This document shows positions 1 through 64,000 of a stretch of DNA of 64,000 nt, piece after piece. The notes below the pieces were generated by a model that had not been told where the DNA came from, made no database searches, and saw only the letters and a program-made list of their open reading frames with translations. The translations under genes and the position numbers were made by a program. The stretch is from the NCBI RefSeq assembly GCF_014055025.1, contig NZ_CP059571.1, forward strand, positions 1,860,001-1,924,000. Reading direction: 5' to 3'. The DNA is from Neisseria bacilliformis (lineage in GTDB: Bacteria; Pseudomonadota; Gammaproteobacteria; Burkholderiales; Neisseriaceae). Every line of letters begins with the position of its first letter. Positions within the stretch are counted from its first letter, which is position 1.

Positions 1-461
1 GCGATCATTTCGGCATCGACGTCGGGGCCGTCAAAGCCCAAGGCCTCCACGCCGACTTGGTGGAACTGGCGGTAGCGGCCTTTCTGCGGCCGTTCGCGGC
101 GGAACATCGGCCCCATGTACCAGAGTTTCTGCGGACTGTTGTACAGCAGGTTGTGTTCGACCACGGCGCGCAGGCAGGAGGCGGTGCCTTCGGGGCGCAG
201 GCTGAGGCTGAGCGTGTCATTGGAATCGGCGAAGGTGTACATTTCTTTGCCGACCACGTCGGTTTCTTCGCCGATGGAGCGCACGAACAGGCCGGTCTGC
301 TCGACAATCGGCGTGCGGATCTGGCTGTATCCGAAACGGCGTGTCCAGCGGACGACGGTGTCTTCAAACGCCTGCCAGAAGGCGGAGCTGAGTTTGAAAT
401 CTTTCTGTTCTGCGGGCAGCAGGTCGTTCATGCCTTTGACGGCTTGGATTTTTTGTCCCAT
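1..461 (-). CDS. hisS: Histidyl-tRNA synthetase, N-terminal part (gene runs off the window)
   Basis: Class II histidyl-tRNA synthetase, which charges tRNA-His in the cytoplasm. The visible product begins [16 protein letters not shown] and contains the class II motif 1/2 region ([17 protein letters not shown], then the [21 protein letters not shown] stretch), characteristic of HisRS. The start is the ATG at 461-459, which gives the usual N-terminus of the family. The 3' part lies beyond base 1. Upstream is an inverted DUS pair separating it from the next gene, so it may be transcribed independently of ispG. Confidence 0.95.
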
Positions 462-487
462 AAATCGTATGGCTTTCTGTTGAAACG

Positions 488-530
488 TTTTTCAGACGGC
501 CTGATGGTATGCAGAGGCCGTCTGAAAAGA
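488..530 (-). terminator. Inverted AG-DUS pair, likely terminator
   Basis: Two uptake sequences face each other (491-502 and 515-526), giving a GC-rich stem with flanking T/A runs. It lies between the unknown gene ending at 544 and the hisS start at 461. Such paired DUS commonly serve as intrinsic terminators in Neisseria. Confidence 0.7.
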
Positions 531-543
531 GGGTGCGGCGGAT

Positions 544-924
544 TCAGAAATCGCGGTACTGGCGCAGCATGCTGTCGGCAAGCTGCTGGAACTGTTTGTA
601 TTTTCCGGAGCGGTCGATTTTGCTTTTGTCGAGGCCGATTTCGACCAGCACGCCGGCTTTGTTGCCGTAAATCACCGAGTTTTCGATTTCGTATCCGCCG
701 CCCTCTATCGGCGAGATAAAGGCTTGCAGCATTTCGCCGGCGGGGATGTTTTGCAGGATGACGCTTTTTCTCATGTTTGGCGGCAGATCCGCGCTGACAA
801 ACTGGAAGGGGTTGTGCACTGCGTCGGTGATGCCGAGGTAGGAGTAAATGTATATCTGGTGCGCCAGCTTGGGGTTGTTTTTCAGATACAGCAGCAAGAG
901 GAGTTCCCGCAGGTCGTGTTTCAT
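544..924 (-). CDS. Conserved hypothetical protein (126 aa)
   Basis: I do not recognise a named family. The product starts MKHDLRELLLLLYLKNN and is a soluble-looking alpha/beta protein with no signal peptide or membrane segment. It has a Gly-rich turn (SPIEGGGYEIENSVIYGNK, about residues 72-90) and a basic/aromatic C-terminus ending LRQYRDF. It lies between ispG and hisS on the same strand with an inverted DUS pair on each side, so it is probably its own transcription unit. Sensible codon use and an uninterrupted frame support it being real. Confidence 0.75.
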   Translation of the reverse strand: MKHDLRELLLLLYLKNNPKLAHQIYIYSYLGITDAVHNPFQFVSADLPPNMRKSVILQNIPAGEMLQAFISPIEGGGYEIENSVIYGNKAGVLVEIGLDKSKIDRSGKYKQFQQLADSMLRQYRDF

Positions 925-951
925 ATGGTGTTCTCTTGTTTATTGTGCTTT

Positions 952-995
952 TTCAGACGGCCTTTTTGCTTGTTCGGACGTTCAGGCCGTCTGAA
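952..995 (-). terminator. Inverted DUS pair at the ispG stop
   Basis: Uptake sequences at 952-963 and 984-995 face each other. The upstream copy overlaps the last codons of ispG, whose stop TGA (984-982) is read from the DUS itself (…IQTA-stop). Confidence 0.7.
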
Positions 996-2247
996 TCGGG
1001 ATGATGCGGCTGCGGTCGCGCTTTCTGCCGTTTTCGCCGTAGTTGGTTTCGACGTATTCGCACACGATCGCCAAAAATTCCGCTGCCAGATTGTCGCCTT
1101 TGAGGGTAACTTTGCGCTCGCCGTCCACATAAACCGGCGCAATCGGCGTTTCGCCTGTGCCCGGCAGGCTGATGCCGATGTCGGCCAGCTTGCTCTCGCC
1201 CGGGCCGTTCACCACGCAGCCCATCACCGCCACATTCAGGTTTTCCACACCCGGATACTGCAAACGCCAAACGATCATCTGCTCGCGCAGATACCGCTGG
1301 ATGTCCTGCGCCAATTCCTGAAACACGGTGCTGGTGGTGCGGCCGCAGCCGGGGCAGGCGGTAACCATGGGTGTAAACGAGCGCAAGCCCATGGTCTGCA
1401 AGATTTCCTGCGCCACCACCACTTCCTGCGTGCGCGAGGTGCCGGGTTCGGGCGTCAGCGAGATGCGGATGGTGTCGCCGATACCCTCCTGCAACAATAC
1501 GGACAAGGCGGCGGTGGAAGCGACGATGCCTTTGCTGCCCATGCCCGCTTCGGTCAGCCCCAGATGCAGCGGATAGCGGCAGCGGGCGGCAAGTTCGCGG
1601 TAAACCTGTATCAGATCCTGCACCGCGCTGACTTTGCACGACAGGATGATTTTGTCTTCCGGCAAACCCAGCGCGACGGCTTTTTCCGCCGATTCGAGCG
1701 CAGAAACAATCAAAGCTTCCTTCATCACGGCTTCGGGGGGCTGCGGCGCAGGCGATGCCAGATTGGCATCCATCATGCGTTTGGCCAGGCTTTGGTCGAG
1801 CGAACCCCAGTTGACGCCGATGCGTACCGCTTTGCCGTTTTCCGCCGCTGTGCGGATCATAAAGGCGAATTTCTCGTCGCCTTTCGCGCCTTTGCCGACA
1901 TTGCCCGGGTTGATGCGGTATTTGGAAAGTGCCCTGCCGCATTCGGGAAATTCGGCCAGCAGCCGTTCGCCGTTGAAATGGAAATCGCCGACCAGCGGCG
2001 TGTTGCAGCCCATGTCGTCCAAGCGTTGCCGGATTTCGGCCACTTTGGCGGCGGAGTCGGGATTGTTTACCGTAATCCGCACCATTTCCGAACCGGCTTC
2101 GCTCAGCTCCCTAACCTGCGCGGCAGTGGCCGCAGCATCGGCGGTGTCGGTGTTGGTCATGGATTGGACAACGACGGGGGATTCTGAACCTACGGTGATG
2201 TGGTCGATTTTGACCTGGTGTGTCTGGCGGCGCGATGGTGTGTTCAT
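982..2247 (-). CDS. ispG: 4-hydroxy-3-methylbut-2-enyl diphosphate synthase (IspG/GcpE)
   Basis: Reductive dehydration of MEcPP to HMBPP in the MEP isoprenoid pathway, using a [4Fe-4S] cluster and flavodoxin or ferredoxin. The product is 421 aa, somewhat longer than E. coli IspG and typical of Neisseria. The cluster ligands are visible: C298 and C301 in ACPGCGRTT, and C344 in GCVVNGPGE. The N-terminal TIM barrel opens with [11 protein letters not shown]. The start ATG follows rodZ with a 12-bp gap, so the two are probably co-transcribed with pilW and rlmN. The stop codon is formed by a DUS. Confidence 0.97.
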
Positions 2248-2259
2248 ATTGTTTGTTTT

Positions 2260-3093
2260 TTAATTGCCGGCACTGAACGAGGCTGATTTTTTGTCGGTCA
2301 TATGATCGGCAAGATTGATGGTTTGCGAACCATAGGCGGCCTGCGCCCCTCGGGCGATGCCGATTGAAACCTGATAGGGCGCGCCGCCGGAAAAACGGTG
2401 TTCGCTGTTGGCCGGCACAATGCGGTGCAGCAGCTCTTTGCCGGTTTTGTCTTTGACGACCAGCATCGAACGGTAGCGGATTTTAAGCAGCAGCTCGCCT
2501 GCCGCAGCGCCGGTGTCGGCTGCCGCCTCTTCCGGCTGGGAAGCTGCCGAGGCGGCGGCCTGCATCGGCACGACGGAAACATTGGCGGTGTCAATATTCG
2601 GCGTGGCCACCTGCCCCAAGCCTGCGCCGGCTTCGCTGGCGGTGGTCTGCCTGTTGTTTTCTTCCTGGGATTTGCCCTGCCAGGCATAAACGCCCGCGCC
2701 GATGGCGGCAATCAGCAGCAGGCCGAAAATCCACGTCGGAAACTGTCTGCCGGTTTTTTGATTTTGAAAATTCAAACCTCCCTGCCGGTCGGCCTCCGGT
2801 GCGCGGCTGCGCACGCCGGAAGCGGGCATGATGCGGTCGAGATGCGATGAGACGACCGCGTCGTCCAAATCAAGAAATCTGCCGTAAGTGCGCAAAAACC
2901 CTCTGACAAACACGGATTCCGGCATGCTTTCGTAATTCCCGGCCTCAAACGCTTCGATTTGCTTGGCCGAGAGTTTCAGACGTTCCGCCACTTCGCCGAT
3001 GGACAGTCCCTTGCTTTCGCGCTGCGTGCGCAGCAGTCTGCCGAATTCTCCGGCAGGATTCGCCGACACTTGGTTTTCCATATTCTCGCTCAT
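2260..3093 (-). CDS. rodZ: RodZ-like helix-turn-helix membrane protein
   Basis: Bitopic morphogenesis protein linked in other bacteria to MreB and cell shape. The 277 aa product has an N-terminal HTH_25 cytoplasmic domain (GEFGRLLRTQRESKGLSIGE…, residues 15-85), a basic juxtamembrane stretch, one transmembrane helix (about 118-138, TWIFGLLLIAAIGAGVYAW), an Ala/Gln-rich periplasmic linker, and a C-terminal DUF4115-type beta domain (LLLKIRYRSMLVVKDKTGK…). It lies 5 bp after pilW and 12 bp before ispG, so it is part of one operon. Whether it keeps the shape role in this organism is inferred from the family. Confidence 0.85.
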   Translation of the reverse strand: MSENMENQVSANPAGEFGRLLRTQRESKGLSIGEVAERLKLSAKQIEAFEAGNYESMPESVFVRGFLRTYGRFLDLDDAVVSSHLDRIMPASGVRSRAPEADRQGGLNFQNQKTGRQFPTWIFGLLLIAAIGAGVYAWQGKSQEENNRQTTASEAGAGLGQVATPNIDTANVSVVPMQAAASAASQPEEAAADTGAAAGELLLKIRYRSMLVVKDKTGKELLHRIVPANSEHRFSGGAPYQVSIGIARGAQAAYGSQTINLADHMTDKKSASFSAGN

Positions 3094-3098
3094 TTGTT

Positions 3099-3863
3099 TC
3101 AGTGTCCTGCCAAAATGGTTTGCAACTCTTCCGAATAGGGGTAATTCGCCCGCAGCTGCGCTTCATATTCGTAAGCCGCCTGCGAGCTGCCGGTTGCCCG
3201 CGCAAGCTGCCATCCCAGCAGCAGGTCGCCGGCATCCAGATTGTCCACCTGGCTTTGGTACTGGCGGAACAGTTTGTCCGCCTCTTTAATCTGTCCAGCC
3301 AGCATTTTGGTGCGCGCCAGCTCTTTGCGCAGCGGCATGAAGTCCGGCGCGGCGGCAATGCCTCTTTCCAAATAAGCCTGCGCCAGCGAATACTGCCCCA
3401 TTTTCGCGCTGCAAATGCCTTTGTTCATATAGGCGACTTGGGGCGCGGGATAGGTGGGGTCGGACAAAGCCTTGTCGAAATAGGGAATGGCCGCGTTGGG
3501 ATTGTTCATCACGCTGCACAAAAACCAGCCGTAGTTGTTGTTGATTTCCGCGCTGTCCGGCTGCAAACGCAATGCCTCATGGAAGCTGGCATCCGCCTTG
3601 TCGTTCACTTTGAGAAACTGGTAAATCTGCGCGCGCATCAGCCAGGCGATGGAATTTTTGCGGTCGGCCTGCAAAGCCTCTTCAATGGTGGTAACGGCCA
3701 GCCGGTAGTCTTTCGCATTCATATATTCGGCTGCCAGCTGTGTTTTGATGCGCGAGATTTCTTCGGTGCGCTCCTGCCTGCTCGGCTGTTTTACCGAAGT
3801 TCCGCCGCACGCGCTCAACACGCATGCCAATAATGCTGCTTTCCAAAAATGTTTCATGTCCAC
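3099..3863 (-). CDS. pilW: Type IV pilus biogenesis/stability lipoprotein PilW (PilF)
   Basis: Outer-membrane pilotin-type TPR lipoprotein needed for PilQ secretin assembly and pilus stability in Neisseria. The product is 254 aa with a lipoprotein signal (FWKAALLACVLSACGG; lipobox LSAC, Cys 19 if started at MDMKH) followed by about six TPR units that fill the protein (e.g. AEINNNYGWFLCSVMNNPNAA). An alternative start two codons downstream (MKHFWK) is equally plausible. The position between rlmN and a RodZ-like gene matches known neisserial order. Type IV pili are also the DNA-uptake machine that reads the DUS seen throughout the window. Confidence 0.92.
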   Translation of the reverse strand: MDMKHFWKAALLACVLSACGGTSVKQPSRQERTEEISRIKTQLAAEYMNAKDYRLAVTTIEEALQADRKNSIAWLMRAQIYQFLKVNDKADASFHEALRLQPDSAEINNNYGWFLCSVMNNPNAAIPYFDKALSDPTYPAPQVAYMNKGICSAKMGQYSLAQAYLERGIAAAPDFMPLRKELARTKMLAGQIKEADKLFRQYQSQVDNLDAGDLLLGWQLARATGSSQAAYEYEAQLRANYPYSEELQTILAGH

Positions 3864-3866
3864 ACC

Positions 3867-4955
3867 TTATTGTTGAACCAGCAACTGCTGCCATTTCTGC
3901 TGGCGGCGGGTTTTGTCTTTTACCTGACCTGCCAGCTGGCCGCATGCCGCGTCTATGTCGTCGCCGCGCGTTTTGCGCACGGTAACCACGAAGCCGGCCT
4001 GTTGCAATATGTCTCTGAAAATACGGATATTCTCGGCAGACGAACGCTCATAGCCGGAATGGGGAAACGGATTGAAAGGTATCAGGTTGAATTTGCAGGG
4101 TACGTCTTCCACCAATTTCAACAGTTCGCGCGCGTGTTCCGCCTTATCGTTGACGCCGTCGAGCATCACATATTCAAACGTAACGAAATCGCGCGGGGCT
4201 TTCACAAGATACCGCCTGCATGCCGCCATCAAATCTTTTAACGGATATTTTTTGTTCAAAGGCACGATTTGGTCGCGCACATGGTCGTTGGAGGCGTGCA
4301 GCGACACGGCCAGCGCAACCGGCATGTCTTCTTTCAACCTGTCCATCTGCGGCACCATGCCGGATGTGGACACGGTAACGCGGCGGCGGCTGAGCCCGTA
4401 GCCGTGGTCGTCCAGCATCACCGACAGCGAGCGGACGACATTGTCGTAATTCGCCAGCGGCTCGCCCATGCCCATCATGACCACATTGGAAATCACGCGC
4501 TCGTCTTTTGGCGTTGCGCCCAAGGCTTTGTTCGCCCACCAAAGCTGGCCGACGATTTCGGCGGTGGTCAGATTGCGGTTGAAACCCTGCCTGCCGGTCG
4601 AGCAAAACGTACACTCCAAAGCGCAGCCCACTTGCGACGAAATACAGAGCGTGCCGCGTTCCGATTCGGGGATAAACACGGTTTCCACGCCGTTTCCGGT
4701 GCCGACGTCCAGCAGCCATTTGCGCGTGCCGTCGCGCGATTCCTGCGACGCCATCAGGGCGGGCGCGCCGACACAGGCATGCTCTTCCAGCTTGGCGCGC
4801 AACGATTTGGCCAGATCGGTCATCTCGGCAAAGTCCGCCGCGCCGCCCCAATGCATCCAGCGCATGACCTGTTTTGCACGGAAGGGACGCTCGCCCATTT
4901 CGGCGAACCATTCCGTCAGGGTTTTCAAATCGTAATTCAGCAGATTGTTTTTCAT
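3867..4955 (-). CDS. rlmN: Dual-specificity rRNA/tRNA adenine-C2 methyltransferase RlmN
   Basis: Radical-SAM enzyme that methylates A2503 of 23S rRNA and A37 of some tRNAs. The 362 aa product has the CxxxCxxC cluster motif at C111, C115 and C118 ([12 protein letters not shown]), the [12 protein letters not shown] motif, and a C-terminal Cys in [12 protein letters not shown] that matches the methyl-carrying cysteine of the family. It is followed 3 bp later by pilW. The start is the ATG at 4955, which gives the standard N-terminus [17 protein letters not shown]. Confidence 0.96.
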
Positions 4956-4993
4956 ATATTTTTTAATAACGACTTATCCAAACCGTTAAAGTA

Positions 4994-5044
4994 AGGCATC
5001 TTGCGGGTGTGCCCGATGCCTTTTTATTGTTTTTCAGACGGCCT
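4994..5044. terminator. Hairpin plus single DUS between ndk and rlmN
   Basis: The sequence GGCATC…GATGCC followed by TTTTT forms a short hairpin whose T run is on the plus strand, and a single reverse DUS follows at 5033-5044. Direction is ambiguous because both flanking genes are on the minus strand. Confidence 0.4.
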
Positions 5045-5098
5045 TACGTTAACGGTTTCGCTGCCGCAGGGAATGCGGCAGCGGTCAGTTGGGAAGAT

Positions 5099-5524
5099 TC
5101 AGCGCGGGCAGATTTCGGTTGCGGCGAAGAAGTAGGCAATTTCCAAGGCGGCATTTTCCGCGCTGTCCGAACCGTGCACCGCGTTTTGGCCGACCGAATC
5201 GGCAAAATCGGCACGGATCGTGCCCGCTGCGGCTTCCTGCGGATTGGTCGCACCCATCAGTTCGCGGTTTTTCGCTACGGCATTTTCGCCTTCCAGCACT
5301 TGAACCATGACCGGGCCGCTGGTCATAAACTCAACCAGTCCGGCGAAAAACGGGCGGTCTTTATGCACGGCGTAAAAGCCCTCGGCCTCTTCCCTGCTCA
5401 AATGTTTCATCTTCGCGGCGACGATTTTCAAGCCGTTTTCCTCGAAGCGGCTGTAAATCCTGCCGATCAGGTTTTTGCCGACGGCATCGGGCTTGACGAT
5501 GGAAAGGGTGCGCTGGATGGTCAT
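5099..5524 (-). CDS. ndk: Nucleoside diphosphate kinase
   Basis: Transfers the gamma phosphate between nucleoside triphosphates through a phosphohistidine. The product is 141 aa, the usual length. It has [15 protein letters not shown] at the N-terminus and the active-site histidine in the NAVHGSDS motif (about residue 117). A longer in-frame extension upstream exists but the family start is the ATG at 5524, preceded by AAGGAG. It lies upstream of rlmN on the same strand, as in meningococcus. Confidence 0.97.
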
Positions 5525-5635
5525 GAAATTCTCCTTATCGGTTGAAACGGGCTGCAAAAAGCCGCCGAATTGTAGCAAGTTTTTCCGAATTACGCTGAAT
5601 TTGTTGGCGACCCTGCCGCCAAAACGCACTGCCGG

Positions 5636-6790
5636 TCAGCCCTGCGGCGGCGTTTGCGCCAACACAAGGTGGGGCAGGTTGAGATATTCCTGCGACTGCA
5701 TTTCGGTGAGGCGGCTGGCGGTGCGCACGAACTCGGCGGCAAAATCGCCTTCGACATAGATTTCGTCGGCCGGCACTGCGCAGGTGGCGCAGAATTTGAC
5801 GCGGTAGTCGTACATCACGTCGATCAGCCAAGTCAGCCGCCGAGCCTCGGCTTTTTCGTTTTCGCTGAGTTTTTCGATGCCGGAAACAAAAATCATCTCA
5901 TAACGTTCCGACAGATAAAGGTAATCCGCCTGCGAGCGCGGGCCGAAACACAGGGTGCGGAAATCAAACCAGACGGCTTTTTCCGTATGGCTTTTGCATT
6001 GGAGGGTGCGGCCGTGGATTTCGATTTCAGACGGCCTTTTCTCTTGTCCGACAGTAACTTGGGCAAACAATTCGGCCAGCCTGCGTTCGTTTTGCGCATC
6101 GGCGGGAATGTAGAAGACATCCGCCGCCGTGAGCGAGCGGTGGCGGTAGTCCTCGCCGCCGTCCACGTTGAGGATGGTGAGTTTGTCTTCAATCAGCGCG
6201 ATGGTCGGCAGGAAGCTGCTGCGGTTCTGCCCCTGCGGATAGAGTTCTGAAGGGGCGTAGTTGGAGGTTGCCACCAGCACCACGCCTTCGTTGAACAGGT
6301 TTTCCAGCAGCCGCCCCAGAATCATGGCGTCGGCAATATCGCTGACGTGGAATTCGTCGAAACACAAAACGCGCGTTTCTTTGGCAATTTCAACGGCTAC
6401 CGCTTTGAGCGGGTTGGCTTCGCTTTTGAGTCCCTGCAATCTGCGGTGGATTTCCGCCATAAAGGCGTGGAAATGGACGCGTCGTTTGCGGCGGTAGGGC
6501 AGGCAGCCGTAAAACGCGTCCATCAGAAAACTTTTGCCGCGCCCTACTCCGCCGTAGAAATACAGCCCTTTGGGCAGCTGGGGCGAACGCAGGCTGCGGC
6601 CGAGAAAGCGGTTGCGCTTGCGTTTGAACATCATCAGTTCCGTCCACAGGCGGTCTAGATGCTCGATGGCGCGCGCCTGCGCGGCATCGCGGATGAACGC
6701 AGGCTGCTGGGCGGCGGCCTGATACCAGGTGAGGGGGCTGTGGTTTTGGTAGGAGGGGGGGATGAATCGGTTGGATTGGTGGTCGGACAT
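5636..6790 (-). CDS. zapE: Cell division protein ZapE (AFG1-like ATPase)
   Basis: P-loop ATPase of the AFG1/LACE1 family; in E. coli ZapE acts on the Z-ring late in division. The product is 384 aa with Walker A GGVGRGKS at residues 80-87, Walker B LCFDEFHVSD, and a sensor region (LVATSNYAPSELYP). A reverse DUS at 6026-6037 is read in frame as RPSE within an apparently tolerant loop. The start ATG at 6790 gives MSDHQSNRFIPPSYQ. No partner genes are nearby, so the division role is taken from the family. Confidence 0.88.
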   Translation of the reverse strand: MSDHQSNRFIPPSYQNHSPLTWYQAAAQQPAFIRDAAQARAIEHLDRLWTELMMFKRKRNRFLGRSLRSPQLPKGLYFYGGVGRGKSFLMDAFYGCLPYRRKRRVHFHAFMAEIHRRLQGLKSEANPLKAVAVEIAKETRVLCFDEFHVSDIADAMILGRLLENLFNEGVVLVATSNYAPSELYPQGQNRSSFLPTIALIEDKLTILNVDGGEDYRHRSLTAADVFYIPADAQNERRLAELFAQVTVGQEKRPSEIEIHGRTLQCKSHTEKAVWFDFRTLCFGPRSQADYLYLSERYEMIFVSGIEKLSENEKAEARRLTWLIDVMYDYRVKFCATCAVPADEIYVEGDFAAEFVRTASRLTEMQSQEYLNLPHLVLAQTPPQG

Positions 6791-6880
6791 GGTTTTTCAG
6801 ACGGCCTTTTAGCATGTGGCGCGCATTATACACAATGTTCGCCCCGCCTATTCGCACGCAAACGCATCGGGCGCGGACGC

Positions 6881-6910
6881 AAAAAGGGTGCCGCATGATA
6901 CGGCACCCTT
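6881..6910 (-). terminator. Intrinsic terminator after ihfB
   Basis: Read on the minus strand, AAGGGTGCCG pairs with CGGCACCCTT around a 7-nt loop and is followed by TTTTT. It lies 19 bp past the ihfB stop and is a textbook Rho-independent terminator for the rpsA-ihfB transcript. It is one of the few here not made from DUS. Confidence 0.88.
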
Positions 6911-6928
6911 ACTTGTCAAAACGGTGCG

Positions 6929-7237
6929 TCAGACACCGGCCGACTGATCGACGCGCTCGCGCAATTCCTTGCCGGGCTTGAAGTGCGGAACGTGTTTTTC
7001 CGGCACGTCCACTTTATCGCCCGTTTTCGGGTTGCGTCCCTGCCGAGCGGGGCGGTGGTTCAAATCGAAGCTGCCGAAACCCCTGATTTCGATACGCTGC
7101 CCGCGCGCTAGCGAGCGGGTCATCGTATCGACCAGGATTTTGACGCTGTATTCGACGTCTTTCGACATAAGGGGCGACAGGGGGTGCTTGTCGGCGAAAA
7201 CATCGGCCAAACGAGCCATCAACTCTGATTTGGTCAT
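6929..7237 (-). CDS. ihfB: Integration host factor beta subunit
   Basis: DNA-bending histone-like protein that pairs with IhfA. The product is 102 aa with the HU/IHF beta-arm signature [21 protein letters not shown] and the N-terminal [14 protein letters not shown]. The position directly after rpsA (15 bp) is the conserved cmk-rpsA-ihfB arrangement, which favours IhfB over HU. It ends with a strong terminator. Confidence 0.95.
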
Positions 7238-7252
7238 AGCTGTTTCCCGCGC

Positions 7253-8932
7253 TTATTCCTGATTGCCGGACAGCTTGGCTTTCAGCAGATCGCCCAGGCT
7301 GGTGGTACCGGCGTTGGATGCGGCGGCCGCATTCACCGAGCTGAGGGCTTCGCGGTTTTCTTTCGCGTCTTTCGCTTTCACCGACAGCTTGATACTGCGG
7401 TTTTTGCGGTCGACGGTGATAACTACGGCTTCCACTTCGTCGCCTTCTTTGAGCTTGGTGGTCAAATCTTCCACGCGGTCGGCGGCGAATTCGGAAGCGG
7501 GCAGATAGCCTTCCACTTCGTTGGCCAGCGCGACAACCGCGCCTTTGGCTTCCACGGATTTCACCGTGCCTTTGACCAGCGAGCCTTTGTCGTTGACGCT
7601 GATGAAGTTGCCGAACGGGTCGCCTTCGAGCTGTTTAATGCCCAAAGAAATGCGTTCTTTTTCCACATCGATGGCCAAGACGACGGCTTCCACTTCCTCG
7701 CCTTTTTTGTATTTGCGCACGGCTTCTTCGCCGGCTTCGCTCCAAGACAGGTCGGAGAGGTGCACCAAACCGTCGATGTTGCCGGGCAGGCCGACGAACA
7801 CGCCGAAGTCGGTGATGGATTTGACCGCACCTTTGATTTTGTCGCCTTTGTTGTAGTTGGCGGCGAAATCCTCCCACGGATTGGCCTGGCACTGTTTCAT
7901 GCCCAGGCTGATGCGGCGGCGGTCTTCGTCGATTTCCAGAATCATCACTTCGGCTTCGTCGCCCAGCTGCACGACTTTGCTCGGATGAACGTTTTTGTTG
8001 GTCCAGTCCATTTCGGAAACGTGTACCAAGCCTTCGATGCCCTGCTCGATTTCGACGAACGCGCCGTAGTCGGTCAGGTTGGACACTTTGCCGAACAGGC
8101 GGGTGCCGGCGGGGTAGCGGCGGGCGAGGCCGTTCCACGGGTCTTCGCCAAGCTGTTTCACGCCGAGGGAAACGCGCTGTTTGTCCTGGTCGAATTTCAG
8201 CACTTTGGCTTCCACTTCCTGACCCACTTCCAGCACTTCGCTCGGGTGTTTCACACGACGCCATGCCAAGTCAGTGATGTGCAGCAGGCCGTCGATGCCG
8301 CCCAGATCCACGAATGCGCCGTAGTCGGTGATGTTTTTGACCACGCCTTTGACCACGGTGCCTTCTTGCAGGTTTTCCAGCAGGGCTTTGCGCTCTTCGC
8401 CCAAAGTCGCTTCCAGCACGGCGCGGCGGGAAACGACGACGTTGTTGCGTTTTTTATCCAGTTTGATGACTTTGAATTCGATTTCTTTGCCTTCAAAGTG
8501 GGAAGTGTCTTTGATGGGGCGCACGTCCAAGAGCGAGCCGGGCAGGAAGGCGCGGATGCTGTTGATCATGACGGTGAGGCCGCCTTTGACTTTGCCGCTG
8601 ATCAGGCCGGAGAGGATGTCGCCGTTTTCCATGGCCTCCTCCAAAGCGATCCAGTCGGCGGCGCGTTTGGCTTTTTCGCGCGAGAGTTTGGTTTCGCCGA
8701 AGCCGTTTTCCACGGATTCGATGGTAACGGTAACGAAGTCGCCAACTTTGACTTCCACTTCGCCTTGCATGTTTTTGAACTCGTTGATGTCAATCAGCGA
8801 TTCCGATTTCAGGCCGGCGTTGACAATGACGAATTTGTCTTCAATCGCCACCACTTCGGCGGTAATCACTTCTCCCTGGTTCATTTCCTGAACGGCGGAG
8901 TACTCTTCCAACAACTGGGCAAAATTTTCCAT
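7253..8932 (-). CDS. rpsA: 30S ribosomal protein S1
   Basis: mRNA-binding ribosomal protein that helps translation initiation. The product is 559 aa, full length, with six S1 (OB-fold) repeats in a row; the last four carry the KGxVxxxTDYGAFVxL pattern (e.g. [23 protein letters not shown]). The start [17 protein letters not shown] matches proteobacterial S1. It lies between cmk and ihfB on one strand. Confidence 0.98.
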
Positions 8933-9036
8933 ATTTGCTAAATCTTTCTTTTGCGCCGCCGGATGGCGCGGGGTTTGGGTTGGGAAACGGCGCGGCCTTC
9001 CGGCAGGCCGGCCGATGCTGCAAGCCGCATAATGTT

Positions 9037-9072
9037 TTCAGACGGCCTTTTTATCGTTTGAGGCCGTCTGAA
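9037..9072 (-). terminator. Inverted DUS pair between cmk and rpsA
   Basis: Facing uptake sequences at 9037-9048 and 9061-9072 with T-rich loop and flanks. It may limit read-through from cmk into rpsA. Confidence 0.6.
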
Positions 9073-9095
9073 AACGAAAGCGCGCGGATTATATC

Positions 9096-9752
9096 CTAAT
9101 TTTGTTTTTGTTCATACCAATCAATCACTTTTTTTACCGCCTCTTCGATGCCCATATCGGAAGTATCCAACAGCAGCGCGTCGGGGAGCTGTTTGAGCGG
9201 CGCGGCGGCGCGGCGACGGTCGGCTTCGTCGCGCGCCTCGATGTCGGACAGAATGCGCGCGAAGGCCACGCCTTCGCAGGGCAGGCCGAGCTGTTTGGCG
9301 CGGCGTTGCGCCCGCACCTGCGCCGAGGCGGTGAGGAACACTTTGAGCGCGGCATCGGGAAACACCACCGAGCCCATGTCGCGCCCGTCGGCCACCAGCC
9401 CCGAGGCTGTCTGAAAACCGCGCTGGCGTTGCAGCAGCGCGGCGCGCACGGCCGGATGCTGCGCCACTTCCGACGCGCCCATGCCGACGGCCTCGCTGCG
9501 GATTTCGTCTTCCACGTCTTCGCCGTCAAGCAGCACCCTGCCGCCGGCAAACGCCGCCGGCAGCCGCGCCGCCAAAGCCGCCACCACCGCTTCGTCCGAC
9601 CATGCCGCGCCCTGCCGCCGCGCATAAAGCGCGGTCAGCCGGTAGAGCGCGCCCGAATCCAGATAATTCCAGCCCAAAGCCGCCGCCACACGCGAAGCCA
9701 CCGTGCCTTTGCCCGACGCGCTCGGGCCGTCGATTGCGATTACGTCCGCCAT
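9096..9752 (-). CDS. cmk: (d)CMP kinase
   Basis: Phosphorylates CMP and dCMP with ATP. The product is 218 aa with P-loop GPSASGKGT at residues 9-17, the LYRLTAL motif of cytidylate kinases and the [15 protein letters not shown] motif. In the latter motif most cytidylate kinases have GRDxGTVVFPxA, so it is close to consensus. It diverges from aroA with an 81-bp gap; aroA-cmk-rpsA is a common proteobacterial neighbourhood, here with aroA inverted. Confidence 0.96.
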
Positions 9753-9790
9753 CTCGTCCGTTCCTTAAAATTAACAAAATTAACAATTCT

Positions 9791-9799
9791 TGGCATAAT
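9791..9799 (+). promoter_or_regulatory. Extended -10 promoter element for aroA
   Basis: TGG followed by CATAAT at 9794-9799 forms an extended -10 element 34 bp upstream of the aroA start. No convincing -35 was seen. Confidence 0.4.
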
Positions 9800-9833
9800 A
9801 GCAAGCCTTGCCTGCTTATTCCAGCCCGCCGCC

Positions 9834-11123
9834 ATGACCGATTCCCTGCGCCTCGCCCCCCGCCGCCTCAAACCCTCAACCGTCGCCCTGCCCGGCTCCA
9901 AAAGCATCAGCAACCGCACCCTGCTTCTGGCCGCCCTGTCCGACAACGCCTGCACCGTCCGCTCCCTGCTGCAATCGGACGACACCGCCCGCATGCTCGA
10001 AGCCCTCGCCGCGCTCGGCATCCGCAGCGAAACCCTTTCAGACGGCCTCAAAGTGCACGGCTGCGGCGGCCGTTTCCCCGTGCAGGAGGCCGACTTGTTC
10101 CTCGGCAACGCCGGCACCGCCTTCCGCCCGCTCACCGCCGCGCTCTCCGTACTCGGCGGCCGCTACACCCTGCGCGGCATCCCACGCATGCACGAACGCC
10201 CCATCGGCGACCTCGTCGATGCCCTGCGCAGCATCGGCGCGGACATCCGCTATCTCGAACACCCCGGCTACCCCCCGCTCGCCATTGGACAACGCCGCGA
10301 CAACGGCACCCGCAGCGTCAGCGTCAACGGCAGCGTGTCCAGCCAGTTCCTCACCGCCCTCCTCATGGCCCTGCCGCTCACCGGCGCGGCCTTCGACATC
10401 CGCGTGGCGGGCGAACTCATCTCCAAGCCCTACATCGACATCACCCTCAACCTGATGGCGCAGTTCGGCGTGGCCGTTGCCAACCACGGCTACCAAACCT
10501 TCCGCCTGCCGCCCGACGCCCGCTACCATGCCCCCGCCGTCCTCAACGTGGAAGGCGACGCCTCCTCCGCCTCCTACTTCCTCGCCGCCGGCCTGCTCTC
10601 GGGCTGCCCCGTCCGCGTAAGCGGCGTCGGCAAAAACGCCGTGCAGGGCGACACCGCCTTCGCCCGCGAACTCGAAAAAACCGGTGCGGACATCGTTTGG
10701 GGCGACGACTTCATCCAAGCCTCCCGCCCCGCAGACCGCCCCGTGCGCGCCTTCGACATCGACGCCAACCACATCCCCGACGCCGCCATGACCCTCGCCG
10801 TCGTCGCCCTTGCCGCCGACGCGCCCTGCACCATCCGCAACATCGCCTCGTGGCGCGTCAAAGAAACCGACCGCATCGCCGCCATGGCCGCCGAGCTGCG
10901 CAAAATCGGCGCGGCAGTGGAGGAAGGCGCGGACTTTATCCGCATCACCCCGCCCGCCGCCCTCACGCCTAACGCAGTCATCGACACCTACGACGACCAC
11001 CGCATCGCCATGTGCTTCTCCCTCGTCTCCCTGCTGGGCGTGCCCGTTACCATCAACGACCCCGGCTGCGTCGCTAAAACCTTTCCCGACTATTTCCGAG
11101 TATTCGAGTCGCTCACCGCGTAA
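9834..11123 (+). CDS. aroA: 3-phosphoshikimate 1-carboxyvinyltransferase (EPSP synthase)
   Basis: Sixth step of the shikimate pathway, joining PEP to shikimate-3-phosphate. The product is 429 aa. Conserved motifs are [18 protein letters not shown] near the N-terminus, [17 protein letters not shown] (PEP-binding loop, about residue 90) and [20 protein letters not shown] near residue 345. The chosen start ATG at 9834 gives [12 protein letters not shown], matching family length; the frame is open further upstream but there opposes cmk. A reverse DUS at 10037-10048 is read in frame as SDGL. Confidence 0.97.
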
Positions 11124-11154
11124 ACGGCTTGCCCGAATGGGTTTTCAAGGCAAG

Positions 11155-11186
11155 AGGCCGTCTGAAAAACGAATTTCAGACGGCCT
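11155..11186 (+). terminator. Inverted DUS pair after aroA
   Basis: Uptake sequences at 11155-11166 and 11175-11186 with an 8-nt loop, about 30 bp past the aroA stop, followed by a T-rich stretch. Confidence 0.75.
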
Positions 11187-11204
11187 CTTGTTTGTTTAGT
11201 ACAT

Positions 11205-11775
11205 ACCGAACCCGTCGTAGGGTATACCGCCCCGAGATGGCGCGGTTTTGGTTTTTTACGGCATGAGGCCGTCTGAATAAGTGTTTTCAGACGGCCTCTT
11301 TCTGTTTCCCCGCCATGCAGCCATCCGCCGCCATGCAAAGAACGCGTGCGTCGCTTGGGCGACACACCCTACGTATAACCCTCACTGCGCCTGTTGCACA
11401 AAGACCGCGTGCATGGCTGCGCCACATCCCTGCCCAAACAACAAGAGGCCGTCTGAAAACCGTAAAACAGATTTTCAGACGGCCTCTGCTTTGTTTGGCC
11501 TCTGCCGAATCCGCCGCAGGGTGTGCTACCCCGAGACGATGCACGCGGTTTTGGTTTTTTACGGTATGAGGCCGTCTGAATAAGTGTTTTCGGACGGTCT
11601 CTTTTATGTTTCTCCGCCGTGCAAGCATCCGTCGCCATGCAAAGAACGCGTGCGTTGCCTCGGGGCGGCACACCCTGCCTCATCATCCGACTTTGCGTTG
11701 TTTCCCCAATAAATTTGGCGAACCAATGCGGCAAGAGGCCGTTTGAAAACCGTTTTCCCGTTTTTCAGACGGCCT
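11205..11775. repeat. DUS-rich spacer with imperfect ~300-bp tandem duplication
   Basis: No gene is supported in this 740-bp spacer. A block running from about 11209 (GGGTATACCGCCCCGAGA…) through the CATGCAAAGAACGCGTGCG motif near 11334 recurs about 300 bp downstream (from about 11508), with the same order of a 'GGGTGT…CCCCGAG' element, a TTTTGGTTTTTTACGG segment, a forward DUS, a reverse DUS and the CGCGTGCGTCG element. DUS-type sites are at 11266-11277, 11286-11297, 11446-11457, 11474-11485, 11569-11580 and 11764-11775, plus a near-match at 11736-11747. Confidence 0.7.
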
Positions 11776-11810
11776 CTTATCCTCTCGGGGCGCACGGTTT
11801 CAGAAACGTC

Positions 11811-11830
11811 ATTCCCGCGCAGGCGGGAAC
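11811..11830. repeat. dRS3-type repeat
   Basis: ATTCCCGCGCAGGCGGGAAC fits the neisserial 20-bp dRS3 pattern ATTCCC-N8-GGGAAT with one end mismatch. It lies just downstream of serC and inside the longer shared context CAGAAACGTCAT…GGCCTC seen at other copies in this window. Confidence 0.75.
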
Positions 11831-11867
11831 GGCCTCTCCTTATTTCAATGCCCCGACATTCCGCGCC

Positions 11868-12968
11868 TCAGCCGTTCCTGCGCCGGAACTCGTCCATAAA
11901 GCGTACCAGCTCTTCCACGCCCGCCAGCGGCATGGCGTTGTAAATGCTCGCCCGCATGCCGCCGAGGGTTTTGTAGCCCTGCAACTGGCGCAGGCCGACG
12001 AGGTCGGCTTCCTGCGCGAAACGCTTGTCCAAATCCGCGTTGCCGGTGGTGAAGACCACGTTCATCTTCGAGCGCGCCCCGGCGGCGATGAGGTTTTGGT
12101 AGAAGCCGCCGCTGCCGTCGATGGCGGCATACAGCGTTTCGGCCTTGCGCCGGTTGAGGCGTTCGATTTTGTCCACACCGCCCTGCGCGTGCAGCCAGCG
12201 CAGCACCAGCCCCGCGATGTAGATCGGATAGGTGGCGGGCGTGTTGTACATGCCCTGTTTTTCAACGTGCGCCTTGTAACGCCACACGGCGGGGACGGTG
12301 TCGGGGCAGCGGTCGAGCAGGTCGTCGCGGATGATGACGATGGTCGCCCCCGCCGGCCCGAGGTTTTTCTGCGCCCCCGCGTAAATCAGGCCGAAGTCGG
12401 CCACGTTGATGCGGCGCGACAGGATTTCGCTGGACATATCGCACACCAGGGGCGGCAGGCCGTCTGCAAGGCGCGGCATCCGTCCGTACTGCACGCCGTG
12501 CACCGTTTCGTTGGCCACGAAATGCACGAAGGCCGAATCGGGCGAGATGTCCCAACTCTCGGGCGGCGGCACGTCGAGAAAGCCGTAACGTGCGCCGCCG
12601 TCGGCCGCCAAATGGACTTTCGCGCCAACCAGTTTGCCCATCTCGCGGTGCGCAATCTGCGACCAGTTGCCGCTCACCACCGAATCGATGCGCGCAAACC
12701 CGTGCGCGAGATTCATCGCGGTCTGCGAAAACTGCGCACTCGCCCCGCCCTGCAAAAACAGGATTTTGTAGTTGGCGGGAATGTCCAGCAGCAGGCGCAG
12801 ATCCTGTTCGGCGTGGTAAAGAATGCTTTGGAAAGTGTCGCTGCGATGGCTCATCGCCATCACGGAAACGCCCGTGCCCTGGTAATCGAGCATTTCCTGC
12901 CGCGCGGTTTGCAGCACGGCTTCGGGCAGCACGGCCGGGCCGGCGGAGAAGTTGTAAACAGTGGTCAT
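11868..12968 (-). CDS. serC: Phosphoserine aminotransferase
   Basis: PLP enzyme making phosphoserine (serine pathway) and also used in pyridoxal phosphate synthesis. The product is 366 aa, starting [20 protein letters not shown]. The PLP lysine is in [12 protein letters not shown] (about residue 198). C-terminal [25 protein letters not shown] is typical. serB, the next serine-pathway enzyme, is elsewhere in the window (35588-36433), so the pathway is not an operon. Confidence 0.97.
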
Positions 12969-13087
12969 GGTTGTGTGCTTTCTTGTTTTTTAAACGGCCG
13001 TACGGATACAGGCGCGAGGCCGCCGATTTTATGCCCCGCCGCGCACGGGCGGCAAGCAGGTCGTCCGAAAGCGCGGCACGCCACGTT

Positions 13088-13130
13088 TTCAGACGGCCTC
13101 AAACGGTTTGGCGGTTTGAGGCCGTCTGAA
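13088..13130. terminator. Inverted DUS pair between serC and rimP
   Basis: Facing DUS at 13088-13099 and 13119-13130 followed on the plus strand by an A-rich tract. It lies in the divergent serC/rimP spacer, so its role as terminator is uncertain; it may insulate the rimP promoter. Confidence 0.5.
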
Positions 13131-13186
13131 AAAAAACAAAAAAACAAATTGTCCGCCGCCATCTTTCCTTTTACGCCGCGCCGCGC

Positions 13187-13192
13187 TATAAT
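13187..13192 (+). promoter_or_regulatory. -10 box of the rimP-nusA-infB promoter
   Basis: A perfect TATAAT 71 bp upstream of the rimP start. No clear -35 is present, as is often the case in Neisseria. It lies upstream of the leader hairpin at 13220-13244. Confidence 0.6.
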
Positions 13193-13219
13193 CCGCCAAA
13201 TTTTTCAAGTAACTCTGAG

Positions 13220-13244
13220 AAATGGCCGCGCGGCCATTTTTTTT
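13220..13244 (+). terminator. Leader terminator / attenuator upstream of rimP
   Basis: AAATGGCCGCGCGGCCATTT is a perfect 20-nt palindrome that runs straight into a T8 tract. It sits between the TATAAT box and the rimP ATG (13263), so it would terminate the operon's own leader transcript. This is the layout of an attenuator in an operon that encodes the termination factor NusA. Confidence 0.75.
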
Positions 13245-13262
13245 ATTTTCTATGAAAGCAAA

Positions 13263-13694
13263 ATGGACATTCAAAACCTGTTGGAAAAAACCCTGCCCGG
13301 CCTGGGCTGCGAGCTGGTCGATCACGAGCTGACCGCGCAAGGCACGCTGCGCGTGTTCATCGACAAAGAAGGCGGCATCACCATCGACGACTGCGCCGCC
13401 GTCAGCAACCACCTCTCCCGCCTCTTCACCGTGGAAGACGTGGACTACAAAAACCTCGAAATTTCCAGCCCCGGCCTCGACCGGCCGCTGAAAAAAGCCG
13501 CCGACTTCGCCCGCTTCGCCGGACAAGAGGCCAAAATCAAAACCCGCCTGCCCGTTGACGGGCAGAAAAACTTCATCGGCCGCATCGAAAGCTGCGACGG
13601 CCAAACCGTCGTCCTGTCCTTCGACGGCAAAACCGCCGCCCTCGCGCTCGATAATATCGACAAAGCGCGGCTGAAACCCGAATTCAAATTCTAA
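13263..13694 (+). CDS. rimP: Ribosome maturation factor RimP
   Basis: Late 30S assembly factor. The product is 143 aa, starting [23 protein letters not shown], with the DUF150 motif [23 protein letters not shown]. It is the first gene of rimP-nusA-infB, 15 bp upstream of nusA. The ATG at 13263 is the family start, although the frame remains open far upstream through the serC spacer. The Shine-Dalgarno is weak (GAAAG). Confidence 0.95.
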
Positions 13695-13709
13695 ACTTGG
13701 AGATACACC

Positions 13710-15230
13710 ATGAGCCGTGAAATGCTGCAACTGGCCGAAGCGCTGGCCAGCGAGAAAAACGTGGATGCCGACGTCGTGTTCGACGCGCTTGAAGTCGCCC
13801 TGTCCACCGCCGCCCGCAAAAAATCCGGACGCGAACACATGAACGTGCGCGTCGAAATCGACCGCGACACCGGCGAACACCGCACCTACCGCCGCTGGCT
13901 GATCGTGGCCGACGAAGACTACACCTACCCCGACGAGGAAAAAACCATCGAGGAAATCCAAGAGGAAATCCCCAGCACGCAAATCCAAATCGGCGAGTAT
14001 TACGAAGAACAGATCGAAAACGAAAGCTTCGGCCGCCAGGCCGCGATGACCGCCAAGCAAATCATCCTGCAACGCATCCGCGACGCCGAGCGCGAAAAAG
14101 TCCTGAACGACTTCCTCGAAAACCGCGACGACATCATCACCGGAACGGTCAAACGCACCGAACGCCACGGCATCGTCGTCGAACTTATCCCCGGCAAACT
14201 CGACGCGCTGATTCCGCGCGACCAGTGCATCCCGCGCGAAAACTTCCGCAGCGGCGACCGCATCCGCGCCCTCTTTTTGCGCGTGGAAGAAATCGGCCAG
14301 TCCGGCCGCAAACAGGTGATTTTGAGCCGCGCCTCGCGCGAATTCCTCGCCAAGCTCTTCGAGCAGGAAGTGCCCGAAATCGCCGACGGCCTCTTGGAAA
14401 TCCGCGAAGCCGCCCGCGACCCCGGCCACCGCGCCAAAATCGCCGTCAAAGCCAACGACCAGCGCATCGACCCGCAGGGCACCTGCATCGGCGTGCGCGG
14501 CAGCCGCGTCAACGCCGTTACCAACGAAATCGGCGGCGAGCGCATCGACGTGGTGCTGTGGTCGCCCGACACCGCCCAGTTCGTCATCAACGCCCTCTCG
14601 CCTGCCGAAGTCAGCCGCATCGTCATCGACGAAGACAACCACGCGGTAGACGTCATCGTGGCCGAAGACCAGCTTGCCCCCGCCATCGGGCGCGGCGGCC
14701 AGAACGTGCGCCTCGCCGCCGACCTCACCGGCTGGCAGCTCAACATCATGACGGTGAAAGAAGCCGAAGAACGCCACGCCGCCGAAGACGCCGCCATCCG
14801 CAGCCTGTTTACCGAACACCTGAACGTAGACGAAGAAACCGCCACCGTGCTGGTGGAAGAAGGCTTCACCTCGCTGGAAGAAATCGCCTACGTACCCTCC
14901 GAAGAACTGGTGGAAATCGGCTTCGACGAAGCCACGGTGGACGCCCTGCGCGGCCGCGCCCGCGACGCGATTCTGTCGCTGGCGATGGCCAAAGAGGAAA
15001 AATTGCAGGAAATCGCCGAAGACCTGCGCACGCTGGACGGCACCGACGAAGACATGCTGCGCGATCTGGCGCAGGCCGGCATCACCGACCGCGACGCGCT
15101 GGCCGAGCTGTCGGTGGACGAACTGATCGAAATCACCGGCGTGGAAACCGGCGAGGCCGAGAAAATCATCCTCGCCGCCCGCGCCCACTGGTTTGAAGAA
15201 AACAACCAAGAACAAGGAGAGGCCGTATGA
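13710..15230 (+). CDS. nusA: Transcription termination/antitermination factor NusA
   Basis: RNA polymerase-associated factor controlling pausing, termination and antitermination. The product is 506 aa: N-terminal NusA domain ([18 protein letters not shown]…), S1 domain (about 135-200), KH domains (about 210-345, with [11 protein letters not shown]) and two C-terminal acidic helix-hairpin-helix repeats (from about 365). Its TGA overlaps the infB ATG by ATGA (15227-15230), indicating translational coupling. Confidence 0.98.
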
Positions 15231-18076
15231 GCAGCACCGTAGGACAATTTGCCGCCGAATCCAAAATGTCGGTCGAGCGCATGCTCGAACACCTGAAAAA
15301 ACACGGCATCGCCAAAAGCAGCGGCAGCGACACCCTGACTGAGGCCGACAAAGCCAAACTGCGCGAACAAACCGTCGGCAGCACCATCAGCATCAGCCGC
15401 ACCAAAGTGGAAAAAACCACCGTGGCCGGCGTGGCCGTGGAACGCCGCCGCAGCCGCAAGGTCGTGATTCCCTCCGCCGCCGGACAGGCCGCCGCCGCAC
15501 CGCAGGCCGCCGTTCAGACGGCCTCCCCCGCCCCTGCCGAAACCCCGCCCGAAACCGCGCGTGAAGACGAAAGCCGCGCCGCCGCCCGTGCAGCCGCCGA
15601 AGCCGAGGCCGCCAAAGTCCGCACCGCCGTGCAGCAGAAAGCGCAGAGTGTGCAGGTTGAGGCCGAAGCCGCCGAACCGCCCGAGGCCGCGCCGCAGGCC
15701 GCCGTTCAGACGGCCTCCGAAGCCCCCGCGCCGGCCAAAGCCGAAGCAGCGGAACCCGCAGCGGCCAAAGAAGACAAACCGGCGAAAAAAGCTAAAGAGA
15801 AAAAAGCCAAGCCGCTGCCCAAACCGGTGGAAGTGGTGAACGCCGCCGAAGCCGAACGCCGCGCCGAAGAAGAACGCCGCGCCGCCGCCCTGCGCGAGCA
15901 CCAGGAAAAACTGCAACGCGAAAAACTCGAACGCGCCGAACGGCAGGCACGCCGCGAAGCCGCGAAAAAACAGGCGCAGGAAGAAGCACTGGCGGCCAAA
16001 GCCGGCAAAGCGGGCGAAAACCGCAGCGCGAAACCCAGCGAGCAAAAACCGCTGGCCGCCGCCGCCCAGCCCTCCTCCAAAACGGCGGACACCTCCGCCA
16101 ACGCCGCCAACCCGAGCGGCGGCAGCCGTAAAAAAGACGACCGCCGCAACAGTCGCGACGATGAAGGCCAAAGCCGCAACGCCAAAGGCAAAGGCGGCAA
16201 AGGCGGGCGCGACCGCAATGCGGGGCGCGGCGACGACGAGCGCGTGCGCGGCGGCAAAAAAGGCAAAAAACTCAAACTCGAACCCAACCAGCACGCCTTC
16301 CAAGCCCCGACCGAACCCGTGGTGCACGAAGTGCTGGTGCCCGAAACCATTACCGTGGCCGATTTGGCGCACAAAATGGCGGTCAAAGGCGTGGAAGTGG
16401 TCAAAACCCTGATGAAGATGGGCATGATGGTTACCATCAACCAGTCCATCGACCAAGACACCGCGCTGATTGTGGTGGAAGAACTCGGCCACATCGGCAA
16501 ACCCGCCGCCGCAGACGACCCCGAAGCCTTCCTGGGCGACGATGCGCAGGTTTCCGAAGCCGAAGCCCTGCCGCGCCCGCCCGTCGTTACCGTGATGGGG
16601 CACGTCGACCACGGCAAAACCTCGCTGCTCGACTACATCCGCCGTGCCAAAGTGGTGCAGGGCGAAGCGGGCGGCATCACCCAGCACATCGGCGCGTACC
16701 ACGTTGAAACACCCAAAGGCGTGATTACTTTCCTGGACACGCCGGGACACGAAGCCTTTACCGCCATGCGCGCGCGCGGTGCGAAAGCCACCGACATCGT
16801 GATTCTGGTGGTGGCCGCCGACGACGGCGTGATGCCGCAAACCATCGAAGCCATCGCCCACGCCAAAGCGGCGGGCGTGCCGATTGTGGTTGCCGTGAAC
16901 AAAATCGATAAAGACGCCGCCAACCCCGAGCGCATCCGTCAAGAGCTGACCGCGCACGAAGTCGTGCCCGACGAATGGGGTGGCGACGTGCAGTTTGTCG
17001 ACGTATCGGCGAAAAAAGGTCTGAACATCGACAAGCTGCTCGAAGCCGTGCTGCTCGAAGCCGAAGTGCTGGAACTCAAAGCCCCCGTGGCCGCCCCCGC
17101 CAAAGGCATCATCGTCGAAGCCCGTCTGGACAAAGGACGCGGCGCAGTCGCCACCCTGCTGGTACAGAGCGGCACGCTGAAAAAAGGCGACATGCTCTTG
17201 GCCGGTACCGCCTTCGGCAAAATCCGCGCCATGACCGACGAAAACGGCAAAGCCATCACCGAAGCCGGCCCGTCAATCCCCGTGGAAATCCTCGGCCTCT
17301 CCGACGTGCCCAACGCCGGCGAAGACGCGATGGTACTGGCTGACGAGAAAAAAGCCCGCGAAATCGCCCTGTTCCGCCAGGGCAAATACCGCGACGTGCG
17401 CCTGGCCAAACAGCAGGCCGCCAAGCTGGAAAACATGTTCAACAACATGGGTGAAACGCAGGCGCAGTCGCTGTCGGTCATCATCAAAGCCGACGTGCAG
17501 GGCTCTTACGAAGCACTGGCGGGCAGCCTGAAAAAACTGTCCACCGACGAAGTGAAAGTCAACGTACTGCACAGCGGCGTGGGCGGCATCACCGAATCCG
17601 ACGTCAACCTCGCCATCGCCTCCGGCGCGTTCATCATCGGCTTCAACGTGCGCGCCGACGCCCCCGCCCGCAAGCTGGCCGAAAACGAAGACGTGGAAAT
17701 CCGCTACTACAACATCATCTACGACGCCATCGACGACGTGAAAGCCGCCATGAGCGGCATGCTCGCGCCCGAAGAGAAAGAGCAGATTACAGGCACGGTG
17801 GAAATCCGCCAGGTCATCAGCGTCTCCAAAGTGGGCAACATCGCCGGCTGCATGGTTACAGACGGCCTGGTCAAACGCGATTCGCACATCCGCCTCATCC
17901 GCAACAACGTCGTCATCCACACCGGCGAACTCTCCTCGCTCAAACGCTTCAAAGACGACGTCAAAGAAGTGCGCATGGGCTTCGAGTGCGGCCTGATGAT
18001 CAAGGGCTACAACGAAATCATGGAAGGCGACCAGCTCGAATGCTTCGACATCGTCGAAGTGGCGCGCTCGCTGTAA
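15227..18076 (+). CDS. infB: Translation initiation factor IF-2
   Basis: GTPase that brings fMet-tRNA to the 30S subunit. The product is 949 aa with a long low-complexity Ala/Glu/Lys/Arg N-terminal region (about 60-370), an IF2 N-terminal helical domain near 375, GTPase motifs GHVDHGKTS (458-466), DTPGHEAF and NKIDK, then domains II-IV. Two reverse DUS (15513-15524 and 15705-15716) lie in the same repeated [11 protein letters not shown] context in the disordered region, so uptake sites have settled in a tolerant segment. Confidence 0.98.
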
Positions 18077-18111
18077 ACGGTTTGTTGTTGAAACCAAGCC
18101 GATAGGCAAAA

Positions 18112-18151
18112 AGGCCGTCTGAAAACTGCAAAACGGGTTTTCAGACGGCCT
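18112..18151 (+). terminator. Inverted DUS terminator after infB
   Basis: Facing DUS at 18112-18123 and 18140-18151, followed by TTTTTATTAT. It ends the rimP-nusA-infB transcript 36 bp past the infB stop. Confidence 0.8.
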
Positions 18152-18221
18152 TTTTATTATCTGTATCAGCAAATCTCGGAAACAGGTCGGAAATCATCAC
18201 CGGCCATCCTGCAAAAATTTC

Positions 18222-18261
18222 AGGCCGTCTGAAAGCATGGCAATGCGCTTTCAGACGGCCT
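18222..18261 (-). terminator. Inverted DUS terminator at the 3' end of the Dnd operon
   Basis: Facing DUS at 18222-18233 and 18250-18261. It sits 23 bp past the stop of the dndE/ftsK gene and separates it from the convergent infB unit. Confidence 0.7.
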
Positions 18262-18283
18262 CTTACCGTCTTCATCTGTTTGA

Positions 18284-19849
18284 TTACACATCAAACCCGT
18301 GCAGGAAGACAGTGGGGCTGCCGTTCCATCTGACCAGGTGGTCGCCTTTGCCCAGCAGTTGTTCCGCGCCGGTTTCGTCGAGGATGATTTTGGACTCGGT
18401 GGTTTTTTGCACTTTGAGGGCGATGCGGCTGGGGAGGTTGCTGCGCAGGGTGCCGTTGAAAGTTTGGGCGTCGGGGCGTTGGGTGCTGAGGATGAGGTGA
18501 ATGCCGCTGGCGCGGGCTTTTTCGGCAAGTTGGATGAGTTGCGCCTCGATGCCGTCGTGCTGTTTTTTGAGGTTGGCCAGTTCGTCGATGACAATGACGC
18601 GGTAGCGGGGGCGGACGAATTCGGGCAGTTGGACGAGTTTTTGTACGCCGTAGTGTTTCATCAGCAGGTAGCGGTTTTCGGCTTCGGCGACGGTGTCGGT
18701 GAGGAATTGGTACATTTCTTCGTAGTCATCGATGATGTGTTCGTCCCATAGGTCTTCTTCGTTTTCAAAGACAAGGTAGTCGACTTTTTTGGGGTCGAGG
18801 ATGGCGACTTCCATTTTATCTTGGCCTTTGTTGAGGTCGAACAGGCTACGCAGCAGGGTGCGGACGAAGACGGATTTGCCGGAGCCGGTGGTACCGCCGA
18901 TCATCAGGTGCGGAGCTTGGGCGAGGTCGGCGAAGCGGGGGCAGCCGTATTCGTCTATGCCGAGGCAGACGGGCAGGGTGTAGTCTGCGTTGTAGGATTC
19001 GAGGGCTTGGGCGAATTTTTGCGCGCCGAGTTTGTGCCAGTATTTTTCGTCGCGCAGGAGTTTAAGGTCGTAGGCGTGGCTTTCACCGTTGTGGCAGGGG
19101 ACAATGTGCAGGGCTTCGCTTTGGATGCCGAGTTCGGAGCAGAGGCCGGGGTGGTGGCGGTCGAGGTCGGTATAGCGAGAGAGGCGTAGGCGGTAGATGT
19201 CGTAGCGAGCGCCGCTGTGCAGGAAGCTGAGTTCGCTGACGGGGATGTTGAGCCGCTCGAAGGCGCGGCGCAGGCGGGGTTCTTGGTTTTCAGGCTGCTT
19301 TGGGCCGCCGCTGTTGTTGAGGTCGTCTGAAAAGCCGATGCCGGCGTTTTTGACGGCGATTTCGGCCAGTTCGTTGAGAAAGGCTTGGCGGGCGGCGAGA
19401 TGGTCTTCGCGTTTGAAGCGTTTGCAGTCTTCCCAGAAGCGTTCGAGGGTTACGGCGCCGGTGTGCCAGAGGGTTTGGATAAATTGGTAGAGGTCGTCTT
19501 TGCTAAGGGCTTTGCCGGGGTGGAGTTTGAACAGGGTGTCGCTGAGGATGACGAGCCACAGGCGGGCGTGTTCTTGGAAGCAGGTTTGGAAGGAGGGGAT
19601 TTCGATGCCGCCTTGTGCGGCGGGGGCGGGAACCAGGTGCTGTGTGTGTTCGGCAAAGCCTTTGGCGAGGCTGTATCCGATGCAGAGCATGGCCCAGTCG
19701 AAGTTGTTGTTCAGGTGGGGCAGTGCGCCTTCTACGATGAGTTTGGCGCGGATGTCTTTGGCTTCTTTGCTGGAAAAAATGCGTTTTTCGCTCATCAGGG
19801 TGTGGAAGTAGTCGGTGTCCCATTCTTCGGCGGTGTTGAGTTGGTACAT
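18284..19849 (-). CDS. DndE-like/FtsK-SpoIIIE fusion of the phosphorothioation operon
   Basis: A 521 aa protein. The N-terminal part (about residues 10-75, including FSSKEAKDIRAKLIVEGALP and FDWAMLCIGYSLAKGF) resembles the short helical DndE fold that binds nicked DNA. The C-terminal half is an FtsK/HerA-type P-loop translocase: Walker A GGTTGSGKS at 317-325, Walker B VIVIDELANLKK near 420, and STQRPDAQTFNG. The start MYQLNTAEEW is 75 bp after dndD, and the frame remains open upstream without a better start. DUS-like sites of foreign dialect lie at 19289-19300 and 19320-19331. The FtsK assignment is firm; the DndE assignment rests on remembered pattern and operon position. Confidence 0.75.
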   Translation of the reverse strand: MYQLNTAEEWDTDYFHTLMSEKRIFSSKEAKDIRAKLIVEGALPHLNNNFDWAMLCIGYSLAKGFAEHTQHLVPAPAAQGGIEIPSFQTCFQEHARLWLVILSDTLFKLHPGKALSKDDLYQFIQTLWHTGAVTLERFWEDCKRFKREDHLAARQAFLNELAEIAVKNAGIGFSDDLNNSGGPKQPENQEPRLRRAFERLNIPVSELSFLHSGARYDIYRLRLSRYTDLDRHHPGLCSELGIQSEALHIVPCHNGESHAYDLKLLRDEKYWHKLGAQKFAQALESYNADYTLPVCLGIDEYGCPRFADLAQAPHLMIGGTTGSGKSVFVRTLLRSLFDLNKGQDKMEVAILDPKKVDYLVFENEEDLWDEHIIDDYEEMYQFLTDTVAEAENRYLLMKHYGVQKLVQLPEFVRPRYRVIVIDELANLKKQHDGIEAQLIQLAEKARASGIHLILSTQRPDAQTFNGTLRSNLPSRIALKVQKTTESKIILDETGAEQLLGKGDHLVRWNGSPTVFLHGFDV

Positions 19850-19872
19850 TTTGTTTTTCCTGTGGTTTTGTG

Positions 19873-19913
19873 TTTTCAGGCTGCCTTTGTGCGTATCGGA
19901 GGCAGCCTGAAAA
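19873..19913 (-). repeat. Inverted pair of a Kingella-dialect uptake sequence in the Dnd operon
   Basis: TTCAGGCTGCCT (19875-19886) and AGGCAGCCTGAA (19900-19911) face each other with one extra paired base or two on each side and a 13-nt loop. The 12-mer is the AG-kingDUS dialect, not the host AG-DUS. The hairpin lies between dndD and the dndE/ftsK gene and may attenuate the last gene. Confidence 0.85.
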
Positions 19914-19923
19914 GCGGGCGGGC

Positions 19924-21966
19924 TTATTGGAAATAGACGTCGGGGATGACGCGGGAGCGGGCGCCGGTGCTGTCGAGCGATTCGGCTTCTACAAGATAGG
20001 TGCGGCCGGTGTGCGCTTCGAGGCGGCGGGAGACTTCGGGGGTGATTTCGGTGTCCTGCGAGAGCAGGATGACTTGTTGGGGCAGGCTGCTCCAATGGCG
20101 GAACAGTCCTTCGCGGTGGCCGGCATCGAGGCGTGCCAGCGGGGTGTCGATGATGAATGGGGCGTGGTAGCGGGTTACTTCGGCCAGGGCGGAGACGAGG
20201 GACATGATGAGTATCTGCATTTGTCCGGCAGACAAATCGACGCGCGATTCGCAGCCGTCGCGGCCGAACAGGGTCATGCCGCCGTTGTTTTCGATGCGGA
20301 TTTTGTGGATGCGCTCGTCGTGGGCGATGCTGCGGTTGATGCGGGTGGCGGCTTCGCTGACTTCTCCGACTTTCTGTTTCATCAGTTCTTCGGTGAGCCG
20401 TGTGATGGTTTTGTCTACGTTGCCGGCGCGTTGGGATTTGACGAGGCGGGGGTTGCTGTGGCTGATGTTGTCTTGCAGGCGGGCGACTTCGTCTTTGTGC
20501 CGGTCGCGGGTCCGGCTCTGCTGGCTGACGTTGCTTTTCAGACGGCCTGTTTCTTCTGCGAGTTTGTCGATTTCGGTGTTGGCGGTTTTGAGCTGTCTGA
20601 CCAGTTCGTCGTTGTCGGTGCCTTTGAGCAGTTCGATTTCGGCGGCGATGCGTTTGCGCTCGTCTTCGCGTTTGTCGATTTCGGCGAGAAAGCTGCCGAT
20701 TTTGTCCTGCGGCATGCCGGTAAGGCCGGCGATTTCGTTTTGGATTTCGGCGTGGGCGTTGACGGAGAGGTAGTTGTGTTCGATGGTTTCGGCACAATCG
20801 GCGGGCAAGGGGTAGAAGAGTTCTTCCCAGCAGTCTTTGACGGCTTCTTTCATCAGCGGGTCGTCGAGAATCATACCGGCGGAGCGGCCGAGCACTTCTT
20901 TGACTTTGTCGCTGGCGACAAACGCGCCCCAGAAGTCGTTTACCCGTTGGGCGATTTGGTTTTTGCCGGCTTCGTGGTTGAGGCGGTTTTTTTCGCGTTC
21001 CAACTGTGTCTGCAAGGTTTTCAGACGGCCTCTGGGCAGGAAGGCCAGCGGCATGGCTTGGACGGCGGCTTTGATTTTTTCTTCAAATCCGGCGGTTTCT
21101 TTTTCGAGTTTTTCGCGCAGGGTGATGAGGTCTTGCGAGGTGCGGATGTCGGTGCTGCCGCCGAGCTGGCGGGTGAGGCGGTCGCGCTCCTGTACGCGCT
21201 CTTCCCAGCGTTCGGCGGTTTGGTCGAGTTCGGTTTGGAATACGTCCAGTGCGGCCTGCGCGGTTTGCAGGGCGCGTTCGGCTTTTTCCAAATCGTCCTG
21301 CATTTTCTGGCTGGCGTTTTCGGAAATGCATTTGTTGCGGTAGCTTTTCAGGCTCTCGCGCAGTTTGTCGAGCAGGGTGATGCCGAGCAGGCCTTTGAGG
21401 GCGGTGTTCAGCCAGATGCCGGTGCCGCTCTGCTGGGCGGTTTGAACGATTTTTTCGCCGTCGAAGAAGAAAAACGGGGCGTAGTCGATGGGCAGGGCGT
21501 AGCTGTTGAGGTATTTGCCGATGTGTTCTTCGTCCACCGGTTCGTAGCAGCCGTCTTTGCTGATTTCGATGTGTGTTTCCTGTTCGCCGGTCGGCTTGTG
21601 GTAGTGGTCGAAATGCCATTTGCGGCGGATGCGCAGGCCGCATTGGCCGTGCGGGCGGTTTTGGCGGATTTCGATTTCCAGCTCCATCAGGTATTGGCCG
21701 AATCGGGAGGCAGCCTGATGGTGCAGGGCGGATTGGAGGAAGTTGGAATAGCCGTTTTCGCCGGAGTTCAGTCCGGCGCGTTGCAGGTGGGTAACGGCGT
21801 CTTTGTCGTACAGGCACAGGTAAACGGCTTCCAAAAGCGTGGTCTTGCCGTGGCCGTTTTGCGCACCGATGAGGATGATGTTTCTGCCGTCTTTGGGTTC
21901 GGGAAAGGTGAACTGCACGTTGTCGTAGGATTTGAAGTTGCGCAGGCGGATGGAATGAATCCACAT
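19924..21966 (-). CDS. dndD: DNA sulfur modification ATPase DndD
   Basis: SMC/RecN-like ATPase of the DNA phosphorothioation complex. The product is 680 aa with Walker A GAQNGHGKTT at 34-43, a coiled-coil middle (about 215-310 and 440-520), ABC signature VDLSAGQMQIL near 580 and Walker B PFIIDTPLARLD near 610. The FFFFDGEKI motif (about residue 160) is typical of DndD. It starts 6 bp after the small-protein stop. It carries two host-type DUS (20537-20548, 21020-21031) and one 11/12 match to the Kingella dialect (21708-21719). Confidence 0.9.
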   Translation of the reverse strand: MWIHSIRLRNFKSYDNVQFTFPEPKDGRNIILIGAQNGHGKTTLLEAVYLCLYDKDAVTHLQRAGLNSGENGYSNFLQSALHHQAASRFGQYLMELEIEIRQNRPHGQCGLRIRRKWHFDHYHKPTGEQETHIEISKDGCYEPVDEEHIGKYLNSYALPIDYAPFFFFDGEKIVQTAQQSGTGIWLNTALKGLLGITLLDKLRESLKSYRNKCISENASQKMQDDLEKAERALQTAQAALDVFQTELDQTAERWEERVQERDRLTRQLGGSTDIRTSQDLITLREKLEKETAGFEEKIKAAVQAMPLAFLPRGRLKTLQTQLEREKNRLNHEAGKNQIAQRVNDFWGAFVASDKVKEVLGRSAGMILDDPLMKEAVKDCWEELFYPLPADCAETIEHNYLSVNAHAEIQNEIAGLTGMPQDKIGSFLAEIDKREDERKRIAAEIELLKGTDNDELVRQLKTANTEIDKLAEETGRLKSNVSQQSRTRDRHKDEVARLQDNISHSNPRLVKSQRAGNVDKTITRLTEELMKQKVGEVSEAATRINRSIAHDERIHKIRIENNGGMTLFGRDGCESRVDLSAGQMQILIMSLVSALAEVTRYHAPFIIDTPLARLDAGHREGLFRHWSSLPQQVILLSQDTEITPEVSRRLEAHTGRTYLVEAESLDSTGARSRVIPDVYFQ

Positions 21967-21972
21967 TCGGGT

Positions 21973-22191
21973 TTATCTCCAATATGTTCTGTTTTCAAAT
22001 ATTTCGTCGAAGGTTTCGACCATGCCGCGCCGACGGACGCGCTCCTGCTGCTCGCGCTCCCAAGCCACAAGCTCGGCCAGTGCGTCGGGGGCGACTTGGT
22101 GCTCGGCAGCAATCTGCTCCATCAGGGTGCGGGCGGCGGGGTCGCTCCACAGCAGCAGATCGGCCACTTGTTCCTGCGTTTCGGTTTTCAT
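21973..22191 (-). CDS. Small Dnd-operon protein (72 aa)
   Basis: A short acidic helical protein, MKTETQEQVADLLLW… ending NRTYWR. Its ATG overlaps the dndC stop by ATGA (22188-22191), so its translation is coupled to dndC, and dndD starts 6 bp later. Small proteins of this kind are, to my recollection, found beside dndC/dndD in other operons, but no function is known to me. It could be a structural or regulatory partner of DndC-DndD. Confidence 0.75.
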   Translation of the reverse strand: MKTETQEQVADLLLWSDPAARTLMEQIAAEHQVAPDALAELVAWEREQQERVRRRGMVETFDEIFENRTYWR

Positions 22192-23306
22192 GCGTTTTTC
22201 CTTGTATGGGTACGGATGAGGTCTTCTGCCCAAATCCGTTTGATCAAATCAATCTCTTCCTGAGAAATCAGCTGCTTGCCGTAGGCAGCCTGAACGGCCA
22301 GCAGCCGCTCCAAAATCATCTGTCGCGCGGGAACGGTAAAGGGGCCGGGGATGTGTTTGCCGCTTTTGAGGGTTACGGTGCCGTTGCGCCGTTCGACCTG
22401 GCGGTATTCGGGTTGGTTGCGGATTTCCACCAGCCAGTCGCGAAATTCCAAAAGGGGTTGGAATTCGGTTTTGCCCACATCGATAAAGCCTTGCAGGCTT
22501 TTGTCTTTGTGGACGACGGTGCAGGTCCAGCAGCCGAAGCGGCTGGAATTGGTGCCGCAGCCGGGGGCTTCTTCCTGCGATAGCACTATCGGGCATTCGC
22601 CGCCTGCGGCTTCGCGGTAGAGCCGGATGAGATCGCTGTGGCTGCCGCCCCAGGGCGGGTTGTTGGCGGCGAGAAATTCCCATACGTCGTCGGTACTCAA
22701 ATCGACAATCGGGCGGTACACAAAGGCATTGGCGAGACTGCCGTGCGGAGTGAGGTTGCTGCCTTCGAGGTTTCGGTGGCTGTTGATGCTGGTCTTGCGG
22801 GTGGCCGATTCGTCTTTGCGCACGCCCAGCACAATCACCGCCGCACCGTTTTCGGCCGCTTTGTCCAAAATAAACTGGCTGGTGGGCTGGATTTTCAGGC
22901 GGTCGGTACACCAGCGCATGCTGCGGTTGGGCGATGGGTAGCCTTTGCCGATAAGCAGCACCCAAAAGGTTTCGCCGATCTTGGGTGTGGTGATTTCGCC
23001 GCCGACGGGCAGCTTGCAGATTTGCGCCGCCCGCAGGATTTTTCCGAGCATGGTGCGCATGTGCTCCACCACCAGCGGGCTTTCGACCAGGGTGTCGTTG
23101 GATACAAAATATACCTGCCGCTTTCTCAACGAGGGCGGCAGGGCGAGCAGGGATTCAAATACCAGATGGGCGACCAGCGTGCTGTCTTTGCCGCCGGAAA
23201 AGGTAACGATCCACGGGTAAATCTGGGTTTCGTCCAGGTATTCGCCGATGATGTTGCTGCGGATGCGGTCAAACGGGGTTTCGGCGTGGATGGGGATGGC
23301 GTCCAT
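22188..23306 (-). CDS. dndC: DNA phosphorothioation sulfurtransferase DndC
   Basis: PAPS-reductase-like enzyme that uses ATP and a [4Fe-4S] cluster to activate the DNA backbone for sulfur insertion. The product is 372 aa with PP-loop SGGKDS at 37-42 and a cysteine cluster C250, C259, C262 in CGTNSSRFGCWTCTVV, plus MRWCTDR further upstream. Conserved HSDLIRLYREAAGGECPIV matches DndC. It is the first gene of the minus-strand operon and faces an XRE regulator. An exact Kingella-dialect uptake sequence lies at 22283-22294. No dndA cysteine desulfurase is adjacent; a housekeeping IscS probably supplies sulfur. Confidence 0.93.
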   Translation of the reverse strand: MDAIPIHAETPFDRIRSNIIGEYLDETQIYPWIVTFSGGKDSTLVAHLVFESLLALPPSLRKRQVYFVSNDTLVESPLVVEHMRTMLGKILRAAQICKLPVGGEITTPKIGETFWVLLIGKGYPSPNRSMRWCTDRLKIQPTSQFILDKAAENGAAVIVLGVRKDESATRKTSINSHRNLEGSNLTPHGSLANAFVYRPIVDLSTDDVWEFLAANNPPWGGSHSDLIRLYREAAGGECPIVLSQEEAPGCGTNSSRFGCWTCTVVHKDKSLQGFIDVGKTEFQPLLEFRDWLVEIRNQPEYRQVERRNGTVTLKSGKHIPGPFTVPARQMILERLLAVQAAYGKQLISQEEIDLIKRIWAEDLIRTHTRKNA

Positions 23307-23336
23307 TGGCTCAGTGCGTGTGTTTTTGTCTTGTTT

Positions 23337-23380
23337 GCACCCAAAACAGGTGCGGATTGGATTGTACCTAAAATCGGTGC
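23337..23380. promoter_or_regulatory. Two related 17-bp operator-like sites in the dndC/xre divergent region
   Basis: GCACCCAAAACAGGTGC (23337-23353) is a dyad with perfect 5-bp arms. GTACCTAAAATCGGTGC (23364-23380) matches it at 13 of 17 positions. Centres are 27 bp apart. The second ends one base before the xre ATG, and both lie in the only space for the dndC promoter. On the minus strand TACAAT within this space is a possible -10 for dndC. Confidence 0.65.
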
Positions 23381-23381
23381 A

Positions 23382-23645
23382 ATGGGAAACTTACGCCTGT
23401 CGGTGCATTCGGCCGAACACACTTACCTGCGGCAGATTCTGATCCAGCGGCGGCTGGACTTGGGTCTGTCGCAGCGTGCGCTGGCCGAACGGCTGGGCGT
23501 AATCCATTCGTTTGTGGGCAAGGTGGAAACGGGCGACCGGCGGCTGGACGTATTCGAGTTCGCGGATTACTGCGCGGGTTTGGAATGGGATGCGCCGGAG
23601 GTGTTGCGCAATGTGATCAATCAAACCGCAACGAGCAGCGAATAG
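23382..23645 (+). CDS. XRE-family helix-turn-helix regulator (87 aa)
   Basis: Cro/C1-type repressor-like protein. Residues about 13-70 form the HTH (LRQILIQRRLDLGLSQRALAERLGV…FVGKVETGDRRLD). It is divergent from dndC with 75 bp between starts, and that gap holds two related 17-bp dyad sites, so autoregulation and control of the Dnd operon are likely. It may play the regulatory part that DndB plays in other systems; this is inference. The stop TAG overlaps the first base of a DUS. Confidence 0.85.
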   Translation: MGNLRLSVHSAEHTYLRQILIQRRLDLGLSQRALAERLGVIHSFVGKVETGDRRLDVFEFADYCAGLEWDAPEVLRNVINQTATSSE

Positions 23646-23712
23646 GCCGTCTGAAAACCCAAAAGCCGCCAAACCGCCCTGCCCCGCCCGCCGCCTTTTT
23701 TTCAGACGGCCT
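23644..23712 (+). terminator. Widely spaced DUS pair between xre and lpxL
   Basis: Forward DUS at 23644-23655 and reverse DUS at 23701-23712 bound the right edge of the Dnd island. The 45-nt loop makes a terminator less certain. A possible -10 (TACAAT, 23720-23725) for lpxL follows immediately. Confidence 0.5.
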
Positions 23713-23758
23713 TTTGCCTTACAATCCCCGCCCCACACCGCACCCGGCCGCCCTTACC

Positions 23759-24643
23759 ATGCAAAGCCTGATTTTCCTACTCTGCCGCCTCCTCGCCCTT
23801 CTGCCGCTCAAATGCCTGCACGCGCTGGCATATTTCTGGGGCGGCTTGGCTTTTTATCTGCGCCGAGAAGACCGCGAAACCATACGCGCCAACCTGCGCA
23901 CCGCCAATCTGGCTGCCGACAATGCCGCCGTCAAAGCCGTATTGCGCGAAACCGCCAAGAGCGGTTTGGAGCTGCCCGTGGCCTTTTTCAGACGGCCGGA
24001 AGCCATCGAAGCCCTGTTTCAAGAAACCCACGGCTGGCAGCACATAGAAGATGCCGTTGCTGCCGGCGAAGGGCTGCTGCTCATCACCCCGCACATCGGC
24101 AGCTACGATTTGGCCGGACGCTGTATCAGCCAGCGGCTGCCCTTCCCGCTCACCGCCATGTACAAACCGCCGAAAATCAAAGCCTTCGATGCCGTAATGC
24201 AGGCAGGCCGCGTGCGCGGCAAAGGCAGAACCGCCCCCACCAGCGTGCAGGGCGTGAAACAGCTCATCAAAGCCCTGCGCTCGGGCGAAGCCGTCATCCT
24301 CCTGCCCGACCACGTCCCCTCGCCCGAAGAAGGCGGCGACGGCGTGTGGGCGGAATTTTTCGGCCGCTACGCCTACACCATGACGCTGGCGGGCAAACTC
24401 GCGCAGGTCAAAGGCGTGAAAACCCTGTTTTTCTGCGGCGAACGCCTCGCAGGCGGCGCGGGTTTCGCCCTCCACATCGAACCGATGCGCGGCACGCTCA
24501 ACGGCGACAAAGCCCACGACGCCCGCGTGGTCAATGAAAACGTCGAATACTGGGTGCGCCGCTTCCCGCAGCAGTACCTCTTCGCCTACAACCGCTACAA
24601 ACAGCCCGCCGGCGCACCCGAGCGGCCGTCTGAAAACGGGTGA
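23759..24643 (+). CDS. lpxL: Lipid A biosynthesis acyltransferase (LpxL/HtrB family)
   Basis: Inner-membrane enzyme adding a secondary acyl chain to Kdo-lipid A. The product is 294 aa with an N-terminal membrane anchor (SLIFLLCRLLALLPLKCLHALAYFWG), the catalytic HxxxxD-type motif ITPHIGSYDLAG (about residue 111), and LLPDHVPSPEEGGDGVWAEFFG. The final codons read a near-DUS (24623-24634) as ERPSENG-stop. LpxL versus LpxM is not settled by sequence reading alone. Confidence 0.88.
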   Translation: MQSLIFLLCRLLALLPLKCLHALAYFWGGLAFYLRREDRETIRANLRTANLAADNAAVKAVLRETAKSGLELPVAFFRRPEAIEALFQETHGWQHIEDAVAAGEGLLLITPHIGSYDLAGRCISQRLPFPLTAMYKPPKIKAFDAVMQAGRVRGKGRTAPTSVQGVKQLIKALRSGEAVILLPDHVPSPEEGGDGVWAEFFGRYAYTMTLAGKLAQVKGVKTLFFCGERLAGGAGFALHIEPMRGTLNGDKAHDARVVNENVEYWVRRFPQQYLFAYNRYKQPAGAPERPSENG

Positions 24644-24651
24644 AGTACGTT

Positions 24652-24964
24652 TCAGCAAAGCTGAAAACCGGGTCGCCCAAGCGTGTTGGCCGCCATATGC
24701 ACAAAGGCCGTCTGAAAACTGTTTTTCAGACGGCCTCTGCCGTTTAGGTAGTGTATGTGGCGCAGCCACGCACGCGGTCTTGCCGTAAAATAGGATAAGG
24801 CCGTCTGAAATACAGTTCCCCTCAGTCGAAACCGTTTTTCAGACGGCCTTTCGTTTCTTGTTACAACACGCCGCCCCATAAACCGTGTGCGTCTCCGAGG
24901 CGGCACACCCTATCCGAACATCAGAGGCCGTCTGAAAATGCGGAATCCGTTTTTCAGACGGCCT
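24652..24964. repeat. Spacer of three inverted DUS pairs between lpxL and lnt
   Basis: No gene is seen here. Inverted DUS pairs lie at 24705/24725, 24798/24838 and 24925/24953. A 'GTGCGTCTCCGAGGCGGCACACCCTA' type element (about 24885-24911) separates the second and third. The last pair overlaps the 3' end of lnt and supplies its stop codon; together they terminate both convergent genes. Confidence 0.75.
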
Positions 24965-26507
24965 TTTTGCCGCGCCCGACAAGCAACAGCACGGCAGCGG
25001 TGAGGGCGAGCAGGCTGATGAGCGGCCATGAGCCGCCGAGTTTCATGTATGGGGTTTGGCCGCTGCGGCCTTCCACGGCGGCGGGGAGCACGGCGGCGGT
25101 GTCGGCGGGGAGCTGTGCGGTGATGCGCCCCTGCGGGTCGATGGCGGCGGTTGCGCCGGTGTTGGTGGCGCGCACCATGTAGCGGCCGAGTTCGAGGGCG
25201 CGGGCTTGGGACTGTTGCAGGTGCTGGTACATGGCGTTGGATCGGCCGTACCAGGCGAGGTTGCTGGCGTTGGCCAGCAGGGTGGATTGCGCGGCGGCGG
25301 GGATGAGTTCGTCGCCGAAGCCGTCTTCGTAGCAGATGTTGAAGGCGACCCGCTGGTTTTTCATGGTCAGCGGGGCTTGGCTGCCGCCTCCCTGGCGGAA
25401 GTCGGCCAGCGGCATGTCCATCAGGGTGTAGAGACCGGTGGTGAGGGCGGGCAGGGGTTTGTATTCGCCAAAGGGGACGAGGTGGTTTTTGGTGTAGGCC
25501 GGCAGGTTTTGCGCGTTTTGTGCCGAGTAGCCGGTCAGGTCGATGACGCTGTTTTGGTAGCCGGTACCGTCGTCGGTGTAGCGGATGACGCCCACGGCCA
25601 GTGCGCTGCCGTTTTGCCGCGCGGCTTGGGCGAAAGCTTCGGGCACGCTCTCGGGCAGGTCCTGCAAAATCACGGGGATGGCGGTTTCGGGCAGGATGAC
25701 GATGTCGGCGCGGGCTTGGGCGGTTTGGGACAAATAGCGTTGCAGGGTAGGCAGGACTTGGTCTTCGCGGAATTTGAGGGTTTGCGGGATGTTGCCCTGG
25801 GCGAGGGCGACGGTGCTGCTTTGGCCGGTGGGCTGCGTAAAGGCGGTGTGGCGGGCGGTGTGGCCGGCGAGCAGCAGGGCGGCGAGGGCGCAGGCGAAGG
25901 CAGCGCGGGTTTTCAGACGGCCTCTGCTGTCCACAATCAGCACCAGCCACGCGCCGGCAAGGGCGGTGGCGAAGGTAACGAGGTGGATGCCGCCTATCGG
26001 GGCGAATCCAGCCAGCGGCGAGGCGTCGGCAATCTGCGAGTAGCCCAGCGCGCCCCAGCCGAAGCCGGTGAGCAGGCGTTCGCGGGCGAACTCGGCCAGC
26101 GTCCAGAACACGGGCAGGGCGAGGCCGACAGAAAGCCAGCGGTTGCGCCGCACCCTGCCCCACAGCCACACGGCGGCGGCGGGATACAGCGCGAGGTAGG
26201 CGGGCAGCAGGGCGGTGAGCGGCAGGGCGTAGAGGTTGGGCAGGCCGGAGATGTCGTGCAGCGCGGTGTGTATCCAGTAAAACTGGCAGGTGTAGGCGGC
26301 CAAGCCGAACAGGTACGCGCTGCGCACGTGCACTTCGGGGCGCAGTTCGAGCAGGCGCACGAAGGCGGCAAACAGCAGCGGCATCAGCCAGAAGCAGTAA
26401 TACGGGGCGAAGGAGAGCGGCGTGGCGGCGGCCAGCACCAGCAGCAGCGGCCAGTACACGGCGGGTTTGCGCCACAGGTTTTCGAGTTTGGAGAAAATGT
26501 CGGCCAT
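24954..26507 (-). CDS. lnt: Apolipoprotein N-acyltransferase
   Basis: Inner-membrane enzyme that N-acylates lipoproteins such as PilW and BamD encoded here. The product is 517 aa with about seven membrane segments and a periplasmic nitrilase domain: Glu in ILPETAIP, Lys in NHLVPFGEYKP and the catalytic Cys in NICYEDGFGDEL. The start MADIFSKLENLWRKP (ATG at 26507) fits the family; the open frame upstream has no homologous character. The C-terminus GRGKKAV-stop is read from a DUS. A reverse DUS at 25912-25923 is read in frame as GRLKT. Confidence 0.95.
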   Translation of the reverse strand: MADIFSKLENLWRKPAVYWPLLLVLAAATPLSFAPYYCFWLMPLLFAAFVRLLELRPEVHVRSAYLFGLAAYTCQFYWIHTALHDISGLPNLYALPLTALLPAYLALYPAAAVWLWGRVRRNRWLSVGLALPVFWTLAEFARERLLTGFGWGALGYSQIADASPLAGFAPIGGIHLVTFATALAGAWLVLIVDSRGRLKTRAAFACALAALLLAGHTARHTAFTQPTGQSSTVALAQGNIPQTLKFREDQVLPTLQRYLSQTAQARADIVILPETAIPVILQDLPESVPEAFAQAARQNGSALAVGVIRYTDDGTGYQNSVIDLTGYSAQNAQNLPAYTKNHLVPFGEYKPLPALTTGLYTLMDMPLADFRQGGGSQAPLTMKNQRVAFNICYEDGFGDELIPAAAQSTLLANASNLAWYGRSNAMYQHLQQSQARALELGRYMVRATNTGATAAIDPQGRITAQLPADTAAVLPAAVEGRSGQTPYMKLGGSWPLISLLALTAAVLLLVGRGKKAV

Positions 26508-26857
26508 ATGATGCGCCCGTTGGTGCGTGTGAAAACAAAGACGCGGATTGTACCGAAATTCCGCCGTGCCGCCGCGTGTGAAAAATGTTATACATTTGCA
26601 ATGGTTTTGTAAAAAAACGGCGGCACGGACGGACGGCGGAAAATATCGCAAGCGATAATAGGTACATAGGCATTTGCGGCGCGGGAAAAGCGCGGCGGAA
26701 AACCGCTCTGTCATGCTGGACAATACGACGGAATAAAGGCAAAATCCCGCGAATCTCCTTTCCGGCCCAATCTGCCGGGGCAGCAAATAACGACGATGCT
26801 GGGAAAGCTGATGGATTACTCATTTTTTATTGGATACTTTTGAAAGAGGTAAAGAAT
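26508..26857. other. 350-bp spacer between lnt and the HMA-like gene
   Basis: No gene is convincingly supported. It holds the divergent regulatory region of lnt and the small HMA-like gene and is less GC-rich than its surroundings. I saw no DUS or MITE in it. A Shine-Dalgarno AAAGAGG lies just before the ATG at 26858. Confidence 0.5.
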
Positions 26858-27061
26858 ATGCCGCAACTGAAACTGAACGTAACCGGAATGGCAAGCAAAG
26901 AAGACTCGCGCAAACTCATCGCCAAGGCCGAAGAAGTGCCGAACGTGCGCATGGTGAACGCCAATTTTGAAACCGGCGTGGTCGTGATAACCCATGCCGA
27001 CGGCTTGGATGTGGACGCCGTGAAAAAAGCCATCGCCGACGCAGGCTTTAACGCCGCCTAA
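26858..27061 (+). CDS. HMA-domain-like small protein lacking the metal-binding cysteines
   Basis: A 67 aa protein with the beta-alpha-beta-beta-alpha-beta pattern of heavy-metal-associated (CopZ-like) domains: MPQLKLNVTGM…VPNVRMVNANFETGVVVITHADGLDVDAVKKAIADAGF. The place normally held by MxCxxC reads GMASKEDS, and there is no cysteine at all. It therefore probably does not bind copper in the usual way. The start is the ATG at 26858 with a good ribosome binding site. An inverted DUS pair follows. Confidence 0.8.
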   Translation: MPQLKLNVTGMASKEDSRKLIAKAEEVPNVRMVNANFETGVVVITHADGLDVDAVKKAIADAGFNAA

Positions 27062-27077
27062 ACGCCTCCGGGCAAAG

Positions 27078-27111
27078 AGGCCGTCTGAAAAAACCGCTTT
27101 TCAGACGGCCT
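27078..27111 (+). terminator. Inverted DUS terminator after the HMA-like gene
   Basis: Facing DUS at 27078-27089 and 27100-27111 with a 10-nt loop and T run. Confidence 0.8.
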
Positions 27112-27121
27112 CTTTGCGTTC

Positions 27122-27130
27122 TGCTAGAAT
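27122..27130 (+). promoter_or_regulatory. Extended -10 promoter for dapC
   Basis: TGC followed by TAGAAT (27125-27130), 29 bp before the dapC ATG and immediately after the DUS terminator. Confidence 0.5.
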
Positions 27131-27159
27131 CCGCGTTTTCCACCAGCCGCCCGCCGACC

Positions 27160-28347
<1,188 letters not shown>

Positions 28348-28361
28348 CGCGCAACGGAAAC

Positions 28362-28401
28362 AGGCCGTCTGAAAGCCGCAAAACGGTTTTTCAGACGGCC
28401 T
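28362..28401 (+). terminator. Inverted DUS terminator after dapC
   Basis: Facing DUS at 28362-28373 and 28390-28401, 15 bp past the dapC stop. Confidence 0.8.
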
Positions 28402-28495
28402 GTTTGATCGTGAAGCAACAAAAAACAGCTATTCCGCCGACAACGCAAATGCGGCGCGTGAGGTAGGGTGTCCCGCCCCGCGACGCACGCGGTCT

Positions 28496-29714
28496 GAGAC
28501 CTTTGCAAAAAAGCCTTTCCCCCAACAGCCGAAACCCAAACACAGGTTTTCGGCTGTTTCCGCCCCAAATCACTCCTGATTTTACCCAAATACCCCCTTA
28601 ATCCTCCCCGGATACCCCATAATCAGGCATCCGGGCCGCCTTTTAGGCGCAAACAGGCACACTTAGCCTGTTAGCCGCTTTCAACAGGTTTAAACACATC
28701 GCCTTCAGATGGCTTTGCGCACTCACTTTAATCAGCCCAAAATAGGCTGCCCGGGCGTAGCGGAATTTACGGTGCAGCGTACCAAAGCTTTGTTCGACCA
28801 CATAACGGGTCTTCGACAAATATCGGTTACGTTTGGTTTGCGCTTCCGTCAGCGGACGGTTGCGGTGGGCTTTGCGCATAATGCCGTCCAGCAACCGATG
28901 CTCTTCCAGATGTTGCCGGTTTTCCGCACTGTCGTAGCCTTTATCGGCATAGACGGTCGTGCCTTCGGCTATCCCTTCCAGCAAAGGCGACAGATGGTTG
29001 CACTCATGGGTATTGGCGGGGGTAATGTGCAGTTTCTCGATATAGCCTTCCTCATCGGTGCGGGTATGTTGTTTGTAACCGAGTTTGTAGAGGCCGTTTT
29101 TCTTTGTCCAACGGGCATCTTTATCTTTACTCGGTGTGGTTTGGCCGCTGACTTGTCCTTCTTCATCGACTTCTATGGCCTGACGCTGTTTGCTGCCGGC
29201 GGTCTGAATAATGGTGGCGTCAATGACGGCGGCGGATGCCTTCTCTACTTTTAGGTTTTTCTCGGCCAGTTGGCGGTTGATCAGTTCCAGCAGTTCGGAC
29301 AGGGTGTCGTCTTGCGCCAGCCAGTTGCGGTAGCGGCATAAGGTGCTGTAATCGGGGATGCTCAGTTCGTCAAAACGGCAAAACAGGTTGAAGTCGATGC
29401 GGGTGATGAGGCTGTGTTCGAGTTCGGGATCGGAGAGGCTGTGCCATTGTCCGGGCAGGACGGCTTTGAACATGGATAACAGGGGATAGGCGGGACGGCC
29501 GCGGTGGTCTCGAAGGTAACGGGTTCTTTGACGATTCAGGTACTGTTCGATCGGCTGCCAATCAATCACTTGATCCAACTTCAATAGTGGGAAGCGGTCG
29601 ATGTGTTTGGCAATCATGGCTTGTGCGGTTTGTTGGAAGAAGGTGCTCATGAGAAATCCCCTAAATGTCTTGATGGGAATTTAGGGGATTTTGGGGGGCT
29701 TTTGCAAAGGTCTC
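28496..29714 (-). mobile_element. IS5-family insertion sequence (IS1106-like), 1219 bp
   Basis: The ends are inverted repeats GAGACCTTTGCAAAA (left, from 28496) and TTTTGCAAAGGTCTC (right, ending 29714). One transposase gene fills the element. GGTCT lies directly outside both ends (28491-28495 and 29715-29719), which could be a target duplication. The terminal sequence is typical of neisserial IS1106-like elements. It inserted into a repeat-rich spacer between dapC and tmk and splits an 'ACGCACGCGGTCT' element. Confidence 0.9.
28643..29650 (-). CDS. IS5-family transposase
   Basis: A 335 aa DDE transposase with an intact frame. The N-terminal DUF772 domain (FPLLKLDQVIDWQPIEQYL… LFCRFDELSIPDYSTLCRYRNWL) is followed by the DDE catalytic core: Asp in AAVIDATIIQTAGS, Asp in VYADKGYDSAENR and Glu in RYVVEQSFGTLHRKFRYARAAYFG. 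It appears functional as no frameshift or stop is visible. Confidence 0.95.
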   Translation of the reverse strand: MSTFFQQTAQAMIAKHIDRFPLLKLDQVIDWQPIEQYLNRQRTRYLRDHRGRPAYPLLSMFKAVLPGQWHSLSDPELEHSLITRIDFNLFCRFDELSIPDYSTLCRYRNWLAQDDTLSELLELINRQLAEKNLKVEKASAAVIDATIIQTAGSKQRQAIEVDEEGQVSGQTTPSKDKDARWTKKNGLYKLGYKQHTRTDEEGYIEKLHITPANTHECNHLSPLLEGIAEGTTVYADKGYDSAENRQHLEEHRLLDGIMRKAHRNRPLTEAQTKRNRYLSKTRYVVEQSFGTLHRKFRYARAAYFGLIKVSAQSHLKAMCLNLLKAANRLSVPVCA

Positions 29715-29737
29715 GGTCTTTGCCGAATCAAAACAAA

Positions 29738-29799
29738 AGGCCGTCTGAAAGCCCGTTTTCCGGTTTTGGCTGCACCGAAGCTGCGCTTTCAGACGGCCT
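29738..29799. repeat. DUS pair with the GCAGCTTCGG-type element
   Basis: Forward DUS 29738-29749 and reverse DUS 29788-29799. The reverse copy is preceded by GGCTGCACCGAAGCTGCGC, a companion sequence that accompanies DUS at several other sites in the window. Confidence 0.7.
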
Positions 29800-29889
29800 T
29801 TCGTGTCCCTGCGGCAGAAACCGCTTGGCAAACGGAGACCGCGTGCGTGGCTTGCGCCACACACCCTGCATTAACATCCGAATTTGTTT

Positions 29890-30513
29890 TCAGACGGCCT
29901 CGAAGCATGCGGCCAGCGCAGTTTCCACGGCGGCGCGGACTTCGGTTTTGTCGCGGTTGCTGTCGATGACGCGGTAACGCTGCGGGTCGGCGGCGGCGCG
30001 GTCGAGGTAGGCTTGGCGCACGCGCAGGAAGAAGGCGGCCTGCTCCTGCTCGAAGCGGTCTTTATCGCGGGCTTTGGCGACGCGCGCGAAGGAGACTTCG
30101 GCGGGCACGTCGAGTATCAGGGTGAGGTCGGGGCGCAGGCCGCGCTGCACCCAGTGTTCCAGCGCGGCGATGTCGGCTTCGGGCAGGCCGCGCCCGCCGC
30201 CCTGGTAGGCGAAGGTGGCGTCGGTGAAGCGGTCGGAGACGACGTGGACGCCTTGTTCGAGGGCAGGCAGGATGACGTCGTCAAGGTGCTGTTGGCGGGC
30301 GGCGAACATGAGGAGGGTTTCGGTGCGCAGGCCGACTTGCGCGGCGGGGTCGAGCAGCAGGCGGCGCAGTTCTTCGCCCAGCGGGGTGCCGCCGGGTTCG
30401 CGGGTGAAGAGGACGGGCAGGCCGCGTGCGGCGAACCAGTCGCGCATGGCAGCCAGGTGGGTGGATTTGCCGGAACCGTCGATGCCGTCGAGGGTGATGA
30501 AGCGGGGGTGCAT
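29890..30513 (-). CDS. tmk: Thymidylate kinase
   Basis: dTMP to dTDP kinase. The product is 207 aa with P-loop GIDGSGKST at residues 10-18, the DRF motif in VVSDRFTDATFAYQGGGRG (about residue 92) and the LID region. The last codons and the TGA stop (CFEAV-stop) are read directly from a DUS (29889-29900). Confidence 0.96.
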   Translation of the reverse strand: MHPRFITLDGIDGSGKSTHLAAMRDWFAARGLPVLFTREPGGTPLGEELRRLLLDPAAQVGLRTETLLMFAARQQHLDDVILPALEQGVHVVSDRFTDATFAYQGGGRGLPEADIAALEHWVQRGLRPDLTLILDVPAEVSFARVAKARDKDRFEQEQAAFFLRVRQAYLDRAAADPQRYRVIDSNRDKTEVRAAVETALAACFEAV

Positions 30514-30812
30514 GGGTGTCCTTTGGGTTGGTTGGTGTCGGGAGGCCGTCCCCGCCTGCGCGGGGATGACGTTTCTGAAAACAGGGTTTCGGAACGGGTT
30601 TCGGTTGCGGTGCAGCTGTGTTTTCAGACGGCCTGTTTATGCCGCTATGTCGAAGCGGATGCAGGGTGTGTCGCCCCGAGGCGACGCACGCGGTCTGTGC
30701 CGCATCAGCAATCCGCGCGTTTTCCGAGAAGCCGGAACCGCGTGCGTGGCTGCGCCACACACCCTGCCTTAGCGGCAGAGGCCGTCCCCGTCTTCACGGG
30801 GACGGCCTTTGT
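30514..30812. repeat. Repeat-filled spacer between tmk and gcr
   Basis: No gene is seen. It contains a dRS3-like palindrome (30548-30567, CCCCGCCTGCGCGGGG core), a reverse DUS (30623-30634), two CGACGCACGCGGTCT / CGCGTGCGTGGCTGCGCC elements (about 30661-30699 and 30738-30770), and a perfect 12-bp-stem hairpin AGGCCGTCCCCG…CGGGGACGGCCT (30779-30808) followed by TTTG on the plus strand. Confidence 0.7.
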
Positions 30813-32819
30813 TTATTCTTTCGCTTTGTCTTTCGCGGCGGCGGGGCTTTGCACGGGGAAGAACAGGTTGAGCGGGTTGGCTTTGATCTGCTGCCACAGG
30901 GTGTCGCTGAGCTTGGAGAGGCTTTCGATGCGCGCGCCGCGCGAGCGCAGGGCAACGATGAGGGCGAGGGAGAAGCTGACGACGAGGTTGACGATGCCGA
31001 TCATGAGTACGAACACGAGGTTCATCATGAAGTAGAAAAAGCCACTGTGGCCGCTGACGGTGGCGTAGCCGAGGTTGGCGGAGGAGAAGGCGACGTGGCG
31101 GATGTCGAGCGGCAGGCCGAGCAGGTGGCCGAACCAGCCGGTCATCCCGAGCAGCATGCCGAAGATGAAGTTGCCCGCCAGCGAGCCGTAGTGGCGGTGC
31201 AGGTAGTCGCCCAGCCAGCTGCGCACGCGCAGGGGGAGGATGCGTTTGAGCAGGGGCTGGACGGTGAGGCGTTTGCGCAGGTTGAGGTAGTCAGCGCGGT
31301 TGTCGTAGAAGCCGGAGATGATGCCGGAGCAAAACAGCCACACGCCGGCGATGGCGGCGTACCAGAGGGTGGGCTGGGTGAAGGGTTGCAGCGATTTGAA
31401 CTGGTAGGCGGTGTTGTGCGCGTCGAGCATGGGGGAGCCGGTGCTTTCGGCCACGGAGGCGGCGACGATGGAGGCGACGATGACGGCGACGACGACATTG
31501 CCGAACACGGCCACGGCCTGCGAGCGGGCGACGTCGATGAGGAGTTTGGCCAGTTTGCTTTCCACGGCGCGGGCTTTGTCGTTTTGTTCGACATGTTCGG
31601 CGATGCGGGCGGCGGTCATGGCAGGCTGTTTGGTGGCGACGGTGCAGTGCACCATGTGGATGAACATGAAGCCGATGCCGTAGTTGAGGCCGGCGAGGAA
31701 GGCGGTGGTGAAGTCGCCCAGGCCGAGGCCGGTGATGCGGATTTTGTTGCCGGCCATCAGGGCGATGATGACACCGCCGCCGGCTGCGGAGGCGAGCATG
31801 CCGAAGTATTCGCGCTTGTTGCGGGTGATGTAGTGTTCGCCGTGGCCGCTGGTGTTTTCGCTGATGCTTTTGGCGAGCATTTGGATGCTGCGCCGGCGCA
31901 AGAGTTCGGTGCTGTGTTGTTCTACGGCGGCCATGGTGAGCGAGTTGAGCAGCAGCACGCAGTGGCGGCGGCAGGTTTTTTCGTCGGGGGCGGTTTGGAT
32001 GTCGAGCAGTACGGCGATGCGGTCGAGGGTTTGCGACAGGCGTTCCAAGAGGTGCGCCACTTTTACCGAGGAGCCCGCGCCCGCGCCGGTGCCTTTGCGG
32101 CGCAGGCGTTCCACTTGGGCGCGGCATTGTTCCATCATGACGGCGATGTGGGCGGTGTCGAAGGCTTCGGACGCGCCGCTGCGGTAGTGGGCGACGAGGC
32201 GGCTGATTTCCTGGTGCAGGGCGACGAAGGCGGAATCCACTTCCATCAGTTTGGGTTCGATGCGGGTGAATTCGGGTTCGAGTTCTTCGGCGGCCACCCA
32301 CACGGAAAGCATTTCCAGCGCGTGCAACCGCGCCTGTTGCAGGTGGCGGGAGGCGGTTTGGACGGCGGCGGACTCGCTGTGTTCGCGCAGAAGTTCATAC
32401 AGTGAGAGCCATTGGTGCAGGCTGACGGTTTGCAGCCATTTTTCGTCGTTTTGCGAGCGGAAAAGATAGAGGAATACGTCGCGCAGGTTGTTCAGGTCTT
32501 TGAACGAGGGCATGAAGCGTTCGTAAACGCGGATGGCGATTTCGCGGGCGAAGCCGCTGCGCGAGAAGATGCCCAGCCCGACGAGGGCGGGATAGATGTG
32601 GATGCTGCCGAGCCACTGGTGGAAGCGGGTGCCGAATTCGGCGGCCAGATCGGGATGCTGCCGCAGTGCGTCAAGCAGTAGGTCGAACCGCTGCCCCGCC
32701 CGCTTCGCGCCGCCGCCGCGCAGAAACTGTACCAGCGCGTTGAGGATGCAGGCCATGTCTTTTTTCGGCAGGGCGCGGGTCAGCAGGGGGGCGAGGTTGT
32801 CGGCGGTGATTTTTTTCAT
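30813..32819 (-). CDS. gcr: Gcr-type 'site-specific recombinase' family membrane protein
   Basis: A 668 aa protein of the family annotated SpecificRecomb/Gcr. The N-terminal 330 residues are soluble and helical. The C-terminal half has several hydrophobic segments (e.g. FGMLASAAGGGVIIALMAG, VFGNVVVAVIVASIVAASV, FFYFMMNLVFVLMIGIVNLVVSFSLALIVAL), so it is an integral membrane protein. I see no recombinase catalytic motif, so the family name is probably misleading. The start ATG at 32819 gives MKKITADNLAPLLTRALP; further upstream the frame is open but unlike the family. Confidence 0.8.
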   Translation of the reverse strand: MKKITADNLAPLLTRALPKKDMACILNALVQFLRGGGAKRAGQRFDLLLDALRQHPDLAAEFGTRFHQWLGSIHIYPALVGLGIFSRSGFAREIAIRVYERFMPSFKDLNNLRDVFLYLFRSQNDEKWLQTVSLHQWLSLYELLREHSESAAVQTASRHLQQARLHALEMLSVWVAAEELEPEFTRIEPKLMEVDSAFVALHQEISRLVAHYRSGASEAFDTAHIAVMMEQCRAQVERLRRKGTGAGAGSSVKVAHLLERLSQTLDRIAVLLDIQTAPDEKTCRRHCVLLLNSLTMAAVEQHSTELLRRRSIQMLAKSISENTSGHGEHYITRNKREYFGMLASAAGGGVIIALMAGNKIRITGLGLGDFTTAFLAGLNYGIGFMFIHMVHCTVATKQPAMTAARIAEHVEQNDKARAVESKLAKLLIDVARSQAVAVFGNVVVAVIVASIVAASVAESTGSPMLDAHNTAYQFKSLQPFTQPTLWYAAIAGVWLFCSGIISGFYDNRADYLNLRKRLTVQPLLKRILPLRVRSWLGDYLHRHYGSLAGNFIFGMLLGMTGWFGHLLGLPLDIRHVAFSSANLGYATVSGHSGFFYFMMNLVFVLMIGIVNLVVSFSLALIVALRSRGARIESLSKLSDTLWQQIKANPLNLFFPVQSPAAAKDKAKE

Positions 32820-32884
32820 ATGCGGCGGTTTGTGTGCGTTGGCGGACAGGGGCGGGAAAATAGCGGAAAGGCGGCGGGCTGTAA

Positions 32885-33007
32885 AGGCCGTCTGAAAAAA
32901 TGCGGGCGAAGAAAAAACGGCACGCAGATGTGCCGTTTGGTTTTCGGAAGCGGTTTGCAGCGGCAAGCGGATTTTGGCTGCGCCGAAGCTGCGCTTTCAG
33001 ACGGCCT
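32885..33007. repeat. DUS pair flanking the end of the CCGxCGG gene
   Basis: Forward DUS 32885-32896 and reverse DUS 32996-33007 with a GGCTGCGCCGAAGCTGCGC companion sequence next to the latter. It separates the small Cys-rich gene from gcr. Confidence 0.65.
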
Positions 33008-33150
33008 CAGCCGCCGCAGACGCCGCAGCAGCCGCTTTCGGTGGTTTCGCCTTTGTTGTCGTCGGCCAGCGGCAGTTCGATTTCTTCTTTCGGCTGCGCT
33101 TGGGCGTTGTCGCCGGTGTCCACTTTGATTTTGTTTTCCTGTTCGCTCAT
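33007..33150 (-). CDS. CCGxCGG-motif microprotein (47 aa)
   Basis: A very small acidic protein, [19 protein letters not shown]…, ending in SGCCGVCGG. The terminal cysteine motif resembles the CCGSC-motif peptides of proteobacteria, whose role is unknown to me but may involve metal or redox chemistry. A ribosome binding site (AAAGGTCTCACC-type, GGTGA) precedes the ATG at 33150. A longer reading from 33189 is possible but less likely. Confidence 0.7.
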
Positions 33151-33262
33151 GGTGAGACCTTTCTGTTGTCGGGTTAAAAACGGAGGCATTGTACGGCAAA
33201 AGCGCGCGCCGCCCCACTATCGCCGCCGCTGTTTTGATAGAAATTTGAAATGGAAATCGGGA

Positions 33263-33325
33263 AGGCCGTCTGAAAACGCGGTTTCGGCGCAGCCAAAATC
33301 CCGCAATGCGGTTTTCAGACGGCCA
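33263..33325 (-). terminator. DUS pair after rpoD
   Basis: Forward DUS 33263-33274 and an 11/12 reverse DUS 33314-33325, with CGGCGCAGCCAAAATCCCGC between. It lies 18 bp past the rpoD stop. Confidence 0.6.
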
Positions 33326-33342
33326 GTCAACACGTCCTCCGG

Positions 33343-35292
33343 CTATTTGCCCTCTTCGCTGTCGAGGAAACTTTTCAGGCGGTCGCTGCGGGTGGGGTGG
33401 CGCAGTTTGCGCAGGGCTTTGGCTTCGATTTGGCGGATGCGCTCGCGGGTTACGTCAAACTGTTTGCCCACTTCTTCCAGCGTGTGGTCGGTGTTCATGT
33501 CGATGCCGAAACGCATACGCAGCACTTTGGCTTCGCGCGGGGTGAGGCTTTCGAGCACGTCGGCGGTTACTTCGCGCAGGCTGGAATACATGGCCGCTTC
33601 GGCGGGGGCGACGTTGTTGACGTCTTCGATGAAGTCGCCCAGGTGCGAATCGTCGTCGTCGCCGATGGGGGTTTCCATCGAAATCGGCTCTTTGGCGATT
33701 TTCATGATTTTGCGGATTTTGTCTTCCGGCATTTCCATCAGCTCGGCCAGTTTGGCGGAATCGGGGTCTTCGCCGTGCTCTTGCAGATATTGGCGCGAGA
33801 TGCGGTTCATTTTGTTGATGGTTTCGATCATGTGCACGGGGATGCGGATGGTGCGCGCCTGGTCGGCAATCGAGCGGGTGATGGCCTGGCGTATCCACCA
33901 TGTGGCGTAGGTGGAGAATTTGTAGCCGCGCCGGTATTCAAACTTGTCCACGGCCTTCATCAAGCCGATGTTGCCCTCCTGAATCAAATCGAGAAACTGC
34001 AAGCCGCGGTTGGTGTATTTTTTGGCGATGGAGATGACGAGACGCAAATTGGCCTGAATCATTTCTTCTTTCGCCCGTGCGGTTTCGCGCTCGCTGTTTT
34101 GCATGTTTTTGTTGATTTCCTTCAATTCTTCGATGGAAATCTGCGCGCTTTTTTCCATTTCGGCCACTTCGGTCTGTTTTTCCAGAATGGCGTGGCGGAA
34201 GCGTTCGAGGGCGTCGCCCCACACGCGGCGGCGGGCGATTTCGCCTTCGAGCCAGCCCAGGTCGGTGATGTTGGGCAGGAATTGGGCGATGAAGTAGTCT
34301 CTGTCCATCTGCACGCGGTCGAGGCAGATGTCGCGGATTTCGCGTTCGAGTTTGCGGATGTTGTCCACTTTCTGCCGCAGGCTGCCGCTGAGGTTTTCGA
34401 TCTGGCGGGTGGCAAAGCGCACTTCGAGCAGTTTGTGGGCGATGGCGTCGCGGTGTTTGAGGTAGTCGGGGTGTTTGCTGCCCTTGGCCTGCAAGGCTTC
34501 CACCATCAGGCCGTAGTTTTCGCTGATGCCGGCAAAGTGCGCCAGTACGTCCTGTTTGAGCTCTTCGAGGTTGATGCGGTCGATTTCTTCGGAGGACGCG
34601 CCGTCTTCTTCGTCGCCGTCTTCGTCGTTTTCTTCTTCGGCGGCGCGGTCGGACGGCCTACTACCGGGCGGGATGACTTCCAGATCGCTCACACCCAATT
34701 CGTGCATCAGCACTTCGTTGGGGTCGAGGATGGCTTCCACCACTTCGTCAACTTTGATTTCGCCGCTGCGCACCTGTTCGATGAGGCCGAGGATTTCGGC
34801 GATGGAGCCGGGACAGGCGGAGATGGCCTGTATCATGTTTTTCAGGGCGTTTTCGATTTTTTTGGCGATGATGATCTCGTCTTCGCGGGTGAGCAGGTCA
34901 ACCTGCCCCATTTCGCGCATGTACATGCGCACGGGGTCGGTGGTGCGGCCGAATTCGGAGTCGGCGTTGGAGAGGGCGGCTTCGGCTTCTTCCACGGCGT
35001 CGTCGTCGGTCATGCCGGTGCCGGTGTCGTTCATCAGCAGGGTGTCGGCGTCGGGGGCTTCTTCGGTTACCTGGATGCCCAGACCCTGAATCATGTTGAC
35101 GATGTTGTCGATCTGCTCGGCGTCGGACATGTCGTCGGGCAGCGCGTCGTTGATTTCGGCGTAGGTGATGTAGCCGCGCTCTTTGCCTTGCAGGATGAGC
35201 AGGCGCAGCCGCTGGCGTTGCTCTTCGGGGGTGAGCGGGCGGTTGCCGTCTTCCTGTTCTTCGTAGTCTTGGTTGTCGGGTTGGTTGCTCAT
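33343..35292 (-). CDS. rpoD: RNA polymerase primary sigma factor (sigma-70)
   Basis: Housekeeping sigma factor. The product is 649 aa: region 1.1 ([26 protein letters not shown]), region 1.2 ([21 protein letters not shown]), a long acidic non-conserved region ([18 protein letters not shown]), region 2 ([48 protein letters not shown]), region 3 and region 4 ([30 protein letters not shown]). The start is [15 protein letters not shown] at 35292; the open frame upstream is not sigma-like. A DUS-like core (tcggacggcct, about 34650) reads RPSD in the acidic insert. Confidence 0.98.
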
Positions 35293-35514
35293 GTTTTGCT
35301 TCCGGTGGTTTGGGCGGCGGGCGGAGTGTGCGGGGGGGTGTTCTGCCTGTTTGTATTGTGCAGCTTGTCGGTAAGGTCTGCCGCGCCGTGGGGAAACGGC
35401 CTGCGATAGCGCGTGGCTTTCAGGCCCGGGAAATGCGTGTTGCCGCCATGTAGGGCCGCGCTTGCGGAAAAACAAGGGGCAGCAGGAAAAAGGGGCGGAT
35501 TATACTGAAAACGG

Positions 35515-35553
35515 CGGCCGTCTGAAACGCTGCGGCGTTTTTTCAGACGGCCT
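35515..35553 (-). terminator. DUS pair between serB and rpoD
   Basis: A near-DUS (35515-35526) faces a perfect reverse DUS (35542-35553). A TATACTG just upstream (minus-strand reading CAGTATAA) may belong to the rpoD promoter. Confidence 0.65.
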
Positions 35554-35587
35554 GTTTGGCGGTTTTCGGCGGCTGTGTGCGTTCGGT

Positions 35588-36433
35588 TTACAAAAACCAG
35601 CGGCGCAGGGCTTCGAGGCCGTTGTAGTTGATGTGCAGCCTGGCCGCCTGCCGCGTTTTGGGTTTGGCGTGGTAGGCAATGCCGAAACCGGCTTCGCGCA
35701 GCATGGGGATGTCGTTCGCGCCGTCGCCGACGGCGATGACCTGTTCGGGATTCAGGCCGAGGCGGGCGCGGTATTCGCGCAGCAGCCGCAGTTTGGCATG
35801 CGCGTCCACGGGGCGGCCTTTCAGACGGCCTGTGAGGCGGCCGTTTTCGGTTTCCAGAACGTTGGCGAAGGCGTAGTCGAGGTCGAGCCGCTCGCGCAGG
35901 CGGTCGGTGAAGAAGGTGAAGCCGCCGGACACCAGCATGAATTTCACGCCGTGTTTTCTGCATTCGGAGAGCAGGTATTCCGCGCCTGGCGAGAGCCGCA
36001 AAACTTCGTCGTACACTTTTTGCAGGGCGGTTTCGGGCAGTCCGGCAAGCAGGCCGACGCGCTCGTGCAGCGACTGTTTGAAATCGGTTTCGCCGCGCAT
36101 CGAGCGTTCGGTGATGGCGGCCACTTGTTCTTTCAATCCGGCCTCGGCGGCGATTTCGTCCACGCATTCGATGGTGATGAGGGTGGAATCCATGTCGCTG
36201 ACAATCAGGCCGAAGGCGGAAAACGGCAGCGCGGGCAGCAGGGCGTAGTCGATTTGCTGCGCGTCGAGCGCGGCGGCGACCTTGGGCGCGAGGATGTCGC
36301 CGGGGTTGGCGGCGAAACGGCGCACACTGTCGGGAAACGGGCTTTCAATTTCAGACGGCCTCAACGCGTGCAGGCACGACAAATCGCAGCCGTCGATGTT
36401 CGGGTGCTGCAAAACCAGATGGTAGCCGGTCAT
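35588..36433 (-). CDS. serB: Phosphoserine phosphatase
   Basis: HAD-superfamily enzyme for the last step of serine synthesis. The product is 281 aa with nucleophile motif DMDST (D80, D82), the SGGFTFF motif and the GDGANDIPML Mg-binding motif. Two reverse DUS are translated: 35820-35831 (GRLKGR) and 36350-36361 (RPSEIES, in the N-terminal variable domain). Confidence 0.95.
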   Translation of the reverse strand: MTGYHLVLQHPNIDGCDLSCLHALRPSEIESPFPDSVRRFAANPGDILAPKVAAALDAQQIDYALLPALPFSAFGLIVSDMDSTLITIECVDEIAAEAGLKEQVAAITERSMRGETDFKQSLHERVGLLAGLPETALQKVYDEVLRLSPGAEYLLSECRKHGVKFMLVSGGFTFFTDRLRERLDLDYAFANVLETENGRLTGRLKGRPVDAHAKLRLLREYRARLGLNPEQVIAVGDGANDIPMLREAGFGIAYHAKPKTRQAARLHINYNGLEALRRWFL

Positions 36434-36457
36434 GTGTTTTCTCCTTTTTTATTGCAG

Positions 36458-36504
36458 AGGCCGTCTGAAAACCAAACCGCTCTGCCGGACTTTTCAGACG
36501 GCCT
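36458..36504 (-). terminator. Inverted DUS terminator after the DMP19-like gene
   Basis: Facing DUS at 36458-36469 and 36493-36504, in the spacer between the DMP19-like gene (ending 36523) and serB. Confidence 0.75.
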
Positions 36505-36522
36505 CTTTGCCGTGCGGTGCGC

Positions 36523-37173
36523 TCAACCGGTGAATTCGGCCGGGTTGGCGCGGATGAAGGCGGTGAGCAGCTTGTCGAGCGGGCGGCAGTTTTCCAGCAG
36601 GTAGAACTCGTCGTCGAAGGCTTCGAGCGGGTTGTTTTCGTAGGAGGCGCAGAAGGTTTCCAGCGAGCCGTCCTGCCGCTGCGCCAGTTTTTCCCGTTCG
36701 TAGCAGGCGTTGGCGCGGCGCACGAGATCGGCGTATTTGGGCGCGCCGACCAGTTCGCAGGCTGCGGGCAGATAGGCGGCCGCTTCGGCTTCGGTGTTGT
36801 AGTAATACTGGTTGAAGCCGCCGTTGTCCACTTCGCCGGCGAGGATATAGAGCGCGTACACAGCGCGGCGGGCGGGGCTGAGGGTTTTGAGGTATTCCTC
36901 TTCCGACAAATACTCCGGCGCCTGCACGGCGAGGGTGTCGAACACGGTGAGCACCAGCTCTTCGTCGGGCGTTTGCGCCAGAATTTCGGCGGTGAGCTTT
37001 TCGTGGATGACGCGCTTGTCGAAGGCTTCAAACATTTCGGCCACTTCGGCGAACAGCTGCTCGGACTCGCGCCTGAATTCGGCGCGTTCCGCTTCGCTCA
37101 TGCCGGAGAGCATATTTTGGAAGTCTTCGTCGTCGTACGCGTCAAACAGCGCGTCGAAATCGGTGTTTTTCAT
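36523..37173 (-). CDS. DMP19/DUF4375-like protein, possible DNA mimic
   Basis: A 216 aa strongly acidic protein. Residues about 95-205 carry the DMP19/DUF4375 pattern AVYALYILAGEVDNGGFNQYYYNT…. Neisserial DMP19 is a dimeric DNA-mimic that sequesters a transcription factor (NHTF). The N-terminal 80 residues (MKNTDFDALFDAYDDEDFQNM…) add further acidic charge. No NHTF-like gene is adjacent. The family match is good; the mimic function is inference. Confidence 0.75.
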   Translation of the reverse strand: MKNTDFDALFDAYDDEDFQNMLSGMSEAERAEFRRESEQLFAEVAEMFEAFDKRVIHEKLTAEILAQTPDEELVLTVFDTLAVQAPEYLSEEEYLKTLSPARRAVYALYILAGEVDNGGFNQYYYNTEAEAAAYLPAACELVGAPKYADLVRRANACYEREKLAQRQDGSLETFCASYENNPLEAFDDEFYLLENCRPLDKLLTAFIRANPAEFTG

Positions 37174-37195
37174 GTCGTGTCCTTATCTTATATTG

Positions 37196-37235
37196 AGGCC
37201 GTCTGAAAAGCCGTTTTGCGGTTTTCAGACGGCCT
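37196..37235 (-). terminator. Inverted DUS terminator after yhbY
   Basis: Facing DUS at 37196-37207 and 37224-37235, 6 bp past the yhbY stop. Confidence 0.8.
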
Positions 37236-37240
37236 CACGT

Positions 37241-37525
37241 TTATTCTTCGTCCTGCTTCTCGCGCCACAGCACCAGCAGCTTGCCGATGTGCTGCACCAG
37301 ATGCGCGTCCGCGGCCTCGCACAGCGCGGCGGCAATCTGCACGCGTTCGGCGCGGTCGTCGCCGGCCACGCGCACTTTGATCAACTGGTGCGCCGAAAGC
37401 GCGGCATCGGTTTCTTTGATTACGGAATCGGTCAGGCCGTGCTGCCCGATCATCACCACGGGGTTGAGATGGTGGGCGCGGGCTTTGAGTGCGAGGATTT
37501 GCTTGCTGTCGGGGGCTTTGCTCAT
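37241..37525 (-). CDS. yhbY: YhbY/CRS1-family RNA-binding protein
   Basis: A 94 aa CRM-domain protein associated with pre-50S ribosomes. It contains the family motif LKARAHHLNPVVMIGQHGLTDSVIKETDAALSAHQLIKVRV. The start is the ATG at 37525 (MSKAPDSKQ); longer readings cross a DUS and the rlmE start. It is divergent from rlmE, the conserved arrangement in proteobacteria. Confidence 0.93.
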   Translation of the reverse strand: MSKAPDSKQILALKARAHHLNPVVMIGQHGLTDSVIKETDAALSAHQLIKVRVAGDDRAERVQIAAALCEAADAHLVQHIGKLLVLWREKQDEE

Positions 37526-37595
37526 CGTATTGTGCCGTTTGTCGGAAAAAAACGGCATTCTACGCGAAAGCACCTGGTGCGTCATGCGGCGGCGG

Positions 37596-37620
37596 AGGCC
37601 GTCTGAAAATCGTGTAGAAT
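37596..37620 (+). promoter_or_regulatory. DUS followed by a -10 box for rlmE
   Basis: A single forward DUS (37596-37607) is followed by TAGAAT (37615-37620), 30 bp before the rlmE ATG. Confidence 0.4.
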
Positions 37621-37649
37621 GGCGGCCTTTTGTGTTTCGGGATACCCAA

Positions 37650-38270
37650 ATGGCGGCACGCTCCAAATCGTCGAAAGCATGGCTGCGCGAACATGTGAAC
37701 GACCACTACGTCCATCAGGCGCAGAAAGACGGCTACCGCGCCCGCGCCGCCTACAAACTTTTGGAAATCAACGAAAAAGACAAACTCATCAAGCCCGGCA
37801 CGGTGCTGGCCGACCTGGGCAGCGCGCCGGGAAGCTGGTCGCAGGCGGCAGCCAAGCTGGCGGGCGCGTCGGGCAAAGTGTTCGCGCTCGACATCCTGCC
37901 GATGGAACCGGTGGACGGCGTGTCCTTCGTTCAGGGCGACTTCCGCGAGGCGGACGTGCTGGCGCGTTTCGAAGAACTGCTCGGCGGCCGCGCCCTTGAT
38001 CTTGTAATCTGCGACATGGCGCCCAATATGAGCGGCCATTCGGTAACCGACCAGGCCAAAAGCCTCTGCCTGTGCCAGCTGGCTCTGGACTTCGCCCGCT
38101 GCCGCCTCAAACCCGGCGGCAGTTTTTTGGTCAAAGCGTTCCAAGGCGCGGGTTATCCCGAATTCACGGCACAGATGCGCGAAACCTTCGCCACGGTGCA
38201 GACGCGCAAGCCCGACGCTTCGCGCGGCCGTTCCAGCGAAACCTATCTGCTGGGCAAAAATAAACGCTGA
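37650..38270 (+). CDS. rlmE: 23S rRNA 2'-O-ribose U2552 methyltransferase RlmE
   Basis: FtsJ/RrmJ enzyme methylating U2552 of 23S rRNA. The product is 206 aa with SAM motif ADLGSAPGSWSQAA, the KDKE catalytic residues including D in VICDMAPNMSG and K in FLVKAFQG. The start MAARSKSSKAWLREHVNDHYV matches the family. It precedes ftsH as in many proteobacteria, but a terminator lies between. Confidence 0.97.
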   Translation: MAARSKSSKAWLREHVNDHYVHQAQKDGYRARAAYKLLEINEKDKLIKPGTVLADLGSAPGSWSQAAAKLAGASGKVFALDILPMEPVDGVSFVQGDFREADVLARFEELLGGRALDLVICDMAPNMSGHSVTDQAKSLCLCQLALDFARCRLKPGGSFLVKAFQGAGYPEFTAQMRETFATVQTRKPDASRGRSSETYLLGKNKR

Positions 38271-38277
38271 CAAGGCA

Positions 38278-38311
38278 ACAGGGGTCAATTACAATCGCGC
38301 CCCTGTTTTTT
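38278..38311 (+). terminator. Intrinsic terminator between rlmE and ftsH
   Basis: ACAGGGG pairs with CCCCTGT and runs into T6. A TACAAT in the loop (38290-38295) could be a -10 box for ftsH, so terminator and promoter overlap. Confidence 0.75.
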
Positions 38312-38345
38312 CACTTCATTTTTCATTATTTGGGAGCCCGTTTTT

Positions 38346-40394
38346 GTGAGGAGCATCGTAAAAAGCCTTTTGATTTGGTCTGCATTGATCGTCGGCCTCT
38401 TGGCCGCCTTCAACGCCGTGAAGGAAAAACGGGAAGAAGCCCGGCAGGTGGATTATTCGCAGTTTGTGCAGCAGGTCGACAAAGGCGAAATCGCCTCGGT
38501 AACCATCGAAGGCTCGGCACTGGCGGGCTACACGCTCAAAGGCGAGCGCACCGACAAAAGCAAATTCGTAACCAACGCGCCGATGGACTACAAACTGTCT
38601 GAACGCCTGCTGGCGAAAAACGTCCGCGTTCAGGTTACCCCCGAAGAACGCCAGAGCATGCTCGGCAGCCTGTTTTTCAGCCTGCTGCCCGTGCTGTTGC
38701 TGATCGGCGCGTGGTTCTACTTCATGCGCATGCAGACCGGCGGCGGCGGCAAAGGCGGCGCGTTCTCCTTCGGCAAAAGCCGCGCCCGCCTGCTCGACAG
38801 CGACAACAACAAAGTTACCTTCGCCGACGTGGCCGGCTGCGACGAAGCCAAGGAAGAAGTCAGCGAAATCGTCGACTACCTCAAAGCTCCCAACCGCTAC
38901 CAGAGCCTCGGCGGCCGCATGCCGCGCGGCATCCTCCTGGCCGGCAGCCCCGGCACGGGCAAAACTCTGCTGGCCAAAGCCATCGCCGGCGAAGCGGGCG
39001 TGCCGTTTTTCAGCATTTCCGGCTCCGATTTCGTGGAAATGTTTGTCGGCGTGGGCGCGAGCCGCGTGCGCGACATGTTCGAGCAGGCCAAGAAAAACGC
39101 CCCCTGCATCATCTTTATCGACGAAATCGACGCCGTCGGCCGCCAGCGCGGCGCGGGTTTGGGCGGCGGCAACGACGAACGCGAGCAGACCCTCAACCAG
39201 CTTCTTGTGGAAATGGACGGCTTCGAGAGCAACCAAACCGTCATCGTCATCGCCGCCACCAACCGCCCCGACGTACTCGACCCCGCGCTGCAACGCCCCG
39301 GCCGCTTCGACCGCCAAGTGGTCGTCCCCCTGCCCGACATACGCGGCCGCGAGCAGATTCTGAACGTGCACGCCAAAAAAGTGCCGCTCGACGAATCCGT
39401 GGATTTGGTCTCGCTGGCGCGCGGCACACCCGGCTTCTCCGGCGCGGATTTGGCCAACCTGGTGAACGAAGCCGCCCTGTTTGCTGGCCGGCGCAACAAA
39501 GTCAAAGTCGACCAGAGCGATTTTGAAGACGCCAAAGACAAAATCTACATGGGCCCCGAACGCCGCAGCATGGTGATGCACGAAGACGAAAAACGCGCCA
39601 CTGCCTACCACGAATCCGGCCACGCCATCGTTGCCGAAACGCTGGATGGCACCGACCCCGTGCACAAAGTAACCATCATGCCGCGCGGCCGCGCCCTCGG
39701 CCTGACCTGGCAGCTGCCCGAGCGCGACCGCATCAGCATGTACAAAGACCAGATGCTCAACCAGATTTCCATCCTGTTCGGCGGGCGCATCGCCGAAGAC
39801 TTGTTTGTCGGCCGCATCTCCACCGGCGCGTCCAACGACTTCGAGCGCGCCACCCAAATCGCCCGCGAAATGGTTACCCGCTACGGCATGAGCGACAAAA
39901 TGGGCGTGATGGTGTATGCCGAAAACGAAGGCGAAGTCTTCCTCGGCCGCAGCGTAACCCGTTCGCAGAACATTTCCGAAAAAACCCAGCAGGAAGTGGA
40001 TGCCGAAATCCGCCGCATTGTTGACGAGCAATACGCTGTGGCCTACAAAATCCTCGACGAAAACCGCGACAAAATGGAAACCATGACCCGCGCCCTGATC
40101 GAATGGGAAACCATCGACCGCGACCAGGTACTCGAAATCATGGCCGGCAAACAGCCCAGCCCGCCGAAGGATTACAGCCACAACGTGCGGCAGGACGGCA
40201 AAACCGATGACGGACAAGCCGCCGACGCACCGGCACAAACCGCCGCGCAAAACGGCGGCACGGCCGAAGCGGACGCAGAAGCCCGAGTGCTTTCAGACGG
40301 CCTCTCCGCGCAACCGGATGCCGACGAAGACGCGCCCGCCCGTCCCGACGGCGACACACCCGACGGCAATAACGGCAAACCGCCCCAAGCCTGA
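38346..40394 (+). CDS. ftsH: ATP-dependent zinc metalloprotease FtsH
   Basis: Membrane-anchored AAA+ protease for membrane proteins and regulators. The product is 682 aa: TM1 (about 4-22), periplasmic domain, TM2 (about 105-123), Walker A GSPGTGKT (200-207), SRH, and the zinc site H422-E423-x-x-H426. The start is GTG at 38346, supported by GGGAG 9 bp upstream; no in-frame ATG gives the N-terminal membrane helix. The disordered C-terminal tail (from about 610) contains an in-frame DUS (40292-40303, SDGL). Confidence 0.97.
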
Positions 40395-40413
40395 ACCGTG
40401 CCAACGGCGCAAG

Positions 40414-40443
40414 AAAACAGCCCGTACACACGCGGGCTGTTTT
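40414..40443 (+). terminator. Intrinsic terminator after ftsH
   Basis: AAACAGCCCG…CGGGCTGTTT hairpin with T run, 20 bp past the ftsH stop. It is not DUS-based. Confidence 0.85.
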
Positions 40444-40530
40444 GCCGTCTGCCGCCGCTTCATCCGCTTCATCCGACGCACCGCCGCCCTACCCTTTGCG
40501 CGGCAGGCGTTTTCAGACGGCCTCTCACAT

Positions 40531-40878
40531 TTACCCGCCCTGCCGCGCCGCAAGCAGCTCCTCCAACAGCCGCTGCGACTGCGCCAGTTCCGCCATCTGC
40601 GCCGTCAGCCGTTCGCGCGCCGCCGCCAGCCGCCCGCGCAGTTCGGGGCAGAAATCCTGCGGCTTGTCGCGCAGGCAGTCGCGCATCAGCGCGAGGTCTT
40701 TGAGCGGCACGCCCGCGCGGTTGAGCATCGCCGCCTTGCGCACAAAGTCCGCGTCTGCCGCGTCGTAGTCCCGATAGCCCGCCGCCGTGCGCCGGGGCGC
40801 AAGCACGCCCGCCGTTTCGTAAAAGCGCAGCATCCGCACGCTGAGGCCGCTGCGCCGCGAAAATTCGCCGATTTTCAT
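40531..40878 (-). CDS. MerR-family transcriptional regulator
   Basis: A 115 aa MerR regulator with N-terminal winged helix (MKIGEFSRRSGLSVRMLRFYETAGVLAPRRTAAGYRDY) and a dimerisation helix (LTAQMAELAQSQRLLEELL). There is one cysteine (KPQDFCPEL), with no metal-binding CxxC loop, so the signal may be organic or redox. It is divergent from the hydrolase gene at 40967, and the gap holds a MerR-type promoter. Confidence 0.9.
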   Translation of the reverse strand: MKIGEFSRRSGLSVRMLRFYETAGVLAPRRTAAGYRDYDAADADFVRKAAMLNRAGVPLKDLALMRDCLRDKPQDFCPELRGRLAAARERLTAQMAELAQSQRLLEELLAARQGG

Positions 40879-40909
40879 CCCGTTTTCCTTTCCATACGTT
40901 TCCGTCTGC

Positions 40910-40940
40910 TTGACCGTAACACGGTGTCAGCCCCTATGCT
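40910..40940 (+). promoter_or_regulatory. MerR-type promoter/operator with 19-bp spacer
   Basis: -35 TTGACC (40910-40915) and -10 TATGCT (40935-40940) are separated by 19 bp, longer than the optimal 17. The spacer holds the dyad ACCGT-AAC-ACGGT (40913-40925). This is the layout activated by MerR-family DNA distortion, and it drives the hydrolase gene. Confidence 0.8.
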
Positions 40941-40966
40941 GCCGTTTTTCCCAACGGAGCGCAAAT

Positions 40967-41638
40967 ATGAACCGCCGACAATTCTGCACCGCCGCCGCTA
41001 CGGGCGTACTCGCCGCCTGCGCGGGCACGGCAGGGCAGCCTGAAAAAACCACTGTTTACATCATCCACGGCTACGGTGCCACAACTGAAAACCACTGGTT
41101 CCCGTGGCTGCACGCCCAGCTGCGGGCGCAGGGCATCCGCGCCGTGTCCGTGCCGCTGCCCGAGAGCGAATCGCCCGATTTCGACCGCTGGCAGCAGACG
41201 CTGGCGCAGTATGTCGGCAGGCCGTCTGAAAACAGCATTTTCGTCGCCCACAGCCTGGGCACGGTTTCGCTGCTGCACTACCTGAGCGCAACCCGGCCGC
41301 CGCGCATCGGCGGGCTGGTGCTGGTGTCCGCCTTCGGCGCACCGATTCCGACGCTGCATGAAATCAACGGTTTCGACCTCGACGCCTACATCGCCCGCTG
41401 CCGCATCGATTTCGCCGTCATCCGCCGCATGACGCGGCACATCGAGCTGTTCACCGCCGACAACGACACCATCGTCCCGCCCGACAACACCCGCCGCCTG
41501 GCCGACGCCCTCGGCGGCCGCCTGCACGTCATCCCGAACGGCGGCCACTTCCTCGACCGCGAAGGCTTCACCGAACTGCCGCCGGTGCTGCGGGCGGTGG
41601 AGGCGGTCGCAGGCCGTCTGAAAGCGCAGCTTCAATAA
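40967..41638 (+). CDS. RBBP9/YdeN-type alpha/beta hydrolase with Tat/lipoprotein-like leader
   Basis: A 223 aa serine hydrolase: HGYGATTENHWFPWL near residue 35, nucleophile in VAHSLGTVS (about residue 96), Asp in FTADNDTIVPP, and His in NGGHFLD. The N-terminus MNRRQFCTAAATGVLAACAG combines a twin-arginine motif with a lipobox-like LAAC, suggesting export and lipidation. It is controlled by the divergent MerR protein. Two DUS are read in frame (41219-41230 RPSEN; 41611-41622 GRLKA). GGGCAGCCTGAA at 41033-41044 is an 11/12 match to the Kingella dialect. Confidence 0.85.
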   Translation: MNRRQFCTAAATGVLAACAGTAGQPEKTTVYIIHGYGATTENHWFPWLHAQLRAQGIRAVSVPLPESESPDFDRWQQTLAQYVGRPSENSIFVAHSLGTVSLLHYLSATRPPRIGGLVLVSAFGAPIPTLHEINGFDLDAYIARCRIDFAVIRRMTRHIELFTADNDTIVPPDNTRRLADALGGRLHVIPNGGHFLDREGFTELPPVLRAVEAVAGRLKAQLQ

Positions 41639-41945
41639 GGTTAAAACCCAAACCCGTTTTTCAGAAACGTCATCCTCGCGCAGGCGGGGACAGCCTCCGC
41701 CGCTTACGCAGGGTGTATCGCCAAAAGGCGGCGCACGCGTTCCCTGCCGCATCACTCAACCCGCCGCGCCGCAACACGGGCGGCAGACAAGAGGCCGTCT
41801 GAAAACACAGCTTCAACGAAGTTGAAACACAAACCCGTTTTTCAGAAACGTCATCCCCGCGCAGGCGGGGACGGCCTCCTTCGCTTACGCAACACATATG
41901 GTGCAAACCGCGCCCGCGGTTTCCCTGCCAAGTTTTCAGACGGTC
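41627..41945. repeat. Tandem repeat block with two dRS3 elements
   Basis: A unit AAxxCAGCTTCAA…GTTxAAAC…ACCCGTTTTTCAGAAACGTCAT + dRS3 + GGCCTCC occurs twice, offset about 181 bp (dRS3 cores at 41672-41691 and 41853-41872). A forward DUS is at 41792-41803. No gene is seen between the hydrolase and hutW. Confidence 0.7.
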
Positions 41946-42001
41946 TCTTCCCATCCCAAGCTTTGACTTGAATCAAGCCCCGTTTCGGCCTATTATCACA
42001 A

Positions 42002-42014
42002 AATAGTAACTATT
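42002..42014 (+). promoter_or_regulatory. Fur-like 6-1-6 dyad upstream of hutWX
   Basis: AATAGT-A-ACTATT is a perfect 6-1-6 inverted repeat in an AT-rich stretch (about 41990-42030) 26 bp before the hutWX start. Iron/Fur control is expected for heme-use genes, but the match to the Fur hexamer is only partial. Confidence 0.4.
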
Positions 42015-42039
42015 CCTATTCATTTCACAATATCATGAT

Positions 42040-43866
42040 ATGAGCCGAACCATCACCATCCGCAACGACCAAGCCGTGCCCGATGCCTTTCCCGAGCGGC
42101 AGGCACTGATGCCCATCTGGGGCGGCCTGCCCGTGCCCGCCGCCCAATGGCAGCAGCTTTGGCGGCAGCAGGCCGAAAGCGTGTTGCAGGAAGACGCGCT
42201 GGCCTACCTGCACATCCCCTTCTGCGCCAACCACTGCGTGTTCTGCGGCTTCTACCGCAACGCCTGGAAAGACGAGCAGAGCAAAACCTACACCGACAAA
42301 GTCATCGCAGAACTCGCCCAAGAAGCCGGAATCCGCCAAGGCGGCGGCAAAATCCGCGCCGTCTATTTCGGCGGCGGCACCCCCACCGCCCTACTCACCG
42401 GCGACCTCGTGCGCCTTATCCGCGCCTGCTATCAATATCTGCCGCTAGCCGACGACTGCGAATTCACCCTCGAAGGCCGCATGAGCCATTTCGACCCAGA
42501 CAAAGCCCAAGCCGCCATCGACGCCGGCGTTACCCGCATCTCCATCGGCGTGCAAACCTTCGACACCGCCATCCGCCGCCGCCTCGGCCGCAAACACAGC
42601 GGCGAAGAAGCCGCCGCCTACCTCGAACGACTAGGCCGTCTGAACACCGTCCTCGTGGCCGACCTCATCTTCGGCCTGCCCGGCCAGAGCGGCGAAATCT
42701 GGCAAAACGACCTGCACATTGCCGCCGCCCTCCCCCTGGCCGGACTCGACACCTACGCCTTCAACTGCTACCCCTTCCTCCCCATCAACCGCATGATCGA
42801 AAAAGGCGCGTTCCCCCCGCCGGCCGGCTTCGACACCCAGTCGCTGCAATACGCCCATGCCGTCGCCTACCTCGCAGAGCAGGGCTGGGAACAAATCAGC
42901 AACAACCACTTCGCCTACCCCGGGCGCGGCGAACGCAACCTCTACAACCGCCTCGTCAAATCCAACATCCCCTGCCTCGCCTTCGGCTCCGGCGCGGGCG
43001 GCAACGGCGGCGGATACAACTACCAAGTGCAAAGCGACCTCGACAGCTACCTCGCCACCCCCGAAGGCGAAAAAAACATCGCCTACATGAGCCGCCACAG
43101 CGACAACAAATACCTGCTCGGCCGCTTGCAGCACGACATCGAACTCGGATACATCGACAGCCGCCTCTTCGCCCCCCACCCCCGCGCCGCCGCCCTCTTG
43201 GCACAGTGGGCCGGACTCGGCCTCATGGGCACACCCGATTCAGACGGCCTCATCCGTCTCAACACCAGCGGCCGCTACTGGTCGCCCACCCTCACCCGCA
43301 GGCTCATGCTTGCGTTACCCGCAACCGAAGACAAGGAGCAAACCATGAACACCCCCCTTTCCGACGAACAAAAAACCGTCCTGCGCAACACCCTGGCCGA
43401 AAACCCCGGCCAAATCCTCGAAATGCTCGCCGGCAAACACCAGTGCAGCTTTGAAGAAATCATCAACTGCCTGCCCGAGGGCACCGTACACAAAACCGAC
43501 GGCGGCCGCTTCGTCGAAATCATGCAGACCGTTGCCGCCTGGAACGAAGCCGTAACCTTCATCGCCCACACCCCCGACGTCATCGCCGAAGTAACCGGCA
43601 AACTGCCCGACGGCAGCGTCGCACGCGGCTTCTACAACTTCAAAGAAAGCGAACCCGGCGGCATCCACGGCCACATCTACTACGAAAACTGCGCCGCCAT
43701 CTACCTCATCGAACGCCCCTTCATGGGCAAACGCACCGTCTCCCTCAACTTCATCAACCGCGCAGGCGGCGCCATGTTCAAAATCTACGTCGGCCGCGAC
43801 CAAAACGGCGAACTCATCGAACGCCAAATCCAAGCCATGCGCGCCCTGTTCGGCGTAACAGCATAA
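42040..43866 (+). CDS. HutW-HutX fusion: radical SAM heme-degrading enzyme plus heme carrier
   Basis: A 608 aa fusion. Residues 1 to about 430 are HutW/ChuW, a HemN-like radical SAM protein (CxxxCxxC at C62, C66, C69; GGGTPTAL; GRMSHFDPDKAQAAIDAGV) that opens heme anaerobically. Residues about 436-608 are HutX/ChuX, a cytosolic heme-binding carrier (LSDEQKTVLRNTLAENPGQILEMLA…). The junction contains M436 (ATG 43345) preceded by AAGGAG at 43333-43338, so HutX may also be made alone. One frame runs through with no stop. A DUS is read in frame at 42633-42644 and at 43239-43250. The family calls rest on recognised motifs. Confidence 0.9.
   Translation: MSRTITIRNDQAVPDAFPERQALMPIWGGLPVPAAQWQQLWRQQAESVLQEDALAYLHIPFCANHCVFCGFYRNAWKDEQSKTYTDKVIAELAQEAGIRQGGGKIRAVYFGGGTPTALLTGDLVRLIRACYQYLPLADDCEFTLEGRMSHFDPDKAQAAIDAGVTRISIGVQTFDTAIRRRLGRKHSGEEAAAYLERLGRLNTVLVADLIFGLPGQSGEIWQNDLHIAAALPLAGLDTYAFNCYPFLPINRMIEKGAFPPPAGFDTQSLQYAHAVAYLAEQGWEQISNNHFAYPGRGERNLYNRLVKSNIPCLAFGSGAGGNGGGYNYQVQSDLDSYLATPEGEKNIAYMSRHSDNKYLLGRLQHDIELGYIDSRLFAPHPRAAALLAQWAGLGLMGTPDSDGLIRLNTSGRYWSPTLTRRLMLALPATEDKEQTMNTPLSDEQKTVLRNTLAENPGQILEMLAGKHQCSFEEIINCLPEGTVHKTDGGRFVEIMQTVAAWNEAVTFIAHTPDVIAEVTGKLPDGSVARGFYNFKESEPGGIHGHIYYENCAAIYLIERPFMGKRTVSLNFINRAGGAMFKIYVGRDQNGELIERQIQAMRALFGVTA
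43333..43347 (+). promoter_or_regulatory. Internal Shine-Dalgarno and start codon for a separate HutX
   Basis: AAGGAG then 6 bp then ATG, in frame inside the fused gene and exactly at the HutX domain border. This is a stronger ribosome binding site than the one before the fusion start. Confidence 0.7.
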
Positions 43867-43937
43867 AACGCAAAACCCGTCCCCGGCCGCACCGCACGCG
43901 GCCGGACACCCTCCAACCCCACACCAAAGGAACAAAC

Positions 43938-44570
43938 ATGCTCACCATATTCGGCGCAAACGGCAAAAGCGGCCGCGCCCTCATCACCCGCCTGCGCCAA
44001 AACGGCTTTTCAGACGGCCTCACCGCCGTCCTGCGCCGCCCCGAACAGGCCGCCGACCCCTTCTACGCCCAACACCACACCCAAACCCTCACCGCCGACG
44101 CCCTCGACCCCCAAGCCGTCCTCGAAGCCGTGCGCCGAACACAGCCTGACACCATCGTCAGCTTCGTCGGCGGCAAAAACGAAGCCGGACAACGCAGCGA
44201 CGCCGCAGGCAACATCCACATCATCGAAGCCGCCCGCACCGCCGCCCCCGAGGCCCGCTTCCTGCTCGTAACCAGCATGGGCTGCGGCGAACAATACGAA
44301 GGCACAAGCGCCATGTTCAAACAAGCCCTCGGCGAAGCCGTCCTCGCCAAAACCGAAGCCGAAAACCACCTGCGCCAAAGCGGCCTCCCCTGGGTCATCC
44401 TCCGCCCCTGCGGCCTCGGCCAAGACGCCGGCGGCAGCCACACCCTCCACCGCCAAATCGACGAAATTCCCCGCGACTACATGGACAGAAACGGCCTCGC
44501 CGCCGCCATCGCCGCCCTCATCGCGGCGGAACAATGGCCGTCCGAAACCGTCTACTCCGTAACCGCCTAA
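43938..44570 (+). CDS. NAD(P)-binding reductase, ChuY-like
   Basis: A 210 aa atypical short-chain dehydrogenase with N-terminal Rossmann motif MLTIFGANGKSGRALITRL, related to ChuY (anaerobilin reductase) and to BVR-B/NmrA-like enzymes. It lies 71 bp after hutWX with a ribosome binding site AAAGGA, so the pair mirrors chuW-chuX-chuY. Expected job: reduce the linear tetrapyrrole made by HutW. A DUS is read in frame at 44009-44020 (SDGL). Confidence 0.75.
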   Translation: MLTIFGANGKSGRALITRLRQNGFSDGLTAVLRRPEQAADPFYAQHHTQTLTADALDPQAVLEAVRRTQPDTIVSFVGGKNEAGQRSDAAGNIHIIEAARTAAPEARFLLVTSMGCGEQYEGTSAMFKQALGEAVLAKTEAENHLRQSGLPWVILRPCGLGQDAGGSHTLHRQIDEIPRDYMDRNGLAAAIAALIAAEQWPSETVYSVTA

Positions 44571-44583
44571 ACCGCTGCAAAAA

Positions 44584-44616
44584 AGGCCGTCTGAAAACCC
44601 GTTTTTCAGACGGCCT
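44584..44616 (+). terminator. Inverted DUS terminator after the ChuY-like gene
   Basis: Facing DUS at 44584-44595 and 44605-44616, 13 bp past the stop. Confidence 0.8.
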
Positions 44617-44858
44617 CAGCCATTCATGCAGGGTGCGTCGCAGCCACGCACGCGGACACGATGCTTTGCCGCATCACCAAACAAGGCCGTCTGAAAACGC
44701 ATTTTCAGACGGCCTCCACCGTTTTGCGGCGGCAGTTTGCAACAGAGTAGGTCGGGCATTCATGCCCGACAAACCGGCAGCCAAGGTAGGGGGTGCCGCC
44801 CCAAAGCGGCGCATACGTTCCCTACCGCACAAAGGCCGTCTGAAACCCCTTATCCCGT

Positions 44859-44955
44859 CATTCCCGCGCAGGCGGGAATCTTGGCGGATTCTGGCAACTG
44901 ATTGTTTATCCAAACATTATCGAATGTCGGAGAAGATTCCCGCCTGCGCGGGAAT
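44859..44955. repeat. Neisserial NIME: two dRS3 flanking an RS-type segment
   Basis: ATTCCCGCGCAGGCGGGAAT (44859-44878) and ATTCCCGCCTGCGCGGGAAT (44936-44955) are exact dRS3 repeats in opposite orientation. Between them is a 57-bp lower-GC segment. This matches the neisserial intergenic mosaic element architecture. Confidence 0.85.
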
Positions 44956-45076
44956 GACGGTGTGGCGGGGCTGACGTAGGGTGTGCCGCCCCAAGGCGAC
45001 GCACGCGGTCTCTGCCGTTTAAACAAAAGGCCGTCTGAAAGCGCAGCTTCGGCACAGCCAAAACCGCAGCCCGCAG

Positions 45077-45148
45077 GTCGGGCATTGATGCCCGACTATG
45101 GCGACGTTTTTCAAACTTGCCGGAGTTTGTCGGGCATAAATGCCCGAC
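45077..45148. repeat. Composite inverted repeat of the GTCGGGCAT…ATGCCCGAC palindrome
   Basis: Two 20-bp palindromes (45077-45096 and 45129-45148) flank a GACGTTTTTCAAA…CCGGAGTTT spacer. A near-identical composite occurs at 47985-48045, and a single palindrome at 44751-44770. Confidence 0.8.
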
Positions 45149-45301
45149 CTGCGAAATCCCGGACAACCCCGCCCCGTGCGACGCACGCATTCTGTGCCTC
45201 CCAACGAATCCGCGCGTTTCACCAAACACCAAACCGCGTGCGTGGCTGCGCCATACACCCTACCCGACGCAACACAGCCGAAATCCGTTGTTCAGACGGC
45301 C

Positions 45302-46573
45302 TCATCCCACGGCATCGGCGGTTACGGACTCGGCAATCCGCCGCGCCATGTTTTCGCTTGCGCCGCGATGGCGGGCGACGAAGGCGGCGGCGTTGGCGGC
45401 GTAGCCTGTGCGCAGTGTGTCGTCGGCGAGCCATGCTTCGGCGGCGTGCAGCCATTCGTCAGGCGTTTGCACCTGCCGCGCCGCGCCCGCTGCGGCGGCT
45501 TCGGCGCAGGCGGCGGCGAAGTTGTAGGTGGAAAAGCCGAACAGGGCGGGCACGCCGCAGGAGAGCGGTTCGATGATGTTCTGGCAGCCCGCGTCCACCA
45601 GGCTGCCGCCGACAAAGGCCGCGTCGGCCATGGCGTAGTAGGCGAAAAGCTCGCCCATACTGTCGCCCAGCCACACCTGCGTGTCGGGCGCGATGTTTTC
45701 GCCGCCGCTGCGTTTTTGCACGCGCAGGCCGAGCGATAAGGCCGTCTGAAAAACGTCGTCAAAGCGTTCGGGATGACGGGGAACGATCACCAGCAGCGCG
45801 TCGACGGCGTATTGCCGCCATGCCCGCAAAAGCAGCGCGGCTTCGTCTTGGCCGTGGTAAACGCGGGTGCTGCCGCACACCAGCACTTTGCGCCCGAGTG
45901 CCTGCGCGCGGAATTGCGCGCCGAGTTCGAGCTGTTCGGGCGGCGGGGCGATGTCGTATTTGGTGTTGCCGCACACGACGGGATCGGCCGCGCCCAGCGT
46001 TTTCAGACGGCCTGCGTCGGCTGCGGTTTGGGCGTAGCAGCCGCGCAGGGATTGCAGCGCGGGGCGGATGAGGGCGGCGGCTTTGCGGTAGCCGCGCAGG
46101 GATTTTTCCGACAATCGGGCGTTGGCCAGAAACAGCGGCACGTTTGCGCGCGCGCAGGCGGCGGCCAGGTGCGGCCAGATTTCGGTTTCCATCAGCACGC
46201 CCAGACGCGGGCGGTGTTCGGCGAGAAACCGCGCGACGTATTCGGGCTTGTCGTAGGGCAGGTAGCGGCATTGCGCGTCGGGAAACAGGCTTTCGGCGGC
46301 GGCGCGGCCGGTGGGGGTCATCTGGGTGATGAGCAGCGGCGCGTCGGGAAAACGGCGGCGCAGCGCGGCGGCCAGCGGCGCGGCGGCGCGGGTTTCGCCG
46401 ACCGACACGGCGTGTATCCACAGCGGATTCTGCACCGGCGCGGGATGCGGCGCGCCGAAGCGTTCGCCCCAGTGGTCGAGATAGGCGGGGTTTTTGCGGG
46501 CGCGGCGGCGCAGGTAGCGGCGGACAAGCGGCGGCGCGGCGCGCCAGAGTTGGCGGTAAATCCAAGCGAGCAT
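45302..46573 (-). CDS. waaA: 3-deoxy-D-manno-octulosonic acid (Kdo) transferase
   Basis: Inner-membrane-associated GT30 enzyme adding Kdo to lipid IVA. The product is 423 aa: N-terminal anchor (MLAWIYRQLWRAAPPLVRRYL), ASVGE-type motif as HAVSVGETRAA, LMETEIWPHL and the C-terminal EPLSCGVPALFGFSTYNF donor site. It supplies the substrate of the LpxL-type acyltransferase encoded at 23759. Two DUS are read in frame (45739-45750 FQTA; 46002-46013 GRLKT), and the stop overlaps a third. Confidence 0.94.
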   Translation of the reverse strand: MLAWIYRQLWRAAPPLVRRYLRRRARKNPAYLDHWGERFGAPHPAPVQNPLWIHAVSVGETRAAAPLAAALRRRFPDAPLLITQMTPTGRAAAESLFPDAQCRYLPYDKPEYVARFLAEHRPRLGVLMETEIWPHLAAACARANVPLFLANARLSEKSLRGYRKAAALIRPALQSLRGCYAQTAADAGRLKTLGAADPVVCGNTKYDIAPPPEQLELGAQFRAQALGRKVLVCGSTRVYHGQDEAALLLRAWRQYAVDALLVIVPRHPERFDDVFQTALSLGLRVQKRSGGENIAPDTQVWLGDSMGELFAYYAMADAAFVGGSLVDAGCQNIIEPLSCGVPALFGFSTYNFAAACAEAAAAGAARQVQTPDEWLHAAEAWLADDTLRTGYAANAAAFVARHRGASENMARRIAESVTADAVG

Positions 46574-46638
46574 GGGGAGAGGCCGTCTGAAAAGATGAAA
46601 ACGGGCGTATTGTAGCGGCAACGTCCGCGCCGCGCCCT

Positions 46639-46702
46639 TGCTATAATGCCCGCCCCGCAATCAGGCCGTCTGAAAACGCGTTTTGCGCTTTTCAGACGGC
46701 CT
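46639..46702 (+). promoter_or_regulatory. Extended -10 promoter and DUS hairpin upstream of the MBL gene
   Basis: TGC-TATAAT (46639-46647) is an extended -10 element. It is followed by an inverted DUS pair (46663-46674 / 46691-46702) that would fold in the leader 13 bp before the ATG, a possible attenuator. Confidence 0.6.
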
Positions 46703-46714
46703 CCAAGATACCTG

Positions 46715-47782
46715 ATGAAACACCAAAAGAAATCCGCCCTCGCCTTCCTCGCCGTGGCCGCCGCCCTCTGGTGGCTGTGGCCGGACAGCTATCCCGCCTA
46801 CCCCGAAAGCGACCATTACGATCCGAAAAGCCGCACGTTTTTCAACCCCGAGCCGCAGGCCGCGCCCACCGACCTCGTGTCCGCCATGTGGCAAATGCTG
46901 GTCAACGAGCAAGCCCAACGCCCGCCCAAACCGCTGCCCGCCGTCAAGCCAGACTGGCCGGCCTTCCTCGCCGCGCCCGAGGGCAAAAGCCGCTTTGTTT
47001 GGTTCGGCCATTCCACCCTGCTGATGCGCATCGGCGGCCAAACCATTATCACCGACCCCGTGTTCGGCAACACCGTCTCGCCCGTGCCCGTCATGATGCA
47101 CCGCTTCCAGCCGCCCGTCGTCCCGCTTGCCGACGTGCCCACCCCCGATGTCGTCCTCATTTCGCACAGCCATTACGACCACCTCGAAAAAGCCAGCGTT
47201 CAAGAGCTGGCCGCACGCGGCAGCCGCTTTGTGGTCTCGCTCGGTCTGGGCGTTCTGCTGCGCAAATGGGGCGTGCCGCCCGACAGAATCACCGAACTCG
47301 ACTGGTGGCAGAGCACCGAAATCCACGGCATCCGCTACACCGCTCTGCCCGCCCGCCACGACTCCGGCCGCAGCCTGACCGACCACAACAAATCGCTGTG
47401 GTCGGGCTTCGTCATCGAACACGGCGGCGAAAAATTCTATTACCACGGCGACTCGGCGCAGGGAAAACACTTCGACGAAATCGCCAAAAAGTTCAACGGC
47501 TTCGACATCGCCTTTATCGAAAACGGCCAATACAACGAACGCTGGCCGAACAACCACCTCTTCCCCGAACAAACCGCAGAGTTGGCCGCCAAACTCGCGC
47601 CCAAACGCTTTATGCCCATCCACTGGGGCGCATACCCGATGGCCCTGCACACCTGGAACGAACCCGTGCTGCAAAGCATCCCGCTTGCCCGCAAACTCGG
47701 CGTCAACCCGCTCACCCCGCTGATGGGGCAGGTGTTCGATGCCGACACGGCAACGCAGGACTGGTTCGCCGAACCGCTGTAA
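46715..47782 (+). CDS. MBL-fold metallo-hydrolase (UlaG / NAPE-PLD-like)
   Basis: A 355 aa metallo-beta-lactamase-fold protein. An N-terminal hydrophobic segment (SALAFLAVAAALWWLW) anchors or exports it. Zinc motif H151-S-H153-Y-D155-H156 (HSHYDH), then HDSGRSLTDHN, YYHGDSAQG and MPIHWGAYP give the remaining ligands. The overall pattern matches the NAPE-phospholipase D-like/RomA branch. The natural substrate is unknown. The start ATG at 46715 follows a DUS hairpin. Confidence 0.85.
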   Translation: MKHQKKSALAFLAVAAALWWLWPDSYPAYPESDHYDPKSRTFFNPEPQAAPTDLVSAMWQMLVNEQAQRPPKPLPAVKPDWPAFLAAPEGKSRFVWFGHSTLLMRIGGQTIITDPVFGNTVSPVPVMMHRFQPPVVPLADVPTPDVVLISHSHYDHLEKASVQELAARGSRFVVSLGLGVLLRKWGVPPDRITELDWWQSTEIHGIRYTALPARHDSGRSLTDHNKSLWSGFVIEHGGEKFYYHGDSAQGKHFDEIAKKFNGFDIAFIENGQYNERWPNNHLFPEQTAELAAKLAPKRFMPIHWGAYPMALHTWNEPVLQSIPLARKLGVNPLTPLMGQVFDADTATQDWFAEPL

Positions 47783-47804
47783 ACCCCCGCCGAGAAACGG
47801 CAAG

Positions 47805-47844
47805 AGGCCGTCTGAAACCTGTTTTACGGTTTTTCAGACGGCCT
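47805..47844 (+). terminator. Inverted DUS terminator after the MBL gene
   Basis: Facing DUS at 47805-47816 and 47833-47844, 22 bp past the stop. Confidence 0.8.
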
Positions 47845-47854
47845 CTTGCCGTTT

Positions 47855-48100
47855 ATGTAGGGTGGCGCAAGCCACGCACGCGGTTTGGGTTTCTCGGGAA
47901 ACGCGCGGATTCGTTACGCGGCAGAGAACGCGTGCGTCGCCTTGGGGCGACACACCCTACGTTTGTTTCGGCATGGGTCAGTAGGTCGGGCATTTATGCC
48001 CGACGTTTTTCAAATCCGCCGGTTTGTCGGGCATAAATGCCCGACCTACTCCGTTGTTTTGCGGTTTTGGCTTCGCCGAAGCTGCGCTTTCAGACGGCCT
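47855..48100. repeat. Repeat spacer between the MBL gene and galU
   Basis: No gene is seen. It holds two GTAGGGTG…CACGCACGCGG / GCGTGCGTCGCCTTGGGGCGACACACCCTACG elements (about 47857-47962), the composite palindrome element (47985-48045), and a TTTTGGCTTCGCCGAAGCTGCGC + reverse DUS (48089-48100) that supplies the galU stop. Confidence 0.7.
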
Positions 48101-48995
48101 GTTCCGCATCCACGCCTGTTTGGCGCACGGCGTAGCGGCCGAGGATTTCGGCGAAGGCCGTGCCGGTTTCGGGGTGTTTGAGGCCGTAGGCGACGGTGGC
48201 TTCGAGGTAGCCGAGTTTGCTGCCGCAGTCGTAGCGTTTGCCGGAGAAGGGGTGGGCGAGGACGGGTTCGGTGTCGAGCAGGCGGGCGATGCCGTCGGTG
48301 AGCTGGATTTCGCCGCCCGCGCCGCGCGGCAGGTTGGTCAGGAGCTCGAAGATGCGCGGGGTGAGGATGTAGCGGCCGACCACGGCGAGGTTGGAGGGGG
48401 CTTCTTCGGGCTTGGGTTTTTCCACGATGCTGGTAATGCGTTGGAAGTTTTCGGTTTTTTCCACTTCCACGATGCCGTATGAGCCGGTTTGGGCGGGGTC
48501 GACGGTTTCCACGCCCAAGACGCTGCTGCCGCTTTGTTCGTAGATTTCAATCATTTGCCGCAATGCGCCTTTGGGGGCATCGATGAGGTCGTCGGCGAGG
48601 ATGACGGCGAAGGGTTGGTCGCCGACGGCGGCGCGGGCGCACAGGACGGCGTGCCCCAGCCCGAGGGCTTCGGCCTGGCGGATGTAGAGGCAGGTGATGC
48701 CGGCGGGCAGGATGTTGCGCACGTGTTCGAGCAGCTTGTTTTTGTGGCGCAGTTCGAGTTCGCTTTCCAGCTCGTAGGCTTTGTCGAAATGGTCTTCGAT
48801 GCTGCGTTTATTGCGGCCGGTTACAAACACCATCTCGGTGCAGCCGGCTTCCACGGCTTCTTCCACGGCATATTGGATCAGGGGCTTGTCGACGATGGGC
48901 AGCATTTCTTTGGGGCTGGCTTTGGTGGCGGGCAGGAAGCGGGTGCCCATGCCGGCCACGGGGAAAACGGCTTTTCTGATGGGTTTCGGGGTCAT
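48090..48995 (-). CDS. galU: UTP-glucose-1-phosphate uridylyltransferase
   Basis: Makes UDP-glucose for surface glycans. The product is 301 aa with the nucleotide-binding motif [43 protein letters not shown]-type motif ([11 protein letters not shown]) and [21 protein letters not shown]. The start is the ATG at 48995 (MTPKPIRKA); a longer reading to 49037 is less likely. The last codons and stop (AEQAV-stop) come from a DUS. Confidence 0.96.
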
Positions 48996-49042
48996 GTTTT
49001 TCCTTTGCATTCGTTTGGGTTTGCCGGACGGCGGCATGGTTG

Positions 49043-49075
49043 AGGCCGTCTGAAAACGTGTTTTTCAGACGGCCT
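49043..49075. terminator. Inverted DUS pair between ligA and galU
   Basis: Facing DUS at 49043-49054 and 49064-49075, 8 bp past the ligA stop. Confidence 0.8.
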
Positions 49076-49083
49076 CAACCATG

Positions 49084-51823
<2,740 letters not shown>

Positions 51824-51824
<1 letters not shown>

Positions 51825-53179
51825 TAAGAAAACAGCCGCTGCGCCAGCTCGCCGCCGGGTTCGATGCCCACTTTCTGCATCTCCTCCTGCCGCGCGGCAA
51901 CGTAGCGGCCGACGTCTTTGAGCCATTCCATCGAAAGCTCTTCCAGTTTGTCGTTGACCAAATCCAAGCCCAGTTCGCTGGAAAAACGCACGGTCAAGTC
52001 CATAAAGCGGTCGAAATTGCGGCTGCCGACGGGAACGTGGGGGATATCGAACAGGATGCTGAACCCCTTGTAGTGCTGCGAGGCCAGCAGGGCGGCGGTG
52101 AACGCGCTGTTGTCCATCGTTACCACGCTGAACAGGGTGCGGCCGTCTTCTTCGAGGTGGAACGCGCCGTCGTGCGAGAGGGCGAAACCGGCGCGCTCCA
52201 TGGCGGCGCGCAGCTCGCTGCCGCTGATGGTGCTGCGGGAAACGAGGTGCATGGCGATGGTCTGATCCACTCGTTCGCACAATTCGTCGAGCGGGCGGGC
52301 GGTGTCGAGGAAGGCGGCGATGTCCATCAGTTTGATGCCCGCGTCAAGGCGGGCGGCGAAGGCGTCCACCTGCGCGCCGAAGTCTTCCAGCTCCTGCACG
52401 CTGGCCAAGCCACGGCGCGAGATGGCCTGCAAGGAAACGATAAAGCCCTGGTAATACACGTTGGGCACGGGCTCCACTTCCTGCCACAGGCCGTCCATGG
52501 TGCAGCCGGCGATGAAAAAGCGGTGGCGGCCGGAAAAGCGCGGCAGGGTGCGGAATTCCTGCGGCTCGCGCAGGGAGATGTAGGCCATGTAGTCGAAGCG
52601 CGGCTCGAACCACGGCAAATCCTGTTTGACCATGTCGTCCAAATCCATCAGCAGGCGTTCGCGGCGGGCTGTTTTTTCCTGCTCCCGCGCCGGCGAGGGC
52701 ACGGCGGAGAAGGCGAATTTGCCACCCTCGGCTTCCGGCTCTTCCAAGAGGACGATTTCGTCTTCCTCCACTTCCACATCGAGGCCGTCGCCGCCGAATT
52801 CCTCCATCACCAGCATGCCGACAGGCTTGACCGGCGGGGTTTCCGGTTTTTCAGACGGCCGCTCCGCACCGGCGAACAGGTCGGCGGCGCGGGCGGCGGC
52901 GTGTTCTTCGGCGGTGTTTTTCGACACGTCGGCCTCGCGCACCACCACCAGCGGTTTGCCCTGTCGGCCTTCTTTGTTCTGCCAGCTTCCCAAGCCCGCG
53001 CCGCCGCGCCCGTCGCGCACCGAATCGGGCTGCCCTTCGAGCAGCGCGTCTTTGTCGGAATGGCCGAACTGCTCGCGCACTTTGCGGCGGTATTTGTTTT
53101 CCTGATACATGTTGTAGGCGGTTACGCCCAAAATCACCAGCAGGCCCAACGCCGCCGCCATCCAGATTTTTCCGTCCAT
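51824..53179 (-). CDS. zipA: Cell division protein ZipA
   Basis: Bitopic protein that tethers FtsZ to the membrane. The product is 451 aa: N-terminal TM (MDGKIWMAAALGLLVILGVTAYNMY), a charged linker (about 28-150), and the C-terminal ZipA FtsZ-binding domain (about 310-445, e.g. GFALSHDGAFHLEEDGRTLFSV). It lies upstream of ligA, as in many proteobacteria. The stop codon TAG is formed at a MITE boundary. A near-DUS in the linker (about 52847) reads RPSEK. Confidence 0.9.
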
Positions 53180-53265
53180 AGTGGTCTGTCTGTCGCTTCT
53201 CGAATCAAAAATGGCGGCGATTATAACGGAAACCGCCGCCCCTATCAGCCGCTGTTACTTTACGG

Positions 53266-53844
53266 TCATAAAAGACGGTCATAACAGGCCGTCTGAAAAC
53301 CCCATCGCGCCACCCGCCCCCAGTCGAAAAAACGCCCCGGGTCGGTTTTGCGCCCCGGCGCGATGTGCTCGTGCCCCGTTACCGCCTCGATCGGATAATG
53401 CGCAAACAGCGCGGCCAGCAGGCGGCGCAGGCTGTCGTACTGCGCCTCGGCAAACGGCTCGAAATCGCAGCCTTCCATCTCGATGCCCACCGAAAAGGCG
53501 TTGCATCCCTCCCGCGCGCCGAACGACGACACGCCCGCATGGTAGGCCGCCTCGTCGCAGGAAACAAACTGCACCGTCTCGCCCGTGCGGGCGATGAAAA
53601 AATGGCTGGACACGCGCAAGTCTTTAATCACGCTGAAAAACGGATGCTCCGCCTCGTTAATCCGGTTGGCAAACAGCTTTTCCACCGCGCCCGTGCCGTA
53701 TTCAAACGGCGGCAGCGAAATATTGTGGATCACCGCCAGCGTAACCCGCTCCCCCTCGGGGCGCGGTGCGCAGTTGGGCGAAAACGCCTGCCGCGCCCCC
53801 TGCCAGCGGCCGGCCTGCCATCGGTCTGTTTGTGTTTCGTTCAT
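53266..53844 (-). CDS. ampD: 1,6-anhydro-N-acetylmuramyl-L-alanine amidase AmpD
   Basis: Cytoplasmic zinc amidase of peptidoglycan recycling. The product is 192 aa with the amidase_2 pattern: VIHNISLPPFEYG (zinc His about 40), SSHFFIARTG, VSFGAREGCNAFSVGIEMEG and the C-terminal TGHEHIAPGRKTDPGRFFDWGRV with the second His and Lys/Asp. The tail GFQTACYDRLL reads through a DUS (53286-53297), so the gene ends 20 bp past it. Confidence 0.94.
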   Translation of the reverse strand: MNETQTDRWQAGRWQGARQAFSPNCAPRPEGERVTLAVIHNISLPPFEYGTGAVEKLFANRINEAEHPFFSVIKDLRVSSHFFIARTGETVQFVSCDEAAYHAGVSSFGAREGCNAFSVGIEMEGCDFEPFAEAQYDSLRRLLAALFAHYPIEAVTGHEHIAPGRKTDPGRFFDWGRVARWGFQTACYDRLL

Positions 53845-53889
53845 TTTTTATCCTTTAAAAAACAAAAAAACGAATAACCCAACAGCAAA

Positions 53890-53930
53890 AGGCCGTCTGA
53901 AAACCTTACGACACGTTTTTCAGACGGCCT
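53890..53930 (-). terminator. Inverted DUS terminator after rluC
   Basis: Facing DUS at 53890-53901 and 53919-53930, directly after the rluC stop at 53936. Confidence 0.8.
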
Positions 53931-53935
53931 TTCGT

Positions 53936-54928
53936 TCACTGCGCCCGCGCCGCCGCGCCGTGTTCCAACACAGCGAGAAACTGCGCCAAATCCTGCGGCA
54001 GCGGGGCTTTGAGCACGAGTTTTTCGCCCGTGAGCGGGTGGTCGAGGTGCAGCTCGGCGGCATGCAGAAACATCCGTTTCAAGCCCAGCTTTTGCAGGCG
54101 GCGGTTGGCCTGATAGTCGCCGTAGCGTTCGTCGCCCGCAATCGGGCAGCCCTGCGACTGCATGTGCACGCGGATTTGGTGGGTGCGGCCGGTTTTCAGC
54201 GTGGCTTCCACCAGCGTGAGGTTTGAGAGGCCGACGCGGTGCAACAGGCCGTCTGAAAAGCGGTTTAACACTTTGAATACCGTGTGCGCGCTATGTCCGT
54301 CTTCACTCACGCGCACCATTTTCTCGCCCGCCGCGCCGGTGTATTTGAAGAGCGGCAGCCTCACATGAAAGCGGTCGTTTTCCAGCCTGCCCGCGCCCAG
54401 CGCGAGATAGATTTTTTTCGGGTGGTCGTTGCGGATGGCTTCGTGCAGTTTCACCAGTGCGCTGCGTTTTTTCGCAATCATCAACAGGCCGCTGGTGTCT
54501 TTGTCGAGACGGTGAACCAGTTCCAGATAACGCGCTTCGGGGCGGGCGCGGCGGATTTGTTCGATCACGCCGAAACTCACGCCGCTGCCGCCGTGCACCG
54601 CCACGCCTGCGGGCTTGTCGATCACCAAAAGCGCGTCGTCTTCGTAAACAATGTCAAACTCGCGGGCGGGCGCGGCTGCCTTTTCAGACGGCTTCTGCCG
54701 TTCCGCCACCCGCACCGGCGGGATGCGCACGATGTCGCCCGCCGCAATGCGGCTCTCGGGCTTGCAGCGTTTTTTGTTCAGCCGCACCTCGCCCGCGCGT
54801 ATCATGCGCCAGATATGGCTTTTGGGCACGCCTTTGAGGATTTTTATCAGATAGTTATCAAGGCGTTGCCCCGCCTCGTGTTCGGCAACGGCAAGCGGCC
54901 GGGCGGAAACTTTGCTTGTCGGGAGCAT
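53936..54928 (-). CDS. rluC: 23S rRNA pseudouridine synthase RluC
   Basis: Makes pseudouridines 955, 2504 and 2580 in 23S rRNA. The product is 330 aa: S4 domain (GQRLDNYLIKILKGVPKSHIWRMIRAGEVRLNKKR) and a RluA-type catalytic domain with HRLDKDTSGLLMI (catalytic Asp) and KTGRTHQIRVH. The chosen start is the ATG at 54928 (MLPTSKVSARPL); the longer open frame upstream would overlap the rne leader and lacks family similarity. It is divergent from rne, the conserved arrangement, which favours RluC. A DUS is read in frame at 54246-54257 (SDGL). Confidence 0.93.
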   Translation of the reverse strand: MLPTSKVSARPLAVAEHEAGQRLDNYLIKILKGVPKSHIWRMIRAGEVRLNKKRCKPESRIAAGDIVRIPPVRVAERQKPSEKAAAPAREFDIVYEDDALLVIDKPAGVAVHGGSGVSFGVIEQIRRARPEARYLELVHRLDKDTSGLLMIAKKRSALVKLHEAIRNDHPKKIYLALGAGRLENDRFHVRLPLFKYTGAAGEKMVRVSEDGHSAHTVFKVLNRFSDGLLHRVGLSNLTLVEATLKTGRTHQIRVHMQSQGCPIAGDERYGDYQANRRLQKLGLKRMFLHAAELHLDHPLTGEKLVLKAPLPQDLAQFLAVLEHGAAARAQ

Positions 54929-55374
54929 TTTCTCTATAATCTGCGGCGTTTTGCGGCCGCCCTTTCGCGGCGCAAAACATATTGAAAAAAGCGATTTTAT
55001 ATTAAAAACGTATTCCGCAAAGCATTTCCCCGCCGCCCGCAGCGAAACGGACGGCAGGCAGTAACCGAAGTCCGTATGTGCCCGGTTTTTTCGCGTAAGA
55101 CGCGGCAGTTTCCCGCGCGGCGCAAACAGGCAGACGATAATAAGAAGATGTCGGCAGTTTCCTTCCCGTCCCGCCGCCTTTCGCAAAGGGGTGCGGGCTG
55201 CGCCGGTTGTTCCGGCGGCGTTCTTTAATCCCTTCTTTTTCATCCGCTTCACAGCCGCACATGGCCGCTTTTGCAAGGGCATGGAATCCTGCGGCGGAAC
55301 AGCCGGAAACCGGTTACGCGCTTCGTGGGTACCAACGGGCAGGCCGTCTGAAAACGCGCCTGCCGGGAGCCATC
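54929..55374 (+). promoter_or_regulatory. Long divergent leader of rne
   Basis: 446 bp with no supported gene. It is AT-richer near rluC (TATATTAAAAACG about 54996-55012), a likely promoter area for rluC and rne. One forward DUS (55341-55352) lies 22 bp before the rne ATG. Long structured leaders mediate rne autoregulation in E. coli; the same may hold here. Confidence 0.5.
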
Positions 55375-58203
55375 ATGAAACGTATGTTGTTTAACGCCAC
55401 GCAGGCCGAAGAGCTGCGCGTGGCCATCGTGGACGGGCAGAACCTGCTCGATCTGGACATCGAAACGCTGGGCAAGGAACAGCGCAAAGGCAATATCTAC
55501 AAGGGCGTCATCACCCGCATCGAGCCCTCCCTCGAAGCCTGCTTCGTCGATTACGGCACCGACCGCCACGGCTTTCTCCCCTTCAAAGAAGTTTCCCGCG
55601 CCTATTTCCAAGACTACGAAGGCGGCAAAGTCCGCATCCAAGACGTGCTCAAAGAAGGCATGCAGGTCATCGTGCAGGTGGAAAAAGACGAGCGCGGCAA
55701 CAAAGGTGCGGCACTCACCACCTTTATCAGCCTCGCAGGCCGCTATCTGGTGCTGATGCCCAACAACCCGCGCGGCGGCGGCGTTTCCCGCCGCATCGAA
55801 GGCGAAGAGCGGCAGGAACTCAAAGACGCAATGGCCGAACTGAACGTGCCGCGCGGCATGAGCCTCATCGCCCGCACCGCCGGCATCGGCCGCAGCGTGG
55901 AAGAGCTGCAATGGGATTTCGACTACCTGCTCAAACTGTGGCAGGCCATCGAAGAAGCAGGCAACGCCCACCAAGAGCCCTATCTGCTCTTTATGGAAAG
56001 CTCGCTGCTCATCCGCGCCATCCGCGACTACTTCCGCCCCGACATCGGCGAAATCCTGGTCGACAACGCCGAAGTGTACGAAGAAATTTCCGAATTCATG
56101 TCGTATGTGATGCCGGCCAACACAGGCCGTCTGAAACTCTACCAAGACCACACCCCCCTCTTCTCCCGCTTCCAAATCGAGCACCAAATCGAAAGCGCGT
56201 TCTCGCGCAGCGTCAACCTGCCCTCCGGCGGCGCGATCGTCATCGACCACACCGAAGCCCTCGTCTCCATCGACGTCAACTCCGCCCGCGCCACACGCGG
56301 CGCGGACATCGAAGAAACCGCCTTCAAAACCAATATGGAAGCCGCCGAAGAAGTCGCCCGCCAAATGCGCCTGCGCGACCTCGGCGGCCTGATCGTCATC
56401 GACTTCATCGACATGGAAAACCCCAAACACCAGCGCGAAGTCGAAAACACCCTGCGCGACGCCCTCAAAAAAGACCGTGCCCGCGTGCAGACAGCCAAAC
56501 TCTCCCGCTTCGGCCTGTTGGAGCTTTCCCGCCAACGCCTCAAACCCGCGCTGGGCGAATCCAGCCACACCGCCTGCCCGCGCTGCGCCGGCACCGGCGT
56601 GATACGCGGTATCGAGTCCACCGCCCTGCACGTTCTGCGCATCATTCAGGAAGAAGCCATAAAGGACAACACCGGAGAAGTGCACGCCCAAGTGCCCGTC
56701 GACGTTGCCACCTTCCTCTTGAACGAAAAACGCGCCGAGCTGTTTGCCATGGAAGAGCGGCTCGACGTCAACGTCATGCTGATTCCCAACATCCATCTAG
56801 AAAACCCCCACTACGAAATCAGCCGCATCCGCACCGACGACGTCGAAGAAGACGCGCCGCCCAGCTACAAACAGGTCGCCGAACCCGAAGCCGACGACAC
56901 CGCCCGCCCCTTCGGCGGCGAACGCGTCAAAGCCGCCCGCCCCGAGCCCGCCGTCAAAGGCGTGAAACACACCCAGCCCGCCCCCGTCTTCGCCGAGCCG
57001 CAGCCCGAAAGCTGGTGGGACAAATTCAAAGCCTGGTTCAAAAGCCTGTTCGGCGGCGCACAGCAAACCGAGCCCGAGCCCCAGCCCGAGCCGCGCCGCA
57101 ATCCCGAGCTCAGACGCGGCCAGGCGCAAAACCGCCGCCGCAACGCCGGAAGCGGCCGCAACCCGCGCCCGAATGCCGACGCCCAAGCGCAGGACGAAAC
57201 CGCCGGTGAAGACAGCGAACGCGCCCGCCGCAACGGCAACGGTAACGGCAACAGTGGCGAACGCCGCAACCGCCGCCCGAACAACGAGCGGCAAACGCCC
57301 GACGCCGCCCCCGTCCAAGCCGTCGAAACCGCCGCCCTGCCCGACACCCCCGCGCCGCAGGACGCGCCCAACGAAAAACGCGCCGCCCGCAACGGCGACA
57401 ACCGCAGCCGCAACGGCAAACGCGGCGACGCCCCCGCCGCGCCCAACGCCGTCGAACAGCCGGTTGCGGCGCAAAGGCCGTCTGAAAACGGACAAAACGG
57501 ACACGGCAAGCCCGCCGAAACCGCCGAAGCGCGGCCGGAGCAGAAAACCGCCCGCAGCAACGGCCGCGACGGCGGCCGTCAGGAACGCGGCGGCCGCAAC
57601 GGCAACAACCGCCGCAACGACAAAAAACGCAACATCCCCTCCGCCGCCAAAATCGAGCAGTATCTGATGATAGACGACGCGGCCGAGAAAGTACGCGCCG
57701 CCGTCGCCCACGTCTTCGGCGAAACCGCCCCCGCCGCCCTGCCGCGCAACGACGACACCGCGCCGCTGGTCATCACCATCCCCGCGCCGCAGGACGACAC
57801 CCCCGCCGCACCCGCCGCCGAAAGCGGCCTCGTCGTCCAAAGCAGCGCGAAAGTGCGCGCCGCCGTCGAACACGTCATGGCGCAAAGCGAAACCGGCGCG
57901 GCGCAGGCGACAGATGCGCAGGAGCAGGCCGCGAACGCCGACAGGCCGTCTGAAAACGAAACCGCAAACGGCAAAGGCAGACGCGGCAGACCCGCCCGCA
58001 AAACGCAGGCCGAACAAGCGCAAACCTCCCTGCCCGACGCCCCCGCCGGCATGACCCTGGTGCAGACCCGCCCTGACGCCCTGGCCGCGCCCGCAGCCGA
58101 ACCCGAGCCGCCCAAACGCACCCGCCGCGCCGACCGCGCGCACCACGCCGCAGCCGCCGCGCCCGCCGCCGAAATGGTGCAGATCGAAACCCGCCGCGAC
58201 TGA
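55375..58203 (+). CDS. rne: Ribonuclease E
   Basis: Endoribonuclease that starts mRNA decay and processes rRNA. The product is 942 aa. The catalytic half (1 to about 515) includes MKRMLFNATQAEELRVAIVDGQNLLDLDIE, the S1 domain (KGNIYKGVITRIEPSLEACFVDYG), DNase I-like motif with IVIDHTEALVSIDVNSARAT, and the Zn-link CPRCAGTG. The C-terminal ~420 residues are a disordered Arg/Pro/Ala-rich scaffold for RNA and degradosome partners, with in-frame DUS (57475-57486 and 57943-57954, RPSEN) and one in the catalytic half (56124-56135 GRLKL). Confidence 0.96.
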   Translation: MKRMLFNATQAEELRVAIVDGQNLLDLDIETLGKEQRKGNIYKGVITRIEPSLEACFVDYGTDRHGFLPFKEVSRAYFQDYEGGKVRIQDVLKEGMQVIVQVEKDERGNKGAALTTFISLAGRYLVLMPNNPRGGGVSRRIEGEERQELKDAMAELNVPRGMSLIARTAGIGRSVEELQWDFDYLLKLWQAIEEAGNAHQEPYLLFMESSLLIRAIRDYFRPDIGEILVDNAEVYEEISEFMSYVMPANTGRLKLYQDHTPLFSRFQIEHQIESAFSRSVNLPSGGAIVIDHTEALVSIDVNSARATRGADIEETAFKTNMEAAEEVARQMRLRDLGGLIVIDFIDMENPKHQREVENTLRDALKKDRARVQTAKLSRFGLLELSRQRLKPALGESSHTACPRCAGTGVIRGIESTALHVLRIIQEEAIKDNTGEVHAQVPVDVATFLLNEKRAELFAMEERLDVNVMLIPNIHLENPHYEISRIRTDDVEEDAPPSYKQVAEPEADDTARPFGGERVKAARPEPAVKGVKHTQPAPVFAEPQPESWWDKFKAWFKSLFGGAQQTEPEPQPEPRRNPELRRGQAQNRRRNAGSGRNPRPNADAQAQDETAGEDSERARRNGNGNGNSGERRNRRPNNERQTPDAAPVQAVETAALPDTPAPQDAPNEKRAARNGDNRSRNGKRGDAPAAPNAVEQPVAAQRPSENGQNGHGKPAETAEARPEQKTARSNGRDGGRQERGGRNGNNRRNDKKRNIPSAAKIEQYLMIDDAAEKVRAAVAHVFGETAPAALPRNDDTAPLVITIPAPQDDTPAAPAAESGLVVQSSAKVRAAVEHVMAQSETGAAQATDAQEQAANADRPSENETANGKGRRGRPARKTQAEQAQTSLPDAPAGMTLVQTRPDALAAPAAEPEPPKRTRRADRAHHAAAAAPAAEMVQIETRRD

Positions 58204-58218
58204 CGGCAGGGCAAACGG

Positions 58219-58257
58219 ACAGCGGCAGCCGTTTTTCAGACGGCCTGCCGCTGTTTT
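58219..58257 (+). terminator. Intrinsic terminator after rne containing a DUS loop
   Basis: ACAGCGGCAG pairs perfectly with CTGCCGCTGT and is followed by TTT. A reverse DUS (58235-58246) forms the loop side. It begins 16 bp past the rne stop. Confidence 0.85.
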
Positions 58258-58262
58258 GCCTC

Positions 58263-58345
58263 GGGTCTGCCGACATCCGGCTTGCAGGCGGTTTGGTTTT
58301 TCGAGTAAAAAAGCACCGCCGCAAAGCTGATTGCCAACCGACCCC
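58263..58345. mobile_element. MITE remnant (short degenerate copy)
   Basis: 83 bp with terminal inverted repeats GGGTCTGCCGACATCCGGCTT and, read from the other end, GGGGTCGGTTGGCAATCAGC. It appears to be an internally deleted, decayed member of the same family, directly abutting the next copy. Confidence 0.6.
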
Positions 58346-58346
58346 A

Positions 58347-58506
58347 AGGTCTGTTGACATTCAACTTTTGCAGCGGATTTTGCGTCATAAAACGGCAGAT
58401 GCAAGGCGAAAATGCGAGCCTATGCCGTCCATTGCGGGTATTTTCAACGCGGCAGATGCCGTTTTAGGGCGGAAAAGCCGCCAAAACGTTGATTGCCAAC
58501 AGACCC
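58347..58506. mobile_element. MITE copy 2
   Basis: 160 bp. Ends AGGTCTGTTGACATTCAACTT and, from the right, GGGTCTGTTGGCAATCAACG. The core CGGATTTTGCGTCATAAAACGGCAGATGC is shared with copy 4. TA flanks the right end. It has no coding capacity. Confidence 0.8.
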
Positions 58507-58590
58507 TATGGCCATCTGAAAAAACGGCCGTCTGAAAGCGCAGCTTCGGCGCAGCCAAAACCTTTCCCCACCCAACGAAGGAGCCAACCC

Positions 58591-59229
58591 ATGAGCCTCA
58601 ACTTCAACCCCGAAGGCTTTCCCGAATACTTCGCCCAAGCCCCCGCCATCACCCTGCGCGACCCGCTGGCCGCCTTCCTCGGCGCGTCCGAACACGGCCT
58701 GATCACCTACCGCTACCTCGACGCCGTCAAACTCGCCGGCCACTCCTGCCCCACCGTCGCCGGTGCCTACCTGATGGTGTACCGCGGCCTCCAAGCCCTC
58801 TACGGCAGCGACACCCCCGAGCGCGGCGGCATCGAAGTGCAGATGCAGGGCGGCCGCAGCGAAGGCACCACCGGCGTCGTGGCCGCCGTCGCCACCCTGC
58901 TCACCGGCGCGGCCGCCGAACAAGGCTTCGGCGGCATCGGCATGCAGGGACGCTTCGCCCGCCGCAACCTGCTGTCGTTCGACGGCCAAATCGAAGGCAC
59001 GCTCGCCCTGCTCCGCCGCGACACCGGCGCAGCGGTGGAAGTGTTCTACCACGCCAACCGCGTCCCCTTCGCCCCCGAAATGGCCGAAGTCATGCCCAAA
59101 GCCGTCGCCGGCACCGCTACGCCGGACGAGCTGCGCCTGTTCCAAGCATTGTGGCAGGGACGCACCAAAGCCATCCTGATCGACAACGCCGACAACCTCG
59201 AACTGGTCGAAGTGCGCCCGCTGCCCTGA
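58591..59229 (+). CDS. FmdE-like domain protein (212 aa)
   Basis: A soluble 212 aa protein. Residues about 45-60 read AVKLAGHSCPTVAGAY, with H51-S-C53-P54 resembling the metal-binding GHxCPG motif of FmdE-family proteins (formylmethanofuran dehydrogenase subunit E domain). Other motifs are GIEVQMQGGRSEGTTGVVA and IGMQGRFARRNLLSFDGQIEG. A perfect AAGGAG lies upstream of the ATG. Methanogenesis is not implied; in bacteria such domains often bind metal in formate- or redox-related roles. Function unknown here. Confidence 0.7.
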   Translation: MSLNFNPEGFPEYFAQAPAITLRDPLAAFLGASEHGLITYRYLDAVKLAGHSCPTVAGAYLMVYRGLQALYGSDTPERGGIEVQMQGGRSEGTTGVVAAVATLLTGAAAEQGFGGIGMQGRFARRNLLSFDGQIEGTLALLRRDTGAAVEVFYHANRVPFAPEMAEVMPKAVAGTATPDELRLFQALWQGRTKAILIDNADNLELVEVRPLP

Positions 59230-59247
59230 TTGGCCGCACACGCAAAG

Positions 59248-59301
59248 AGGCCGTCTGAAAACCGATTTCGGCTACACCGAAACAGTGTTTTCAGACGGCC
59301 T
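59248..59301 (+). terminator. DUS pair after the FmdE-like gene
   Basis: Facing DUS at 59248-59259 and 59290-59301, with a nested CGGTxTxCACCGAAA hairpin-like segment between, 18 bp past the stop. Confidence 0.75.
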
Positions 59302-59355
59302 CCGCCGCTTATTGCAGCGTGTCGCGCAGCGACGCACCCTGCCTGATAGGCCGCA

Positions 59356-59453
59356 GGGTCTGTTGACAATCAGCCTTACGGCGGTGTTTTTGGCAAAAAA
59401 CACCCGCCTGCCGCGTCAAAAAACCGTCTCGCAAGCTAAATGTCAACAGACCC
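59356..59453. mobile_element. MITE copy 3 (internally deleted, 98 bp)
   Basis: Ends GGGTCTGTTGACAATCAGCC and, read from the right, GGGTCTGTTGACATTTAGC. The sequence GCGGTGTTTTTGGCAAAAAA…CCCGCCTGCCGCGTCAAAAA matches the left half of copy 1; the middle is missing. TA follows the right end. Confidence 0.8.
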
Positions 59454-59464
59454 TAACAAGCATA

Positions 59465-59496
59465 AGGCCGTCTGAAAACCCGTTTTCAGACGGCCT
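59465..59496 (-). terminator. Inverted DUS terminator after tatC
   Basis: Facing DUS at 59465-59476 and 59485-59496, 21 bp past the tatC stop. Confidence 0.8.
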
Positions 59497-59517
59497 GTGT
59501 CTTTAAAAACAGCCCGT

Positions 59518-60264
59518 TCACCCCTGATCCGCGCTTTCGTTTTCCCTGCGCACGGGTTTGAACAGCCGCGCGGCAAGCAGGCCGAGTTCGTACAGGATGA
59601 CCAGCGGCACGGCCATCAGCACCTGCGAGAGCACGTCGGGCGGGGTGATGACGGCGGCGAGGACGAATGCGCCGACGACGACATAGGGGCGCGCACTTTT
59701 GAGCTGTTCGAGCGACACCGCGCCCATGCGGAACAGCAGGATGACGACGATGGGCACTTCAAACGCCGCGCCGAAGGCGACGAACATGCCCAGCACGAAG
59801 GACAGGTATTTGTCGATGTCAGTGGCCATGCTCACGCCCTGCGGCGTTACGCCGGCGAGGAATTTGAACACGATGGGGAACACGGCGAAGTAGGCGAAGG
59901 CCATGCCGCAGGCAAACAGAATCAGGCTGGACAGCACCAGGGGCAGCACCAGCCGTTTTTCGTTCTGGTACAGCGCGGGGGCGACGAAGGCCCAAATCTG
60001 GTAGAGCGTGTGCGGCAGGGTGAGGAGGAAGGCCGTCATCAGCGTTACTTTCACCGGCACGAAAAACGGCGCGATCACGTCGGTAGCGATCATCTGCGTG
60101 CCCTGCGGCAGCGTCGCCATCAGCGGGTGGGCGACGAAGGTGTAAAGCTGCTGCGCGAAGGGCATGGCGGCGGCGAAGGCGGCCAGCATCACCAGCATAA
60201 TCCACACCAGACGGCGGCGCAGCTCGATCAGATGCTCGATCAGGGTTTGGGTTTCTTCGTTCAT
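59518..60264 (-). CDS. tatC: Sec-independent protein translocase TatC
   Basis: Core receptor of the twin-arginine export system. The product is 248 aa with six membrane helices and the conserved N-terminal EHLIELRRRLVWI and FMFGVAFE-type (LGMFVAFGAAFEVPIVVILLF) motifs. The native start is the ATG at 60264 (MNEETQTL). A MITE sits directly against this ATG and adds an in-frame upstream ATG that would extend the protein by MSTDP. It is separated from tatB by the MITE. Confidence 0.95.
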   Translation of the reverse strand: MNEETQTLIEHLIELRRRLVWIMLVMLAAFAAAMPFAQQLYTFVAHPLMATLPQGTQMIATDVIAPFFVPVKVTLMTAFLLTLPHTLYQIWAFVAPALYQNEKRLVLPLVLSSLILFACGMAFAYFAVFPIVFKFLAGVTPQGVSMATDIDKYLSFVLGMFVAFGAAFEVPIVVILLFRMGAVSLEQLKSARPYVVVGAFVLAAVITPPDVLSQVLMAVPLVILYELGLLAARLFKPVRRENESADQG

Positions 60265-60265
60265 A

Positions 60266-60426
60266 GGGTCTGTTGACATTCAACTTTTGACGCGGATTTT
60301 GCGTCATAAAACGGCAGATACAAGGCGGGAATACGAGCCTGTGCCGCCCATAGGGGAGTATTCTCAACGCGGCAGATGCCGTTTCAGGGCGCGAAATCCG
60401 CCAAAACGTTGATTGTCAACAGACCC
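60266..60426. mobile_element. MITE copy 4, inserted between tatB and tatC
   Basis: 161 bp flanked by TA on both sides (60264-60265 and 60427-60428). Inverted ends GGGTCTGTTGACATTCAACTT and, from the right, GGGTCTGTTGACAATCAACG; the outer 14 bp match exactly. The left TA overlaps the tatC start codon. It has no coding capacity. Confidence 0.9.
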
Positions 60427-60456
60427 TAAGGTGCGGCCGGGTTAGCTTTGTTGGAA

Positions 60457-60921
60457 CTACTTTTTCAGACGGCCTCTGCGGCGCGCGCGCAGCTGCGGGC
60501 GGGGGTGGAAACGCGGGCGCAGATCGCGGCGGCGGTTCATGGCGCGGCGGCGCAGGGTGAAGAGGTGGACGGGCGCGCTGTGGTCGTACGCCGCCCCGCC
60601 CTGCCCCGAGCCGCCAGTGTCGGTGATGCCGAAATCGGCGGGGGTACGCTGCGGCGGCAGGCGTTCCCACGCGGGCATTTGAATGTCGGGCAGGCTCTCC
60701 TGCACGCCGCGCACGGCGGACTCGACGCCGTCTTTCACTTCCCGCAGCTCGGCGGCTTCGATTTGGCGGCCGAATTCGCCCTTCATGTCGGCGGCGAAGC
60801 GGCGGATTTTGCCCAGCCATTGTCCGGCGGTGCGTGCCACTTTCGGCAGCCGCTCGGGGCCGAGGACGACGAGGGCGACGATGCCGGTCAGCAGCAGTTC
60901 GCTGAAACCGAGTTCGAACAT
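60457..60921 (-). CDS. tatB: Sec-independent protein translocase TatB
   Basis: TatB subunit forming the receptor with TatC. The product is 154 aa: short N-terminal TM helix (MFELGFSELLLTGIVALVVLGPERLPKVART) and an amphipathic helix, then a basic Arg-rich tail. The tail (RRRAMNRRRDLRPRFHPRPQLRARRRGRLKK) reads through a DUS (60464-60475) and is probably dispensable. The gene starts 3 bp after the tatA stop. Confidence 0.93.
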   Translation of the reverse strand: MFELGFSELLLTGIVALVVLGPERLPKVARTAGQWLGKIRRFAADMKGEFGRQIEAAELREVKDGVESAVRGVQESLPDIQMPAWERLPPQRTPADFGITDTGGSGQGGAAYDHSAPVHLFTLRRRAMNRRRDLRPRFHPRPQLRARRRGRLKK

Positions 60922-60924
60922 GGC

Positions 60925-61128
60925 CTAGCTTTTGCCGCTGCTGTCGGATTCGTCCTGCTTGGCGGCGGTTTCTTCCTTGCCGCCGTCCGCGCCTTCTTCG
61001 ATGCCTTTTTTGAAATCGTGCACCGCACCGCCGAGGTCTTTGCCGAGGTTGCGCAGTTTGCCCGTGCCGAAAAACAGCACCACAATCAGCAGAACCACCA
61101 GCCAGTGCCAAATGCTGCTTATACCCAT
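60925..61128 (-). CDS. tatA: Sec-independent protein translocase TatA
   Basis: Pore-forming Tat subunit, 67 aa: N-terminal TM helix and amphipathic helix ([42 protein letters not shown]), then a charged Glu/Lys tail. The start is the ATG at 61128. First gene of tatA-tatB-(MITE)-tatC, downstream of hinT as in other Neisseria. Confidence 0.95.
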
Positions 61129-61181
61129 ATCGTTGTTTCCTTGTGTGATTTGTTCAGACGAATACGCCGGCGGCGTTTTTT

Positions 61182-61514
61182 TCAGACGGCCTTTTGCGGC
61201 GTGCCGAGGATGTGGACGTGCAGGTGGAACACTTCCTGCCCGCCGCCTTTGCCGGTGTTGATTTGGGTTTTGAACCCGTTTGCGAGGCCGTGTTCTGCGG
61301 CGATTTGCGGCACTTTGAGCATCATCCGTCCCAGCAGGGCTTCGTGTTCGGGCGCGGCGTGGGCGAGCGAGTCGAAATGCGTTTTCGGGATCAGCAGCAG
61401 GTGCACGGGGGCGGCGGGGCGGATGTCTTTGAAGCACAGCATTTCGCTGTCTTCGTATACGACGTCGGCGGGGATGGTTCCGTCGGCGATTTTGCAGAAA
61501 ATGCAGTCGGCCAT
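61182..61514 (-). CDS. hinT: HIT-family purine nucleoside phosphoramidase (HinT)
   Basis: Histidine-triad nucleotide hydrolase. The product is 110 aa with [19 protein letters not shown] and the HIT motif FHLHVHILG near the C-terminus. The start ATG at 61514 gives MADCIFCKI. The last codons PQKAV-stop are formed by a DUS (61181-61192). Confidence 0.93.
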
Positions 61515-61980
61515 ATCGTTCTCCGTGTTGCCGCCGGACAAAAAGCCTTTTTCAGACGGCCTCCGTGCCCTGCGGCGCAAAAGCGCGGATTGTAATACAA
61601 AAGAGGGGGCGCCGCATTTCGGACGGCCTGTGCCTTGCGCCCGCACGTTCCGTTGCACGGCGGGTTCTGCCGCCCGTGCGACAGCGGTGTCCGGCAAACC
61701 TGTTTTGGCAAATCTGTTTTTCAGACGGCCTGAACCATGCGCGGCACAGGCCGTCTGAAAAGCGCGGCTTCAAAGCGCGGCTTCAAGGAAGTTATGGTCG
61801 GACAAAATAAAAGGCTTCAACCCGGCTAACTCGCTATTTATCCGATATTTTGCCGGGCTGAAGTCCGGCCTGCGATAGATACTTTTGATCTGTATCCACT
61901 ATAAAACGCGGCGCGGCCGCAGCGGCAACGCCGGATCCGTATTTTCAGACGGCCTCCGGAGGCGGCGGCGCGGCGGCTTA
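61515..61980. other. Spacer between hinT and rluD: DUS and unassigned AT-richer sequence
   Basis: Reverse DUS 61551-61562, a DUS pair at 61720-61731 / 61748-61759, and reverse DUS 61944-61955. Between 61793 and 61905 is an AT-richer stretch with GGCTTCAACCCGGC…GCCGGGCTGAAGTCC as an imperfect inverted repeat. It ends in ATCCACTATA, the first ten bases of a Correia-type repeat end. No gene is supported. Confidence 0.5.
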
Positions 61981-62141
61981 GGGGCTGTTTGCATTTGGTT
62001 TGCGAAACGGTTTTTTGAGGAAAAATCCGCGCCTGCAAGAAAAAAAGCGCAGCAAGGTTGGACACCTTGCCAGCATTTTTGACGCGGCAGGCGTGGATTT
62101 TTACCAAAAACACCGCCGCAATACCAAATGCAAACAGCCCC
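61981..62141. mobile_element. MITE copy 5, inserted at the rluD stop codon
   Basis: 161 bp flanked by TA (61979-61980 and 62142-62143). The inverted ends GGGGCTGTTTGCATTTGGT are exact over 19 bp, a terminal variant of the family. The core GCAAGGTTGGACACCTTGCCAGC matches copy 1 in reverse orientation. The first element base gives the G of the rluD stop TAG. Confidence 0.9.
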
Positions 62142-63262
62142 TAGTCGCGCACGTAAACGGTTTCCACGTCGTAGTCGTCTTCGTTCCAGCCGTCGTCTTC
62201 TTCCGCCGCCGCATGCGCCTGCCATTGCGCTTCGCGGCTTAACGGCGAATCCATGCCGCTTTCGAGGCGCAGGACGGAGAGCAGGTGGTGTATGTCCGCC
62301 GGCAGCGGGGCTTCAAACCGCATGGTTTCGCCGCTTTGCGGGTGGGCGAAGCTGAGGCGGTAGGCGTGCAGTGCCTGCCGGCCGAGGCCGCGGACGGCTG
62401 TTTTCACGATGTCGGAGGCGGGGTGGCGCAGGTTGCCGTACACGGGATCGCCCGCGAGCGGGTGGCGGGCTTCGCGCATGTGGACGCGGATTTGGTGGGT
62501 GCGGCCGGTTTCGAGGGCGCATTCGATGTAGCTGTGCGCAAGATAGCGTTCGAGCACTTTCACGTGGGTTACGGCTTCTTTGCCGCCGAAGCCGACCACG
62601 GCCATTTTGGTGCGGTTGTGCGGGTCGCGGCCGATGAGGGTTTCGATTTTGCCGTCGAAGGGCACGATGCCGTCGGCCACGGCGCGGTAGATGCGTTTGA
62701 CGCTGCGCGCCTGCATCTGCCGCACCAGATCGGTTTGCGCGGCCAGGGTTTTGGCCACCACCATCAGGCCGCTGGTGTCTTTGTCGAGGCGGTGGACGAT
62801 GCCGGCGCGCGGCACGTTTTGCAGCGCGGGGCAGTAGGCCAGCAGGCCGTTGAGCAGCGTGCCCGACCAGTTGCCTGCGGCGGGGTGGACGACCAGTCCG
62901 GCGGGCTTGTCCAGCACCATCACGCTGTCGTCTTCGTACACGATGTCCAAATCCATGGGCTCGGGCGTGAAGGCCAGCGTTTCGTTACGCTCCCTAACCC
63001 GCACGGCCAGCGTTTCGCCGCCGATGAGCTTGTCTTTCGGGCGGGCGGCTTTGCCGTCCACCGCCACCGCGCCCTCTTTTATCCAGCCGGCAAGGCGCGA
63101 GCGGGAATAGTCGGGCAGCAGCGCGGCCAGCGCGGCGTCGAGCCGCTGTCCGGCCATTTCCAGCGGCACGGTTAAATTGAGGCAAGTTTCGCCGGCGGGG
63201 GCTGCCCCAAAGTCAAAATCGTCGCTATAATCCGCGGCGTTTTCTAATGAAGAGTTCTGCAT
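62141..63262 (-). CDS. rluD: 23S rRNA pseudouridine synthase RluD
   Basis: Makes pseudouridines 1911, 1915 and 1917 in helix 69. The product is 373 aa from MQNSSLENAADYSDDFDF: S4 domain (GQRLDAALAALLPDYSRSRLAGWIKEG), catalytic HRLDKDTSGLMVV, and ETGRTHQIRVHM. A second, longer start (63349) lies inside bamD and is unlikely. The start overlaps the divergent bamD ATG within CATG. The C-terminal tail is acidic (EEDDGWNEDDYDVETVYVRD) and ends at a MITE-derived TAG. Confidence 0.9.
   Translation of the reverse strand: MQNSSLENAADYSDDFDFGAAPAGETCLNLTVPLEMAGQRLDAALAALLPDYSRSRLAGWIKEGAVAVDGKAARPKDKLIGGETLAVRVRERNETLAFTPEPMDLDIVYEDDSVMVLDKPAGLVVHPAAGNWSGTLLNGLLAYCPALQNVPRAGIVHRLDKDTSGLMVVAKTLAAQTDLVRQMQARSVKRIYRAVADGIVPFDGKIETLIGRDPHNRTKMAVVGFGGKEAVTHVKVLERYLAHSYIECALETGRTHQIRVHMREARHPLAGDPVYGNLRHPASDIVKTAVRGLGRQALHAYRLSFAHPQSGETMRFEAPLPADIHHLLSVLRLESGMDSPLSREAQWQAHAAAEEDDGWNEDDYDVETVYVRD
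63236..63241 (+). promoter_or_regulatory. TATAAT box upstream of bamD
   Basis: A perfect -10 hexamer 19 bp before the bamD ATG and inside the 5' coding part of rluD. There is no strong -35. If used, the transcript leader would be very short. Confidence 0.5.
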
Positions 63263-64000
63263 GAAAAAAATTCTTTTAATAGCGGCATTGGGCGCGGCCC
63301 TTGCCGGATGCGCCAGCAAAGGCACCAGCGACAAAGACGCGCAAATCACTCAGGATTGGTCGGTGGAAAAACTCTACGCCGAAGCGCAGGACGAGTTGAA
63401 CAGCAGCAATTATACCCGCGCTGTCAAGCTGTACGAACTTTTGGAATCGCGCTTCCCGCAAGGCCGCTACGCGCAGCAGGCGCAGCTCGATACGGCCTAT
63501 GCCTATTATAAGGACGAAGAACGCGAAAAAGCCCTGGCGGCGGTGGAACGCTTCCAGAAGCTGCACCCGCAGCACCCGAACATGGACTACGCCCTCTACC
63601 TCAAAGGGCTGATTTTGTTTAACGAAGACCCCTCCTTCCTCAACAAACTGGCCGCGCAGGACTGGTCCGACCGCGACCCGAAGGCCAACCGCGAAGCCTA
63701 TCAGGCGTTTTCCGAGCTGGTGCAGCGTTACCCGCAGAGCAAATACGTGGAAGACGCTTCCGCCCGCATGGCCAAACTGGTGGACGCGCTGGCAGGCAAC
63801 GAAATGGCCGTCGCCCGCTACTACGCCAAACGCGGCGCGTATCTGGCCGCCGCCAACCGCGCGCAAAACATCGTAACCGGCTTCCAAAACACCCGCTTTG
63901 TCGAAGAAGCCCTGGCGATTATGGAGCTGTCCTATCAGAAAATGGGGCGGCCGCAGCTGGCCGAAGACACCCGCCGCATCTTGCAGCAGAACTTCCCGCA
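63261..64000 (+). CDS. bamD: Outer membrane assembly lipoprotein BamD (ComL), N-terminal part
   Basis: Essential lipoprotein of the BAM complex, ComL in Neisseria. The visible part has a lipoprotein signal MKKILLIAALGAALAGCAS (lipidated Cys 17) followed by TPR-like repeats (EKLYAEAQDELNSSNYTRAVKLYELLESRFPQGRYAQQAQLDTAYAYYK…). It continues past the window end. Lipidation would involve the Lnt encoded at 24954. The ATG overlaps that of divergent rluD. Confidence 0.95.
   Translation, partial: MKKILLIAALGAALAGCASKGTSDKDAQITQDWSVEKLYAEAQDELNSSNYTRAVKLYELLESRFPQGRYAQQAQLDTAYAYYKDEEREKALAAVERFQKLHPQHPNMDYALYLKGLILFNEDPSFLNKLAAQDWSDRDPKANREAYQAFSELVQRYPQSKYVEDASARMAKLVDALAGNEMAVARYYAKRGAYLAAANRAQNIVTGFQNTRFVEEALAIMELSYQKMGRPQLAEDTRRILQQNFP

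Follow-up and report, generated by a model that had tools for sequence, protein, structure and literature searches.

Fusions of DndE to a motor of the HerA/FtsK class, encoded next to DndD, have already been described (Rakesh, Aravind and Krishnan 2024, PMC10853773). In that paper, these "clade-3" HerA/FtsK proteins, which are fused to DndE and encoded beside a DndD-related ABC ATPase, belong to a subset of Dnd systems. The window analyzed in this study, a stretch of 64,000 nucleotides from Neisseria bacilliformis, contains a small cassette in which, as in the published group, a single polypeptide encoded next to DndD joins a predicted DndE domain to a HerA/FtsK-class motor. Judged by sequence, the cassette is a further member of this variant. 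The original prediction had presented it as an under-described system; as a discovery this does not hold, since DndE-HerA/FtsK fusions beside DndD are in print. Neisseria does not occur in the main text of PMC10853773, and no mention of a split DndC or of block exchange between species was found in the sections considered.

Organization of the cassette

The cassette was predicted to consist of dndC, a gene for a 72-aa protein (SP), dndD and a gene for a 521-aa protein on the minus strand, and all four genes were found as placed (Table 1). DndC and DndD exceed their TIGR cut-offs, which upholds the reading as a Dnd-type operon. The frames are intact and the motifs complete in dndC (SGGKDS at residue 37; cysteines 97, 133, 238, 250, 259, and 262), dndD (Walker A at 38, signature at 578, Walker B at 605), and the motor part of the fusion gene (Walker A at 318, Walker B at 418, STQRPD at 455).

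Table 1. Features of the cassette and its borders in the window
Feature	Position	Strand	Evidence or remark
Home uptake word, two inverted pairs	18112..18261	.	between infB and cassette
Cassette: dndC, SP, dndD, predicted DndE-FtsK fusion	18284-23306	-	divergent XRE regulator at edge
Predicted DndE-FtsK fusion, 521 aa	18284..19849	-	Pfam motor and profile chain to DndE
FtsK-type ATPase, residues 286-521	18287..18994	-	PF01580, 2e-22
DndE-like domain, residues 22-141	19427..19786	-	hhalign A4 vs A5, E 1e-6
Foreign-type uptake word AGGCAGCCTGAA, inverted pair	19875..19911	.	between dndD and fusion gene
dndD, 680 aa, coiled-coil ABC ATPase	19924..21966	-	TIGR03185, 249.7 bits, cut-off 245.85
SP, 72 aa, Pfam Sp-DndD	21973..22191	-	PF20306, E=2.5e-15, scanned as 86-aa frame
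dndC, 372 aa, PP-loop sulfurtransferase	22188..23306	-	TIGR03183, 374.2 bits, cut-off 290.4
XRE-family helix-turn-helix regulator, 87 aa	23382..23645	+	PF13560, 2.7e-7, scanned from 23385
Home uptake word, one inverted pair	23644..23712	.	closes opposite side of cassette

The survey of dndC-dndD-FtsK neighborhoods that had been proposed revealed the same gene order in other Neisseria, in Burkholderia, Aureimonas, and Rhizobium, and on one viral contig (genes in the fetched loci being longest-ORF calls). Because the order recurs in these genomes, the arrangement is not due to chance. Public records of related plasmids already annotate dndC, the small protein, dndD, and the FtsK gene. The XRE regulator has a tblastn match next to dndC at 11 of 14 other Neisseria loci. 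In Neisseria, the five cassette genes are without a conserved neighbor: clustering detected nothing outside the cassette that recurs at more than three of 15 loci, and a conserved linked nuclease is therefore absent.

The foreign-type uptake word AGGCAGCCTGAA is present in three copies in the 64 kb, all inside the cassette; the third and last one lies at 22283 within dndC. When an empty chromosomal site was sought 3' of infB in 10 of 45 other genomes, alignment over about 6 kb was limited to infB and its terminator, and an empty site can thus not be demonstrated.

The 521-aa protein was expected to combine a DndE-like N-terminus with an FtsK translocase. Its C-terminal half is indeed an FtsK/SpoIIIE motor, in which Walker A and other motor positions are invariant in all 15 aligned relatives. 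The FtsK 4TM and gamma families are not among the Pfam matches of the fusion, and the closest PADLOC model of the motor is the C-terminus of SspH (1.5e-46). A fresh capture of the Neisseria motors from host FtsK was considered and rejected, as 27 DndE-fused FtsK motors were separated under midpoint rooting (100/99) from 13 other FtsK motors, a hand-selected set from the loci that includes two of the window's genome.

For the N-terminus, direct comparison of the window protein with Pfam gave no family at E<=10. Its profile (A4) matched that of three plasmid relatives (A5) over columns 22-141 with a probability of 91, and these relatives matched DndE (PF08870) at 0.0065, 2.7e-4, and 1.3e-6, only the last being above the cut-off. 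Profile comparison of the Neisseria N-termini with another group of relatives (A1, loci L065-L073) found nothing (E 0.29), which leaves the plasmid group as the sole bridge to DndE. Against solved structures, the DndE profile A1 did not retrieve DndE, just two capsid matches (E 0.37-0.38). Among 299 genomes of the phylum, DndE matches numbered 15, nine of them inside frames of 503-574 aa. The N-terminus is probably DndE, an identity resting on relatives through the profile chain to PF08870; the proposed DndE likeness was thus supported by way of these relatives, but not by a Pfam match of the window protein itself.

The best PADLOC model for the window DndD is named PbeC (3.4e-113). Since neither CxC nor CxxC was detected in this protein or in seven relatives tested, an identity as PbeC was dropped.

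The small protein and the C-terminus of DndC

DndC of the window is devoid of the C-terminal domain of full-length DndC, its alignment to TIGR03183 spanning model positions 12-364 of 447. A solved structural relative was not found for it at E<=0.01. The start codon of SP overlaps the stop codon of dndC (ATGA), and SP aligns to positions 380-446 of the same model (E 0.0037). All seven SPs compared with TIGR03183 matched, the best at 4.1e-4. Searching 398 genomes with PF20306 yielded three matches, and the two besides SP of the window are C-termini of DndC. Among 15,794 ORFs, matches of the SP profile at E<=0.1 were restricted to SPs and DndC C-termini. For individual full-length DndC proteins, the SP profile did not attain E<=0.1 with those of L068, L070, L071, and L073 and only 0.1 with that of L074, and profile-profile comparison of SP with DndC gave a probability of only 26.

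Full-length DndC (ORFs of 436-489 aa) is encoded at five loci, and the SP gene is absent from all five. Among the fusion loci without SP, only these five have such an ORF; shorter dndC pieces are present in L066 and L072, and dndC was not found in the stretch read at L065, L067, and L069. Each single comparison gives modest support for homology, and taken together they suggest that SP very probably represents the C-terminal domain of DndC in detached form. Repeated splitting of DndC was rejected: in a tree of DndD built from 27 selected rows, 18 of 19 rows from split systems grouped together (100/98), with long branches that meet flagged and L060, L062-L065, L067, L069, and L183 left out. The remaining split-system row, L198_D2F, comes from a compound locus, of which it is the second DndD.

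The likeness of SP to the missing part of DndC had not been noticed in the original prediction. The family description of PF20306 speaks merely of a small protein of certain Dnd systems; recognizing the family as the C-terminal domain of DndC would assign a function to it.

Exchange of blocks between species

In two species, cassettes L056 and L061 lie in DNA that is 90-100% identical on both sides. Their DndC proteins are 97% and their motors 100% identical, and identity is 46% for SP, 37% for DndD, and 36% for the DndE domain. A second pair, L051 and L055, shows 94% identity in DndC, 87% in DndD, 83% in DndE, and 49% in the motor. These values, from tables covering 10 of 15 Neisseria loci (L058, L060, L062, L063, and L064, which are broken, shortened or at contig ends, were omitted), indicate that the SP-DndD-DndE block and the motor are exchanged between species like modules. 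Three FtsK motor alleles occur in Neisseria cassettes. Motors joined to DndE are of two kinds: a HerA-type motor is present in the same cassette on a viral contig and in Methylorubrum extorquens AM1, and HerA-type fusions were found at loci L184/L199.

Function and relation to known systems

As predicted, no known restriction gene lies beside the cassette, and dndA, dndB, and dndF do not adjoin it. A dndB/dndFGH set elsewhere was sought through DndB and through DndF, which occurs in all DndFGH taxa (PMC10853773) and served as genome-wide marker for DndFGH. With one genome sampled per species, DndB (PF14072) was detected in none of 12 cassette-bearing Neisseria genomes and in two of 14 control genomes. 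DndF did not exceed the cut-off of 50 in the 12 genomes, six of which have matches below it (18.9-21.5 bits over 68 positions), and the 14 controls were also without a match. That dndA is missing beside the cassette is correct and ordinary: the window's genome, to which the IscS and HNH searches were confined, encodes a housekeeping IscS (778.4 bits, cut-off 643.2), and such an enzyme can substitute for DndA (PMC10853773).

Taken together, we consider it fairly probable from sequence that the cassette specifies a self-contained phosphorothioate (PT) writer, in which the recognition subunit moves along DNA by means of a motor of its own. Sulfur would be handed to DndC by the housekeeping IscS. 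SP, as a separately made C-terminal domain of DndC, would dock DndC onto a DndD-DndE recognition unit, in which the ABC ATPase and the DndE domain would recognize the target. Pumping along the duplex, the FtsK motor joined to DndE would couple recognition and sulfur insertion to translocation. Specificity would be set by the SP-DndD-DndE block, which is swapped as one unit, and the general parts would be DndC and the motor, the latter itself replaceable. Expression is probably controlled by the divergent XRE protein in place of DndB. Against a PT writer it counts, however, that without a reader there is no obvious benefit to maintain the cassette.

The motor may, as the original prediction proposed, stand in for the usual restriction arm. 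Alternatively, the cassette could be a stand-alone defense with the motor as effector: PT would mark self DNA, and the DndD-DndE-motor complex would track along unmarked incoming DNA, where it would impede or dislodge replication, transcription or packaging and make no cut. The absence of a conserved linked nuclease, the PADLOC proximity of the motor to SspH, a PT-defense protein, the two kinds of motor joined to DndE, and a cassette within a contig that reads as prophage (L090) are in line with it. On a Mesorhizobium plasmid, however, a DndE-FtsK unit is accompanied by a DndA-DndC-DndD-DndE set and additional genes, so that restriction may be exerted by other proteins, and we regard stand-alone defense as unlikely. 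That the cassette belongs to an ordinary PT modification-restriction system whose restriction partner is encoded elsewhere in the genome appears still less probable. DndB-like genes are present at the Rhizobium phaseoli and Aureimonas loci, the former also with an HNH gene, and a GmrSD-type gene (PF03235; G000:C1:1931128-1931754) is encoded in the genome of the window. This gene was rejected as a partner, since PF03235 occurs in only four of the 12 cassette-bearing genomes and the similarity of the window's copy to SspE is weak (8e-4 over 67 residues); the DndB and DndF results and the lack of HNH (PF01844) in the window's genome also speak against a distant partner. That the cassette makes no PT, with DndC and SP acting in another chemistry or the system decaying, is very improbable. 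The fusion gene is broken in three of 15 cassette-bearing Neisseria genomes, the dndC frame found in G033 starts only at residue 99, and viral contig L189 has dndC-SP with no dndD/E in the 17 kb read. Against this reading stand the undamaged frames and complete motifs of the cassette in the window, as well as dN/dS values against nine relatives of 0.05-0.20 for dndC and, where computable, 0.32-0.41 for the fusion, with dS near or beyond saturation.

The PT writer could be extended, tentatively and with more doubt than confidence, to a combinatorial PT defense: a constant sulfurtransferase would work with a swappable SP-DndD-DndE block and motor (FtsK or HerA), SP being a docking domain freed for block swapping by natural transformation, and the motor would stop unmarked invading DNA without a nuclease. 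For the question of how the DndCDE writer locates its sites, the cassettes would offer a natural writer with a motor in its recognition subunit and chimeras that separate the block from enzyme and motor; comparing the PT motifs of near-identical cassettes would make the target-setting part and the need for translocation directly testable.

Among known systems, the canonical dndBCDE-A locus L180 shares homologues of DndC, DndD, and DndE in the same order. It differs in that it reads as having DndB and DndA, a free DndE of 124 aa, and a DndC of 489 aa with its own C-terminal domain. With PbeABCD/CxC ABC-ATPase systems the cassette has in common the best model of its DndD, but the CxC/CxxC motif is absent, DndC is present, and PbeA is not found beside the cassette in the window. 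SspFGH/DndFGH systems share a related C-terminal motor in SspH and DndH, whereas the fusion protein is without other SspH/DndH domains and DndF is not above cut-off. Type I restriction-modification systems combine an invariant enzyme with a recognition part that can be exchanged and a motor that translocates; by analogy, with no homology claimed, the cassette appears to be put together in the same way.

Anatomy and occurrence of the cassette

The cassette in the single-contig, 2.49-Mb genome was found to be organized as originally predicted, judged by coordinates and by Pfam and TIGR matches. It is located between infB and an acyltransferase-like gene, which we take to encode a lipid A acyltransferase, and dndC and the gene for the small protein (SP) overlap by ATGA. 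Among the Pfam matches of the 521-aa protein at E<=1, neither the FtsK 4TM nor the gamma family was present. For DndD, PADLOC placed PbeC models above DndD models, yet the CxC motif is absent, and the PbeC label may be misleading. By reading, an IS5-type transposase-like gene is present at 28643-29650 on the minus strand.

Features of the dnd cassette, in window coordinates
Feature	Position	Strand	Remarks
dndC	22188-23306	minus	score over curated cut-off of TIGR03183 (DndC model)
SP, 72 aa	21973-22191	minus	between dndC and dndD
dndD	19924-21966	minus	score over curated cut-off
DndE-like/FtsK fusion, 521 aa	18284-19849	minus	FtsK ATPase in C-terminal half, motifs intact
XRE regulator gene	23382-23645		divergent from the minus-strand genes

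The 521-aa protein was matched at E<=1e-30 in 17 of 46 genomes of the genus. Twelve of these contain full-length frames and three broken ones (G007, G016, G020); G002 and G017, with frames of 1083 and 817 aa, match through the FtsK part only. Broken cassettes were seen at loci L060, L063, and L064 of three Neisseria genomes, in L064 with another ORF between the pieces. Each ORF outside the cassette recurs in no more than three of 15 Neisseria loci (the window and 14 fetched), and only L056 and L061 have both flanks in common. Of the 14 fetched loci, 11 contain the XRE regulator.

The order dndC-SP-dndD-DndE/FtsK recurs outside the genus, on plasmids of Burkholderia glumae, Aureimonas, and Rhizobium phaseoli, the latter two with annotated TusA genes and DndB-like genes, and on viral contig L090 among genes that read as phage-like. 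A Moraxella plasmid harbors the broken end of one such cassette. The phylum draw gave matches at E<=1e-40 in 38 of 398 genomes; the fusion pattern was found in the window and ten others, whose frames measure 503-574 aa and whose loci were all read. A DUF3800 protein (L090 7773-8681; 3.6e-4) adjoins the cassette in the prophage-like contig, and a DUF3800 gene is annotated near the Mesorhizobium locus, too. Viral contig L189 contains a dndC-SP pair (7923-9369) among phage-structural-like genes, with dndD and dndE absent from the 17,047 of 23,025 bases read; it is possibly a phage-borne sulfurtransferase using host partners. DndC-like proteins were detected in 22 phage-collection records, several annotated as PAPS reductases and two named Salmonella enterica.

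The DndE-like N-terminus and the small protein

Even with the limit relaxed to E<=10, residues 1-150 of the window's fusion had no Pfam match. With this limit, nine of 15 aligned N-termini of relatives matched PF08870, the Pfam DndE family. In single scans, the cut-off was exceeded by Rhizobium L021 (1.3e-6) and L068 (2.6e-8) but not by the plasmid loci L020 (2.7e-4) and L019 (0.0065); for L056 and L061, both from Neisseria, there was no match. Profile comparison by hhalign aligned nine Neisseria N-termini with those of the three plasmid loci over columns 22-141 (E 1e-6, probability 91); with the DndE-like N-termini of the L065-L073 group no alignment was obtained (E 0.29). Among 299 genomes of the phylum, 15 DndE matches were detected at E<=0.001, 13 of them over the cut-off. 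Since nine reside in frames of 503-574 aa (five in 130-241 aa, one in 179 aa), DndE-motor fusions are common in this draw.

The SP is probably the C-terminal domain of DndC made separately, as suggested by profile matches in both directions. Of the 447 positions in the DndC model, the window's DndC spans 12-364, and the window's SP, scanned as an 86-aa frame, matches 380-446 (E 0.0019). All seven aligned SPs matched this model at E<=1 (best 4.1e-4; window 0.0037). Columns 381-436 of a DndC profile match the small proteins of the Mesorhizobium locus (1.5e-4) and its Rhizobium relative (3.4e-4). PF20306, the Pfam family of the SP, gave three matches at E<=0.001 in the 398 genomes, one being the window's SP. 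Another, which exceeds the Pfam cut-off (4.6e-6), falls in the C-terminal part of the DndC of G401, a 489-aa protein from an operon that reads dndB-C-D-E-A; the third, below the cut-off (8.9e-4), is a DndC C-terminus in G208. A profile of the seven SPs was searched against 15,794 ORFs from 217, partly overlapping, sources. At E<=0.1 it detected 25 short ORFs, all SPs by reading and including the seven builders and copies, and five longer rows, all DndC C-termini, representing three distinct proteins (9e-6, 0.0015, 0.1), and nothing else. The DndC C-termini of L068, L070, L071, and L073 were not picked up, and direct profile-profile comparison of SP and DndC gave E 7e-4 with a probability of only 26. 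In the loci with full-length DndC (L068, L070, L071, L073, L074; 436-489 aa), dndD follows dndC directly. For CxC systems, a rapidly evolving small protein has been considered a possible negative regulator (PMC10853773), and the accessible text of that paper draws no link to DndC. No prior statement of this relationship was recognised in the accessible parts of the open-licence literature, PMC4611135 and PMC11662687 included.

Exchange of blocks and motors

Comparison of L056 (G013) and L061 (G037) revealed DndC to be 97% identical, but SP, DndD, and the DndE domain only 46%, 37%, and 36%; two motor segments are again 96% and 100% identical. In 200-base windows, DNA identity is 99-100% upstream and over the beginning of dndC and 90-98% farther into that gene; it drops to about 48-68% close to the end of dndC, stays there until roughly fusion codon 186, and is 90-100% from that point to beyond the fusion gene. 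By these sequence comparisons, SP-DndD-DndE is exchanged as a block. Because the SP travels with DndD-DndE and not with DndC in this one pair, it is proposed to be a docking piece. In the accessible text of PMC10853773, DndD and DndE were proposed to set target specificity, argued from DndE variability; the pair represents a natural experiment for this proposal.

Motors, judged from the alignments, are exchanged among cassettes as well. L051 and L055 share 94% (DndC), 75% (SP), 87% (DndD), and 83% (DndE) identity versus 49% in the motor, the fall occurring near codon 157 of the fusion. In a tree of motors, the three Neisseria alleles form three supported groups nested in one, with 46-52% identity between groups. 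On viral contig L184, whose genes include some that read as integrase- and methylase-like, dndC-SP-dndD precedes a fusion of DndE with a HerA-type motor in place of FtsK (DUF87 3e-8, HerA_C 1.6e-4, DndE 1.7e-6). Methylorubrum extorquens AM1 has the same gene order, its fusion being 55.5% identical to that of L184 over the whole length. In Mesorhizobium amorphae, a single locus combines two arrangements: one DndD accompanied by a free DndE, and a second DndD accompanied by a DndE-FtsK. This plasmid region (L198 4500-16588) encodes, in order, a cysteine desulfurase, a short DndC, the first DndD with the free DndE, a small protein, and the second DndD with the DndE-FtsK, after which come two more genes and one of DGQHR (DndB) type. 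It has two DndD/DndE cores to one DndC.

Uptake words point to import of cassette and block from other Neisseriaceae by transformation, since foreign words are found in both. The home word AGGCCGTCTGAA occurs 106 times in the window. AGGCAGCCTGAA, a Kingella dialect, has three copies, all within the cassette (19875, 19900, 22283), and a third type, AGGTCGTCTGAA, has a single copy, also in the cassette (19320); in L056, L057, and L063, AGGTCGTCTGAA is found outside cassettes, too. L061 contains four foreign words, two AGGCAGCCTGAA and two AGGCTGCCTGAA, inside or edging the exchanged block (7799, 7994, 8306, 9704). The 13 other Neisseria loci contain neither AGGCAGCCTGAA nor AGGCTGCCTGAA.

Function and relation to known systems

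DndB was detected in none of the 12 cassette-bearing Neisseria genomes searched, and DndF in none of them over the cut-off. IscS is present in the window's genome, and HNH family PF01844 was not found there. GmrSD-type family PF03235 is represented in four of the 12, including the window's own genome, where the match (G000:C1:1931128-1931754) lies some 7 kb beyond the window. This GmrSD-type protein has 602 aa (L214 1462-3270), its gene has a neighbour reading as alanyl-tRNA synthetase, and its closest PADLOC model is HEC-05 (4.6e-31), with SspE at 8e-4 only. Judged from its genes, the cassette most likely is a phosphorothioate writer with its own motor; a defence system with the motor as effector is a possible, less likely reading of the same gene set.

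The anatomy matches the original prediction; the fusion, part of what was there called the best candidate for an under-described system, is already in print. New here are the probable identity of the SP, the HerA-type motor as an alternative to FtsK, the cleanly exchanged blocks, and the uptake words of foreign type.
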